From Bacteroidales bacterium (lineage in GTDB: Bacteria; Bacteroidota; Bacteroidia; Bacteroidales; UBA932), in assembly GCA_016290835.1 (NCBI GenBank), contig JAEEVG010000012.1, positions 1 through 48,524 on the forward strand: a DNA stretch of 48,524 nt. The letters run 5' to 3'. Below the pieces are notes generated by a model. That model had not been told where the DNA came from, ran no database searches, and saw only the letters and a list, made by a program, of their open reading frames with translations. How positions within the stretch are numbered: position 1 is the first letter of the stretch; every line of letters begins with the position of its first letter. The position numbers and the translations under genes were made by a program. Below, one piece after another: positions 1-48,524 of the stretch.

Positions 1-2
1 CC

Positions 3-179
3 GAACCGGAACCCGTCCCGGAGCCGAAGAAGAAATCCCGCTGGTGGATCCCGGTGGTAGCCGTCGCGGGCACCCTCGCCGTGGCCCTGGCCGTCTTCCT
101 GATCCTCGCCCGCGTCGCCCCCGACTTCATCGACTCCATCCTCTACACCCCCGAAGAACTACGGATCATAAACTATTGA
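3..179 (+). CDS. C-terminal end of a membrane protein, cut by window edge
   Basis: The reading frame is open from the left edge to a TGA at 177-179 and gives 58 residues. It starts in a charged, proline-rich linker (EPEPVPEPKKKSRWW), then has one hydrophobic segment of about 20 residues (roughly residues 17-36), and ends in a short tail with LYTPEELRIINY. The linker is followed directly by the membrane segment, so this is a membrane anchor near the C-terminus of a longer protein. The main domain lies outside the window. The next gene starts five bases after the stop, suggesting cotranscription. I do not recognise the family. Confidence 0.6.
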   Translation, partial: EPEPVPEPKKKSRWWIPVVAVAGTLAVALAVFLILARVAPDFIDSILYTPEELRIINY

Positions 180-183
180 TACT

Positions 184-756
184 GTGCTTGATCTGATCTA
201 TCCCGCCTCACCTGCACCGCTCCTCAGGGGCGGCAAACGCGTCAAAGCCGCAGAAATGCTCCCCATCGTGGACATCTACGGCAACGTCCGCGCCCAGGCT
301 TCCCGCGAGTTCTGCCACCGCAGCCCCGACCGGCCCCTGCACCCGGTGGTCCACCTGCACATCATCAACCGTTCCGGCAACATCTACCTCCAGCAGCGCG
401 GGGCGCATAAAGACCTGCTCCCGCTATACTGGGACACCGCCGTGGGCGGCCACATCGCCTATGGCGAATACATTCTCGAGGCCCTCTACCGCGAAGCCGC
501 CGAAGAACTGGGTCTCCACGACTTCCTCCCCCTGAGCCTCGGCTCCTACGTCTTCGAGTCGGAGCGCGAACGCGAACTGGTCAACATCTTCGCCGCCGTG
601 GGCGAATACGCGATCCGGCCCGACCCGGACGAACTCGCCGGCGGACGATTCTGGACCCCCGAAGAAATTGTCCTTTCCTATGGCCGGGGTATCCTCACTC
701 CGAATTTCGAGGGGGAATACACCCGGATCAAAGACGCCCTGCAAGCCCTCCTGTGA
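184..756 (+). CDS. Nudix hydrolase, isopentenyl-isomerase-like subgroup
   Basis: Cytoplasmic hydrolase of a nucleoside diphosphate linked to another group; the substrate cannot be read from sequence. A complete Nudix box (G-x5-E-x7-REUxEExGU) lies at residues 89-111, from GHIAYGE to REAAEELGL. The upstream HPVVHLHI and WDTAVGGH segments are typical of the Bacteroidota Nudix proteins that resemble isopentenyl diphosphate isomerase. The GTG start at 184 lies five bases after the preceding stop, but homologues usually begin close to the LPIVD segment, so ATG at 256 is a serious alternative. The stop overlaps the next start (TGATG). Context suggests a part in peptidoglycan or nucleotide-sugar salvage, which is inference. 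Confidence 0.88.
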   Translation: MLDLIYPASPAPLLRGGKRVKAAEMLPIVDIYGNVRAQASREFCHRSPDRPLHPVVHLHIINRSGNIYLQQRGAHKDLLPLYWDTAVGGHIAYGEYILEALYREAAEELGLHDFLPLSLGSYVFESERERELVNIFAAVGEYAIRPDPDELAGGRFWTPEEIVLSYGRGILTPNFEGEYTRIKDALQALL

Positions 757-2921
757 TGCAAGAGCTGCGCAAATTCATCAAAGACCAACTGTCCGTCTGG
801 CCGCTCGCCGCGGCCAACTTCCGGGCGCTCAAGTCCGTCCGGACCAAAGAACTCAGCGTATTCGGACTCCCCTGCTGCGTGCAGTTCAACCCCCAGCGCG
901 CAGGCTCTTCGACCGCCGACACCTCCCCGGAAGCCATCGCCGCGCGGCCCTGCTTCCTCTGCGAGGCCAACCGCCCTCCGGAACAGCGCCACATCAAATT
1001 CGAAGGACGAAAGGGGCGCACCTACAACGTCCAGATCAACCCTTTCCCCATTTTCCGCGGCCACCTGGTGGTCGTCCGCGACCAACACCTCCCGCAGGCC
1101 ATCTGGCACCACCTGCCGGATATGCTGGACTTCGCCGCCCGCTACACCGACTATACCGTCTTCTATAACGGCCCCCTGAGCGGTGCCTCCGCCCCGGACC
1201 ACCTCCACTTCCAGGCCGTCCCCCGGCACAAACTCCCGCTCGAGGCGGCCGTAGATGCCTTCCTGGATGAGCCCGGCACCCCCCTGGCCTCCGTCAAGGA
1301 CGCTACCCTCTATGCTTTCCCCGGCTACTGCCGCGGAATCTTCGCCCTCAAGGCCACGACCTCCAAGTCGCTGACCAAGCTCTTCTACCGCCTGCTGGAT
1401 TGCACGGACCGCCGCCCCGGCGAGACCGAACCCAAATTCAACCTCTACGCCTACAAGCGCGGGGAACAGTGGCGCGCCTTCGTGGTGATGCGCTCCGAAA
1501 AACGCTCCCACCATTTCGACGCCTCCGGCGAAGACCACCTCGCCATCAGCCCCGGCGCCACCGACATGGCCGGCGTGTTCATCGCCCCGTTCCGGGAGGA
1601 CTTCGACAAGGTGAGCGCCACGCAGCTGGAGGAAATCTTGGACGAGGTCACCGTCTCCCCGCACGAGGAAGAAATGATCCGCCGGCGGCTCACGCGGACC
1701 CAGCCCCGCGTGGAAGTGGGCATCCTCGCCGCGCCCGAAATCCGTTTCGAGATCATCTCCGACGGCGCCGGTCCCCAGAGCGTACGCTGGTGCGACGGGC
1801 GCATCGCCTACAACGGCGCCCTCTACGACGAACTCTACTTCGACTCCATCACGCGCTCGACCCTCTTCGCCGAGCCTTCCTTCATCCTGTACGACGTGGT
1901 GATCGGCATCGATTTCCACTGGGAGCAGAAGCGTACGCTCAAGTTCGCGGGCGCGCTGAAGTTCATCGTGGAGGGAGAAATGGTCCGCGCGGTCAATCTC
2001 GTGGGGATGGAGGATTATCTGCTGAGCGTCATCTCCTCCGAAATGAAGGCCAGCGCATCCCTCGAACTCCTCAAGGCCCACGCCGTCATCTCCCGCAGCT
2101 GGCTCATGGCCCGCATGCAGGACAGGCAGATTGCCCTCGGTGCCGCCGGCAGGCCGGATCGCGACGGCGATTATCCGGCCATCCCCCTCGAGGGGGCGCA
2201 GGGGGTGAAGATGCCGCAGGTCGAAATCCCGCATCGGGATTTCGACGTCTGCGCAGACGACCACTGTCAACGCTATCAAGGACTTACGATGGCCGCGGGC
2301 GAAGCCGTCCGCACGGCCATCGACGAGACCTGGGGCCAGACGCTCCGCTACGAGGGCGTCCTCTGCGACACCCGCTACTCCAAATGCTGCGGCGGCCGCA
2401 CCGAGCTGTTCAGCACCTGCTGGGAGGACATTGACTACCCTTACCTGCAAAGCGTCGAAGACCCCTGGTGCGACTGCGAGAACGATGCGGTCCTCTCCCA
2501 GGTGCTCAACGACTACGACCAGCAGACCCGCGACTTCCACGACTGGACGGTCCGCTACACGCAGCAGGAACTCTCCGAACTTGTCAAAAGCCGCACCGGC
2601 ATCGATTTCGGGCAGATCCAGTCCCTGGAAAGCCTGGAGCGGGGCCCGTCCGGCCGCATCAAATACCTGAAAATCACGGGCAGCCTGCACACGGAGGTGA
2701 TCGGCAAGGAACTCAAGATCCGCCGCGCCCTGAGCAGCTCGCACCTCAAGAGTTCCGCCTTCTCGGTGGAACGCGACCCGGGCGGGGCCTGGATCCTTCG
2801 CGGACGCGGCTGGGGCCACGGCGTGGGCCTCTGCCAAATCGGCGCCGCCGTGATGGCCGACCGCGGTTTCGACTATCGTCAAATCCTCCAACACTACTAT
2901 CCAGGTGCAAAGATCGAATAA
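756..2921 (+). CDS. DUF4922 (HIT/GalT-like) and SpoIID fusion protein
   Basis: Two-domain protein of 721 residues from ATG 756 (an in-frame GTG lies at 753). The N-terminal half is DUF4922: RPCFLC and NPFPIF motifs, then SAPDHLHFQ around residues 145-153. This HxHxQ signature is that of the HIT/GalT superfamily branch holding dinucleotide and sugar-nucleotide phosphorylases. The C-terminal half is a SpoIID/LytB domain, with GMEDYLLSVISSEM near residue 417 and GWGHGVGLCQ near 686. SpoIID proteins elsewhere cut or activate cutting of peptidoglycan glycan strands. No signal peptide is visible, which is odd for a wall-acting domain. It overlaps ampG by 17 bases. The fused function is unknown. Confidence 0.85.
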   Translation: MQELRKFIKDQLSVWPLAAANFRALKSVRTKELSVFGLPCCVQFNPQRAGSSTADTSPEAIAARPCFLCEANRPPEQRHIKFEGRKGRTYNVQINPFPIFRGHLVVVRDQHLPQAIWHHLPDMLDFAARYTDYTVFYNGPLSGASAPDHLHFQAVPRHKLPLEAAVDAFLDEPGTPLASVKDATLYAFPGYCRGIFALKATTSKSLTKLFYRLLDCTDRRPGETEPKFNLYAYKRGEQWRAFVVMRSEKRSHHFDASGEDHLAISPGATDMAGVFIAPFREDFDKVSATQLEEILDEVTVSPHEEEMIRRRLTRTQPRVEVGILAAPEIRFEIISDGAGPQSVRWCDGRIAYNGALYDELYFDSITRSTLFAEPSFILYDVVIGIDFHWEQKRTLKFAGALKFIVEGEMVRAVNLVGMEDYLLSVISSEMKASASLELLKAHAVISRSWLMARMQDRQIALGAAGRPDRDGDYPAIPLEGAQGVKMPQVEIPHRDFDVCADDHCQRYQGLTMAAGEAVRTAIDETWGQTLRYEGVLCDTRYSKCCGGRTELFSTCWEDIDYPYLQSVEDPWCDCENDAVLSQVLNDYDQQTRDFHDWTVRYTQQELSELVKSRTGIDFGQIQSLESLERGPSGRIKYLKITGSLHTEVIGKELKIRRALSSSHLKSSAFSVERDPGGAWILRGRGWGHGVGLCQIGAAVMADRGFDYRQILQHYYPGAKIE

Positions 2922-4185
2922 TCCCTCCCCCTGGGCCTGGGTGCCCACCCTCTACCTGTTCGAGGGACTGCCGTATGCCATCGTGAATACGGTCGCGCTG
3001 GCCGTTTTCAAGGACCTGGGCATTGACAACGGCACGCTCGGTCCGCTGACCACCCTGATCAGCCTGCCCTGGCTGATCAAGCCGCTCTGGAGCCCTTTCA
3101 TGGACATTTTCCGCTCCAAACGCTGGTGGATCCTCCTGACCCAGATCCTGATGGCGGTCACGGTCACGGCAACGGCCCTGTGCCTGCCTTTCTGCGGGAT
3201 GACGGCCCTGATCATCCTGTTCATCATCGTCGCCTTCGCTTCGGCCACCCACGACATCTCGGCCGACGGATACTACATGCTGGCCCTGGACCGCCAGCGC
3301 CAATCTTCGTTCGTCGGAATCCGCAACACCTTCTACCGGGGCGGACTGGTCCTGGGCCAGGGCCTGCTGGTGATGCTCGCCGGCGTCCTGCAGCAGCGCA
3401 GCGGGAATGTACCGCGTGCCTGGGCCTGGGTCATCGGCCTTTCCGCCGTCCTGATGGCCCTGATCGCGCTCTACCATTTCTTCTTCCTGCCCCGTCCCGG
3501 GGATGACCTCGACCGGCGGGATACCAAGACCGCGAAACAGATTTTCTCCGAATTCGCCGACTCGTTCAAGACCTTCTTTTCCAAACCCGCCGTCGGCTGG
3601 GCCATCGCCTTCATGCTGCTTTACCGCCTGCCCGAAGCGCTCTCGCTGAATCTGCTTTATCCCTTCTTCAAGGACGGAGCTGACGTCGGCGGACTGGGCG
3701 CCGGGACCAGTATGTACGGACTGGTCTACGGGACCTTCGGCGTGATCGCCCTGCTGCTCGGCGGCATCCTGGGCGGCCTGTATGCGGCCAAGCGGGGACT
3801 GCGCGCTTCCTACTGGCCGATGGCGCTCGCCCTGGCCCTCCCCTGCGCCGTCTATCTGCTGATGGCCATCCTGCGCCCGGAGAGTGTCTGGGTCATCGGG
3901 GGATTCGTGGTGCTGGACCAGTTCGGCTACGGGTTCGGCTTCACCGCATACACCTTGTTTATGATGCAATACGTCGACGGCCCGCTGAAAACCTCGCACT
4001 ATGCCATCTGCACGGCTTTCATGTGGCTGTCGATGAAATTGCCCGCCCTGGTGGCGGGATACCTCCAGCAAGCGCTGGGTTATGTCGGATTCTTCACGCT
4101 GGTCATGGTGAGCTGCCTCGGCACGGTCGCCGCCGTCCTGATCGCCCGAAACAAAATACCTTTGAATCATGAAAACCTGGATTAA
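2905..4185 (+). CDS. ampG: AmpG-type major facilitator permease, probable muropeptide importer
   Basis: Inner-membrane transporter of 426 residues with about twelve hydrophobic segments. The opening YLFEGLPYAIVNTVALAVF and the PWLIKPLWSPFMD segment after the second helix match AmpG/acetyl-CoA-transporter-like MFS proteins. AmpG imports GlcNAc-anhydroMurNAc sugars and peptides for recycling; here the adjoining SpoIID and NamZ genes support a wall-sugar substrate. It starts with GTG inside the end of the preceding gene (17-base overlap), and its own end overlaps the next start by 17 bases, so all three are probably translationally coupled. Substrate specificity is inferred from neighbours, not from residues. 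Confidence 0.85.
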   Translation: MQRSNNPSPWAWVPTLYLFEGLPYAIVNTVALAVFKDLGIDNGTLGPLTTLISLPWLIKPLWSPFMDIFRSKRWWILLTQILMAVTVTATALCLPFCGMTALIILFIIVAFASATHDISADGYYMLALDRQRQSSFVGIRNTFYRGGLVLGQGLLVMLAGVLQQRSGNVPRAWAWVIGLSAVLMALIALYHFFFLPRPGDDLDRRDTKTAKQIFSEFADSFKTFFSKPAVGWAIAFMLLYRLPEALSLNLLYPFFKDGADVGGLGAGTSMYGLVYGTFGVIALLLGGILGGLYAAKRGLRASYWPMALALALPCAVYLLMAILRPESVWVIGGFVVLDQFGYGFGFTAYTLFMMQYVDGPLKTSHYAICTAFMWLSMKLPALVAGYLQQALGYVGFFTLVMVSCLGTVAAVLIARNKIPLNHENLD

Positions 4186-5464
4186 ATTGTTGCTGCCGCT
4201 CGCGCTGCTCTCCTGCAACTCTCCCTCCGCCCCGGCGGCCACCACCTTCCCGGAGCCTTCCACGCCCGTTTCCGCACCGCGGGTCAAGCCCGGCATCGAA
4301 GTCCTGCGGGAGCGCAATTTCGCCGGTCTCGAAGGCAAGCGCGTGGGCCTGGTCACCAACCCCTCCGGGGTGGACAGCGGCCTGAAGTCCACCATCGACA
4401 TCCTCTTCGAAGCCCCCAATGTCAAGCTCGTGGCGCTCTACGCCCCCGAGCACGGTGTGCGCGGCGACATCTGGGCCGGCGGCAAGGTCGAATCCGGCAA
4501 GGACGACCACACCGGCCTGCCCGTCCACTCGCTCTACGGCGACACCCGCCAACCCACCCGCAAAATGCTCGAAGGCATCGACATCATGGTCTACGACATC
4601 CAGGACGTGGGCAGCCGCTCCTATACCTTCATCTCCACCCTGGGCCTGGTGATGCGCACCTGCGCCGAGATGGACATCCCGGTGATGGTGCTCGACCGCC
4701 CCAATCCGCTGGGCGGCCGCAAGGTGGAGGGTTCGCTGGTGCGCGACGGCTACCACTCCTTCGTCAGCCAGTACAAGATCCCCTATGTGTACGGGCTCAC
4801 CGTGGGCGAACTCGCCCGGATGATCAACGACGAAGGGATGAACCGCGGCCAGAACGGCAAGGCCGAGCCGCTGAAATGCAAGCTCACCGTCGTGCCGATG
4901 GAGGGCTGGGAGCGGGATATGCTCTTCCACGACACGGGCTTGCCGTGGATTCTCCCCTCACCCAACATCCCCTACGCCGAGACGGCGATCTGCTACCCCT
5001 CCGCCGGCCTCTGCGGCGAGATGTACAACTATCTCCACATCGGCATCGGCTACACCCTCCCCTTCGCCACGTTCGCGGAAGAATGGGTGGATGCCGACAA
5101 ACTGAAAGAGAAACTCGACAGCTACAACGCCCCCGGCGTGGCCTGGCGGACCATCCACTACCAGCCGATTTCCGGCCGCCTGGCGGGAAAGTTGATTCAC
5201 GGCGTGCAATATTTCTATACCGACTTCGAAGCTGCAACAATCACGCTTACACAGTTTTACGTCATGCAGGCGGTTTGGGAGCTCTACAAAAAGAACCCTT
5301 TTACGGGCAATTCCGACCGGCTTTCGATGTTCAACAAGGTTTGCGGCACTGATTTTGTCAGTAAGACGTTTGGACAGACGATGAAAGTCTCGGACATCTC
5401 CGGATTCTGGTCCGCGGATGTAGAAGCTTTCAAAGAGAAGTCCAAGAAATATTACATATATTAA
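4169..5464 (+). CDS. namZ: DUF1343 / NamZ-type exo-beta-N-acetylmuramidase lipoprotein (GH171)
   Basis: 431 residues with a lipoprotein signal (lipobox LLSC, Cys16), so probably a periplasmic or outer-membrane anchored enzyme. The body is DUF1343: GLVTNPSGVD, a YAPEHGVRGD segment, DIQDVGSRSYTF and DRPNPLGG are the family hallmarks. The family includes Bacillus NamZ/YbbC and Tannerella NamZ, which remove single MurNAc residues from the non-reducing end of glycan fragments. Placed after ampG, it would produce or trim sugars for import or salvage. The start codon lies inside ampG (17-base overlap). No murQ or MurNAc kinase is present in the window, so later steps must be encoded elsewhere. Confidence 0.88.
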   Translation: MKTWIKLLLPLALLSCNSPSAPAATTFPEPSTPVSAPRVKPGIEVLRERNFAGLEGKRVGLVTNPSGVDSGLKSTIDILFEAPNVKLVALYAPEHGVRGDIWAGGKVESGKDDHTGLPVHSLYGDTRQPTRKMLEGIDIMVYDIQDVGSRSYTFISTLGLVMRTCAEMDIPVMVLDRPNPLGGRKVEGSLVRDGYHSFVSQYKIPYVYGLTVGELARMINDEGMNRGQNGKAEPLKCKLTVVPMEGWERDMLFHDTGLPWILPSPNIPYAETAICYPSAGLCGEMYNYLHIGIGYTLPFATFAEEWVDADKLKEKLDSYNAPGVAWRTIHYQPISGRLAGKLIHGVQYFYTDFEAATITLTQFYVMQAVWELYKKNPFTGNSDRLSMFNKVCGTDFVSKTFGQTMKVSDISGFWSADVEAFKEKSKKYYIY

Positions 5465-5475
5465 TACACACAATT

Positions 5476-7029
5476 ATGAAACGCTTGACCACACTTTCCC
5501 TGATCGCCATAGCCGCAGCGGCTATGATCGCGGTCCCTCTTGACGCTCAGACCAGGGGCGGCAGCAATTCCCGCGGTGGTTCGGGCGGCGGCAACTCCCG
5601 CGGTGGCGGTGGCAGCCGTCCTTCCTCTTCGATGTCCGCTCCGTCTTCCCAGATGAGAGGCTCCGGCTCCGCCGGTAATACCAAAGGTCTTGGATCTGCG
5701 GCTCCCCGCAGCAACCAGCCCTCCATGTCTTCTCAGAATCGCGGTTCGCAGCCCAGCCGTCCGAGCGGCGGCAGCAGCGGCCAGGCCGTCCGCGGCGGGT
5801 CCAATACCCGCAGCAGCAGCCCGTCCGGCAGCGTAACCCGTCAGAACCCTTCCAGCGGCAGCAGCCGTCAGACTCCGCCCAGCGGAAGCTCCGGCAGCAT
5901 TACCCGCCAGAGTCCTCCTGCCAGCACTTCGGGCAACACCGTCTCCGGCAATCGCAGCACCACGGTGCGCGAGCCGAGCCGGCCCGAGAGCGGCAGCACC
6001 AACCGCAACAGCGGCACGCAGGTCCGTCCGAACAGCGGACAGCCCATCCGGGGCGGCTCCAACACCAGCGGCAGCGTGACCTCCGGGTCCGACCGCCAGC
6101 GCCAGGCCCGTCCGGAAGGCACCCGGCCTGCAGGTGACCGGCCGGGCGGAAGCGTCAATCGCAACCAGCCTCAGCCGGGCATGAGCGCCGACCGCAATGC
6201 GCCCGCCACGGTCCGCAACCGTGACCGCGCACCGCGCAACTACTCCGGCAGCCGCGAGCCGCGTGAGATCCGGATGCGTCCGGGTCCGGGCCGCAACATC
6301 GAGCGGGTCCATCCCCGCCACCGCGACCCGATGCCTTTCAACCACGCAGTCCGCTTCTGGGACGGCGGCCACCACTACTTCGGTTACCGCGTGTCCTACC
6401 TGCCTTCCCGCTATATCCGCGAGATCTATTGGGGCGTGCCCTATTACATCCTCGACGGTATCTACTACCGCTACTACGCTGGCAACTACTACATCTGCCG
6501 TCCTCCGTTCGGTGTCTACTTCGACCCGATCCTGGACAACCTGATTTACTCCACCTGCCGCTTCTCCTATTACTACGACGTGTACAACACGTACAATGTG
6601 ATCAACGAGAACGCGCAGACGATTGCCAGCCAGAACGCGACCATCGCGGCCAATAACGCCACGATCGCCAGCCAGAACGCCGAGATTGCGCTCAACACGG
6701 AGCGCGCGGCCAAGGCCTATCAGGAGGCCAACCGGCTGGGCCTGGTCCAGAAATACGCCGATGCCGCAGTAGAGTACTACTACGAAGACGGTGTGTTCTT
6801 CACCAAGGACGCAAACGGCAAGTACATCACCATCGTCCCGCCGGCAGGCGCCCTCGTGCAGGAGCTGCCCGACGACTACGAGACGATCATCCTCGACGGC
6901 AAGGAGTACTACAAGGTCGACGACACGGTCTTCCAGATGACCATCATCGACGGCTCCCCTTACTTCGAAGTGCTGGGTCAGCTGACCGGCGAACTCGCCG
7001 AGAAGTACAACTCTTACAACAAGCTCTGA
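5476..7029 (+). CDS. Secreted low-complexity DUF6515-like protein with coiled coil
   Basis: 517 residues. A Sec signal peptide (about 1-25) is followed by roughly 240 residues made almost only of Ser, Gly, Arg, Pro, Asn and Gln, probably disordered. Then comes a Tyr/Trp-rich domain (GVPYYILDGIYYRYY, then RPPFGVYFDP) that resembles Bacteroidota DUF6515 proteins. Next is a short heptad coiled coil with repeated TIASQNA/TIAANNA units, and last a small beta-rich domain (YYYEDGVFF, DGKEYYKVDD). The plan suggests an envelope or surface protein whose coiled coil may oligomerise. The gene starts eleven bases after namZ. Function is unknown; the family call rests on the aromatic motif. Confidence 0.75.
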   Translation: MKRLTTLSLIAIAAAAMIAVPLDAQTRGGSNSRGGSGGGNSRGGGGSRPSSSMSAPSSQMRGSGSAGNTKGLGSAAPRSNQPSMSSQNRGSQPSRPSGGSSGQAVRGGSNTRSSSPSGSVTRQNPSSGSSRQTPPSGSSGSITRQSPPASTSGNTVSGNRSTTVREPSRPESGSTNRNSGTQVRPNSGQPIRGGSNTSGSVTSGSDRQRQARPEGTRPAGDRPGGSVNRNQPQPGMSADRNAPATVRNRDRAPRNYSGSREPREIRMRPGPGRNIERVHPRHRDPMPFNHAVRFWDGGHHYFGYRVSYLPSRYIREIYWGVPYYILDGIYYRYYAGNYYICRPPFGVYFDPILDNLIYSTCRFSYYYDVYNTYNVINENAQTIASQNATIAANNATIASQNAEIALNTERAAKAYQEANRLGLVQKYADAAVEYYYEDGVFFTKDANGKYITIVPPAGALVQELPDDYETIILDGKEYYKVDDTVFQMTIIDGSPYFEVLGQLTGELAEKYNSYNKL

Positions 7030-7032
7030 GAA

Positions 7033-7788
7033 GTGGCCGTCATCGGCATATTCGATTCAGGTTCGGGAGGACTTTCGGTATTGAAAGAGATACGGAAGGT
7101 CCTCCCTTCCGCTCATTTCATCTACTATTCCGACAACGCCCACTGTCCCTACGGGGAAAAGAGCGCGGAATACATCCGGGAGCGGGCGCGGATCATCACA
7201 CGCCTGCTCCTGGAGCGCGGTGCGGATGCAATCGTCGTGGCCTGCAACACGGCCACCGGCGCCGCCATCGCCACCCTGCGAGCTGAGTTCCCCGTTCCTT
7301 TCGTGGGGATGGAGCCGGCCGTCAAGCCGGCCGCCCTGGGGACGAAGAGCGGGGTGGTGGGCGTGCTGGCCACGGCCGGCACCCTAAAGGCATCCAAATA
7401 CCTCAACACCAAGGGATTATACCAGCACGACGTGCGTATCGAAGAGCACGTCGGGGAGGGCTTCGTCCAGCTGGTCGAGCGGCTTGAGCTGGACGGACCG
7501 GAGGCGGAATGCGTCGTGCGCGCGAGCCTGCAGCCGCTGCTCGACGCCGGCGCCGACACGATCGTGCTCGGCTGCACGCATTACCCCTTCCTGCGGGGCG
7601 TCATCGAGCGCATCGCCGGGCCCGGGGTCCGGGTCATCGACCCAGCCCCCGCCGTGGCGCGCCAGCTGCTCAAGGTTCTGCGCGAGGGCGGCATCGCCCC
7701 CGAAGACCCGGACCCCGGGCTGGAGCTGCTCGCATCCGGCGATCCCGCCACCCTGTACGCCCTCGCCGCCACGCTGGAAGAGGAATAG
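7033..7788 (+). CDS. murI: Glutamate racemase
   Basis: Converts L- to D-glutamate for the peptidoglycan stem peptide, in the cytoplasm. The 251-residue protein has the family's usual length and both catalytic cysteines: Cys71 in VACNTATG and Cys181 in GCTHYPF. The opening GIFDSGSGGLSVL is the substrate-binding loop. Translation starts with GTG at 7033, three bases after the preceding stop, so it is probably cotranscribed with the DUF6515 gene. A promoter for prfB begins just after the stop. Confidence 0.96.
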   Translation: MAVIGIFDSGSGGLSVLKEIRKVLPSAHFIYYSDNAHCPYGEKSAEYIRERARIITRLLLERGADAIVVACNTATGAAIATLRAEFPVPFVGMEPAVKPAALGTKSGVVGVLATAGTLKASKYLNTKGLYQHDVRIEEHVGEGFVQLVERLELDGPEAECVVRASLQPLLDAGADTIVLGCTHYPFLRGVIERIAGPGVRVIDPAPAVARQLLKVLREGGIAPEDPDPGLELLASGDPATLYALAATLEEE

Positions 7789-7794
7789 GGGCGG

Positions 7795-7825
7795 TTGCGC
7801 TTTTGCGTGAGAATGCTTATCTTTG
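7795..7825 (+). promoter_or_regulatory. Bacteroidota-type promoter of prfB
   Basis: TTG at 7795-7797, a 20-base spacer and TATCTTTG at 7818-7825 match the Bacteroidota primary sigma consensus (TTTG, 19-21 bases, TAnnTTTG). The expected start of transcription is near 7831, giving a short leader before ATG 7845. Confidence 0.7.
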
Positions 7826-7844
7826 TGAGATAGCACAAAACCCT

Positions 7845-8915
7845 ATGATTACCCAGGAACAAATCACAGATTTGCAGGAGCGCGTCGCCACGCTCCATTC
7901 GTGCCTTGCGATCGAGAAGAAACGCGCGGAAGTGAAGGAGAAAGAGCAACAGAGCCAGGCGCCGGATTTCTGGGACGACCCCAAGCAGGCCGAGGCCTTC
8001 CTCAAAGGCCTGAGCAGCGTCAAGGCCTGGGTGTCCGCTTTCGATGCGACCCGCTCGGCGGTCGAGGACCTGGAGGTACTCCTCGAACTCGACCCGGAAG
8101 GGACCGAGATCGACCAGGCCTACCGGCAGGCCTGCTCGCTCGTGGAGGACCTTGAACTCAAGAATATGCTCGGCGCGGAAGGCGACAATCTCGGCGCCGT
8201 CCTGACGATCAACTCCGGGGCCGGCGGCACGGAAGCCAACGACTGGAGCGCGATGCTGATGCGTATGTATATGCGCTGGGGTGAGCGAAACGGCTACAAG
8301 ATGACTGTAACCGAGGAAATCGAAGGCGATGAGACCGGCATCAAGTCCTGCACCATCCAATACGAGGGCGATTATGCCTACGGCTACCTCAAGGCCGAAT
8401 CCGGCGTGCACCGGCTCGTGCGCATCTCCCCTTTCAACGCCCAGGGCAAGCGGCAGACCACGTTCAGCTCGGTGTTCGTATACCCGCTCGTGGACGACAG
8501 CATCAACATCGAGATCAACCCCGGCGACATCGAATGGGACACCTTCCGCTCCGGGGGCCACGGTGGCCAGAACGTCAACAAGGTGGAGACCGGCGTGCGG
8601 GTGCGGCACCTGCCCACGGGCATCACGGTCGAGAACACCGAGACCCGCAGCCAGCAGGACAACCGCCAGCGGGCCCTGACCATCCTCAAGTCCCGCCTCT
8701 ACGACATCGAGCTCAAAAAGCGCCAGGAGAAACAGGCCGAACTCGAAGGCCAGAAGCGCAAGATCGAATGGGGCTCCCAGATCCGCTCCTACGTCCTGCA
8801 TCCCTACAAGATGGTCAAAGACCTGCGCACCGGCTGGGAGACCGCAGACACCCAGGGCGTGCTGGACGGCGACCTGGGCGACTTCATGAAAGAATTCCTC
8901 ATGCACAACTCTTAA
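7845..8915 (+). CDS. prfB: Peptide chain release factor 2, single uninterrupted frame
   Basis: Ends translation at UGA and UAA stop codons. The 356-residue protein carries the stop-recognition tripeptide SPF (195-197), which marks RF2, and the peptidyl-transferase motif GGQ (240-242). The start is ATG 7845, twenty bases after the promoter; a longer upstream open frame is only an overlap with murI. Most bacterial prfB genes carry a programmed +1 frameshift at CTT-TGA-C near codon 25. Here the matching place reads CTT GCG ATC (7905-7913) with no in-frame stop, so this prfB does not use that autoregulation. The fumarase gene starts five bases after the stop. Confidence 0.95.
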
Positions 8916-8920
8916 GCGAT

Positions 8921-10546
8921 ATGGTTGATTTCAAATACGCACCCATGTTCCAGCTGGGCGAAGACCAGACGGAATACTACAAGATCCCGGGCTCCGAGAC
9001 ACTTGTCTCGACAGCCGATTTCGAAGGGCACAAGATCCTCAAGGTCAGCAAGGAAGCCCTTACCCTGATGGCCAACACGGCCTTCCGCGACGTGAGTTTC
9101 CTGCTGCGCCGCTCGCACAATGAGCAGGTGGCGAAGATCCTGCACGATCCCGAGGCTTCCGAGAACGACAAGTACGTGGCGCTGACCTTCCTGCGCAATG
9201 CGGAGGTGGCCGCCAAGGGCAAACTCCCGCTCTGCCAGGACACCGGCACCGCCATCATCCACGGCGAGAAGGGCCAGCAGGTCTGGACCGGCTTCTGCGA
9301 CGAGGAGGCCCTCAGCCTGGGCGTCTTCAAGACCTATACGGAAGAGAACCTCCGCTACAGCCAGAACGCTCCGCTGGATATGTACAAGGAAGTCAACACC
9401 AAGTGCAACCTCCCCGCCCAGATCGACATCGAGGCGGCCGAAGGGGCCGAATACCGCTTCCTCTGCGTGACCAAGGGCGGCGGCTCCGCCAACAAGACTT
9501 ACCTCTACCAGGAGACCAAGGCCCGCATCCAGAACCCCGGCACGCTGGTCCCCTTCCTCGTACAGAAAATCCGTTCGCTGGGCACGGCGGCCTGCCCGCC
9601 CTACCACATCGCCATCGTCGTGGGCGGCACCTCCGCCGAGAAGAACCTGCTCACGGTGAAACTCGCCTCCACGCACTACTACGACGGCCTGCCCACCACG
9701 GGCGACGGGACCGGCCGCGCCTTCCGCGACCTCGCCCTGGAGGAGCAATTGCTCGAGGAGACCCGCAAGATCGGCCTCGGCGCGCAGTTCGGCGGCAAGT
9801 ACATGGCGCACGACGTGCGCGTGGTGCGCCTGCCCCGCCACGGTGCCAGCTGCCCGATCGGCCTGGGCGTGAGCTGTTCCGCGGACCGTAACATCAAAGC
9901 CAAGATCAACGCCGACGGCATCTGGATCGAGAAGATGGACGACAAGCCCTACGAGCTGATCCCCGAGGAGCTGCGCCGTGCCGGCGAAGGCGAGGCCGTC
10001 CGGATCGACCTCGACCAGCCGATGAAGGACATCCTCGCCGAACTCACCAAATATCCCGTCAGCACGCGCCTGAGCCTCAACGGCACGATCATCGTGGGCC
10101 GCGACATCGCGCACGCCAAGATCAAGGCCCGGCTGGATGCCGGCGAAGGGATGCCCCAGTATCTCAAAGACCACCCGATCTACTACGCCGGCCCCGCCAA
10201 AACCCCCGCGGGGATGGCCTGCGGCTCGATGGGCCCGACCACGGCCGGCCGCATGGACCCGTACGTGGATGAGTTCCAGGACCACGGCGGCTCAATGATC
10301 ATGCTGGCGAAGGGCAACCGCAGCCAGGCCGTGACCGACGCCTGCCGCAAACACGGCGGTTTCTACCTCGGCTCCATCGGCGGCCCCGCCGCCATCCTGG
10401 CCCAGGAAAACATCAAAAGCATCGAGTGCGTGGAGTATCCGGAGCTCGGCATGGAAGCCATCTGGAAGATCCGCGTCGAGAACTTCCCCGCCTTCATCCT
10501 CGTGGATGACAAAGGCAACGACTTCTTCAAGCAACTCGGCCTGTAG
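8921..10546 (+). CDS. fum: Fumarate hydratase, class I (iron-sulfur)
   Basis: Interconverts fumarate and malate, in this phylum chiefly in the reductive route from oxaloacetate to succinate. The 541-residue length fits class I one-subunit fumarases. The three expected iron-sulfur cysteines are present: Cys105 in LPLCQDTGT, Cys225 in GTAACPPYH and the cysteine of RHGASCPIG. The [12 protein letters not shown] segment of the beta domain is also intact. ATG 8921 follows prfB by five bases; a longer open frame upstream is a shadow of prfB. The AsmA-like gene starts five bases after its stop. Confidence 0.96.
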
Positions 10547-10551
10547 TCCTG

Positions 10552-13500
10552 ATGAAAAAGGCGATGCGAATCTGCGGGATCGTCGTGGCCTCCCTGCTCG
10601 GCCTCGTCCTTCTCGTGCTCATCGCCGTGCCTATCCTGCTGAACTCCCGGGCCACCACCCGTCTGGTGGACAAATATGCCGCGGAGTACCTCGACGCCGA
10701 CCTGTCGTATTCGCACCTCTCGGTCCATCTCTACCGGGATCTTCCCTGCGTGGGGATTACCCTCGAGGACGCCGTCCTCACTTACCCCCACGAGCGTTTC
10801 GCCGCCTATGATACCCTGCCCGCCCCGAGTCCTCTGCTCGAGGCCGGCCGCGGCCCCGTGAAGGATACCCTCGCCCGCTTCGGCTCGCTGACCCTGTCCG
10901 CCGACGCCGTCCGCCTGATCCGCGACCGCGAGATCATCGTCAAGAAAATCGCCCTGGAGGGTTTCGCGGCCTTCGCCCACGACTACGGGTCGGCCGTCAA
11001 CTGGGATATCCTCCGCCTGCCCCCGACGGAGAAAAAGTCGACAGGACTCGATCTGCCCTGGATCCAGTTGCACCAGCTGCGCATCGACGGATCTCCGAAG
11101 ATCGTCTATACCGCGCAGCGCCGCGGCATCTATGCAGACGCCCGCTTCCGCGCCCTGAACCTGCTGGGCGACGCCAAGATCGACTCGGCGGGCTTCCGCC
11201 TGCGCGGGGTCCGGCTGGCGCTGGACAGCCTGAAACTCTCCGGACAGGCCGGCGGGAACGGCCTGGATGCCGATCTCGCGCTCCTGAGGCTCGTCCAGCG
11301 GGGCGAGCAGGAGTTCGACCTCGCCCTCTCGGCCGACGCCCTGCTGCGCACCGCCGCCTATGGCGAAATGGCGCTGCCCCTGCGGGCGGAAGGGACAGTC
11401 GGCTACGAACTGGAAGAGGGGCGAACCACCCTGCACATCCCCCGCCTGGATGCGCAGCTCGCCCACGTGCCCCTGCAGGCGGAAGGCAGCGCCGTCCTGC
11501 TGCCGGACCGGATCGACCTCGATGCCGCCGCCCACATCATCGACTGCCCCGTGGATTCGCTGCAACGGTCCTACCTCGACCGTTTCGTGTCGGTCTCCCG
11601 GGACATCCGCACCGATGCCCGCCTGAACGTGGATCTGCAGGCAAAAGGAAGCATTGCCGACGGCACCCTCCCCCGCGTCAAAGCCCGCATCCGGGTGCCC
11701 GGGACAGGCGCTTCCTACCGCAAAATGAAGCTGGGGGGCACGTTGGCGCTGGATCTGGACGCCGAGATGAGCCCCCAAGGGCGGCTCGATGCCCGCATCC
11801 GCACCCTCCGCACCCGCATCCCGGGCTTCTATGCCCGTGTCGGCGGCACGGTCCGCGACCTGCTCGGGCGCAACCCGCGCTATGACCTGCAAGCGCAGGC
11901 CGATGCCTCGGTCGACGCGCTGAAGCGTTTCATTCCCGCCTCGCTGGGCGTGGAAGAAGCCGCCGGCGATGTCCACCTGGACCTCAAAGCCAACATTACC
12001 CAGCGACAGCTCAACATCTCCGAATTCCAGCAGGGGGATATCTCCGGCACACTCACGGGCGACAGCCTGTACGTGTCCATCCCCGCCGATTCCATCCAAG
12101 CCTGGCTGTTCAAGCCGAATATCCTGATCGGATCCAACCCGGCGGGCCTGCGGGCCAACGCCATCTTCGACAGCCTCTATTTCAATCGCGGGGTCAACCT
12201 CCAGGCCCGCGTGCGTGATATGCACACCGGCGCCCAATATGTCAAGATACCCGTGGACGGGCAGCTCGTCCCGCGCATTTACGCCTCCACCGACAACGGC
12301 GAGATCTTCGCCAAGGTCGGCTCCAGCCGCCTGGGCCTGAACAACTCCAGCATCTGGGCTTCGGTCGAGAAACGCGTGGACGAAGAGCAGCGGCCCGCAG
12401 CCAGGCGTCTGCCCGCGCGGGCCCGGAACGATTTCGCGGACAGCGACCTCACCATCGCCCTCGACACCACCGTTTCGCGCCTGTTGCGCGAATGGTCCCC
12501 TTCGGGCAGCATCGTGGCCGAGGAAGGATTCTTCGCCTCGCCGCGCCTGCCCCTACGCACCCGTCTGACCGCGCTCAGCGCCGAATTCAACGACAACGAG
12601 ATCGACATTGACTCCATTGGCGTGGTTTCGGGCACCTCCGACGCCCGTGCCGCCGGCTATGTCCAGGGCATACGCCAGGCACTCTTCCGCCACGGGACCC
12701 TCGAGGCCCAGCTCAATGTCGAAGCCGGCCGGCTCAATATCAATGAATTCATCGCCGCCCTGCAGGCCGGGTCCGAAGATCTCGGGGAGGTGGCGCCCGT
12801 CGATGAGCGGGACGAGAGTTTCGTCACCGACACCCTTGAGGACGCCCGCATCGACAAGGAGAAAATGCGGCTCGTGGTGGTCCCCGGCAACATCCGGGCG
12901 ACCCTGGGCGTACAGGCTGACACCGTAGACTACGCCGAACTGCAAGTCGGGCCGGTACTGGCCGTCGCCCGCGTGCAGGACCGCGCCGCCCAGCTCCTGG
13001 GTACGCACGTGATCTCGGACATCGGCCGCATCGCGATGGATGCCTACTACGTGACCCAGAGCAAGGAGGACATCGCGGCCGGGGTGAACCTGCGCCTCGC
13101 AGACATGCTCGCCCACGACATCATCCAGCTGCTGCCTTCCGTGGACTCGCTGATGCCCGTCCTCCGCTCGTTCGAAGGGCGGCTGGACTGCGACCTGGCG
13201 GCTACCACCCAGCTGGACACCAACATGAACGTGATCATCCCCACGCTCGACGGCCTGCTCCGCATCAGCGGCAAGGACCTGGAAGTCAAGGACGCCGGCG
13301 ACCTGCGGCGCATCACCCGCCTGCTGATGTTCCGCAACAAGGACATCGGCCACATCAACGACCTCTACATGGACGCCGTCGTCCATGACAGCAAGCTCGA
13401 AGTCTTCCCCTTCGAACTGGGCGTGGACCGTTACAAGCTCGCGCTCCGCGGTACACAGGGCTTCGACCGGAGCATGTACTACCACGTCTCGATCCTGCGC

Positions 13501-13944
13501 TCCCCCTTCCTGGTACGCTTCGGCATCAACCTTTTCGGCTCGCTGGACAACTGGAAGTTCCAGCTGGGCCGGGCGCGCTACCGCGAAGGGCAGGTGCCCG
13601 TGTACACGCAGCAGCTGGACTCCGTGCAGGTCAACATCGCCCAGGGCATCCGCGACATCTTCCAGACGGGCGTCCGCAAGATCCAGGCATTCAATGAGGT
13701 ACAGTCCATCTCGGCCAATCCGGATGACGAAGAACTCAGCGAAGAAGAACGCCTCCAGGTGGAAGAGCTTATGCTGGCCGCCGAACTCGAGAGCCAGGAA
13801 GAGGCCCTGGATCTGGAAGTCAATTCCGCCCTCGAGGCGGCCGCGGCCGACACCGAGCGGCTCCTGCAGGAATACTCCGAGCAGGCCTTCGACAAACGCA
13901 TCCTGCGCCAGATAGAAAAAATGAATAAACAGAAAAAGCCATGA
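10552..13944 (+). CDS. Large AsmA-like membrane-anchored protein
   Basis: 1130 residues. One N-terminal transmembrane segment (about residues 8-31) precedes a very long periplasmic part made of repeated beta-strand pairs, typical of the AsmA/TamB/YhdP superfamily. These proteins are thought to form grooved bridges between inner and outer membrane for lipid transport. The last 75 residues differ: an acidic, Glu/Leu-rich helix (DDEELSEEERLQVEELMLA) followed by a basic end, which looks like a coiled coil. Its stop overlaps the start of serB (ATGA). The superfamily call is good; the transported lipid or role in assembly is unknown. Confidence 0.82.
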   Translation: MKKAMRICGIVVASLLGLVLLVLIAVPILLNSRATTRLVDKYAAEYLDADLSYSHLSVHLYRDLPCVGITLEDAVLTYPHERFAAYDTLPAPSPLLEAGRGPVKDTLARFGSLTLSADAVRLIRDREIIVKKIALEGFAAFAHDYGSAVNWDILRLPPTEKKSTGLDLPWIQLHQLRIDGSPKIVYTAQRRGIYADARFRALNLLGDAKIDSAGFRLRGVRLALDSLKLSGQAGGNGLDADLALLRLVQRGEQEFDLALSADALLRTAAYGEMALPLRAEGTVGYELEEGRTTLHIPRLDAQLAHVPLQAEGSAVLLPDRIDLDAAAHIIDCPVDSLQRSYLDRFVSVSRDIRTDARLNVDLQAKGSIADGTLPRVKARIRVPGTGASYRKMKLGGTLALDLDAEMSPQGRLDARIRTLRTRIPGFYARVGGTVRDLLGRNPRYDLQAQADASVDALKRFIPASLGVEEAAGDVHLDLKANITQRQLNISEFQQGDISGTLTGDSLYVSIPADSIQAWLFKPNILIGSNPAGLRANAIFDSLYFNRGVNLQARVRDMHTGAQYVKIPVDGQLVPRIYASTDNGEIFAKVGSSRLGLNNSSIWASVEKRVDEEQRPAARRLPARARNDFADSDLTIALDTTVSRLLREWSPSGSIVAEEGFFASPRLPLRTRLTALSAEFNDNEIDIDSIGVVSGTSDARAAGYVQGIRQALFRHGTLEAQLNVEAGRLNINEFIAALQAGSEDLGEVAPVDERDESFVTDTLEDARIDKEKMRLVVVPGNIRATLGVQADTVDYAELQVGPVLAVARVQDRAAQLLGTHVISDIGRIAMDAYYVTQSKEDIAAGVNLRLADMLAHDIIQLLPSVDSLMPVLRSFEGRLDCDLAATTQLDTNMNVIIPTLDGLLRISGKDLEVKDAGDLRRITRLLMFRNKDIGHINDLYMDAVVHDSKLEVFPFELGVDRYKLALRGTQGFDRSMYYHVSILRSPFLVRFGINLFGSLDNWKFQLGRARYREGQVPVYTQQLDSVQVNIAQGIRDIFQTGVRKIQAFNEVQSISANPDDEELSEEERLQVEELMLAAELESQEEALDLEVNSALEAAAADTERLLQEYSEQAFDKRILRQIEKMNKQKKP

Positions 13945-15158
13945 TAGAGATTATCCAAGTCAACATCTCCGGCGAGGACAAACCCGGCCTGACCTCGGCG
14001 CTCACCGCGATCCTCGCCCAATACGGTGCAGACATCCTGGACATCGGACAGGATACCATCCACAAGTCCCTGACCCTGGGCATTCTCTTCAAGACGACCC
14101 CGGAGCAATCCGGCTTCATCATGAAAGAACTGCTCTTCAAGGCCTCCGAACTCGGGGTGCAGATCCGCTTTACCCCGATCTCCCGCGAGGCCTACGACGC
14201 CTGGGTGGCCCGCCAGGGCAAGCACCGTTACATCGTGACCCTGCTGGGACGCCAGGTGACCGCCCGGCAGATTGCGGACGTGACGGATGTCATCTTCCGC
14301 TTCGGACTCAACATCGACGCCATCCGCCGCCTGACCGGCCGCCCCCCGCTCGAGAACCCCGACGAGGGCGCCGCCAAGGCCTGCATCGAGATCTCCGTGC
14401 GGGGCTCCCTGGGGAACGACGGACGCAGCGCTATGCAGAACGCCCTGATGAGCCTGCCGAAGAACGGACTGGACATCTCCTTCCAGAAGGACGACATCTA
14501 CCGGCGCTCCCGACGCCTGATCTGTTTTGATATGGACTCCACCCTCGTGCACACGGAGTGCATCGACGAACTGGCCGAACGCGCCGGCGTCGGCGAGCAG
14601 GTACGCGAGATCACCGCCAGCGCGATGCGCGGGGAAATCGACTTTACGGAGAGTTTCACCCGGCGCGTAGCCCTGCTCAAGGGCCTGGACGAGAATGTGA
14701 TGGACGACATCGCCCGCAACCTGCCTTATAACGAAGGCCTGGAGCGGATGATGAAGATCCTCAAGATGGTGGGCTACAAGACCGCCATCCTCTCCGGCGG
14801 CTTCACCTATTTCGGCAAATACCTGCAGCAGAAATTCGGCTTCGACTATGTCTATGCCAACGAACTCGAGATCGTGGACGGCAAACTGACCGGGCGCTAT
14901 CTGGGGGATGTCGTTGACGGGCGGCGCAAGGCCGAATTGCTGCGCCTGCTCTGCCAGGTGGAAGGCATCAACCTGGCGCAGTCGGTGGCCGTCGGCGACG
15001 GGGCCAACGACCTGCCGATGCTCTCGCTCGCGGGGCTGGGCATCGCCTACCACGCCAAGCCCAAGGTGCAGGCCAATGCTAAGCAGAATCTGTCCTCGAT
15101 CGGCCTGGACGGCATTCTGTACTTCCTGGGCCTCAAAGATTCGCAAATCGATCCCTGA
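13941..15158 (+). CDS. serB: Phosphoserine phosphatase with two ACT domains
   Basis: Last step of serine synthesis: removes phosphate from phosphoserine. The 405 residues hold two ACT-type regulatory domains (about 1-75 and 92-170) followed by a HAD phosphatase domain. Its nucleophile motif is FDMDSTLVHTE near residue 196, then SGGF near 285 and GDGANDLPM near 353. The double ACT form is the usual Bacteroidota SerB and suggests feedback by serine. It overlaps the AsmA-like gene by four bases (ATGA), an odd functional pairing. Confidence 0.95.
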   Translation: MIEIIQVNISGEDKPGLTSALTAILAQYGADILDIGQDTIHKSLTLGILFKTTPEQSGFIMKELLFKASELGVQIRFTPISREAYDAWVARQGKHRYIVTLLGRQVTARQIADVTDVIFRFGLNIDAIRRLTGRPPLENPDEGAAKACIEISVRGSLGNDGRSAMQNALMSLPKNGLDISFQKDDIYRRSRRLICFDMDSTLVHTECIDELAERAGVGEQVREITASAMRGEIDFTESFTRRVALLKGLDENVMDDIARNLPYNEGLERMMKILKMVGYKTAILSGGFTYFGKYLQQKFGFDYVYANELEIVDGKLTGRYLGDVVDGRRKAELLRLLCQVEGINLAQSVAVGDGANDLPMLSLAGLGIAYHAKPKVQANAKQNLSSIGLDGILYFLGLKDSQIDP

Positions 15159-15188
15159 CCCTCCGGCGGGCCTGTTGTCATTTTTTAC

Positions 15189-15196
15189 TATATTTG
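15189..15196 (+). promoter_or_regulatory. -7 box of the tRNA-Leu promoter
   Basis: TATATTTG followed by CAGTCCC, twelve bases before the mature tRNA. No convincing -33 element lies at the normal distance. The downstream CAGTCC is shared with the tRNA-Glu promoter and nearly with that of tRNA-Pro. Confidence 0.6.
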
Positions 15197-15208
15197 CAGT
15201 CCCTGATT

Positions 15209-15290
15209 GCGGGTGTGTTGTAATTGGTAGCCAAGCGGGACTTAGGATCCCGTGCCGAAAGGCGTAAGGGTTCGAGCCCCTTCACCCGCA
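15209..15290 (+). tRNA. trnL(uag): tRNA-Leu (anticodon TAG)
   Basis: 82 bases. Acceptor GCGGGTG pairs perfectly with CACCCGC, discriminator A. The anticodon stem CGGGA/TCCCG encloses CTTAGGA, giving anticodon TAG. A long variable arm (type II) and a T arm with TTCGAGC are present. The gene does not encode CCA, so the 3' end needs RNase Z and CCA-adding enzyme. Confidence 0.95.
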
Positions 15291-15301
15291 CGAAAAAGCA
15301 C

Positions 15302-15865
15302 TCAGGATTCCCGGTCCCCGGAGAGGGCGCAGCGTTCCCGATACTGCGAGGGAGTCGTCCCGATACGTGCCTTGAAGACCGTCTGGAAGGTCTTGCGCGC
15401 GCGGAATCCCGCGTCCGACGCGATACTGTCGATACAATAATAAGGCTTGTGCCGCAGCAATTGGCAGGCATACGCGAGCCGTTTGCAGGTCAGGTACTCG
15501 GGGAAACTGCCGTAGCGTTCATCGCGCTTGAGCGCCTCACTGAAGCGTTTCTGCGTAAGCCCGAACTCCCGGGCGGCCGTCTTCAGATCCAGGTCTTTCT
15601 GCAGGTAGAGGCGGGTCTGGTCCATCCGCTCGTCGATCCATTCCATCAGACCGTCATCGGACAGGGAGGCGGATATGCCGGCTTCCTGCCGCGGGGGCGC
15701 GGCGAGGGCCTGCAGACGCTGTTCTTGGTTGCGGACCAGGTCCGCGAGCCGGGTATTTTCGCTTCGGATTTGGCGCGCGGTCCGGAAGGACAGGCAGAGC
15801 GCGACGACGAAAACGGCGAAGACGACAATGATGATGATCAGTATCAGGAGTTGATTCCTTGGCAT
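15302..15865 (-). CDS. Miniature membrane-tethered AraC-family regulator
   Basis: 187 residues. A hydrophobic N-terminal segment (about 6-27) is followed by basic residues and a short helical linker (to about 60), then an AraC-type double helix-turn-helix domain in the C-terminal half (AAREFGLTQKRFSEALKR, then SIASDAGF and FKARIGTTPSQYRE). The basic side of the membrane segment suggests the DNA-binding part is cytoplasmic. Most Bacteroidota relatives carry a large periplasmic or multi-helix sensor before this segment; here only about five residues precede it. It has its own promoter and a leader of about 155 bases. Target genes are unknown. Confidence 0.85.
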   Translation of the reverse strand: MPRNQLLILIIIIVVFAVFVVALCLSFRTARQIRSENTRLADLVRNQEQRLQALAAPPRQEAGISASLSDDGLMEWIDERMDQTRLYLQKDLDLKTAAREFGLTQKRFSEALKRDERYGSFPEYLTCKRLAYACQLLRHKPYYCIDSIASDAGFRARKTFQTVFKARIGTTPSQYRERCALSGDRES

Positions 15866-15941
15866 TCTGGATTATGTGGCATTTTCCACCACAAATGTCG
15901 CATTTTTCTCGCAGATAAACCAGAGAAAACGATACAAATAA

Positions 15942-15971
15942 CCGCCCCGGTCAAGGTACGAACCGGGGCGG
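15942..15971 (-). promoter_or_regulatory. Ten-base-pair GC hairpin in the AraC leader
   Basis: CCGCCCCGGT (15942-15951) and ACCGGGGCGG (15962-15971) form a perfect stem with a ten-base loop. It lies inside the transcribed leader predicted for the AraC-like gene, about 75 bases before its start. On that strand it is followed by TTATTTGTATCG, only partly U-rich, so it is an attenuator candidate rather than a standard terminator. Confidence 0.5.
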
Positions 15972-16028
15972 AGTCCTTTCATAGCGCCGTTTATAAAATA
16001 ACACACGATTGATCTTGCGCTATCATTG

Positions 16029-16060
16029 TAAAGATATAAAGACAAAAGCAGGTGCGCAAA
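16029..16060 (-). promoter_or_regulatory. Promoter of the AraC-like gene
   Basis: On the minus strand TTTG (16060-16057), a spacer of exactly 20 bases and TATCTTTA (16036-16029) match the consensus in all but the last base. Transcription would begin near 16022. The stretch 15866-16172 holds no gene: it contains this promoter, the GC hairpin and the promoter of the M48 gene. Confidence 0.6.
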
Positions 16061-16134
16061 TCCGGAAGCCTTTTTTCTCCAAGTACTATGGCCGAAATGG
16101 CGCTTTCCCGGCCAAATCCGCTTTTTCTCCGCAA

Positions 16135-16168
16135 ATTGTGGTTTCCAGGAAATTATTTTCTATTTTTG
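16135..16168 (+). promoter_or_regulatory. Promoter of the M48 peptidase gene
   Basis: ATTG (16135-16138), 22 bases, then TATTTTTG (16161-16168). The expected transcription start, five to seven bases after the box, falls on the ATGATG at 16173-16178, so the mRNA may be leaderless. Confidence 0.6.
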
Positions 16169-16172
16169 TGAT

Positions 16173-16955
16173 ATGATGAAAAAGATTCTTTTCCTGCTGA
16201 TTGCCGCTGCGATGGCCTGCAGCTGTCAGATTCTCTCCCAAATCAACTGGGACTATGCCCATCTGGCCAACGCCGGAGGCAAGGCCCTCACGGCCGCCTC
16301 GCTCACGGATGCGCAGATCAGCGATCTGTGCCGCCAGTCCGTCGCCTATGCCGACGCCCAGACCCCGCTCGCGGAGGCCAAATACCAGCAGCGTCTCGCC
16401 CGGCTGATGTACGGCGTCAAGGAAGTGGACGGCAAGCCGCTCAACTTCAAGGTCTATAAATCCAACGAAGTCAATGCCTGCGCCTATGGCGACGGGTCCG
16501 TGCGCGTCAACTCCGCGCTGATGGACCTGATGGACGACGACGAACTGATCGCCGTGATCGGGCATGAGCTGGGGCACGTGGCCAACAAAGATTCCAAGAA
16601 AGCGATGCAGCGGGCCTACCTGAGTTCCGCCGCACGCGAAGCCATCTATTCGGCCGGCGGCTACGGCCAGCTGGCCGGCACCGTCCTGGGCGACTTGTCC
16701 GAAGCCTATGTCAACGCCCAGTTCTCCCAGAAGCAGGAGTCCCGCGCCGACGATTACGGCTTCCAGTTCGCCATCGACAACGGCCACGACCCCTACAGCA
16801 TGGCCCGTTCCCTGGAGAAACTCAATTCCCTGTCTTCGGGCTCCTCGTCCGGCGCGCTTGCCAAGATGTTCGCCTCGCACCCCGACAGCGCCAAGCGCGC
16901 GGAGAAGATGCGCAAGAAGGCCGATGACCTCACCGGAAAGAAAACGACCAAATAA
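16173..16955 (+). CDS. M48-family metalloprotease lipoprotein (BepA/LoiP-like)
   Basis: 260 residues. The signal peptide ends in a lipobox (AMACSC), so the protein is probably anchored in the periplasm or outer membrane. Zinc motif HELGH at residues 131-135, with the third ligand in the downstream ESRADDYG helix. Small M48 lipoproteins such as LoiP and BepA take part in envelope quality control; the same is likely here. Either of two adjacent ATGs (16173, 16176) may be used. The GH43 gene follows after ten bases, probably on the same transcript. Confidence 0.88.
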   Translation: MMKKILFLLIAAAMACSCQILSQINWDYAHLANAGGKALTAASLTDAQISDLCRQSVAYADAQTPLAEAKYQQRLARLMYGVKEVDGKPLNFKVYKSNEVNACAYGDGSVRVNSALMDLMDDDELIAVIGHELGHVANKDSKKAMQRAYLSSAAREAIYSAGGYGQLAGTVLGDLSEAYVNAQFSQKQESRADDYGFQFAIDNGHDPYSMARSLEKLNSLSSGSSSGALAKMFASHPDSAKRAEKMRKKADDLTGKKTTK

Positions 16956-16965
16956 CCAATTGTTT

Positions 16966-18006
16966 ATGAACCGCATTTTCACTTCCCTCCTTACGCTGCT
17001 CCTGCTCCTTCCTGGCGGAATGTCGGCACAGCCCCGGCCCCAGCAGGGACAGCAACCCCGCCCGCAACAGGGACAGCAGCCCCGTCAGCGCATGCAGCGC
17101 CCCCGCGGCACCTTCACCCTCGACCAGATCCGCTGGCGCGACAACTGCGTTCTCGCAGACCCCGTTTCCCACACCTACATCATGGTGGGCCCCGCCGGCC
17201 GCAGCGTGATGGCCTACAAGAGCAAGGACCTCATCCACTGGGAAGGTCCGGATATCATTTACACCGCACCCGACGATGTCTGGGGCGATATCAAGATCAA
17301 CAGCATCTGGGCCCCCGAACTGCATTATTATAAAGGCAAATACTACCTCTTCCAGACCTTCGACACCTCGGAGAAATTCGGTGAGCAATGGCGCAACTGG
17401 GAGCGCAACGGCCGCGTCCGCCGCGGCTCGCAGGTGCTCTGGTCCGACTCGCCCGACGGGCCGTTCCACACCTTTGCGCCCCACTCCACGATGCCCGTGG
17501 ATATGATGACCATCGACGGCACCCTTTGGGTGGAGGACGGTCAGCCCTATATGGTGTATTGCCACGAGTGGGTGCAGGTCACGGACGGCGCCGTGGGCTT
17601 CGTGCCCCTCAAGGAGGACCTCTCCGACCTCGCCGGCGAGCCCAAGAACCTCTTCCGCGCCAGCTATGTCAACAGCACCTGGGGACGTCCCATCCCGCCT
17701 GACGGCAGCGGCTACGTCACCGACGGTCCCTACCTCTATATGGGCAAGACCGGCAAGCTCTACATGATCTGGACCACCAACAACAGCTGCGGCATCGCCA
17801 TCTCCGACTCCGGCAAGATCGCCGGTCCCTGGCGCCAGCAGAACGAGGCCATCTTCGTCAACGGCGGCCATGGCATGATCTTCAAGACCTTCGAAGGGAA
17901 ACCGATGCTGGTCCTCCACACCCCCTACTGGGGCGACACCCACCCCAAGATCTTCGAACTCGAAGACACCGGCGAAACCCTCAAAGTCATCAAAGAAGTC
18001 AAATAG
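16966..18006 (+). CDS. Secreted GH43-like glycosidase
   Basis: 346 residues from ATG 16966. A signal peptide (about 1-22) is followed by a short linker with repeated PRPQQGQQ units and then a five-bladed propeller of the GH43 type. Visible signatures are IRWRDNCVLADP, in the place of the usual RDPFVLAD, and SIWAPELHYYKGKYYLF. GH43 enzymes remove arabinose or xylose from plant polysaccharides, but the exact activity cannot be read. The residue after the first-blade aspartate is Asn rather than Pro, which is unusual. A strong bidirectional terminator follows. Confidence 0.82.
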   Translation: MNRIFTSLLTLLLLLPGGMSAQPRPQQGQQPRPQQGQQPRQRMQRPRGTFTLDQIRWRDNCVLADPVSHTYIMVGPAGRSVMAYKSKDLIHWEGPDIIYTAPDDVWGDIKINSIWAPELHYYKGKYYLFQTFDTSEKFGEQWRNWERNGRVRRGSQVLWSDSPDGPFHTFAPHSTMPVDMMTIDGTLWVEDGQPYMVYCHEWVQVTDGAVGFVPLKEDLSDLAGEPKNLFRASYVNSTWGRPIPPDGSGYVTDGPYLYMGKTGKLYMIWTTNNSCGIAISDSGKIAGPWRQQNEAIFVNGGHGMIFKTFEGKPMLVLHTPYWGDTHPKIFELEDTGETLKVIKEVK

Positions 18007-18026
18007 TTTCCCTACCCGGGACAAAT

Positions 18027-18062
18027 AAAAAAGGCTTTGGAGCATGCTCCAAAGCCTTTTTT
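18027..18062. terminator. Bidirectional intrinsic terminator
   Basis: A perfect 36-base palindrome: GGCTTTGGAGC paired with GCTCCAAAGCC, with six A on the left and six T on the right. It separates the convergent GH43 and Spy-like genes and can act in both directions. Confidence 0.92.
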
Positions 18063-18075
18063 GTAGGGGTTGCGT

Positions 18076-18507
18076 CTACTGACGGGGAGGACGTCCGCCG
18101 CCCGGGCCGCCGGGACCGCCCTGGCCGAAGTTACGCATCATGTTCTGCATGGCCTCATCCCATTTCTTCCACTGCTCGTCGGTCAGGATGGCCTTGAGCT
18201 TCTTGTTCTGCTCCTCGCGCTGCTTCTGCATCGCCTGAGGATCCATGGGCTGAGCCTGACCGGACTGGAACGCCTTCATCATCGCCTCGGTCTCTTCCTT
18301 GTACAGAGCGACGACCTTCTTGTACTGGTCGTCCGTCAGATTGACAGTCTGCTTCATCATGTCAGCACGGAACGTAGCCATCTGTGCCGGATCGAACTGG
18401 CCACCGCCGCCGGGGAAGCCACCGCCACCGGGCTGAGCCTTCGAAACAAACGACCCCGCAACGAGCATAACGCCCGCCACGAGCAAATTCAAGACTTTTT
18501 TCATCAT
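18076..18507 (-). CDS. Small Spy/CpxP-like secreted protein
   Basis: 143 residues with a signal peptide (about 1-25), a glycine-rich stretch, a helical core and a Gly/Pro/Arg-rich tail. The core has LTDDQYKKVVALYKEE and later ILTDEQWKKWDEAMQNM, the paired LT(D/x)xQ helices seen in Spy/CpxP-like proteins and in Bacteroidota DUF4890-type proteins. Spy is an ATP-independent periplasmic chaperone and CpxP a stress adaptor, so an envelope-stress role is likely but inferred. It is transcribed alone toward the terminator it shares with the GH43 gene. Confidence 0.72.
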   Translation of the reverse strand: MMKKVLNLLVAGVMLVAGSFVSKAQPGGGGFPGGGGQFDPAQMATFRADMMKQTVNLTDDQYKKVVALYKEETEAMMKAFQSGQAQPMDPQAMQKQREEQNKKLKAILTDEQWKKWDEAMQNMMRNFGQGGPGGPGGGRPPRQ

Positions 18508-18549
18508 AATACGATTGGTTAAGGGAATAAAAGTGTATTTATGCGTTGT

Positions 18550-18565
18550 CGGGAATCAATTCCCG
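18550..18565. repeat. Short inverted repeat upstream of the Spy-like gene
   Basis: CGGGAAT-CA-ATTCCCG, seven-base arms with a two-base centre, 43 bases upstream of the Spy-like start and 25 bases downstream of the M23/LysM stop. It could be an operator of the Spy-like gene. There is no T run for a terminator. Confidence 0.4.
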
Positions 18566-18590
18566 TGCCAAAACAATCAAAATAAATGCG

Positions 18591-19613
18591 TCAATTCACC
18601 CGGATTTTCTGACCGATGCGCAGCCGGTTGGAATTGACCCCGGGATTGAGCCGCTGGATGGTCTTCAGGGACTTGCCGTGTTTGGAAGCAATGGTCGAGA
18701 GCGTGTCGCCGGAGCGGACGGTGTAGTAGCGGCGGGCGGCCAGTTCGTCGGCGATGCGCTGCTCTTCCTCGATGATCTTCTCATCGGCGGCATACACATC
18801 CTCTTCCTCGTCCAGCGACTGCGGCACATAGCGCGAGGAGGGGCTGAGGTAGCTGCGGCGCAGCACGAAAACATTGGAGCGGAGCTTGCCCGTCTCGTAG
18901 TCGGCGATCCACTCGGGATCGAAGGCGTAACCCTTGTAGCGGGTCTCAAAATGCAGGTGCGGACCGGTGGAGCGGCCGGTGGAGCCGCCCAGGCCGATCT
19001 GGTCCCCGGCGCGGACCCAGTCCCCCACCTCGACCTCCCGCTTGGAGAGATGGCCGTAGAAGGTCTCCAGGCCATTCTCGTGGCGCAGGATAATGAGGTT
19101 GCCGTAGCCGGAATGGTACTCGGACATGCGCACGCGGCCGTCGAAGGCCGCATACACCGGCGTACCGGTCTTGAGCGGCAGGTCCACGCCCTGGTGCTGG
19201 CGCCCGTGGCGATAGCCGAATTTCGAATAGACCCGGGTCTGGTTGGGGCAGACGAACACGCTGGCGGAATCCACCAGGCAGATGGTATTGCGCAGGTCGA
19301 GGCTGTCCAGCGGAAGCTTGTAGGGGTCCGTCACGTTGGGCTGCCAGGCCTCGGTGAAAGCGGCGTCCAGGGAGAGCCGTTCGTAGTTCTTGATATAGTA
19401 CCAGGTGTGGTCGTCCCGCAGGACGAGCAGCAGCCGGCCATCATCAATGTCCAGGGTATCCACGGGCACACCCGTGCCGGAGCGGAAACTGCCGGGACGC
19501 GTGGCAAACCCTCTCGGAAGCGTATCGATCAGGTTGCGCGGGGTGTCCAGCTGGGCCCGGAGGGCCAGCGGAAAGCAGAGGCAGAAGATCAGCAGCAGGG
19601 TCGTTTTTCTCAT
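18591..19613 (-). CDS. M23 metallopeptidase with C-terminal LysM domain
   Basis: 340 residues from ATG at 19613-19611. The signal peptide ends near residue 21 (LRAQ). The M23 domain shows HQGVDLP and, later, GPHLHFETRY, the zinc and catalytic histidines of lysostaphin-like endopeptidases. The C-terminal 45 residues form a LysM domain (YTVRSGDTLSTIASKHG), which binds peptidoglycan. It probably cuts or regulates cutting of peptide cross-links in the periplasm. The start overlaps the stop of the phosphohexomutase gene (TGATG), so the two are translationally coupled. An upstream open extension in this frame is only overlap with that gene. Confidence 0.92.
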   Translation of the reverse strand: MRKTTLLLIFCLCFPLALRAQLDTPRNLIDTLPRGFATRPGSFRSGTGVPVDTLDIDDGRLLLVLRDDHTWYYIKNYERLSLDAAFTEAWQPNVTDPYKLPLDSLDLRNTICLVDSASVFVCPNQTRVYSKFGYRHGRQHQGVDLPLKTGTPVYAAFDGRVRMSEYHSGYGNLIILRHENGLETFYGHLSKREVEVGDWVRAGDQIGLGGSTGRSTGPHLHFETRYKGYAFDPEWIADYETGKLRSNVFVLRRSYLSPSSRYVPQSLDEEEDVYAADEKIIEEEQRIADELAARRYYTVRSGDTLSTIASKHGKSLKTIQRLNPGVNSNRLRIGQKIRVN

Positions 19614-20977
19614 CAGGATCGGATTGCCCCGAAGCGGGTTTCGAGGAGTTGGCAGGTCTGGGCGACCTTGTCTTGCAGGAGTTCTTCGGTCCGGGCCTCG
19701 CAGATGAAACGCAGGTAGGGCTCGGTATTGGAGGGACGGATGTTGAACCACCAGTCGGCGAACTCCAGCCGGTAACCGTCGAAATCCATCTGTTTCAGCG
19801 GGGTTTCCTGCGCGGCAAAGTGCGCGCAGACGGCGTCCATCGCGCCCCGTTTGTCCTCCAGGCGGAAGTTGATCTCCCCGGAGTTGCAATAGGCGGCAAT
19901 CCCGTCGATCGCGGCGCCGAAACTGCTGCCCCGCCGCTTGAGGGCGGCGACGATGCGCAGCACGATCAGCGAGGAAAGCAGGCCGCTGTCGGAATAGAAG
20001 AAATCCTTGAAATAATAATGCCCGGCCAGTTCGCCGCCCCACAGTCCGTCGATCTCGCGGAGTTTGGGTGCGGCAAAGGCGCGGCCCACCCGCCAGGTGT
20101 GCAGCTCGGCCCCGTAGCGGGCCAGCGACTCGCCCACGGCCTTCGAGGAACGGATCTCCTGGAGCACGCGGGGGGCCTTCTCGCCCCGCTCGTCGCAGAA
20201 ATATTGCGCCATCAGGGCGATGATCAGATCCGGCGGGACGAAGCGGCCCTGCTCGTCGACGAACATCACGCGGTCGGCGTCACCGTCGTAGATCACGCCT
20301 GCGTCGGCGCCCGTCCGCAAGACCAGCTGCCGCAGCGGCTCGACGTTCTTCGCGACCAGCGGGTTGGGCTCGTGGTTGGGGAAACGGCCGTCCAGCGTAT
20401 CGAAAAGGTATTCCGGCTCCTCGCCGAAAACCTCGTGGGCGAACAGGCAGGCCATCCCGTTGGACAGGTCGAAAGCGATCTTGAGACCGCTGTAATCACC
20501 CTTGAACTTCAGCATGAAGTCGAGATAGTCCCGGTGGATGTCTTTGGAGCGGACGACGCCCCGCCTGGCGGCGACGGGGGTCGGACGGCCTTCGTCAATC
20601 CAGTCCCGGATCTGCCCCAGGCCGGTATCCAGGCCCACGGGCAGGGCCAGCTCGCGGCTGACCTTCATCCCGTTGTAGCGGGCGGGGTTGTGGCTGGCCG
20701 TGATCTGCACGGAGGCCTTGAAACCATAGTTGGCGGTGGCGAAATAAACCATCGGGGTACTGCTCAGGCCGATGTCGGTCACATCGGCGCCGGCATCGCA
20801 GATGCCCTGCACCAGGGCATCGCGGATCTCCTGCGAAGAGACCCGGCAGTCGCGGCCGACGAGCACTTCGGAGGCACCGAGCAATTCCGGAATGAAGTAT
20901 CCGACCTTATAGGCGGTCGTCCGGTCGAAGTCTTCTCCGTAAATCCCGCGGATATCATATGCGTGGAATGCTCCCAT
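19613..20977 (-). CDS. Phosphomannomutase/phosphoglucomutase
   Basis: 454 residues of the alpha-D-phosphohexomutase family. It moves phosphate between C6 and C1 of mannose or glucose for nucleotide-sugar synthesis. All the key sites are intact: phosphoserine loop TASHNP near residue 93, metal loop DGDADR near 233, sugar loop GGELAGH near 314, and phosphate-binding RPSNTEPYLR near 417. The sugar loop and overall length fit the ManB/AlgC group rather than GlmM, which is about the same size but has different loops. A promoter box lies about 26 bases upstream. The M23/LysM gene is coupled downstream. Confidence 0.93.
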   Translation of the reverse strand: MGAFHAYDIRGIYGEDFDRTTAYKVGYFIPELLGASEVLVGRDCRVSSQEIRDALVQGICDAGADVTDIGLSSTPMVYFATANYGFKASVQITASHNPARYNGMKVSRELALPVGLDTGLGQIRDWIDEGRPTPVAARRGVVRSKDIHRDYLDFMLKFKGDYSGLKIAFDLSNGMACLFAHEVFGEEPEYLFDTLDGRFPNHEPNPLVAKNVEPLRQLVLRTGADAGVIYDGDADRVMFVDEQGRFVPPDLIIALMAQYFCDERGEKAPRVLQEIRSSKAVGESLARYGAELHTWRVGRAFAAPKLREIDGLWGGELAGHYYFKDFFYSDSGLLSSLIVLRIVAALKRRGSSFGAAIDGIAAYCNSGEINFRLEDKRGAMDAVCAHFAAQETPLKQMDFDGYRLEFADWWFNIRPSNTEPYLRFICEARTEELLQDKVAQTCQLLETRFGAIRS

Positions 20978-21002
20978 ATTGAATAATCAGTTTAGTGGAC
21001 CT

Positions 21003-21010
21003 CAAAGGTA
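21003..21010 (-). promoter_or_regulatory. -7 box of the phosphohexomutase promoter
   Basis: Minus-strand TACCTTTG, 26 bases before ATG 20977. No clear TTTG at the -33 distance; that region carries a run of T. Confidence 0.5.
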
Positions 21011-21030
21011 AGAAAAAAAACGCACTTGTC

Positions 21031-21822
21031 CTATTCCAGGTAGCGGTCGCGCAAGACGAGCAGGTCCTCGGTTTCGAGATCCAGCCGCTCGAGGATGAAG
21101 CGTTCGAGCGATCCCCACTCCCGGTCGATCAGGTCCAGGGTCCCGCAGAAATTGCGCGTACTCACGCCCATGAATGCCCGGACCACGTCCTTCTCCCGCT
21201 CGCCCCCGCCCCGCGCATCGACCTCGGCGCAAAAGCGATCCACCAGCGGACGGTAGATGTCGTTGGAGCGATCGAAATCGGCGACGATGGTCTCCCGGTC
21301 CGCGCCCAGCGCACCGAGCACGAAGGCAGCCCCCATCCCCGTGCGGTCCTTGCCCTGGGAGCAATGCCAGAGCACGGCCCCGTCGGGCGTCTCGAGGATC
21401 ATATTCAGGAAAGCGGCATACTGCAGCTGCGAGAAGTCACTCAGCACGAGCGAGGGATACAGCTCCCGGGCCTTGCCTTGGAATAGCGGAGTGAAGGCCA
21501 GGCGGACGATGTGGGAAGGCAGGTCGAGCCAGGTCTCCGCAGGCACGGCCTCGCCGCTCCGGCGCTCGGCCTCCACATCCAGGGTGGGCAGCAGGATATG
21601 CTCGGCCCCGGGAATCGTCCGGTCGGGCTGGGCCGCAGCCTCGTCCATCGTCCGGAAATCGAAAATCCGCCGCAGGCGGAAATGATCCTGCAGCAGGGCC
21701 ACGTCGGCGGGGGTGGCATCGTGGAGATGGCCGGTGCGCAGCAACAGCCCCTTGCGGACGGTTTTTCCTCCGCAGGGAAGCCCGCCGAGATCCCGGGCAT
21801 TGACGATGCCTTCGAACTCCAC
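21031..21822 (-). CDS. Tyrosine/lipid phosphatase, Tyr_phosphatase3 type
   Basis: 263 residues with the CX5R active site HCSQGKDRTG: nucleophile Cys154, Arg160. The N-terminal NARDLGGLP and FDFRTMDE motifs are typical of the atypical protein-tyrosine and lipid phosphatase family that includes Listeria LipA and Mycobacterium PtpB. There is no signal peptide, so it is cytoplasmic. The substrate is unknown; both phosphotyrosine and phosphoinositides are cut by relatives. A GTG start lies one base after the peptide deformylase stop, so it is the third gene of a ruvX-def operon. Confidence 0.88.
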   Translation of the reverse strand: MEFEGIVNARDLGGLPCGGKTVRKGLLLRTGHLHDATPADVALLQDHFRLRRIFDFRTMDEAAAQPDRTIPGAEHILLPTLDVEAERRSGEAVPAETWLDLPSHIVRLAFTPLFQGKARELYPSLVLSDFSQLQYAAFLNMILETPDGAVLWHCSQGKDRTGMGAAFVLGALGADRETIVADFDRSNDIYRPLVDRFCAEVDARGGGEREKDVVRAFMGVSTRNFCGTLDLIDREWGSLERFILERLDLETEDLLVLRDRYLE

Positions 21823-21823
21823 G

Positions 21824-22378
21824 CTATTTGATTTTGGCTTTGTAGGCGGTGCTTACCTTGCCGTGGGCGATGTTCCCCAGCTTCTTGGCGAGCATCTTGC
21901 GCCGGATCGGCGCCACCAGGTCGGTGAACAGCTGCCCGTCCAGGTGGGAGAACTCGTGCTGGATCATCCGCGCGGCGAATTTGTCGAAGGTCTCCGTCTG
22001 CTTTTCGAGATTCTCGTCATAATACTCGACGGTGATGACTTCGGGACGGCGGACATCGGCATAGATGCCCGGCACGCTGAGACAGCCCTCGTTGTACTCG
22101 CACATCGTGCCGCTCTCGGCGGTGACCACGGGATTGATGAAGGTGCGGCGGAAGCCTTTCAGGTAGGGATAGATATCGGCCATCACGTCGCCGTTGACCA
22201 CGGCCACGCGCCGGCTCACCCCGATCTGGGGCGCCGCCAGACCGCAGCCATCGGAGTGGGCAAGGGTATCCCAGAGGTCCTGTACCAGGGTCTGGATTCC
22301 CTCCTTGTCAGAAAGATCGGCCGGTGCGGCGACTTTTCGCAGCACGTCCGAACCATACAGATAAATCGCTTGTATCAT
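21824..22378 (-). CDS. def: Peptide deformylase
   Basis: Removes the formyl group from the N-terminal methionine of new proteins; Fe/Zn enzyme of 184 residues. The three family motifs are present: GCGLAAPQIG (44-53), EGCLSVP with metal ligand Cys99, and QHEFSHLDG with His141, Glu142 and His145. Inside the last motif the usual aspartate before the second histidine is serine, but the metal ligands and catalytic glutamate are intact. The start overlaps the ruvX stop by four bases (ATGA), and the phosphatase gene follows after one base. Confidence 0.95.
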   Translation of the reverse strand: MIQAIYLYGSDVLRKVAAPADLSDKEGIQTLVQDLWDTLAHSDGCGLAAPQIGVSRRVAVVNGDVMADIYPYLKGFRRTFINPVVTAESGTMCEYNEGCLSVPGIYADVRRPEVITVEYYDENLEKQTETFDKFAARMIQHEFSHLDGQLFTDLVAPIRRKMLAKKLGNIAHGKVSTAYKAKIK

Positions 22379-22791
22379 TTCTTCTTGTCCAGGTAGCTCT
22401 GCAGGATGATGGCGGCACTGATCCGGTCCACGGAAGCCTTGTCCCGGCGATCGCTCTTCTTCATTCCGCCCTCGATCATCGCCCGGTGCGCCAGCACGGA
22501 GGTAAAACGCTCGTCCTCCAATTCCACGGGCACCCCCGGGAAGGCCTTGCGCAGCCGCTTCAAGAATTTCTCCACGTCCGCCGCCGCCTCGGCCGGGGCG
22601 CCGTTAAGATTGAGCGGCCAGCCCACGACAAATCGCTCCACGTGCTCGGAAGCGGCGTATTTTTGGAGATATTCTATTATCTTTGCAGCAGGAACGGTTT
22701 CGAGGGGAGATGCGAAGATGCCCAGCGGGTCGCTGACCGCGACGCCGACCCGGGCTCGTCCGTAATCAATGCCTATCGTCCTGTTCATCAC
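22375..22791 (-). CDS. ruvX: RuvX/YqgF family putative pre-16S rRNA nuclease or Holliday junction resolvase
   Basis: 138 residues, RNase H-like fold. The opening GIDYGRARVGVAVSD holds the first catalytic Asp; VVGWPLNLNG and DERFTS carry the second conserved acidic position, and DRISAAIILQ the last Asp. E. coli YqgF helps mature the 5' end of 16S rRNA, and other members have been proposed as resolvases. First gene of the ruvX-def-phosphatase operon. A near-perfect promoter places its transcription start at the initiation codon. Confidence 0.93.
   Translation of the reverse strand: MMNRTIGIDYGRARVGVAVSDPLGIFASPLETVPAAKIIEYLQKYAASEHVERFVVGWPLNLNGAPAEAAADVEKFLKRLRKAFPGVPVELEDERFTSVLAHRAMIEGGMKKSDRRDKASVDRISAAIILQSYLDKKK
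22658..22685 (+). promoter_or_regulatory. Two -7 boxes inside ruvX, facing the M23-dxr-rseP operon
   Basis: TATTTTTG (22658-22665) and TATCTTTG (22678-22685) lie on the plus strand inside the coding region of ruvX, about 130 bases before the M23 gene. Only 20 bases separate the divergent genes ruvX and M23, so promoters for the rightward operon must lie within ruvX or be absent. The local sequence is markedly richer in A and T than the rest of ruvX. Confidence 0.45.
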
Positions 22792-22793
22792 TG

Positions 22794-22824
22794 CAAATTT
22801 AATTCAAAAGTATGGGAAGACAAA
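22794..22824 (-). promoter_or_regulatory. Promoter of ruvX-def-phosphatase operon
   Basis: Minus-strand TTTG (22824-22821), exactly 19 bases, then TAAATTTG (22801-22794). The box ends two bases before ATG 22791, so the message would begin at or near the start codon. A second box, TACTTTTG (22812-22805), has no matching -33 element. Confidence 0.65.
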
Positions 22825-23663
22825 ATCCGGGCTCCCTCAAACGGACGTACCGCCTGTCCTTCGTGGATAATGAGACCCACGATGCGATCCGCTCCATCCG
22901 CTTCACCCGCCCCCAGCTGGTCTATTGGATCATCACCTTCGTGCTGGTCCTCCTGCTCGTCTTCTATTGCCTGTTCGCCTTCACGCCGCTGCGCACCATC
23001 ATTCCCGGCTACCCGGACGCCCATTCCCGGCGCGAGGCCGTGGCCAACACCATCAAGATCGACTCCCTGGAGCAGGCCCTGACCCGCTGGGACCTCTACG
23101 CCGAGCACCTCAGCCGCGTGCTCACCGGCAGCCCGGTCCCGGATTTCGACAGCCTCGTGCGCGCCGGGAGCGCGCGCTACCTCTCCGACAAGTCGCCCGC
23201 CGAACTTGCGCGCCGCGACTCCGTCCTCCGCGAGACCGTCCGGAAAGAAGAACAATTCGGCGTGAGCACCCGGCCGGAACGCAACCTCCCCCTGGAGGGG
23301 CAGCACTTCTTCGCCCCGCTCAAAGGCGTGGTCGTCACCCCCTTTGACCGCGTCCTCCACCCCGCCATCGACATCTCGGCCCCGACCGGCACCGTGGTCA
23401 GCGCCGTACTGGACGGCACGGTGGTCTTCAGCGGCTGGGACGCCGAAGAGGGCTACATCGTCATCCTCCAGCACCGCGGAGACCTGCTGAGCGTCTATAC
23501 CAACAACCAGAAAGTCCTCCGGAGCGCCGGCGAGGCCGTCAAAGCCGGCACGCCCGTCGCCCTGGTCGGCGGCACCTCGTCCGGTCTGGCAGCAGACCAC
23601 CTGCACTTCGAACTCTGGCACGACGGGGAAAGCATCGACCCGACCCAATACATCAGTTTTTAA
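22812..23663 (+). CDS. Membrane-anchored M23-family peptidase
   Basis: 283 residues: a short cytoplasmic N-terminus, one transmembrane helix (about 37-58), a periplasmic helical linker (about 70-150) and a C-terminal M23/LytM domain. Motifs are HPAIDIS and DHLHFELW, the metal and catalytic positions; the overall plan is that of the Bacteroidota M23 proteins that sit beside dxr or alaS. It either cuts peptidoglycan peptides or regulates an amidase. Its TAA is followed at once by the GTG start of dxr, so translation is probably coupled. Confidence 0.9.
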   Translation: MGRQNPGSLKRTYRLSFVDNETHDAIRSIRFTRPQLVYWIITFVLVLLLVFYCLFAFTPLRTIIPGYPDAHSRREAVANTIKIDSLEQALTRWDLYAEHLSRVLTGSPVPDFDSLVRAGSARYLSDKSPAELARRDSVLRETVRKEEQFGVSTRPERNLPLEGQHFFAPLKGVVVTPFDRVLHPAIDISAPTGTVVSAVLDGTVVFSGWDAEEGYIVILQHRGDLLSVYTNNQKVLRSAGEAVKAGTPVALVGGTSSGLAADHLHFELWHDGESIDPTQYISF

Positions 23664-24815
23664 GTGAAAAGAAGAATCGCCATCCTCGGGTCCACGGGAT
23701 CCATCGGCACCCAGACGCTGGATGTCATCCGTCAGCACCCCGACCGCTTCGAAGTCGTCCTGCTCTCCGCACGCCGCAGCGTGGACCTGCTCATCCGGCA
23801 GGCCGTCGAGTTCGACGCCGCCAACGTGGTCATCTGCGACGAGGCGCGCTACCGGGAGGTGGCGGACGCCCTGCAGAGCCGCGACACCAAGGTCTGGGCC
23901 GGTGTGGACAGCCTCTGCGAACTCGTGGCGATGAGCTGCGTGGACATCGTCGTGGGGGCGATGGTCGGATTCAGCGGCCTGCGGCCCACCCTCGCCGCCC
24001 TGCGCGCCGGCAAGATCGTGGCCCTCGCCAACAAGGAGACCCTGGTGGCGGCGGGTGAGGTGGTCACCGCCACGGCCCGCGCCCACGGCGGGGTCCTCCT
24101 GCCGGTCGATTCCGAGCACTCCGCCATCTTCCAGTGCCTGCTCGCCGCCGGCGAGAACCCCGTGGAAAAAGTCCATCTGACCGCCTCCGGCGGCCCTTTC
24201 CGCACTTGGGAAAAACAGCGGATCGCCGGGGCCACCGCCGCCCAGGCCCTCCGGCACCCCAACTGGGATATGGGCGCCAAGGTCACCATCGATTCCGCCA
24301 CGATGATGAACAAGGGTTTCGAAGTCATCGAAGCCCGCTGGCTCTTCGACCTCGCCCCGGAGCAGATCCAAGTGGTCGTGCACCCCGAATCCGTCATCCA
24401 TTCGATGGTGGAATTCGCAGACGGCGCCGTGATCGCCCAGCTCGGCTGCCCGGACATGCGGGAACCCATCGGCTTTGCGCTCGCCTTCCCGGAACGGCTC
24501 ACCGTGGGCAATAAGCGGCTGGATTTCGCCGCCCTGGGCTCGCTGAGTTTCGAAGCGCCCGACACCGGCCGCTTCCCCTGTCTCGCCCTTGCCTACGAGG
24601 CCCTGCGCCGGGGCGGCAATGCCCCCTGCGCACTCAATGCCGCCAACGAAGTGGCGGTGGCCGCCTACCTCAAAGACCTGATCTCCTTCTACGATATCGC
24701 CAAGATCGCCGAACGCGCCCTCGCGGGAATGGATTTTGTAGCAAATCCATCGCTCGAAGACATCTTCGAGACCAACCGCGAAATCGCCGCCATTGCCGAT
24801 GGTTATCTTCGTTAA
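23664..24815 (+). CDS. dxr: 1-deoxy-D-xylulose 5-phosphate reductoisomerase
   Basis: Second step of the MEP isoprenoid pathway: NADPH-dependent conversion of DXP to MEP. The 383 residues carry the NADPH-binding GSTGSIGTQTLDV near the start, ANKETLV near 126, and the metal/substrate motif PVDSEHSAIFQ near 150. Length and all motifs are normal. GTG start directly after the M23 stop. Its last 17 bases overlap the rseP start. The pair dxr-rseP is a common bacterial arrangement. Confidence 0.96.
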   Translation: MKRRIAILGSTGSIGTQTLDVIRQHPDRFEVVLLSARRSVDLLIRQAVEFDAANVVICDEARYREVADALQSRDTKVWAGVDSLCELVAMSCVDIVVGAMVGFSGLRPTLAALRAGKIVALANKETLVAAGEVVTATARAHGGVLLPVDSEHSAIFQCLLAAGENPVEKVHLTASGGPFRTWEKQRIAGATAAQALRHPNWDMGAKVTIDSATMMNKGFEVIEARWLFDLAPEQIQVVVHPESVIHSMVEFADGAVIAQLGCPDMREPIGFALAFPERLTVGNKRLDFAALGSLSFEAPDTGRFPCLALAYEALRRGGNAPCALNAANEVAVAAYLKDLISFYDIAKIAERALAGMDFVANPSLEDIFETNREIAAIADGYLR

Positions 24816-26100
24816 GATCATACAAGTCATCCTGGCGCTGTCCGTACTCATCCTCATCCACGAGTTCGGACATTTCCTTTGGGCCCGGCTTTTCCACATC
24901 CGCGTCGAGAAATTCTATCTCTTCTTCGACGTGGGCGGCAAGGCCCTGGCCCGCTGGCACTGGGGCGACACGGAGTTCGGCATCGGCTGGCTCCCGTTCG
25001 GCGGCTACTGCAAGATCGCCGGGATGGTCGATGAATCGATGGACCTCAAGCAGCTCGAGCGCGAACCCCAGAGCTGGGAGTTCCGCACGCACCCGGCCTG
25101 GCAGCGCCTGCTGGTGATGGCCGGCGGCGTGATCAACAACTTCATCTTCGCCATCCTCGCCTACATCGCCATCATGGCCATCTGGGGCGAATCCTACATC
25201 GAAAACCGCGGCAGCCGCATCTACGTGGACGAACTGGGCTACGAGATGGGCTTCCGCACCGGCGACGAGATCCTCCGGCTCGACGACTATGTCCCGGAGA
25301 ACTTCGGCATGCTCCAGGCGGACATCGCCCGCCGGGACGTCAAGAAAGTCACCGTCCTGCGCCAGGGCGACACCCTCGACATCTACATCGACCAGTCCCG
25401 CATCGGCGAACTGCTGAACGACCCGCTGATGTTCGACCTGGCCGTCCCCTTCGTGGTGGACTCCGTGATGAGCAGCAGCCTCAATGCCGGCGCCGGCCTG
25501 CTCCGGGGGGACCGCATCGTCTCCTTCGACGGCCACGAGGTGGAATATGTACAGGACTCCCGCGAACTGCTCGCCTCACTGGCCTCGCAGCAGATTCCCG
25601 CGCAGGTCGTGCGCGGAGAAGATACCCTCGGGATGAACATGCGCGTGGACAGCCTCGGCCGCATCGGGGTCTATATGCAGGCACCGGGCATCCAGGTCCG
25701 CCATTACGACCTGCTCGAAGCCATACCCGCCGGCTGGCGGGTGGCCGGAGAGACCATCCGGGGCTACCTCGAGGACCTGCGCCTGGTGGCCCGGCCCTCC
25801 ACGGGCGCCTACAAGTCCGTGGGCAGTTTCATCGCCATCGGCCAGGTCTTCCCCGAGACCTGGGATTGGTACCGCTTCCTGAGCATCCTCGCCCTGCTGT
25901 CCATCATGCTCGCCATCATGAACCTCCTTCCCATCCCGGGGCTGGACGGAGGTCACATCCTCTTCACCCTCTATGAGATCATCTCCGGCCGCAAGCCCGG
26001 CGAGAAATTCCTCGTCGTGGCGCAGATGGTGGGGATGGCCATCGTGATCGGCCTGATGTTCCTCGCATTCGGCAATGACATTTCCAGAATCATCCATTAA
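24799..26100 (+). CDS. rseP: RseP-type site-2 intramembrane metalloprotease
   Basis: 433 residues from ATG 24799; a TTG at 24793 is a weaker option. The first membrane helix holds HEFGH at residues 21-25; the second metal motif, NLLPIPGLDGGH, is near residue 375. Two PDZ-like segments lie between. S2P proteases of this group cut anti-sigma factors or leftover signal peptides in the membrane. The N-terminal helices are intact, with a cytoplasmic-facing HExxH. Start overlaps dxr by 17 bases; the DUF4837 gene follows after eleven bases. Confidence 0.95.
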   Translation: MVIFVKIIQVILALSVLILIHEFGHFLWARLFHIRVEKFYLFFDVGGKALARWHWGDTEFGIGWLPFGGYCKIAGMVDESMDLKQLEREPQSWEFRTHPAWQRLLVMAGGVINNFIFAILAYIAIMAIWGESYIENRGSRIYVDELGYEMGFRTGDEILRLDDYVPENFGMLQADIARRDVKKVTVLRQGDTLDIYIDQSRIGELLNDPLMFDLAVPFVVDSVMSSSLNAGAGLLRGDRIVSFDGHEVEYVQDSRELLASLASQQIPAQVVRGEDTLGMNMRVDSLGRIGVYMQAPGIQVRHYDLLEAIPAGWRVAGETIRGYLEDLRLVARPSTGAYKSVGSFIAIGQVFPETWDWYRFLSILALLSIMLAIMNLLPIPGLDGGHILFTLYEIISGRKPGEKFLVVAQMVGMAIVIGLMFLAFGNDISRIIH

Positions 26101-26111
26101 AGCAAAAAGAT

Positions 26112-27131
26112 ATGAAAAGGCACAGTTTCACCCTTCTCGTGACCGCCTTCGCGGCGCTCCTGGCCCTGTCCGGCTGCAAGGCCACCCGCTACCTGCTGCC
26201 CAGCGTCAGCGGCAAGGCAGGCGAAATCATCGTCGTGATGGAAAAACCCGACTGGGAGAACACCCTCGGCAACGATGTCCGCGAACTGCTCGCGCACGAC
26301 TGCCCCTGGCTCGCCCAGAAAGAGCCCCTGTATTCACTCGTCAACGTGGTCCCGTCCGCTTTCGGCGACCTCTTCAAAGTCCACCGCAACATCATCCTCT
26401 TCATCGTAGGTCCGCAGGTGGACAGCACCGGCATCATCTACAAGCACGACCTCTGGGCCCAGCCCCAGTGCGTCATCCAGCTCAGCGCGCCCGACTCCGG
26501 CCAGGCATCCGAGCTGCTCAAGGAGAAGGGCCCGATGATCGTCAGCTCCATCGAGCAGGCGGAGCGCGACCGCGTGATCCGCAACACCCTCCGCTACGAA
26601 GAGTCCTCGATCTACAACCGGGTCTCGGAACTCTTCGGCGGTTCGCCCCACTTCCCCACCGGATACAAGATCCGCAAGAGTTCGGAGGATTTCGTCTGGA
26701 TCGCAGACGACAAAGAAGGCGTCTACCAGGATGTGCTCATCTACCGCTATCCCGCCGAGGAGAATCCCTTCGAACTCGACAAGATCATCGCCCGACGCAA
26801 CCAGGTGATGGCCGAGAACGTGCCCGGGCGGAATGAAGGTATGTATATGACTACCAGCGAGTTCTTCCCCGCCACGATGGAGTTCATCAAGTTCCGCGGA
26901 CGTGATTTCGTCCAGACGCGCGGGATGTGGGAGGTGCAGAACGACTTCATGGGCGGTCCCTTCGTTTCGCATTCGTTCTACAGCCCGGACGGGAGCGAAA
27001 TCTTCGTGGCGGAAGCCTTCGTCTATGCTCCGCGCTTCGACAAGCGGCAGTATCTCCGCCAGGTTGAGTCGCTCCTCTACTCCTGGGAATGGAAGGAAGC
27101 CGCTCAGCGAGAAGAAAATGGTGCAAATTAG
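26112..27131 (+). CDS. DUF4837 family lipoprotein
   Basis: 339 residues with a lipobox (LALSGC, Cys22), so a membrane-anchored periplasmic or outer-membrane lipoprotein. The body matches the Bacteroidota DUF4837 family: EIIVVMEKPDWENTLG at the start, FKVHRNIILF in the middle, and a C-terminal GGPFVSHSFY segment. No catalytic motif is visible and the function is unknown. Placed directly after rseP, probably in the same operon; the tRNA-Glu/rpsT promoter begins at its stop codon. Confidence 0.85.
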   Translation: MKRHSFTLLVTAFAALLALSGCKATRYLLPSVSGKAGEIIVVMEKPDWENTLGNDVRELLAHDCPWLAQKEPLYSLVNVVPSAFGDLFKVHRNIILFIVGPQVDSTGIIYKHDLWAQPQCVIQLSAPDSGQASELLKEKGPMIVSSIEQAERDRVIRNTLRYEESSIYNRVSELFGGSPHFPTGYKIRKSSEDFVWIADDKEGVYQDVLIYRYPAEENPFELDKIIARRNQVMAENVPGRNEGMYMTTSEFFPATMEFIKFRGRDFVQTRGMWEVQNDFMGGPFVSHSFYSPDGSEIFVAEAFVYAPRFDKRQYLRQVESLLYSWEWKEAAQREENGAN

Positions 27132-27162
27132 TTTGTCTTATCCAAAAATATTTCTATCTTTG
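27132..27162 (+). promoter_or_regulatory. Promoter of tRNA-Glu and rpsT
   Basis: A full match to the Bacteroidota consensus: TTTG (27132-27135), 19 bases, TATCTTTG (27155-27162), followed by CAGTCCC. Transcription should begin near 27168 and run through tRNA-Glu into rpsT. Confidence 0.85.
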
Positions 27163-27200
27163 CAGTCCCATTTTGGCGTATAGCGCCGTGGGATGAGTTT

Positions 27201-27272
27201 GGTGGGTTCGTATAACGGCTAGTACTCAAGATTTTCATTCTTGCAATAGGAGTTCGATTCTCCTACCCACTA
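27201..27272 (+). tRNA. trnE(uuc): tRNA-Glu (anticodon TTC)
   Basis: 72 bases. Acceptor GGTGGGT pairs with ACCCACT (one G-T pair at the end), discriminator A. Anticodon stem CAAGA/TCTTG encloses TTTTCAT, giving TTC. T arm AGGAG-TTCGATT-CTCCT. No encoded CCA. The S20 gene follows 22 bases later on the same transcript. Confidence 0.95.
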
Positions 27273-27294
27273 CTAAAATATTAAAAGAACAACA

Positions 27295-27549
27295 ATGGCA
27301 AATACAGCATCAGCAAAGAAAGCCGATCGCCAGAACGAAAGGCACAGATTGCATAATCGTTATTATGCAAGGACCACCCGCAACGCTATCCGCGACATTC
27401 GCAACACCACCGACAAGGCCACGGCCGAAGCCAACGCCCCGAAGGTTTATGCCATGATCGACAAGCTCGCCAAGATCGGCCTCATCCACAAGAACAAGGC
27501 CTCCAACCTCAAGAGCGGCATCGCGGTTTACATCAACAAACTTGCTTAA
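27295..27549 (+). CDS. rpsT: 30S ribosomal protein S20
   Basis: 84 residues, basic and almost wholly helical, with the usual alternation of Lys/Arg and Ala. The start [18 protein letters not shown] and the [13 protein letters not shown] segment are typical. It binds 16S rRNA near the base of the body. It shares a promoter with tRNA-Glu. A weak hairpin (TGC-TTAAAA-GCA) with six T directly follows at 27543-27560, overlapping the stop; it is a poor terminator candidate. Confidence 0.97.
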
Positions 27550-27572
27550 AAGCATTTTTTGTTGTAGTTTTG
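27542..27572 (+). promoter_or_regulatory. Promoter upstream of tRNA-Pro
   Basis: TTG (27542-27544), 20 bases, TAGTTTTG (27565-27572), followed by CAATCC. It overlaps the end of rpsT. The predicted transcript has about 160 bases before the tRNA. Confidence 0.6.
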
Positions 27573-27581
27573 CAATCCATT

Positions 27582-27740
27582 TCCGGCACTGCCGGATTGA
27601 CAAGTTTGAGTTTTTTATTTCGAAGTTGATTTGCGGATGGCCGCAAGTGAAACGACGAACGAAGGAAGGAGCAATCTGAAGATTGTGACTGACTGAGAGA
27701 GGAAGTTGAGCGAAGCGGACGCAGCAAAGCAACGAGAAAA
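27582..27740 (+). other. Purine-rich, possibly structured leader before tRNA-Pro
   Basis: No gene. Three small hairpins are visible: TCCGGC-act-GCCGGA (27582-27596), TTGCGG-atgg-CCGCAA (27631-27646) and CAATC-tgaa-GATTG (27672-27685). From about 27648 to 27740 the plus strand is strongly purine-rich, with recurrent GAAGTTGA, GAGCGAAGCGGA and GAACGAAGGAAGG units. A T run (27611-27616) follows the first hairpin at a distance. Either a long tRNA precursor leader or an unrecognised small RNA. Confidence 0.4.
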
Positions 27741-27814
27741 CGGGATGTAGCGCAGTTGGCTAGCGCACTACGTTCGGGACGTAGGGGTCGTCTGTTCGAG
27801 TCAGATCATCCCGA
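27741..27814 (+). tRNA. trnP(cgg): tRNA-Pro (anticodon CGG)
   Basis: 74 bases. Acceptor CGGGATG pairs perfectly with CATCCCG, discriminator A. Anticodon stem CTACG/CGTAG encloses TTCGGGA, giving CGG. T loop TTCGAGT. No encoded CCA. A terminator hairpin follows at once. Confidence 0.95.
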
Positions 27815-27815
27815 C

Positions 27816-27844
27816 AAGGGGAAGCGGAAACGTTTCCCCTTTTT
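27816..27844 (+). terminator. Intrinsic terminator after tRNA-Pro
   Basis: AAGGGGAA pairs with TTCCCCTT around a GC-containing loop, followed by a short T run (27840-27844). It ends the tRNA transcript ten bases before the next start codon. Confidence 0.8.
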
Positions 27845-27853
27845 CGTTTGATT

Positions 27854-29503
27854 ATGCGAAGTGCATTTATATTATTGGTGGCGCTGAGCGCCTGTACGGC
27901 GGGCCCCAAGGCCACGCTCAGGAAGGCGGAGGCCCTGTTGCAGGAGGCGCCTGACAGCAGCCTCGTACTGCTGGAGGGCATCGATGCCGCCCGCCTGCAC
28001 CCCAGGGGCCTGCGGGCCGAACAGGCCCTGCTGCTCGTGCGTGCCCAGGAGGCGTGCTACGGTTTCGTCCCGACCGAAGAAACGGAAGCGCTCGCCGCGG
28101 CTGCGGACTACTTCGAGACCCGGGGCAGTGCGCAGCAGCGCCTGGACGCCTGGTACCGCCTCGGCCGGCTGCAGTCCTCGGAGGGTGCACTCTACCGGGC
28201 CGTCGTTTCCTTCGAGAAAGCCCTCGCCGCGGCGCAGGAGCTTCAGGATGACGGCGCCACGGGCGAGGTCCGCCGCGAACTGGCCTACAACTACAACGCC
28301 TCCCTCCAGCACCTCGCCGCCGCGCGCGAACTCTACGCTTCCTGGCAGGCCTTCGAGCGCGCCGGGCGGGAAGATGAGAGCCGCCGGACCCTGCTGGAAT
28401 ACGCCCAGGCCTGGTACAACTTCGAACGCTACGACGAGGCGGAGCAGATCTTCCGCACCGTGCTGCAAGAGGCCGCCGAGGCGGCCGACACCCTCACCCA
28501 GGTCCGCTGCTTGCAGAGCTACGCGGCCCTCTCCCTGGAAAAGACGCCCCCCGAGCCCGGGAACGCCCGGGAAATGCTTTTCCGCGTACGGGACAGCCTG
28601 AACTACCCGCTGAACAGCGCGGACTGGGGCGTGCTCGCCTACGCCGCCGCCCTGCAGGGGCAGGATGCCGAAGCCCGGCGCTGCCTGGCCCGCTCCCGCG
28701 CCCGGGTCGAGACCGGAGCGGACCTGAACCGCTTCCGCTTCCGCCAATACCAGGTGGCCGCCCGCGCCGGCCGGGACGCCGAAGCGCTCCACGCCCTCGA
28801 GCAGGTGACCGCCTACGGCAACGCCGAGGATCTCACCGCCCTGCAGAGCGCCGTCTCCTTCGCCCGCGAAGACTATCTGCAGGGGCGGCGCGAACTCTCC
28901 GAAGAGCGCCTGCGGACCTCCCGAATGGGCATCTGGGCCCTGCTGATGCTCCTGATCGGGGTCGCCAGCACCCTGCTGTGGTACCTGCGGGCCCGCCGGA
29001 TCGCCGCCGAGATGGCCCTCTCCGAGGAGCGGGCCGAAACGGAACGCTACATCGGCATCGCCGAGGAGCTGCAGGACCGGCTCGCCACCACCTCCCGCCG
29101 GCTCCGGGATACGGCCGCCGGCAAGAACGAGGTGCTCGAACGGCTCTGCGAGCAGTATTACGTCTTCGAGGGGACGGACAAACTGCAGAAGAACCTGCTC
29201 AAGGAGGTCAAACTGGCCGTCGAAGGCCTGCGGGAAGACCCGAAGGTGCTCGCGCGCCTGGAGCAGGCCGTGGACGCCGCCCGGGACGGCGCCGCGTCCA
29301 AACTCCGCGCCCAGCTCCCGAACTGCAAGCCCGAGGACGTCAAACTCTTCGTCCTGGCGGCCTCGGGCTTCAGCCGCACGGCGATGGCCACCCTGATGGA
29401 CAAGGAGAAAGGAGTCGTGAACAACCGCCTCTGGCGGCTCAAGGGAAGGATCGAAGAGTCCTCCGCCCCGGACCGCGAGCTCCTGCGCGCCTGTTTGGAG
29501 TAG
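27854..29503 (+). CDS. TPR sensor, membrane helix and C-terminal HTH-like regulator
   Basis: 549 residues from ATG 27854. A signal with a lipobox-like LSAC leads into tetratricopeptide-like helical repeats (about 20-345), one transmembrane helix (about 358-376), a coiled linker and a C-terminal domain containing KLFVLAASGFSRTAMATLM and VNNRLWRLKGRIEE. This last part is the LuxR-like helix-turn-helix of Bacteroidota TPR regulators. The plan is a one-component sensor: periplasmic repeats, cytoplasmic DNA binding. An N-terminal lipid together with a transmembrane helix is an unusual topology. A terminator follows, then the TonB-like gene. Confidence 0.8.
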   Translation: MRSAFILLVALSACTAGPKATLRKAEALLQEAPDSSLVLLEGIDAARLHPRGLRAEQALLLVRAQEACYGFVPTEETEALAAAADYFETRGSAQQRLDAWYRLGRLQSSEGALYRAVVSFEKALAAAQELQDDGATGEVRRELAYNYNASLQHLAAARELYASWQAFERAGREDESRRTLLEYAQAWYNFERYDEAEQIFRTVLQEAAEAADTLTQVRCLQSYAALSLEKTPPEPGNAREMLFRVRDSLNYPLNSADWGVLAYAAALQGQDAEARRCLARSRARVETGADLNRFRFRQYQVAARAGRDAEALHALEQVTAYGNAEDLTALQSAVSFAREDYLQGRRELSEERLRTSRMGIWALLMLLIGVASTLLWYLRARRIAAEMALSEERAETERYIGIAEELQDRLATTSRRLRDTAAGKNEVLERLCEQYYVFEGTDKLQKNLLKEVKLAVEGLREDPKVLARLEQAVDAARDGAASKLRAQLPNCKPEDVKLFVLAASGFSRTAMATLMDKEKGVVNNRLWRLKGRIEESSAPDRELLRACLE

Positions 29504-29517
29504 TTTTTAACTTATTG

Positions 29518-29594
29518 ATTATCAGACACTTGCGATCCGCGAGATTTTTTCGCGGATCGTTTCTTTGTATTGTACTCATTATCAGACATTTACG
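29518..29594 (+). repeat. Pair of direct repeats between the TPR regulator and the TonB-like gene
   Basis: ATTATCAGACACTTGCG (29518-29534) and ATTATCAGACATTTACG (29578-29594) match at 15 of 17 positions and lie exactly 60 bases apart. Similarity resumes after a short gap with CGCGAGATT in both copies. The first copy runs into the left arm of the terminator. Confidence 0.7.
29533..29562 (+). terminator. Intrinsic terminator after the TPR regulator
   Basis: CGATCCGCGA (29533-29542) pairs perfectly with TCGCGGATCG (29550-29559) around a T-rich loop; TTTCTTTG follows. Ten-base-pair GC-rich stem with a modest T tract. Confidence 0.8.
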
Positions 29595-29627
29595 GAGGCG
29601 CCGCGAGATTATTTACAGGCCCGAAAA

Positions 29628-29660
29628 TTTGGTCCGCGCCCGTTTTCGGCCATAACTTTG
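29628..29660 (+). promoter_or_regulatory. Promoter of the TonB-like gene
   Basis: TTTG (29628-29631), 21 bases, TAACTTTG (29653-29660). Transcription should start near 29666, 22 bases before ATG 29688. Confidence 0.7.
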
Positions 29661-29687
29661 CAACGGACAAGCAAAACCCGAAAAGTT

Positions 29688-30371
29688 ATGGAAACCAAGA
29701 AAACACCCCAAGCCTCTCTCGAAAACAAGAGAGTCCTTTTCCTGGAGCTCGGACTCATCGTGTCTCTGCTCGCTGCCATCGGCGCCTTCTCCTACAGCAC
29801 GGCCGTACGCAAGGTGCCCGTCTTCCAGGCCACCGGCCAGACCCTCATCGACGAGGAGATCGTCCCCATCATCCGGGACACCCCGCCGGAGCCGCCGAAA
29901 GCCCCTGCCATTCCGCAGTTTTCCGAAATCCTGACCATCGTGGACGATGATGTCAAGACCGACGACGTGGTCATCTTCGACGATTCGGACATCGAGGTAC
30001 CTATGTATGACTATCGCGAGGTGGTCGTGGACGATCCCATCGAAGAAGAGGAGGTCCCCTTCGTGCTGGTGGAGCAGAAACCCTCCTTCCAGGGCGGCGA
30101 CGCCAACGACTTCAGCCGCTGGATCTCCCAGCACCTGGACTATCCCGAGATCGCCAAGGCGAACGGCGTACAGGGCCGCGTGATGGTGCAGTTCACCGTC
30201 CTGAAAGACGGTTCCGTGGGCAATGTGAAATTGCTGCGCGGGGTGGATCCTTCGCTGGACAAGGAGGCCCTGCGGGTGGTCGCCCTCTCCCCGAAATGGG
30301 AGCCCGGCCGGCAGCGCGACCGCAGCGTCAACGTCACCTACCAGTTCCCCGTCAACTTCGTGCTGCGCTAG
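29688..30371 (+). CDS. TonB-like energy transducer
   Basis: 227 residues from ATG 29688; a longer open frame upstream crosses the promoter and is not used. A short basic cytoplasmic tail, one transmembrane helix (about 19-40), a Pro/acid-rich periplasmic linker rich in Asp, Glu and Val (about 55-128), then a TonB C-terminal domain (about 132-227) with GVQGRVMVQFTVLKDGSV and YQFPVNF. Such proteins couple the proton gradient to outer-membrane TonB-dependent receptors. The linker is unusually acidic; classical TonB linkers are rich in Pro-Glu and Pro-Lys. Convergent with mltG, six bases apart. Confidence 0.88.
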   Translation: METKKTPQASLENKRVLFLELGLIVSLLAAIGAFSYSTAVRKVPVFQATGQTLIDEEIVPIIRDTPPEPPKAPAIPQFSEILTIVDDDVKTDDVVIFDDSDIEVPMYDYREVVVDDPIEEEEVPFVLVEQKPSFQGGDANDFSRWISQHLDYPEIAKANGVQGRVMVQFTVLKDGSVGNVKLLRGVDPSLDKEALRVVALSPKWEPGRQRDRSVNVTYQFPVNFVLR

Positions 30372-30377
30372 GAGGCC

Positions 30378-31412
30378 CTAGCGCCGGCCCCGGCGGTTGA
30401 GCGCGGCCTGGAAGGCCTGGGCATTGCGGTTGTGCTCCGTGAGGGTCTTCGCGAAGACGTGCTGGCCGGAGAAGTCCGCATTGGCGCAGAAGTAGAGATT
30501 GCCCGCGCCCCACGCGCCGCCGAAATCGGGGTTCAGCACGGCCTCGAGGGCGGCGCGGCCGGGCACGCAGATGGGCCCGGGCGGCAGTCCGGCATACTTG
30601 TAGGTATTGTACGCGGAGTCCACCTCGAGGTGCTTGAGCAGGATGCGGTTCAGTTTGTAATCGTAACAGAAAGCGATGGTCGGGTCTGCCTGCAGGGGCA
30701 TCCCGACCTTCAATCTATTCAGGTAAACCCCCGCGATCTTGGGCATCTCCGGCTCGTAGTTGGACTCGGCGTCCACGATGGACGCGAGGGTCGAGACCTG
30801 CTGGCGGGACAGGCGCAGGGCGCGGGCCTTGGCGTCATTGTCCGCGGTCCAGAAGGCATCCCAGGCGGCTTTCTGCCGGTCCAGCACATCCACCATCGAG
30901 CAGGTCCAATAGACATCGTAGGTGTCGGGCATCAGCAGCGAGAAGACCGTGCGCGGCGTGAAGCCGTAGTCGGCGAGCAGCTGCTCGTCATTCAGGGCCT
31001 TGTAGACGGTCGCGGAATCCAGCAGGAGCTGGCTCGCGATCTTGGCGGCGATGTTGCTCTTGATGCGCAGGTTGCCCGTCAAGGAGAGCCGCACGGGGCT
31101 CTGCCAGCCGTTGTTGAGCATACGCGCCACATAGACGCTGGCATTGGACGGGGACACGGTGTAGTGCCCGGGCGTGAGGTACTGATCCACCTGCTTGGCC
31201 CGGAAACAGCGTTCCAGGCTCTTGCGGCTGATCACCTGCGCCTTCTGCGCGATTTCCTCCAGGACCTGGTCCGCCGTGGCGCCGGGCTGGACGTAGATCT
31301 CCGCCTGCTTGCGGAAATTGGGCAGTTTGTTATCCCGCAACCAGCTGAACCCCAGCACGCCCCCGATCGCGAGCACGACCAGGGCCAGAAGAATATAAGT
31401 GAGTTTCTTCAC
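30378..31412 (-). CDS. mltG: Endolytic murein transglycosylase MltG (YceG-like)
   Basis: 344 residues: one N-terminal transmembrane helix (about 5-25), then a periplasmic YceG domain. The catalytic glutamate lies in LASIVDAESNYEPEMPKIAG; further family motifs are LQADPTIAF and GLPPGPICVPG. MltG cuts nascent glycan strands and sets their length. Translation begins with GTG one base after the GH3 stop, so it is cotranscribed with a glycosidase gene. That is an unexpected partner: mltG more often sits near housekeeping genes. Confidence 0.95.
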   Translation of the reverse strand: MKKLTYILLALVVLAIGGVLGFSWLRDNKLPNFRKQAEIYVQPGATADQVLEEIAQKAQVISRKSLERCFRAKQVDQYLTPGHYTVSPSNASVYVARMLNNGWQSPVRLSLTGNLRIKSNIAAKIASQLLLDSATVYKALNDEQLLADYGFTPRTVFSLLMPDTYDVYWTCSMVDVLDRQKAAWDAFWTADNDAKARALRLSRQQVSTLASIVDAESNYEPEMPKIAGVYLNRLKVGMPLQADPTIAFCYDYKLNRILLKHLEVDSAYNTYKYAGLPPGPICVPGRAALEAVLNPDFGGAWGAGNLYFCANADFSGQHVFAKTLTEHNRNAQAFQAALNRRGRR

Positions 31413-31413
31413 G

Positions 31414-33669
31414 CTAGAAGCTTACTTCGGCCTGCTGGCGGATGTCATCGGAGGCGGCGCCGAGAAGGAGGGTCAGGCGGCCGTGTTCGAGATCCCAGCC
31501 GTTCTTGTCCACGTTCCAGTAGCGCAGGTCGTCGAAGGGGATCTCCAGGCGGACAGTCTTCTGCTCGCCGCTCTTGAGGCTCACGCGGGCGAAGGCCTTG
31601 AGTTCCTTGGCCGGCCATTCGACCTTGGCGCCCGGACGGCTGACATACAGCTGCACGACCTCGTCGGCATCCATCGCCCCGGTATTGGTCAGCGGGAAGG
31701 AAACCTTGACCGCCTTCCGGCCCACCGAAGCTTTCATCGTACCATACTCGAAATCCACATAGGAGAGGCCGTGGCCGAATGCGTACATCGGCTTCACGCC
31801 CTTGGTGTCGAACCAGCGGTAGCCCACGAGCTGGCCTTCGGTATATTGGGAGACCGGCTGGCGGGGAGCGGCAGGAAGTCCGCCGGCCGCGGCGCCGAGC
31901 ATCTCATTGCGATATTGGCGGGTGAACAGATCCTCCTCCCGGCTCCGGTCGGGGAAATTGCCCAGGGCGAAGGCCGGGGAATCCTCGAGCTTGGCGGGGA
32001 AGGTGAACGGGAGTTTGCCGGAAGGGGCGATGTCGCCGAAGAGAACCTCGGCGAGGGCCGTGCCGCCCTCGGTGCCGTTCCACCAGCCCTGGAGGATGGC
32101 CGGGCTGACGGGCTCGAGTTCGCGAAGGTCGGTGGGGCCGCCGGAAATCAGCACGGTCACCAGCTTGGGATTGGCCTCGGCGAGGGCCTTTACCAATTCG
32201 TTCTGCCCGGTGGGCAGATCGATGTCCGCGCGGTCGCTGCCTTCGGTCTCGATGCTCTTGTTGGTGCCGCCGACGAAGATCACGACATCGGCCTCGCGGG
32301 CCAGGGCGACGGCCTCGGCGAGCAGTTCCGGATCGGCCGGTTCATCGATGGCCGCGGCCACGAGCGGATCGGGATCGGCGGCCGCAGGACCCCAGCGGCG
32401 GCCGGGGAAATTCTTATAGCCCGGGGCATAGGCGACCTCGACGGCATCGCCTGCGCGCCGTTGGATACCCATCAGCGGGGTGATCTCATAAAGGGCCTTC
32501 ACCCCGGCGCCCACGCCGCCGGACTGCGTCTTCAGGACGGCATTCTGGCCGATGACGGCAATCTTCTTCACGTCCTTGGAGAGCGGCAGCAGACCGCCTT
32601 CATTCTTGAGCAGGACGATCGATTTCTCAGCCACCGCCCGGGCGATTTGCTGACACTCCGGCTGGGAGGTCATCTTCGTATTGGCCACATCGTCGGGAAC
32701 GGCCTCGACGGCCAGGCGGACGCGGAGGATCTGGCGGACTTTCTCGTCCACGAGCTGTTCGGTCAGGGCGCCGGTGGCGATAGAATCAATGACCGGCTGG
32801 CCGAGGTAGCGGCTGCCCGTCATCTGGACGTTCAGGCCGTGGAGCATCGCCCCCATCGTGCTGTGGGTGCCGCCCCAGTCGGACACGACGAAGCCCTTGA
32901 AGCCCCAGTCGCCGCGGAGGATCTCGTTCAGCAGGTGCTCGTTCTCGGAGCAATAGTCGCCGTTGACTTTGTTGTAGGCGGACATCACGCTCATCGCACC
33001 GCCCTCGACCACGGCCCGCTCGAAAGGCTTGAGGTAGATCTCGCGGAGGGTCCGCTCATCCACCTGCGCATCCACGCTGCCCCGGTTGGTCTCCTGGTTA
33101 TTGACGGCGAAATGCTTGATACAGACCGCCGTACCCTGGTCCTGGACGCCTTTGGTATAATTCAGCGAAAGAGCCGCGCTGAGGATGGGGTCCTCGCTCA
33201 GGTACTCATAGGTGCGGCCGCCGACCGGCAGGCGCTGGATGTTGATGGCGGGGCCGAGGAGGACATCCTTGCCGCGGAGGCGGGCCTCGATGCCCATCCC
33301 GGTGCCGTAGGCGTAAGCCAATTCCTCCGACCAGGTGGCGGCGAGAGCCGATCCGGTCGGGAAATAGGTGGCGGAGTCGAGCTGCCAGCCTGCGGACTGG
33401 AAGCCATTGGGCACGCCTTCCTCACGGATGCCGAAGGGGCCGTCGGCATAGTGCACGTCGGCGATGCCGAGCCGCTCGATGCCGGCGGAAGACATATTGG
33501 TCTTGCTGTGGAGCATCGCGACCTTCTCCTCGAGGGTCATCTGGGCGATCAGTGCATCGACTTTCGGATCCAGGGCGGCCAGGCGCGCCTGGGGCGTCTT
33601 CGGGGTGCAGGCGGCCAGCAGGACGGCCACGCCGGCCAGCAGGACGGGAAAGAATCGGGGATTTTTCAT
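31414..33669 (-). CDS. GH3 family beta-glycosidase lipoprotein with Fn3-like domain
   Basis: 751 residues from ATG at 33669-33667; a longer frame starts in the promoter. The signal peptide ends in a lipobox (LLAAC). The GH3 core shows KHFAVNNQET, the nucleophile segment GFVVSDWGG, and the acid/base segment ETEGSDR. A fibronectin-type-III-like domain forms the C-terminus (YAFGHGLSYVDFEYG onward). This plan is that of beta-glucosidases and beta-xylosidases, not NagZ. Placed in the envelope, it would finish breakdown of plant oligosaccharides together with the divergent CE1 esterase. Confidence 0.92.
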   Translation of the reverse strand: MKNPRFFPVLLAGVAVLLAACTPKTPQARLAALDPKVDALIAQMTLEEKVAMLHSKTNMSSAGIERLGIADVHYADGPFGIREEGVPNGFQSAGWQLDSATYFPTGSALAATWSEELAYAYGTGMGIEARLRGKDVLLGPAINIQRLPVGGRTYEYLSEDPILSAALSLNYTKGVQDQGTAVCIKHFAVNNQETNRGSVDAQVDERTLREIYLKPFERAVVEGGAMSVMSAYNKVNGDYCSENEHLLNEILRGDWGFKGFVVSDWGGTHSTMGAMLHGLNVQMTGSRYLGQPVIDSIATGALTEQLVDEKVRQILRVRLAVEAVPDDVANTKMTSQPECQQIARAVAEKSIVLLKNEGGLLPLSKDVKKIAVIGQNAVLKTQSGGVGAGVKALYEITPLMGIQRRAGDAVEVAYAPGYKNFPGRRWGPAAADPDPLVAAAIDEPADPELLAEAVALAREADVVIFVGGTNKSIETEGSDRADIDLPTGQNELVKALAEANPKLVTVLISGGPTDLRELEPVSPAILQGWWNGTEGGTALAEVLFGDIAPSGKLPFTFPAKLEDSPAFALGNFPDRSREEDLFTRQYRNEMLGAAAGGLPAAPRQPVSQYTEGQLVGYRWFDTKGVKPMYAFGHGLSYVDFEYGTMKASVGRKAVKVSFPLTNTGAMDADEVVQLYVSRPGAKVEWPAKELKAFARVSLKSGEQKTVRLEIPFDDLRYWNVDKNGWDLEHGRLTLLLGAASDDIRQQAEVSF

Positions 33670-33707
33670 ACAATATGACTTTATTCTTATAATCAATGCT
33701 AACAAGA

Positions 33708-33740
33708 GACAAATATAGCAAAGAATTGAGTATATTTGTC
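33708..33740. promoter_or_regulatory. Mirrored divergent promoter for GH3 and CE1 genes
   Basis: GACAAATATA (33708-33717) and TATATTTGTC (33731-33740) form a perfect ten-base inverted repeat with a 13-base centre. Each arm contains a TATATTTG -7 box, one for each strand. The upstream part of either promoter therefore overlaps the other's -7 box. The dyad could also be a regulator site. Confidence 0.65.
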
Positions 33741-33770
33741 AGACTTGAATAACCAATTAATAAACCCATA

Positions 33771-34943
33771 ATGAAACGCATCCTTACCGCCCTCGCCATC
33801 TGTCTGGTTGCCGTCCTCTCCGTGAACGCCCAGGAACTTGCCAATTTCAACCGCGGCCGCGCGGCCCCCGTCGTCTCCCCTGAGATCCAGGGCGACAGCG
33901 TAACCTTCCGCTTCCGCGCCGACTACGCGACCTATGTCAAGCTCAGCCCCTCGTGGCGCGCCAACCCCAACGGCGGCGCCGTCGACATGGTCCGCGGAGC
34001 GAACAATGTCTGGTCCGTCAAGCTCCCGCTTCCCGCGCCGGAGATCTACACCTACAATTTCGTGGTGGACGGCGTGGCCGTGAATGACCCGCAGAACATC
34101 CTCGTGCAGCGCGACGGCACCCGCTTCCTCAACATGCTCATCGTCCCCGGCCAGCGCACCGAGAACTACACCGAAGCCAACCAGCGCGGCACGGTCAGCC
34201 ATCCCTGGTATGACAGCAAAGTGCTCGGCATCAACCGGCGCCTGACCGTCTACACCCCCTACGGCTACGAGAACAACCCCAAAAAGAAATATCCGGTCCT
34301 GTACCTGCTGCACGGCGCCGGCGGCGACGAGGAGGCCTGGATCTCCATGGGCCGCACCGCCCAGATCCTCGACAACCTGATCGAGAAAGGTCTCGCCGAG
34401 CCGATGATCGTCGTGATGCCGAACGGCAATGCCAATCAGCAGGCCGCCGCGACCCTGGGCCTCCCGACCAAACAGCAGGCCCGCGTGGACCGCAACGCCC
34501 TGCAGAGCCTGCCCGAGGCCGAGCGCAACCGTGTCGCCAACGGCTATGTGGTCAGCCTCTGCGAGGAGATCGTCCCCTTCATCGAGAAGAATTTCCGCGT
34601 CATCGCGAAGCCTGAGGCCCGCGCCATCGCCGGCCTGTCGATGGGCGGCGGCCACACCATCACCGCCTCCAACCTCTATCCGCAGATGTTCGACTACATC
34701 TGCCCGCTCTCCGCGGCCGGCAGCGCCAGTCCCGAGCAGGTCGCAGCGCTCAAGAAGGCCGGCGTGAAGCTCTACTTCCTCGCCTGCGGCGACGCCGACT
34801 TCCTCTTCGAAGGCTCCAAGACCCTGGACAAGACCCTCACCGAGCAGGGCCTGGACCACATCTTCTTCGTCTCCGACGGCGGCCACACCTGGGCCAACTG
34901 GCGGCTCTACCTCAACACCTTCGCTCCGAAGCTGTTCAAATAA
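33771..34943 (+). CDS. Secreted CE1-like esterase with N-terminal E-set domain
   Basis: 390 residues. Signal peptide (about 1-20), an N-terminal immunoglobulin-like E-set/CBM48-type domain (about 35-125), then an alpha/beta-hydrolase of the esterase D / CE1 group. Visible are YPVLYLLHGAGGDEEAW, the nucleophile elbow AGLSMGGGH, an ACGDAD segment for the acid and SDGGHTW for the histidine. Relatives are feruloyl and acetyl-xylan esterases. With GH3 it suggests xylan side-chain removal. The next small gene follows after 15 bases. Confidence 0.9.
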   Translation: MKRILTALAICLVAVLSVNAQELANFNRGRAAPVVSPEIQGDSVTFRFRADYATYVKLSPSWRANPNGGAVDMVRGANNVWSVKLPLPAPEIYTYNFVVDGVAVNDPQNILVQRDGTRFLNMLIVPGQRTENYTEANQRGTVSHPWYDSKVLGINRRLTVYTPYGYENNPKKKYPVLYLLHGAGGDEEAWISMGRTAQILDNLIEKGLAEPMIVVMPNGNANQQAAATLGLPTKQQARVDRNALQSLPEAERNRVANGYVVSLCEEIVPFIEKNFRVIAKPEARAIAGLSMGGGHTITASNLYPQMFDYICPLSAAGSASPEQVAALKKAGVKLYFLACGDADFLFEGSKTLDKTLTEQGLDHIFFVSDGGHTWANWRLYLNTFAPKLFK

Positions 34944-34958
34944 TCCTCAAACCCGGCT

Positions 34959-35624
34959 ATGAAAAAGTGTCTTTGTGTCCTGCTGGCCGCACTGGCCGCC
35001 CTGTCCCCCGCCTTCTGCCAGAAGGAAGGGAAAACCATCCCCCCGGAAGTCTTCTATCTCCTGCCCGAGTTCAGCCAGGGGACCATCTACTTCCAGGGCA
35101 AGACCCCCGTCGTCGGCCTGCTCAACATCTGCGCCATCGACGGGTCGGTGCGTTTCAAGGATGAAACGGGGCAGGAGCGGGTCGTCGTGAATGACGGCAC
35201 CTTGAGCGGCGCCACCATCGGGGATGTGAGTTTCCAGTTCCGGGACGGCAACTTCGTGCGCATGTACCCGCTGAACCGCGAGACCAGCCTGGCCGTGGAG
35301 CGCAAGGTGGACCTGATGGACGACGTCAAGGTCGGTGCCTTCGGCATGGAGACACGTACCGCAGCCATCACCGAATACGGCAGTTTCTCGACCGGAGACG
35401 GCCGCATCTATGAGCTTAACCAGGTCAAGGACAGTTCCTTCCGGATGACGGAGACAGCCACCCTCTATACCGGCGGGAAATTCGTCAACTTCAACAAGAA
35501 GAATTGCCAGAAAGCCTTCCCGGACCACGCAGACGAGATTGACGCCTGGTTCAAGAAATACCGCAGCGCCTCCCAGGCCGGCGTTCCCGCCGTCCTGGAA
35601 GCCTGCCAGAGCTGGGGTCAATAA
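34959..35624 (+). CDS. Small secreted protein of unknown function
   Basis: 221 residues. The N-terminal signal peptide (MKKCLCVLLAALAALSPAFC) ends near residue 20; a cysteine there could also be lipidated. The mature part looks mainly beta-stranded, with a C-terminal helix (AFPDHADEIDAWFKKY). Nothing catalytic is recognisable. It probably shares the transcript of the CE1 esterase, which suggests an accessory envelope role, and ends six bases from the convergent glucosaminidase gene. Confidence 0.7.
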   Translation: MKKCLCVLLAALAALSPAFCQKEGKTIPPEVFYLLPEFSQGTIYFQGKTPVVGLLNICAIDGSVRFKDETGQERVVVNDGTLSGATIGDVSFQFRDGNFVRMYPLNRETSLAVERKVDLMDDVKVGAFGMETRTAAITEYGSFSTGDGRIYELNQVKDSSFRMTETATLYTGGKFVNFNKKNCQKAFPDHADEIDAWFKKYRSASQAGVPAVLEACQSWGQ

Positions 35625-35630
35625 ATAATC

Positions 35631-36572
35631 CTAGGGTTTGCGCAGCAACACGGTGTCGCCCGGCTCGAGCGGGGCGGCACCGCGGAAGGCGTTGTAGAGC
35701 CGGAGTTTCTTGAGCTGGATGCCAAAGCGCTGGGAAATCTCCCAGAGGGTCTCTCCCTCGCGGTCCACGACATACTTGCCCACGACGCCCTCCGCATTCT
35801 TGTGGGCGATGTAGACCGGCGTACCCGGATCCAGGATCTCATCCTTGTCCACGTCGTTGAAACGGAGGATTTCCCGCAGGAAGAGGCCGTAGCTGTCCGC
35901 GATGGAGGAATAGCTCTCCCCCTCGATGGCGCGCACGAAACGGACTCCGTTCTGCTCGTAGACCGGTCGGACGAGCGAAAGCGAGACGGATTCCCGGTAG
36001 CGGGCGTCGCGCAGGGACTCGGGGACGAGCTCGCGCGGGGTTTCCAATTCGTTAGGTGTCGGCACTTCCACCTCCACGCCGCGGTCGTAGCGGTCCAGGC
36101 CGAAGTCCTCGATGAGGTTGATCAATTTGTTCGCGTAGTCCGGATCGGTGGCGTAGCCGGCCCGCTTGAGTCCCCGGGCCCAGGCTTTGTAGTCGGTCGG
36201 ATCCAGGTCGAAAAGGCTTTTGTAGCGGTCGCGGGCGCGCAGGAAATCGGAGTGGGCACGGTAGGACTCTTCCACGCTCGCATAGGCGCGGAAACACTCC
36301 TTGTCCTTGTCATCATCTTTGTAATACTTCTTGCCCGTCCAGTCGTTGTGGCACTTGATGCCGAAATGATTGTTGGCATAGACGGCCAGCGGGGACTGTC
36401 CGGCCCCCGACTCCACGAGCGCCTGGGCGAGGGTGATGCTGGCCGGCACGCCGGCACGCTGCATCTCGCTCACGGCCAGGGCCGCGTACTTCTCGATATA
36501 GGACAGACGCGGATTGCTGCCGGCGCCCAGGGCGAGCGCCGCCGCACAGACAAGGATCAACAGACGTTTCAT
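35631..36572 (-). CDS. Glucosaminidase (GH73-like) with LysM domains
   Basis: 313 residues from ATG at 36572. A signal peptide (about 1-17) is followed by a glucosaminidase domain: the catalytic glutamate is in ALVESGAGQSPL, with NNHFGIKCHN and YASVEESYRAHSDFL after it. The C-terminal third has two LysM-like segments (about 205-255 and 265-313; GETLWEISQRFGI in the second). It cuts the glycan backbone of peptidoglycan after GlcNAc, probably during cell separation or growth. A TATATTCG box lies twelve bases upstream. The RNase Z gene lies 40 bases before it on the same strand. Confidence 0.9.
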   Translation of the reverse strand: MKRLLILVCAAALALGAGSNPRLSYIEKYAALAVSEMQRAGVPASITLAQALVESGAGQSPLAVYANNHFGIKCHNDWTGKKYYKDDDKDKECFRAYASVEESYRAHSDFLRARDRYKSLFDLDPTDYKAWARGLKRAGYATDPDYANKLINLIEDFGLDRYDRGVEVEVPTPNELETPRELVPESLRDARYRESVSLSLVRPVYEQNGVRFVRAIEGESYSSIADSYGLFLREILRFNDVDKDEILDPGTPVYIAHKNAEGVVGKYVVDREGETLWEISQRFGIQLKKLRLYNAFRGAAPLEPGDTVLLRKP

Positions 36573-36612
36573 TTCCGCGAATATACGAAAAATTCCTTTA
36601 CCGTATCTCCTC

Positions 36613-37416
36613 TCAGATCTCGAAGACATCCCCGTCCTGGGCGGCGACCGTCTCCGGGAAGAGCTCCCGGCACTCCGCCAGAAGGGCGTCGAAGTCCTTG
36701 ATGCGGGAAGAATAATGGCCGATCACCAGGCGGCCGGCTCCGGCGTCGCGTCCGCAGGCAGCGGCTTGCGCCGAGGTGGAATGGCCGCGCTCGGCAGCCT
36801 TGTCGGCCATCGCGACCGGATAGGTGGCTTCGTGGTAGAGCAGGTCTACGCCCTGCACCCACTCCGCCAGCTCCGGGAAGGGGGTCGTGTCGGAGCAATA
36901 CGCATACGACTTCCCCCGATAGGCGGGATTCTCCCGGAGATGTCGCTCCGTCACGATCTCATCGAAGCGGTATCCATAGCACTCGATCTTGTGCCGGAGG
37001 GGGAAGGCGCTGACCTTCACCCACTTGGAGGTGTGGATGAGAACGGGTTCGGCACAGTCCACGGGGGTGAAGCGGATCTCGTAGCTGTCGTGCTCGCCGA
37101 AGAAACTCTTGTAGAAATTGAGCACGGAACCCAGGGCCCGGGGGCCATAGACGTGCAGGTCGGCCGTGCGGCCGTACATCGTCATCGTGCCCAGCAGGCC
37201 GAAGAGCCCGAAGAGATGGTCGCCGTGGATGTGGGTGATGAAGATGGCCTCCACCTTGAGGAAGGAGAGGTGGGCACGCCGCATCTGCTGCTGCGTGCCC
37301 TCCCCGCAATCCACCAGGAACAAGCGCCCCTGTACGGCGAGGACCTGGGCGCTTGGATTCCTATCAGAAATGGGCATGGCCGAAGCCGTGCCCATTATCG
37401 TGAGTGTGAAGTTCAT
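36613..37416 (-). CDS. rnz: Ribonuclease Z, with shortened flexible arm
   Basis: tRNA 3'-end endonuclease of the metallo-beta-lactamase fold. Zinc motif HIHGDH at residues 62-67; a second histidine set is in YHEATY and GHYSSR. At 267 residues it is about 40 shorter than usual (about 300-310). The deletion falls between HKIECYGYRF and SYAYCSDT, where other bacterial RNase Z proteins have the long flexible arm that grips tRNA. The catalytic core appears complete. It follows rpsA after twelve bases. It may still be a tRNase, or a related nuclease. Confidence 0.87.
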   Translation of the reverse strand: MNFTLTIMGTASAMPISDRNPSAQVLAVQGRLFLVDCGEGTQQQMRRAHLSFLKVEAIFITHIHGDHLFGLFGLLGTMTMYGRTADLHVYGPRALGSVLNFYKSFFGEHDSYEIRFTPVDCAEPVLIHTSKWVKVSAFPLRHKIECYGYRFDEIVTERHLRENPAYRGKSYAYCSDTTPFPELAEWVQGVDLLYHEATYPVAMADKAAERGHSTSAQAAACGRDAGAGRLVIGHYSSRIKDFDALLAECRELFPETVAAQDGDVFEI

Positions 37417-37428
37417 CGGACGGAAGGA

Positions 37429-39255
37429 CTACTCGCCTTTCTCGAGTTTGGCCTTGAGGGCGGCCAGGGCGTCGATGTCGCCGAGGGTCGCACGCTCGAT
37501 GTTGGAGTTGACCTTCTTGACGGCCTTCTTGGTGTTCTCGGCCTCGGTGGCGGCGACACGCTCCCGGACATCCTGGTAGGTACGCAGGTGGCTGAGGAGG
37601 ATGCGGCGCGTGGAGCGGCGGAGTTCGACCACCTTGAAAGGCAGAGTCTCGCCGGCGACGGCCTGCTTGCCGTCTTCCTTGACGAGCTCGCGGGTGAACG
37701 CGAAGCCCTCGGCATCACCTTCGAGGGTGATGTTGGCGCCCTTGTCGGTCGTGGAGGCGACAGTGCCTTCCACCACGGAACCGACCGGGTACTTGGCCTC
37801 GATCTCGTCCCAAGGATTCGGGATGAGCTGCTTGTGGCCGAGGCTGAGCTTGTGGTTCTGCTCGTCGAAGTCGAGGATCTGGACGTCGATCACATCGCCG
37901 GGGGCGACCACCTCGGAGGGGTGCTTGATCTTGTTCCAGCTCAGGTCGCTGATGTGCACGAGGCCCTCCACACCGTCCTCCAGCTCGGCGAACACGCCGA
38001 AGTTGGTGATGTTGCGGACCGTGGCCTTCTGCTTGCTGCCGACCGGGTACTTCTCGCGGATGCTCTCCCAAGGGTTCGGCATGAGCTGCTTCAGACCGAG
38101 GGAAATCTTGCGGGAGTCACGGTCGATGGAAAGCACCTGGGCGTCCACCTCGTCGCCGACCTTGAGGAACTCCTGGGCGGAGTGCAGCCTCGGGGACCAG
38201 GACATCTCAGACACGTGCACGAGACCCTCGACACCCGGCTCGATCTCCACGAAGGCGCCGTAGTCTGCAATGAGGATGACCTTGCCCTTGACCTTGTCGC
38301 CTTCCTTGAGGTTGGCGTCGAGGTTGTCCCAAGGGTGCGGGGTGAGCTGCTTGAGACCCAGGGCGATGCGCTTCTGCTGCTCGTTGAAGTCGAGCACGAC
38401 GACCTTGATCTTCTCATCCAGGGAGACGACCTCCTCGGGATGGTTGACACGGCCCCAGGAGAGATCGGTGATGTGGATGAGACCGTCCACGCCGCCGAGG
38501 TCCACGAACACACCGTAGTTGGTGATGTTCTTGACCACGCCTTCGAGGACCTGGCCCTTCTCCAGCTTGCTGATGAGCTCGGCGCGCTTGGCTTCCTGCT
38601 CGGCCTCGAGCAGAGCCTTGTGGGAGACCACCACGTTGCGGAACTCCTGGTTGATCTTGACGATCTTGCAGTCGATGCTCTGGTTGACGAACTGATCGTA
38701 ATCACGGATCGGCTTGATGTCGATCTGGCTGCCCGGCAGGAAGGCCTCGATGCCGAACACGTCGACGATCATACCACCCTTCGTGCGGGTCTTGACGAAG
38801 CCCTTGACGATCTCGTCGTTCTCGAAGGCCTCGTTGACTCTATCCCAAGATTTCAGGGTGCGGGCTTTGCGGTGGGAGAGCACCAGCTGGCCCTTCTTGT
38901 CCTCAGCGGACTCGACATAGACTTCCACCTTGTCGCCGACCTTGACATCGGGATCGTAGCGGAATTCGGATACGGGGATGACGCCCTCGCTCTTGCCACC
39001 GATGGTGACGACGATCTCGCGCTTGCCGACGGCGGTGACTTCGCCCTCGACCACCTCGTTCTCGACGACCTTGGAGAGGGTGGCGCTGTAGGCGTCCTCG
39101 ATGGCCTGCTTGTCCTCGGTACCGTAGACGTCGCCGCCCTCGAAGGCATCCCAATCAAAGTCCTCCGGCTTCACGGACGCGTTCATCCGCAGCGAGGAAA
39201 CCTTGGTTTCTTTTTGCTCCTCGACGGGAGCGATTTCATTCTTAATTTCTTCCAT
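37429..39255 (-). CDS. rpsA: 30S ribosomal protein S1
   Basis: 608 residues with six S1 (OB-fold) repeats, for example GVVKNITNYGVFVDLGGVDG and ATVRNITNFGVFAELEDGVE. Linkers such as LGLKQLTPHPWDNL recur before repeats. An acidic N-terminal extension and a basic tail flank the repeats. S1 brings mRNA to the ribosome; in this phylum, which makes little use of Shine-Dalgarno pairing, it should be especially important. ATG 39255 follows a 5' leader of about 67 bases with small hairpins, a possible site for self-regulation. RNase Z follows after twelve bases. Confidence 0.97.
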   Translation of the reverse strand: MEEIKNEIAPVEEQKETKVSSLRMNASVKPEDFDWDAFEGGDVYGTEDKQAIEDAYSATLSKVVENEVVEGEVTAVGKREIVVTIGGKSEGVIPVSEFRYDPDVKVGDKVEVYVESAEDKKGQLVLSHRKARTLKSWDRVNEAFENDEIVKGFVKTRTKGGMIVDVFGIEAFLPGSQIDIKPIRDYDQFVNQSIDCKIVKINQEFRNVVVSHKALLEAEQEAKRAELISKLEKGQVLEGVVKNITNYGVFVDLGGVDGLIHITDLSWGRVNHPEEVVSLDEKIKVVVLDFNEQQKRIALGLKQLTPHPWDNLDANLKEGDKVKGKVILIADYGAFVEIEPGVEGLVHVSEMSWSPRLHSAQEFLKVGDEVDAQVLSIDRDSRKISLGLKQLMPNPWESIREKYPVGSKQKATVRNITNFGVFAELEDGVEGLVHISDLSWNKIKHPSEVVAPGDVIDVQILDFDEQNHKLSLGHKQLIPNPWDEIEAKYPVGSVVEGTVASTTDKGANITLEGDAEGFAFTRELVKEDGKQAVAGETLPFKVVELRRSTRRILLSHLRTYQDVRERVAATEAENTKKAVKKVNSNIERATLGDIDALAALKAKLEKGE

Positions 39256-39336
39256 TTTGTAATAAAAACAAACTAGTAGTTTAACATTATTTCTTGTCCC
39301 TCCGGAACGGGTCCGGATTTCGGGCGGGCAAAGTTA
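39256..39336 (-). promoter_or_regulatory. rpsA promoter box and hairpin-containing leader
   Basis: Minus-strand TAACTTTG at 39336-39329. The leader then holds TCCGGA-acccgt-like hairpin arms (39301-39306 with 39312-39317), a 13-base palindrome AAACTAGTAGTTT (39270-39282) and TTGT/ACAA arms next to the start codon. No Shine-Dalgarno sequence is visible. Confidence 0.5.
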
Positions 39337-39357
39337 GTAAATATTTCTGATTTTCAC

Positions 39358-39365
39358 TACCTTTG
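39358..39365 (+). promoter_or_regulatory. -7 box of the recR promoter
   Basis: TACCTTTG, 19 bases before the preferred start ATG 39385. The rpsA box lies 21 bases to the left on the other strand, so the two promoters share their upstream parts. Confidence 0.55.
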
Positions 39366-39384
39366 CTATGTTGATTTGCAGAAA

Positions 39385-40026
39385 ATGTATTCGACCGAGA
39401 AATATCCCTCCCAAATCCTCCAGGAAGCCGTCGAGGCCATCGCCTCGCTGCCGGGCGTGGGCTCGCGCAGCGCCCTGCGCCTGGCCCTGCACCTGCTGGG
39501 GCAGACCCCCGAGCGCATCCACCAGTTCACCGCGGCGATCGACCGCCTGGCCGATGAGGTGCACTACTGCCACATCTGCCAGATGATCGCAGATGCGGAC
39601 ACCTGCTCGATCTGCGCGGACCGCACACGCGACGCGCGCACGATCTGCGTGGTGGAAAGCGTGCGCGATGTGATGAGCATCGAGGCCACGGGGCAGTACC
39701 ACGGGGTCTACCACGTGCTCGGCGGCATCATCTCCCCCATCGACGGGATTGGCCCTTCAGACCTGAAAATCAAAGAGTTGGTGAATCGGATCGATCAGAT
39801 GAACGCAGAAGACACCGTCCTGCCCAGCACACCGGAGATCATCCTTGCGCTGAGCGGCGATGTCGAGGGCGAGACGACCGCCCTGTATATTTACCGGCAG
39901 ATTGAGAATCGCGGGGTCCGGGTCTCCACCCTCGCCCGCGGACTGGGTTTCGGCGACGACCTGGAATACGCCGACGCCCTCACCCTCGGCCGCTCCCTGC
40001 TGGGACGACAGCCGTTCAAACCGTAA
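39385..40026 (+). CDS. recR: Recombination mediator protein RecR
   Basis: 213 residues from ATG 39385; a TTG nine bases upstream is possible but less likely. Helix-hairpin-helix at the N-terminus (LPGVGSRSALRLAL), a C4 zinc finger (Cys62, 65, 74, 77 in CHIC and CSIC), then a Toprim domain beginning at CVVESVRDV. RecR helps load RecA at single-strand gaps and stalled forks with RecO and RecF. About twelve residues (DQMNAEDTVLPS) are inserted before the EIILALS strand compared with the forms I know. Convergent with mntP, one base apart. Confidence 0.95.
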   Translation: MYSTEKYPSQILQEAVEAIASLPGVGSRSALRLALHLLGQTPERIHQFTAAIDRLADEVHYCHICQMIADADTCSICADRTRDARTICVVESVRDVMSIEATGQYHGVYHVLGGIISPIDGIGPSDLKIKELVNRIDQMNAEDTVLPSTPEIILALSGDVEGETTALYIYRQIENRGVRVSTLARGLGFGDDLEYADALTLGRSLLGRQPFKP

Positions 40027-40027
40027 C

Positions 40028-40576
40028 TCAGAGCAACACGGAGACGCCGATGGCGAGCAATACCGCTCCGCCGACGATCTCGGCCCAGCGGCCGAAACGC
40101 GCGCCGATGGCCTTTCCGCCCCGCAGGCCCACCATAACGGACAGGGCCGTGATCACGAACACCGAGACCAGCAGGGGCAGGAAGCCGGCCAGGGACACGT
40201 CCTCCATCGACTGCGCCACGCCCACGGCGAGCGCGTCGATGCTCGTCGCGACGCCGCCGACGAGGACATTGCGCCAGCCGTTCAGGTCGCGCACCTCCTC
40301 CTTGCCGCGGATACCCTCCAGCAGCATCGAGCCGCCGACATAGAGCAGCAACAGGAAAGCGATCCAGTGGGAAATCTTCTCGACGAGGCCCACAAAGAGA
40401 TAGCCGAAGGCCCAGCCGGCGGCGAGCAGGCCCGACTGGATCACGGCGAAAGCCAGGGCGACGCCCAGGATGGAGCGCCAGCGCACGCTGCGCAGCGTCA
40501 CGCCCGAGCAGAGCGAAACAGCCAGGCAGTCCGCACACAGCGACGCCGCGACCAGGATGGCTTCCAAAATGTTCAT
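40028..40576 (-). CDS. mntP: Manganese efflux pump MntP
   Basis: 182 residues and six hydrophobic segments arranged as two repeats. Each repeat carries the conserved acidic motif: CADCLAVS near residue 14 and SIDALAVG near 112, the metal pathway aspartates of MntP (YebN). Exports excess Mn(II). In E. coli it is controlled by MntR and a yybP-ykoY riboswitch; neither is visible here. The stop lies one base from the recR stop on the other strand, with no terminator between. Confidence 0.93.
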   Translation of the reverse strand: MNILEAILVAASLCADCLAVSLCSGVTLRSVRWRSILGVALAFAVIQSGLLAAGWAFGYLFVGLVEKISHWIAFLLLLYVGGSMLLEGIRGKEEVRDLNGWRNVLVGGVATSIDALAVGVAQSMEDVSLAGFLPLLVSVFVITALSVMVGLRGGKAIGARFGRWAEIVGGAVLLAIGVSVLL

Positions 40577-40596
40577 TTTCTTCGAAAAACGGACAC

Positions 40597-40644
40597 AAAA
40601 GTAACGACAAAGCGCGAATTATTCAATTATTCTTCCTACTTTTG
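40597..40644. promoter_or_regulatory. Divergent -7 boxes of mntP and corA
   Basis: Minus-strand TACTTTTG (40604-40597) for mntP and plus-strand TACTTTTG (40637-40644) for corA, exact inverted copies with 32 bases between. No good -33 element for either. The corA transcript should begin near 40650. Confidence 0.55.
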
Positions 40645-40647
40645 CAA

Positions 40648-40727
40648 GCTTGCTTCTCCGTGACGCGAGCTATCCCGTAAGTTTAACCCCCTTCCGACGA
40701 TTGTGCCGGGACCAACCAGGAAGGAAG
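40648..40727 (+). promoter_or_regulatory. Candidate pseudoknotted regulatory leader of corA
   Basis: GCTTGC (40648-40653) can pair with GCGAGC (40665-40670). After it two helices interleave: TCCCG (40673-40677) with CGGGA (40707-40711), and CCTTCC (40690-40695) with GGAAGG (40719-40724). This is the order of an H-type pseudoknot. The last strand is the Shine-Dalgarno-like sequence just before ATG 40728, so folding would hide it. Seen directly: the complementary segments. Inferred: folding and regulation. Confidence 0.5.
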
Positions 40728-41681
40728 ATGATCAAGATTTTCTACAGACGAGGCGGCGGGATTGCCGTCTGCCAGTCCGAAACGGAGTTTGCTGCTATCG
40801 GCAAAGAAAATGTCCTCTGGATAGACCTCCTTCAACCGACAGGAGAGCAGAAGAGGGCCGTCGAGTCGTTCCTCGGCACGGAGATCCAGAGCCGGGCCGA
40901 AGCGGAGGAGATCGAGAGCTCCTCCCGTTTCTACGAAGAGGACGGCGTCATTTTCGCCAACACCAATTTCCTCTCCCCCGCCGATGACGAGATGCTGATG
41001 GATCCCGTCTCCTTCATCCTGTCCGGCGGCATCCTCACGACCGTCCGCGAGATTCCCCTGCGTTCGCTGGACACCCTCCAGCTCAAGATCCAGGCCCTGC
41101 CCGACCAGTTCCCGGACGGCTTCACCACCTTCGTGGAGATCATGGACAAGCGCGTGGACCTCGATGCGGATATCGTAGAGCTGATCTCCAAGGATGTCTC
41201 GCAGTTCAGCAAGCGCATCAACCAGAAAGAGGATATCAACGAGGAGTTCCTCCTGGATATCAACCAGTTGCAGGAAAACGCGATGATCGTCCGCGAGAAC
41301 GTCGTGGACAAACAGCGCCTCATCTCCAACATCCTCAAGAGCAAACGCGGCCCCCGGGACCCGGAGCTGCGGGGCGATCTGGGGATCATCCTGCAGGATA
41401 TCGCCTCCCTGATCAACCACGTCAACTTCACCTTCGAGCGGCTCGAGTATCTGCAGGACACCGTCCTGGGCATCATCAACCTCGACCAGAACAACATCAT
41501 GAAAATCTTCACCTTCGTGTCGTTGCTGCTGATGCCGGCCACCCTCGTGGCGAGTTTCTACGGGATGAACGTCACCCTCCCCTTCGCTGACAAATGGTGG
41601 GCGTGGCTCGTTCTCTTCCTGCTCATGGCGGCCCTGGTGGTCAGTATCTGGATCATCTTCAAGCGAAAGAGAATGCTTTGA
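40728..41681 (+). CDS. corA: CorA-family magnesium/divalent cation channel
   Basis: 317 residues from ATG 40728; a longer frame begins in the leader. A large cytoplasmic alpha/beta and long-helix domain is followed by two C-terminal transmembrane helices, the first ending in the selectivity motif YGMN (GMN at 279-281). CorA forms a pentameric Mg2+ channel gated by cytoplasmic Mg2+. It is preceded by AGGAAGGAAG, an unusually strong Shine-Dalgarno-like sequence for this genome, within a leader that can fold. A terminator follows the stop. Confidence 0.94.
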   Translation: MIKIFYRRGGGIAVCQSETEFAAIGKENVLWIDLLQPTGEQKRAVESFLGTEIQSRAEAEEIESSSRFYEEDGVIFANTNFLSPADDEMLMDPVSFILSGGILTTVREIPLRSLDTLQLKIQALPDQFPDGFTTFVEIMDKRVDLDADIVELISKDVSQFSKRINQKEDINEEFLLDINQLQENAMIVRENVVDKQRLISNILKSKRGPRDPELRGDLGIILQDIASLINHVNFTFERLEYLQDTVLGIINLDQNNIMKIFTFVSLLLMPATLVASFYGMNVTLPFADKWWAWLVLFLLMAALVVSIWIIFKRKRML

Positions 41682-41687
41682 GAGAAT

Positions 41688-41725
41688 AAAAAAGGGGTGC
41701 GGCCCAGCGGTCGCACCCCTTTTTC
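41688..41725. terminator. Bidirectional intrinsic terminator between corA and fba
   Basis: GGGGTGCG (41694-41701) pairs with CGCACCCC (41712-41719), flanked by five A on the left and five T on the right. It serves the two convergent genes. Confidence 0.9.
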
Positions 41726-41738
41726 TGCCGTACAGGTC

Positions 41739-42743
41739 CTAACGGGCTTTGCCGTTGGAACCAAGGACGTTGATGATCTTGTGGATGTACATCTTGCGCA
41801 TCTCCTCGCGGGCCGGCTTGAGATACTGGCGCGGGTCGAAGTGGCCCGGGTACTCGGCGAGGTGCTTGCGGATGGCACCGGTCATCGCCAGACGGGAGTC
41901 GGAGTCGATGTTGATCTTGCAGACGGCGCTCTTGGCGGCCTTGCGGAGCTGCTCCTCGGGGATGCCGACGGCGTTGGGGAGTTTGCCACCGTACTGGTTG
42001 CACATATCCACATATTCCTGCGGGACGGAGGAAGAGCCGTGGAGGACGATCGGGAAGCCCGGAAGCTTCTTCTCGATGGCCTTCAGCACGTCGAAGGCGA
42101 GGGGCGGCGGGACCAGACGGCCGGTCTCCGGGTCGCGGGTGCACTGCTCCGGCGTAAACTTGTAGGCGCCGTGGGAAGTGCCGATGGAAATGGCGAGGGA
42201 GTCGCACTTGGTCCGCTTGACGAATTCGATGACCTCTTCGGGCTTGGTGTAGTGGGAGACCTCGGAGGACACTTCGTCCTCGACACCGGCGAGCACGCCG
42301 AGTTCGGCCTCGACGGTCACGTCATATTTGTGGGCGTAGTTGACGACCTTGCGGGTCAGCTTGACATTCTCGTCGAAAGGAAGGGAGGAGGCATCGATCA
42401 TCACGGAGGAGAAACCGAAATCCACGCAGCTCTTGCAGAGCTCGTAGCTGTCGCCGTGGTCCAGGTGAAGAACGATCTGCGGCTTCTTCCAGCCCAGCTC
42501 CTTGGCATACTCGACGGCACCCTGGGCCATGTAGCGCAGCAGGGTCTGGTTGGCGTAGTTGCGCGCACCCTTGCTTACCTGCAGGATCACCGGGGACTTG
42601 GTCTCGGCGGAAGCCTGGATGATGGCCTGGAGCTGTTCCATATTGTTGAAGTTGAAAGCGGGGATGGCGTAACCACCCTTGACGGCCTTCGCGAACATCT
42701 CTCGGGTGTTCACAAGACCCAGTTCTTTGAATGAAACCTTCAT
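41739..42743 (-). CDS. fba: Fructose-bisphosphate aldolase, class II
   Basis: 334 residues. Zn-dependent cleavage of fructose 1,6-bisphosphate in glycolysis and its reverse. Metal-binding segment HLDHGD at residues 93-98, then EAELGVLAG near 145, IGTSHGAYK with another ligand, and HGSSSVP with the third histidine. The length and the long insertion before the last ligand fit the class IIB form seen in Bacteroidota. Divergent from gmk through an 18-base palindromic promoter region. Confidence 0.95.
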   Translation of the reverse strand: MKVSFKELGLVNTREMFAKAVKGGYAIPAFNFNNMEQLQAIIQASAETKSPVILQVSKGARNYANQTLLRYMAQGAVEYAKELGWKKPQIVLHLDHGDSYELCKSCVDFGFSSVMIDASSLPFDENVKLTRKVVNYAHKYDVTVEAELGVLAGVEDEVSSEVSHYTKPEEVIEFVKRTKCDSLAISIGTSHGAYKFTPEQCTRDPETGRLVPPPLAFDVLKAIEKKLPGFPIVLHGSSSVPQEYVDMCNQYGGKLPNAVGIPEEQLRKAAKSAVCKINIDSDSRLAMTGAIRKHLAEYPGHFDPRQYLKPAREEMRKMYIHKIINVLGSNGKAR

Positions 42744-42783
42744 AAAATAAATATGATTTGAAACTAACTTTCAGTAAATCGTG

Positions 42784-42801
42784 CAAAAATAATTATTTTT
42801 G
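42784..42801. promoter_or_regulatory. Palindromic divergent promoter core for fba and gmk
   Basis: CAAAAATAATTATTTTTG is a perfect 18-base palindrome holding a TATTTTTG -7 box on each strand, two bases apart. The plus box (42794-42801) serves gmk; the minus box (42791-42784) serves fba. Both promoters cannot easily be used at once. Confidence 0.65.
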
Positions 42802-42817
42802 TGGAAAACTCCACATA

Positions 42818-43387
42818 ATGTCTGGCAAAGTCATCATCTTTTCTGCTCCCTCCGGTGCCGGTAAAAGCACGGTCGTAAAGCATCTGCTGGGGCTTCACCC
42901 TGAATTTGAATTCTCCGTGTCCGCCACCTCCCGCCCGCCCCGCGGCCAGGAGCAGGACGGTGTGGAATACTATTTCATCGATGCCCCACGCTTCCGCGAA
43001 CTGATTGCCGAGGACGCCTTCGTCGAGTACGAAGAGGTCTATAAGAACCGTTTCTACGGCACTCTCAAGAGCGAGGTGGAACGCATCTGGGCCAAGGGGC
43101 ACGTAATCATCTTCGACGTGGATGTCAAGGGCGGGGTGAGCCTCAAGAAGTATTTCGGGGACGCCGCCCTGTCCGTGCTGATCGTACCCCCAAGCATGCG
43201 GGTGCTGGAGAAGCGGCTGCGCAGCCGCGGCACCGACAGCGAAACGGCCATCCTCGAGCGCCTCGCCAAAGCCGCCTGGGAGCTGGCCTACGCCGACGAC
43301 AAATTCGACTGCAAACTGGTCAACGACAAACTCGAGGACACTTTCGCGCATGCGGAGGCCCTCGTAGATGCTTTCTTATGCGAATAG
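42818..43387 (+). CDS. gmk: Guanylate kinase
   Basis: 189 residues from ATG 42818; an upstream in-frame extension crosses the promoter. The P-loop SAPSGAGKST covers residues 9-18, and SATSRPPRGQEQDGVEYYF is the GMP-binding segment. Phosphorylates GMP to GDP. A small hairpin, GTGGA-aaac-TCCAC (42801-42814), sits at the expected 5' end of the message. The end overlaps nadD by ten bases. Confidence 0.96.
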   Translation: MSGKVIIFSAPSGAGKSTVVKHLLGLHPEFEFSVSATSRPPRGQEQDGVEYYFIDAPRFRELIAEDAFVEYEEVYKNRFYGTLKSEVERIWAKGHVIIFDVDVKGGVSLKKYFGDAALSVLIVPPSMRVLEKRLRSRGTDSETAILERLAKAAWELAYADDKFDCKLVNDKLEDTFAHAEALVDAFLCE

Positions 43388-43935
43388 CGGTCTACACAGG
43401 CTCCTTCGATCCGCTCCACATCGGCCACCTGGCCATCCTGGAGCGGCTGTCCGCCACCCGCGACTTCGACTGGGTCTATCTGGTCATCTCCCCGCAGAAC
43501 CCGTTCAAAGACCCCTCCAAGGCCCTTTCCGCCGAACGGCGGTACCGCGCGGCCGTCGAGGCGGTCCGCCGCCACCCCGGGCTGCATGTCTGGGTGGATG
43601 ACATTGAACTGGAGATGCCCGCCCCCCATTACACGATCCGCACCCTGGACGCCCTGCGCGAGCGCGAACCGGGCAATGAATTCACCCTGGTGATCGGCGC
43701 CGACAATCTCGAGAACTTCGCCAACTGGCGCAACGCCCCGCGCATCCTGCGCGAATATGGCGTGGTCGTCTATCCGCGCCGGGGCTACGATGCCCCCGCC
43801 CTGCGCGACCGCCTGCTCGCCGAAGACCCCGGCTACAGAATCCAGCTCCTCGACGCCCCGATGGTGGACATCTCCTCTACGCAGATCCGGGAGATGACCG
43901 CCCGCGGCGAAGACCCTTCCAAGTATCTGATGTAA
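43378..43935 (+). CDS. nadD: Nicotinate-nucleotide adenylyltransferase
   Basis: 185 residues. Joins nicotinate mononucleotide and ATP in NAD synthesis. The nucleotidyl-transferase motif GSFDPLHIGH covers residues 8-17 and the ISSTQIRE motif lies near 167. Start ATG 43378 inside the end of gmk (ten-base overlap), a pairing common in Bacteroidota. A pectinesterase gene follows after only 13 bases. Confidence 0.96.
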   Translation: MRIAVYTGSFDPLHIGHLAILERLSATRDFDWVYLVISPQNPFKDPSKALSAERRYRAAVEAVRRHPGLHVWVDDIELEMPAPHYTIRTLDALREREPGNEFTLVIGADNLENFANWRNAPRILREYGVVVYPRRGYDAPALRDRLLAEDPGYRIQLLDAPMVDISSTQIREMTARGEDPSKYLM

Positions 43936-43948
43936 ACCTGATAAGTAT

Positions 43949-45451
43949 ATGAAACTCAAATTCTTCTGGGCGGTCCTCCCCCTGCTGGCCGCCTGTACCC
44001 AGGACCCTGTTTCGTATTTCCCCGCCAAGCGGGCGACCGGCGTCAACCCGGACACCCACCTCGTACTGACCTTCCCCGAAGCCCCCGTACTCGGCGAGAG
44101 CGGCTTCATCCGCATCTTCGACGCCAAGAGCGGCGAATGTGTGGACAGCCTCGACATGAGCCTGCCCGCCGGACTCACCCGCGGCCGCACGTACGGCCCC
44201 GAGTGCGACTACTCCAAGACCCCCTATGACTACAGCCGCGACTTCGTCCCCACCAACAAGAACACCCTGCCGGGCACTCCGTCCGGCGAGGCTGAACCCA
44301 CCCCGCGCGATATGCAGCTGACCATCATCGGCGGCTTCACGGACGGATTCCGCTTCCATCCGGTGATCATCCACGACAACGTCGCCACCATCTATCCCCA
44401 CAACAACCTCCTCGAATACGGCCATACCTATTATGTGACCATCGATGAGGGCGTACTGAGCTGCGGGGAATTCGCCGGCGTGAAGAAAGGCGCCTGGAAG
44501 TTCTCCACCAAGGCCTCCGGCCCCGCCGATCCCTTCCATCTGCAGGTGGCGGCCGACGGCAGCGGGGACTTCAATACCGTCCAGGGCGCCCTCGACGCCG
44601 TGCCCGACTTCTGCAAGGACACCACCTGGATCAGCGTGGCGGCGGGTGACTACGAGGAGATCGTCTATGCCCGCAACAAGACCAACGTCGTGATCAAGGG
44701 CGAAGGGATGGATGCCACCAAGGTCCACTACGCCAACAACGAAGTCTTCAACCCGCACCCGCTCCTGGTCAAGACCAACGAGTGGCCGGGCACTTTCCCC
44801 TCCCGCCGGGCCGCCTTCGCCCTGGACAACTGCGACGACATCGTCCTCGAGGACATCTGCATCGCCACCGACCTCTTCGGCCAGGCCGAGGGCCTGCTGC
44901 TCCACGGCGAGCGCATCTCCCTCTACGGCGTGCGCATCATCGGTTCCGGTGACGCCCTGCAGGCCAACGGCACCATCTATATGCAGGACAGCGAATTGAT
45001 CGGCGACGGCGATACCATCCTCGGCCGCGGCAGCCTCTTCGCCTACCACAGCAAGTTCTTCAACCACGGCGGTCCTTTCTCCTGGGTCCGGAATGTGAAA
45101 CCCGCCCACGGCGACGTGTTCGTGGAATGCCACTTCGAGGGCCTGCCCGAGCGGCCCGCCGACTATGGCCGGACCAACACCAACCACGGCACCACCTACC
45201 CCGACGCCGAATTCGTGGTCATCAACTGCACCACGCGCTATTTCAACCCCCTGGGCTGGAGCGCCATCGGCGAGAAGAGCGCCACGATGCTCGAATTCCA
45301 GACGCGCGACGCCGACAGCGGACAGCTGGTGGACGTCTCGCAGCGCCACAAGTTCTCCCGCCAGCTCGACGCCAAGCGCGACGCCGATCTGATCGCCCGC
45401 TACAGCAACCCGGCCTTCGTGCTGGCAGGTTGGACCCCCAAACAACGCTAA
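43949..45451 (+). CDS. Pectinesterase-like (CE8) lipoprotein with N-terminal Ig-like domain
   Basis: 500 residues with a lipobox (LLAAC, Cys16). The N-terminal part (about 25-190) starts as a Big_5-like Ig domain (GVNPDTHLVLTFPEAP). The C-terminal part is a right-handed beta-helix of the pectin methylesterase family: VAADGSGDFNTVQGALDAV near residue 198, then SGDALQANGT and GDGDTILGRG, which take the place of the QDT and DFIFG catalytic aspartate motifs. Removes methyl esters from homogalacturonan at the cell surface or in the periplasm. It lies 13 bases after nadD and five before the next esterase. Confidence 0.88.
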   Translation: MKLKFFWAVLPLLAACTQDPVSYFPAKRATGVNPDTHLVLTFPEAPVLGESGFIRIFDAKSGECVDSLDMSLPAGLTRGRTYGPECDYSKTPYDYSRDFVPTNKNTLPGTPSGEAEPTPRDMQLTIIGGFTDGFRFHPVIIHDNVATIYPHNNLLEYGHTYYVTIDEGVLSCGEFAGVKKGAWKFSTKASGPADPFHLQVAADGSGDFNTVQGALDAVPDFCKDTTWISVAAGDYEEIVYARNKTNVVIKGEGMDATKVHYANNEVFNPHPLLVKTNEWPGTFPSRRAAFALDNCDDIVLEDICIATDLFGQAEGLLLHGERISLYGVRIIGSGDALQANGTIYMQDSELIGDGDTILGRGSLFAYHSKFFNHGGPFSWVRNVKPAHGDVFVECHFEGLPERPADYGRTNTNHGTTYPDAEFVVINCTTRYFNPLGWSAIGEKSATMLEFQTRDADSGQLVDVSQRHKFSRQLDAKRDADLIARYSNPAFVLAGWTPKQR

Positions 45452-45455
45452 ACCT

Positions 45456-47801
45456 ATGATCCGCAGATTTTTATTGAGCGCCGCCGCCCTGCTGGCGAGT
45501 GCGTGCCTGCTGTTCGCAGGGAACCGGGAGGACTACCTCAAGTGGATGCATGACAACCTGCCGGAATGCCTCGCCTTCGAGGCCTGGCAGCAGAAGACGG
45601 GCACCCTGCCCCCGGATTTCGAGGCGCTCCCGCGCACCAACCTGCTGCCCGACGCCTTCACTTTCCGGGACGGGACCCCCGTGGTCTCGGATGCGGACTG
45701 GGCGCGGCGCCGCGCCGAGATCCTCGACCTCTTCGTCCAATATGAGTTCGGCACCCTCCCGCCGAAGCCTGCCATCACGAAAGTGGAAGTGATGGAGGAC
45801 AAGCGGGAAGACTGGGGGCGCTCCCTGTCGGTCTGCCTGTGGTTCGGGCCCGATCAGCGCAGCACCGTGCGTGCCAGCGTGGCCATCCCCGCCGGGGAAC
45901 CCGGACAGAAGTTCCCCGTGCTCCTGGCCACCAACCTCGGCGGCCTGGGCAACAACCTCATCCGCCGCGGCTACATCAGCGCCGGATTCGCCGGGAGCGA
46001 CTTCCAGGACGACAGCCGCGAACTGCGCGACGTCTATCCCGACTATACCTTCGCCACCCTCGCCCGCCGGGCCTGGCTCGTCAGCCTCGTACTCGACTGG
46101 TTCGAGACCCTGCCGGAGGTCGATATGGAGCGCGTGGCCATGTACGGCTACTCGCGGGACGGCAAGATGGCCGCCATCGCAGCGGCCCTCGACACGCGGA
46201 TTTCCGCCCTCGTGGCCGGGAGCACCGGCGTGGGCGGTTTCGTCCCCTGGCGCTTCGCCGGGGAACGGGGCGGCGGCGAGAGCATCGAGAGCACCACGCG
46301 GATGTTCCCCGACTGGTTCATCCCCGAACTGCGATTCTTCTGCGGGAAGGAAGACCGCCTGCCGGTGGACGCCAACCTGCTGCTGGACCTGATCGCCCCC
46401 CGCGCCGTGCTGATGGAGTGGGGTCTCAACGACGAAGTGGCCAACGGCTGGGCCCAGGAGCGCGTCTATGACGCTTCCCTGCCCGTGTACGAACGTTTCG
46501 GCGCAGCCGACAAACTCTCCCTGCTCCGCGTCCCGGGTTTCCACGGCAGCAACGACATGCAGGCCTGTCTGGATTTCCTGGACATCCAGTTCGGCCGGAG
46601 CACGGCCAAATGGCATTACGAGCCCCTCTTCTCCTGGGACTGGAACGCCTGGGCCGCAGGGCGGAAGATTCGCCTGTCGGACTACCCGGTCCGCGGCGGG
46701 GAGATTGCGCGCAATGCGCGGGAATGGGAGCGGCGCAAGGGCGCCGTGGCGGACTCCGTCCGGGCGATGCTCGGGTCCGTGCCGGCGACGATGCCTTCTT
46801 CCGGCCGCAGCGGCTTCATGTTCGGGCCGCGCACCATCCCCGGACCGCTGGAGAGCCTGCAAGGCAAATACAATCCCGGACAACTGCTGCCGGACGTACC
46901 CGCCTGGGTCATCGGACGCGGCATCACCGAGTTCGGCTGGCTGGCCTCCGACAACGAAGGGATGGCCTCGAAACGCATCAATTTCGGTCCGGACTCCATC
47001 CGGGGCGACCTCTACTATCCCGCAGACACGCCCGAGGGAACGAAACTGCCGGTGGTCATCTGGCTGCACGGCTATCATTTCCCGCTGGGCTATATGTGGG
47101 TATATCACCCCGACACGCATCCCATCCCCGCCCTGGTGAAAGAGGGCTTCGCCGTGCTGGCCTTCGACCAGACGGGCTTCGGCTCCCGCTGCGCCGAGTC
47201 CGCGCCCTTCTATGAGCGCTGGCCGCAGTGGTCCCGGCTCGGACGGATGGTCGCCGACGTGCAGGACGCCGTGACGGCTCTCTCGGGCGAAGCGCTGGTG
47301 GATCCCGGTCGGATCAGCCTGCTGGGCTTCGCGATGGGCGGCACCGTGGGCCTGTACGCCGCAGCCCTCGACGAGCGGGTCCGCAATGTGGTGTCCGTGT
47401 GCGGTTTCACGCCGATGCGTAGCGACACCGGGGCCGACGGCCTGTCCGGCATGACGCGCTACAGCCACCTCTACGGCCTGCTGCCGCGCCTGGGCCTGTT
47501 CAAGGGCGCAGAGGAGCGGCTCCCCTATGACTTTGACGAGTTGATCGCACTGACGGCTCCGCGCGGGGTGCTCATCGTCCAACCGTCGATGGACCGCGAT
47601 GCCGATCCGGCCGCCGTCCGCAGCGCCGTCCAGCACGCCTCCGCCGCCTACACCTGGGCCGGTGCGGGCAGCCGGATCGGCGCCGACCTGACCGGTCCCG
47701 CCGGCGCCCCGGTGCAGCTGGAACTCCGCGAACCGGAGGACTACGGCCGCCTCACCCTCCAGACCCAGATCCCCCTCATCGCCTGGCTCAAGGAACACTA
47801 G
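45456..47801 (+). CDS. Secreted two-domain CE15-like esterase, second domain lacking catalytic Ser
   Basis: 781 residues with a signal peptide (about 1-21). The N-terminal domain (about 30-400) resembles CE15 glucuronoyl esterases and related pectin methylesterases; its nucleophile elbow is YGYSRDGKMA with Ser233. The C-terminal domain (about 480-781) is a dienelactone-hydrolase-like alpha/beta fold with WLHGYHF and AFDQTGFG, but its elbow reads LGFAMGG: Ala626 replaces the serine (codon GCG). So the first domain should be active and the second is probably not a standard hydrolase. Part of a pectin locus with CE8 and PL4-like genes. Confidence 0.82.
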   Translation: MIRRFLLSAAALLASACLLFAGNREDYLKWMHDNLPECLAFEAWQQKTGTLPPDFEALPRTNLLPDAFTFRDGTPVVSDADWARRRAEILDLFVQYEFGTLPPKPAITKVEVMEDKREDWGRSLSVCLWFGPDQRSTVRASVAIPAGEPGQKFPVLLATNLGGLGNNLIRRGYISAGFAGSDFQDDSRELRDVYPDYTFATLARRAWLVSLVLDWFETLPEVDMERVAMYGYSRDGKMAAIAAALDTRISALVAGSTGVGGFVPWRFAGERGGGESIESTTRMFPDWFIPELRFFCGKEDRLPVDANLLLDLIAPRAVLMEWGLNDEVANGWAQERVYDASLPVYERFGAADKLSLLRVPGFHGSNDMQACLDFLDIQFGRSTAKWHYEPLFSWDWNAWAAGRKIRLSDYPVRGGEIARNAREWERRKGAVADSVRAMLGSVPATMPSSGRSGFMFGPRTIPGPLESLQGKYNPGQLLPDVPAWVIGRGITEFGWLASDNEGMASKRINFGPDSIRGDLYYPADTPEGTKLPVVIWLHGYHFPLGYMWVYHPDTHPIPALVKEGFAVLAFDQTGFGSRCAESAPFYERWPQWSRLGRMVADVQDAVTALSGEALVDPGRISLLGFAMGGTVGLYAAALDERVRNVVSVCGFTPMRSDTGADGLSGMTRYSHLYGLLPRLGLFKGAEERLPYDFDELIALTAPRGVLIVQPSMDRDADPAAVRSAVQHASAAYTWAGAGSRIGADLTGPAGAPVQLELREPEDYGRLTLQTQIPLIAWLKEH

Positions 47802-47858
47802 CAGCCCCCCGGGATGCGGATTTCCTGCGGATTGCTTCCTTTTTTCGAGCAAAATCCT

Positions 47859-47866
47859 TAACTTAG
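47859..47866 (+). promoter_or_regulatory. Possible -7 box of the lyase gene
   Basis: TAACTTAG, one base off the consensus, 33 bases before ATG 47899. A T run lies upstream but there is no clear -33 box. Confidence 0.3.
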
Positions 47867-47898
47867 TAGACCTGTTAACCGCCAGAACCCATAACCAA

Positions 47899-48524
47899 AT
47901 GAAACAACCCCTCTTCCGTCTCGTCACAGCGATCCTCGCTGCTACCTGTCTGTTTTGTTCTTGCAACCGCGGAAACGTCTCTCTCTCTGAAGACGAACTG
48001 ACCTACACCCTGGACAACGGCATCGTCACCGCCGTCATAGCCAAGGCTTCCGGAGACCTGGTCTCCCTGCAATACAAAGGCAAGGAGATGCTGGCCACCC
48101 GGATGGACGCCGAGGGCCGTCCCGACCTGGAACTCGACCCTCCGGGAGCCAATCCGCACGGACTCAACCCCGGCATGACCGACCACCAGTATGGCTTCTG
48201 GTCCCACGATGCGATGGGGCCGCGGGACACGCGCGACGCCATCGCCAGCGTGACCATCAACCCCGCCCGCAACGGCCATAAGCGCGCCGAGGTTTCCGTC
48301 AAGGGCATCTCCGAGGGTCGTCTGATGGGCACGGGTCCGGGCGCCCCGCAGACCGGTCAGTTCTCCGCCGACGTGGAGATCCGTTATGCCATCGAGGACG
48401 GCGCGGCCAAGGTCTGGACCTACTGCATCTTCACCCACCCCGAGTCCTATCCCGCTTCGGCCATCGGCGAGGCCCGTTTCTGCGCCAAGCTCGCTCCGAT
48501 CTTCGACTGGATGAGCGTGGACGA
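47899..48524 (+). CDS. Probable PL4-type rhamnogalacturonan lyase lipoprotein, cut by window edge
   Basis: The first 208 residues are present. A signal peptide ends in a lipobox (LFCSC). The mature start TYTLDNGIVTAVIAK and LVSLQYKGKEML resembles the beta-sandwich opening of family 4 polysaccharide lyases, followed by YGFWSHDAMG, near the place of the family's GYWD segment. Such enzymes cut rhamnogalacturonan I. The neighbours CE8 and CE15-like fit a pectin-degrading role. The catalytic residues would lie at the far end of this piece or beyond it, so activity cannot be judged. Confidence 0.6.
   Translation, partial: MKQPLFRLVTAILAATCLFCSCNRGNVSLSEDELTYTLDNGIVTAVIAKASGDLVSLQYKGKEMLATRMDAEGRPDLELDPPGANPHGLNPGMTDHQYGFWSHDAMGPRDTRDAIASVTINPARNGHKRAEVSVKGISEGRLMGTGPGAPQTGQFSADVEIRYAIEDGAAKVWTYCIFTHPESYPASAIGEARFCAKLAPIFDWMSVD

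Follow-up and report, generated by a model that had tools for sequence, protein, structure and literature searches.

The Mg2+ channel gene corA in a window of 48,524 nucleotides (the whole stretch of DNA analyzed, from a 2.66-Mb, 112-contig genome) is preceded by a structured leader RNA that probably acts in cis as a translational control element, pairing the loop of its 5' hairpin (P1) with codons of corA itself in a pseudoknot, carrying a local hairpin (P2) with a Shine-Dalgarno (SD) masking module, and putatively responding to Mg2+. Comparison with related genomes established P1, P2, the loop-to-coding pairing, and the specificity for corA in the genomes searched; masking of the SD was supported in part, and we infer that the element affects translation, in which direction it does so, and that Mg2+ is the signal. 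These findings add a corA-specific regulatory RNA family to the Bacteroidota.

Genomic context of the corA leader

The leader lies between mntP, on the minus strand, and corA, with the following features by position in the window.

40028-40576, minus strand: mntP, putative manganese exporter gene (Pfam Mntp)
40637..40644, plus strand: putative promoter -7 box TACTTTTG, taken to be of the TAnnTTTG type, immediately 5' of P1 (constant distance to P1)
40647..40671, plus strand: P1, the 5' hairpin, stem 40647-40653/40665-40671 and loop 40654-40664 (covariation; varied complementary stems with a common loop)
40656..40661, plus strand: P1 loop hexamer CUCCGU, 5' strand of the long-range pseudoknot (comparative evidence)
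40673..40677, plus strand: UCCCG, 5' strand of helix 1 of the first-pass annotation (CCCG seen only together with P1, and not in all such species)
40690..40695, plus strand: anti-SD strand CCUUCC, overlapping the 5' strand of P2 (fold, coupling, rebuilding in other lineages)
40692..40711, plus strand: P2, local hairpin UUCCGAC/GCCGGGA with an A.C mismatch, strands 40692-40698/40705-40711 (covariation, strand coupling)
40719..40724, plus strand: SD GGAAGG, able to pair with 40690-40695 (fold, coupling, rebuilding in other lineages)
40728..41681, plus strand: corA (Pfam PF01544 CorA, E 1.6e-47)
40782..40787, plus strand: ACGGAG, corA codons 19-20, 3' strand of the long-range pseudoknot (kept pairs; codon and amino-acid constraint)

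The promoter box, which we assign to the TAnnTTTG type, stands at a constant spacing from P1 throughout the 47-row P1 alignment, whose rows had all been selected for having such a box. No ATG occurs within 40645-40727, and a 6-codon GTG-to-TAA frame at 40660-40680 has a start codon that, by eye, is not retained in relatives. Among 88 loci (L001-L090), mntP was found in the fetched stretch of up to 1500 nt 5' of corA at 41, in the same direction at 29 and divergent at 12. A G+C-rich inverted repeat with runs of A and T on its flanks, seen by eye 3' of corA at 41688-41725, could be a candidate terminator for both strands.

The 5' hairpin and its pairing with corA codons

The 5' hairpin that the first-pass annotation had drawn was borne out by covariation. 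Across its seven pairs, 95.1% of cells were paired and five pairs had changed on both sides in an alignment of 47 of the 58 P1 stretches, all selected for UCCGU in the loop, so that this alignment is no measure of loop conservation. The proportion of paired cells and the covariation score were each equaled in 0/500 shuffles and the count of pairs changed on both sides in 31/500, and slid registers left just 9-47% of cells paired. A script found a hairpin with a UCCGU loop in 111/164 leaders, built on 37 distinct stem strings, some of which are one stem cut at different lengths. The leader region was no more stable than shuffled sequence (z -0.14), so the support comes from comparison and not from energy.

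The P1 loop carries the hexamer CUCCGU (40656-40661), whose complement ACGGAG lies at corA codons 19-20 (40782-40787); this pairing is absent from the first-pass annotation, whose region of interest (40648..40727) ended before the partner. All six pairs form in 121/132 corA genes with the loop motif and at least five in 131/132, these genes being defined by a UCCG(U/C) hexamer in the first 34 nt of the leader and at least 61 nt of gene, irrespective of the hairpin itself; the remaining 71 genes were scored as lacking P1, although a few have variant loops. At loci outside the discovery set (L091 and above, partly related), six pairs form in 72/80 and at least five in 79/80. At the register of the loop hexamer, 111/132 genes have the exact complement in their first 61 nt, compared with no more than 3/132 at any of eight downstream shifts, 40 and 30 genes at two overlapping upstream shifts into which the pairing of a U-loop clade extends, and no more than six genes at any other shift up to eight. 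NUCCGU occurs within 125 nt upstream of the gene at 56 loci, at a few of them outside P1, and 45 of these loci have the exact complement among the first 290 nt of the gene, vs. nine expected from codon shuffles. The isolated 6-bp duplex has a predicted energy of -7.8 kcal/mol, and a point against the pairing is that predicted folds leave the target unpaired only a little more often than the sequence around it (0.45 vs. 0.40, 73 genes).

By these comparisons, the conserved interleaved helix that characterizes an H-type pseudoknot is present between the P1 loop and the coding sequence. Since this helix is formed by loop and codons, the pseudoknot connects the 5' hairpin to the coding sequence and encloses the SD and AUG, and it is in this form that the earlier proposal of a pseudoknot of some kind in the corA mRNA holds.

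Joint variation of loop, target, and codons

Loop and target combinations at codons 19-20 (site 54) included CUCCGU/ACGGAG in 68 genes, GUCCGU/ACGGAU in 10, and AUCCGU/ACGGAU in three, the sixth pair varying among C-G, A-U, and G.U, while in another clade of 40 genes a UUCCGU loop pairs with ACGGAA at codons 9-11 (site 25). The imperfect cases comprised GUCCGU/ACGGAA, AUCCGU/ACGGAA, and CUCCGC/ACGGAG, with two genes each, plus five singles. In genes lacking P1, ACGGA was present at the first site in 8/71 and at the second in 13/71.

Many of the counted genes are related and the counts are not independent, making tree contrasts the fairer measure. For 112 loci with 250 nt or more of gene sequence, a quick tree was built that excluded the target codons; 20/109 of its inner branches were well supported. 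The sixth loop base and its partner agreed in 3/3 well-supported independent contrasts (p 0.25, the contrasts being too few to reach 0.05), and presence of P1 agreed with presence of the target in a mean of 5.8/8 contrasts with none opposite (median p 0.03). The U loop and site 25 gave two well-supported contrasts, with 0.5 agreeing on average and none opposing. The P1 loop and its coding target appear to co-evolve, and docking appears to have moved to another corA site in one clade, a change of site read mainly from that clade because the contrasts number only two.

As judged across these genes, codon choice in corA follows the leader RNA. Thr19 is encoded by ACG in 88/90 genes with P1 and 11/22 without (background 109/435), Glu20 by GAG in 70/70 C-loop genes (background 459/843), and Gly10 by GGA in 41/43 U-loop genes, 3/19 other P1 genes, and 19/51 genes without P1 (background 92/351). 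Residues 19-20 are TE or TD (Thr-Glu or Thr-Asp) in 86/89 genes with a C, G, or A loop vs. 14/71 genes lacking P1. Codons and amino acids that follow the loop of a leader RNA offer a clean test case for a regulatory RNA shaping a protein-coding sequence.

The local hairpin P2

The hairpin P2 was supported in an alignment of 60 leaders hand-picked from 88 representatives, with 79.8% of cells paired (0/500 shuffles as high), 5/7 pairs changed on both sides (1/500), and a covariation score matched by 8/500 shuffles; a register slid by +2 gave six pairs changed on both sides, yet only 25.7% of cells paired. In a closer alignment of 39 hand-picked leaders, one pair had changed on both sides. Coupling between the two strands gave z -8.6, -7.5, -7.3, and -7.1 over four thinning levels with 0/5000 permutations as good, in a set for which 164 of 175 leaders were retained (those without a clear P2 being dropped), three more were set aside, and P2 positions were assigned by hand for nine leaders plus others in the coupling test. 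The stem is wholly replaced by GAAGG/CCUUC in L294, CGGCGC/GCGCCG in L295, and UUCUGAC/GUCAGAA in L160, and the column pair of the A.C mismatch is G-C in 21/60 sequences, A-U in two, G.U in one, and no standard pair in 36. With both P1 and P2 covarying, the corA leader is conserved and structured, as the first-pass annotation had supposed. A nested outer helix adjoining P2 and sharing none of its bases was unsupported in strand-coupling permutations.

Two separable modules are apparent, one made of P1 and its target, the other of P2 and the SD strand. One clade (e.g., L009, L012, and L013) lacks P1 and the target and retains P2, two leaders (L051 and L064) have P1 and the target with no recognizable P2-like hairpin, and another (L070) has P1 without P2 and without the full target.

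In some species the P2 loop reads CGACUGG and is complementary to CCAGUCG at corA codons 15-17 (coding positions 45-51; e.g., L088, L232, and L239), a duplex with a predicted energy of -10.4 kcal/mol. CCAGUC was found within coding positions 37-63 in genes of 51/55 leaders with a GACUGG loop vs. 51/108 others, and codon 17 is TCG in 51/55 vs. 10/108 species, to which kinship may contribute. A single well-supported independent contrast, with 0.5 agreeing on average, makes the link suggestive only, and this second loop may dock beside the P1 loop in those species.

Possible masking of the SD and the pseudoknot first proposed

Strong SDs are rare in this genome according to the first-pass annotation, and the window agreed, with one among 33 likely genes and a 4-mer in 5/33 (non-overlapping ATG frames of at least 150 codons). 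The annotation had further proposed a helix that buries the SD of corA (40690-40695 with 40719-40724). This helix can form and is present in the minimum-energy fold, contiguous pairing of at least five between the anti-SD and SD regions can be drawn in 103/164 leaders, and strand coupling was z -2.9, -2.3, -1.6, and -0.2 over the four thinning levels. It was rebuilt with other letters in two distant lineages, L160 (AACGUUUCU with GGAGACGUU) and L317 (CUCGUUC with GGACGAG), where about 1 in 1000 shuffles was as good in each case and the leader's own 3' region was the best of 36 for its anti-SD strand. Column counts on the broad alignment equaled those of shuffles (289/500 as high), and p < 0.05 was reached in 11/36 representatives and p < 0.01 in two, several being relatives. 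A test with swapped partners (93 matched of 94 representatives, of 108, with L090, L082, L071, L168, and L247 excluded) gave -3.4 for the own SD pairing of 26 leaders outside the two window-like types, weaker than the -5.1 and -3.9 of swapped partners. By this evidence the SD helix is coupled in and near the clade of the window and not family-wide, so the proposed burial of the SD is supported for that clade and the two distant lineages and not as a general feature.

In the first-pass annotation, the SD helix was one half of a possible ligand-responsive H-type pseudoknot resembling SAM-II and preQ1 riboswitches, with UCCCG pairing to CGGGA as helix 1. The letters had been read correctly (TCCCG 40673-40677 with CGGGA 40707-40711; CCTTCC 40690-40695 with GGAAGG 40719-40724), the window and most close relatives allow both helices to be drawn, the SD helix is kept within the clade, and helix 1 reached z -1.84 at the weakest thinning (172/5000 permutations as good). 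At stronger thinnings, however, its coupling was unclear (z -0.74, -0.98, and +0.15), and in 39 sequences its 90.3% of paired cells (36/500 shuffles matching) included no pair changed on both sides and one pair broken in 8/39. Its 3' strand is that of the covarying P2. Homologues without a pairing strand, which the annotation itself had named as evidence against its reading, were found for helix 1: among 164 leaders that all have P2, CCCG (40674-40677 and relatives) occurs in the junction of 69/125 with the P1 motif and 0/39 without, tying it to P1 and not to P2, although a few leaders lacking CCCG could still pair as helix 1 through G.U. A covariance-model search against 4227 Rfam 15 families, SAM-II and preQ1 included, gave no gathering-level match at the leader, and at E <= 10 one match alone (E 8.3) over 40450-40850; the annotation, which could not find the conserved bases of SAM-II and preQ1, was right to assign no known family. 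The SAM-II/preQ1-like topology loses its support together with helix 1, and a slim chance is left to this pseudoknot.

A leader of two hairpins with the SD masked by nested pairing, in P2 or the SD helix, would be enough for a switch, and the complementarity of loop and codons could be a by-product of protein conservation, the target lying in a conserved part of CorA. The target residues, however, are free to vary where P1 is missing and almost invariant alongside a C-, G-, or A-loop P1, silent positions are nearly fixed as well, and the sixth base, apparently also the site, shifts together with the loop, leaving this account improbable. An inverted repeat immediately 3' of a promoter box could also be a DNA operator at the transcription start, bound by a metal regulator, with P1 not acting as an RNA hairpin. 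Arms that vary yet stay complementary around a conserved centre (in rows chosen for UCCGU) are the opposite of what an operator would show, and the centre tracks the coding sequence, making an operator very improbable. Pairing that serves mainly to protect the mRNA 5' end or govern decay, or that acts in trans between two corA mRNAs, is unlikely and yet carries more weight than these: P1 directly behind the promoter box places it near the mRNA 5' end, and complementarity alone cannot separate cis from trans, nor translation from decay. Against it, a maskable SD in a genome where strong SDs look rare points indirectly to translation.

Proposed mechanism of corA control

Translational control of corA by the leader, with the P1 loop docked on corA codons, is likely on the comparative record. 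Its likeliest role would be repression in the closed state, given an SD that can be masked in a genome with seemingly few strong SDs. The corA mRNA would start with P1, and its 7-bp stem, a first loop of two nucleotides (UU), and a 6-bp long-range stem between the loop hexamer and codons 19-20 would form a well-proportioned H-type pseudoknot. Judging by loop lengths in the sequence, its third loop would span about 110 nt and contain P2, the SD, and AUG. P2 and the adjoining pyrimidine strand, able to mask the SD, would be a second module. Initiation and early elongation would be hindered with both modules closed, and corA would be translated with both open. A point against the mechanism is that the target lies 54 nt inside the gene and alone would not cover the start site.

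Tertiary pairing of this kind is usually stabilized by Mg2+, and for that reason the clamp would be expected to close, and CorA synthesis to fall, at high Mg2+. Gene identity and the general Mg2+ need of such folds make Mg2+ a plausible signal. A full Mg2+-sensing clamp with the gene's own coding sequence as part of the sensor, in which the loop docks when Mg2+ is plentiful, the SD and AUG are enclosed, and the channel is turned off, is a tentative and rather doubtful extension; if true, docking has bent corA codon choice and even CorA amino acids. Mg2+ homeostasis in uncultured gut and rumen bacteria becomes testable with a short reporter.

Distribution of the leader RNA

The corA gene was present in 185/200 genomes of the genus, which is probably Cryptobacteroides-like. 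In the upstream regions fetched, the leader stands directly behind a TAnnTTTG box in many species; others in the genus have only a very short stretch before corA, or no leader at all, and no such RNA. Among named records, the leader core was seen in Bacteroidales and Bacteroidia MAGs, Candidatus Cryptobacteroides avistercoris and fimicaballi included, which is the basis for the probable assignment of the genus. A whole-leader covariance model matched 188/400 genus genomes at E <= 0.01, with two matches each in G028 and G191 and one in the others among the matches listed, and 59 of 60 matches fetched by place were followed by the CorA N-terminus, the other lying at a contig edge. A P1-only model matched 52/121 genus genomes at E <= 0.1; the compared matches at E < 1e-3 lay just upstream of corA by eye, two of them on contigs with a cut or split corA, and elsewhere in the window's own genome its best other match had E 2.8. 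A pattern scan of contigs gave 37 stretches, of which 31 were corA leaders (one, L144 at a contig end, by its letters) and six came from other groups with corA not nearby. Within the genomes searched, the matches place this leader RNA as corA-specific and nearly always present once per genome.

In 299 genomes of the family, the whole-leader model matched 38 at E <= 0.1, every match at E <= 0.01 being inside the genus of the window, and a P2 model matched 19/249 with one outside the genus (G309, E 5e-4). By these searches the leader RNA is limited, among the family genomes covered, to one Candidatus Cryptobacteroides-like genus. Nine whole-leader matches outside the genus (E 0.012-0.084) were on contigs other than that of the same genome's corA, and the P2 match in G309 was read as chance because corA is on another contig there; the adjoining frame was aquaporin-like by eye.

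Relation to known leaders

Leaders of other transport and ribosomal-protein genes share some of these properties, and a corA leader RNA in Bacteroidota was not found in the open-licence literature, including the available portions of PMC2864571 and PMC11109978. The corA motif of Gammaproteobacteria, a riboswitch candidate with 325 representatives all reported from that class, is likewise a structured leader directly before corA and is a suspected sensor of Mg2+, Co2+, or some other divalent metal (PMC6429828). Its description, in the part available, makes no mention of loop-to-coding pairing and sets it apart from the present leader at the level of description (PMC6429828). Genus restriction, a Mg2+ transporter gene, and an SD and AUG inside the structure are shared with the mgtE motif, a candidate riboswitch of Thioalkalivibrio, which belongs to another gene and phylum and, in the portion seen, has its SD and AUG at the base of a large imperfect P4 stem (PMC11109978). 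Pseudoknots in ribosomal-protein mRNAs control translation in the bL20 operon (long-range), for uS4 (alpha operon), and for uS15 (rpsO), with those of uS4 and E. coli uS15 including the ribosome-binding site; these are described in the accessible text as protein-repressor sites, whereas here a transporter mRNA would fold onto its own codons, with no protein ligand known (PMC10931766).

The corA gene of E. coli and Salmonella is also preceded by a 5' leader RNA, which adopts two alternative folds and responds to intracellular Mg2+ via translation of corL and Rho-dependent termination (PMC11552253). In contrast to the corL leader as outlined in the available part of that source, the present leader is about 80 nt long, has no ATG-started upstream ORF in the window, and uses the coding sequence as one pairing partner (PMC11552253). 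Different arrangements were observed in two sister genera. In g15, a short upstream ORF lies just before corA, the first 17 residues of which (MISVLNIKFVKTSPRER) are identical in L351-L354 and similar in L349; its DNA is the same in L351 and L352 over the stretch compared and differs by silent changes in L353 and L354, and it may encode a leader peptide with a role like that of corL. In g16 (L343 and L344), the corA leader is of a different kind, in which CCUCGAG/CUCGAGG could, by eye, mask GAGG before the start codon.
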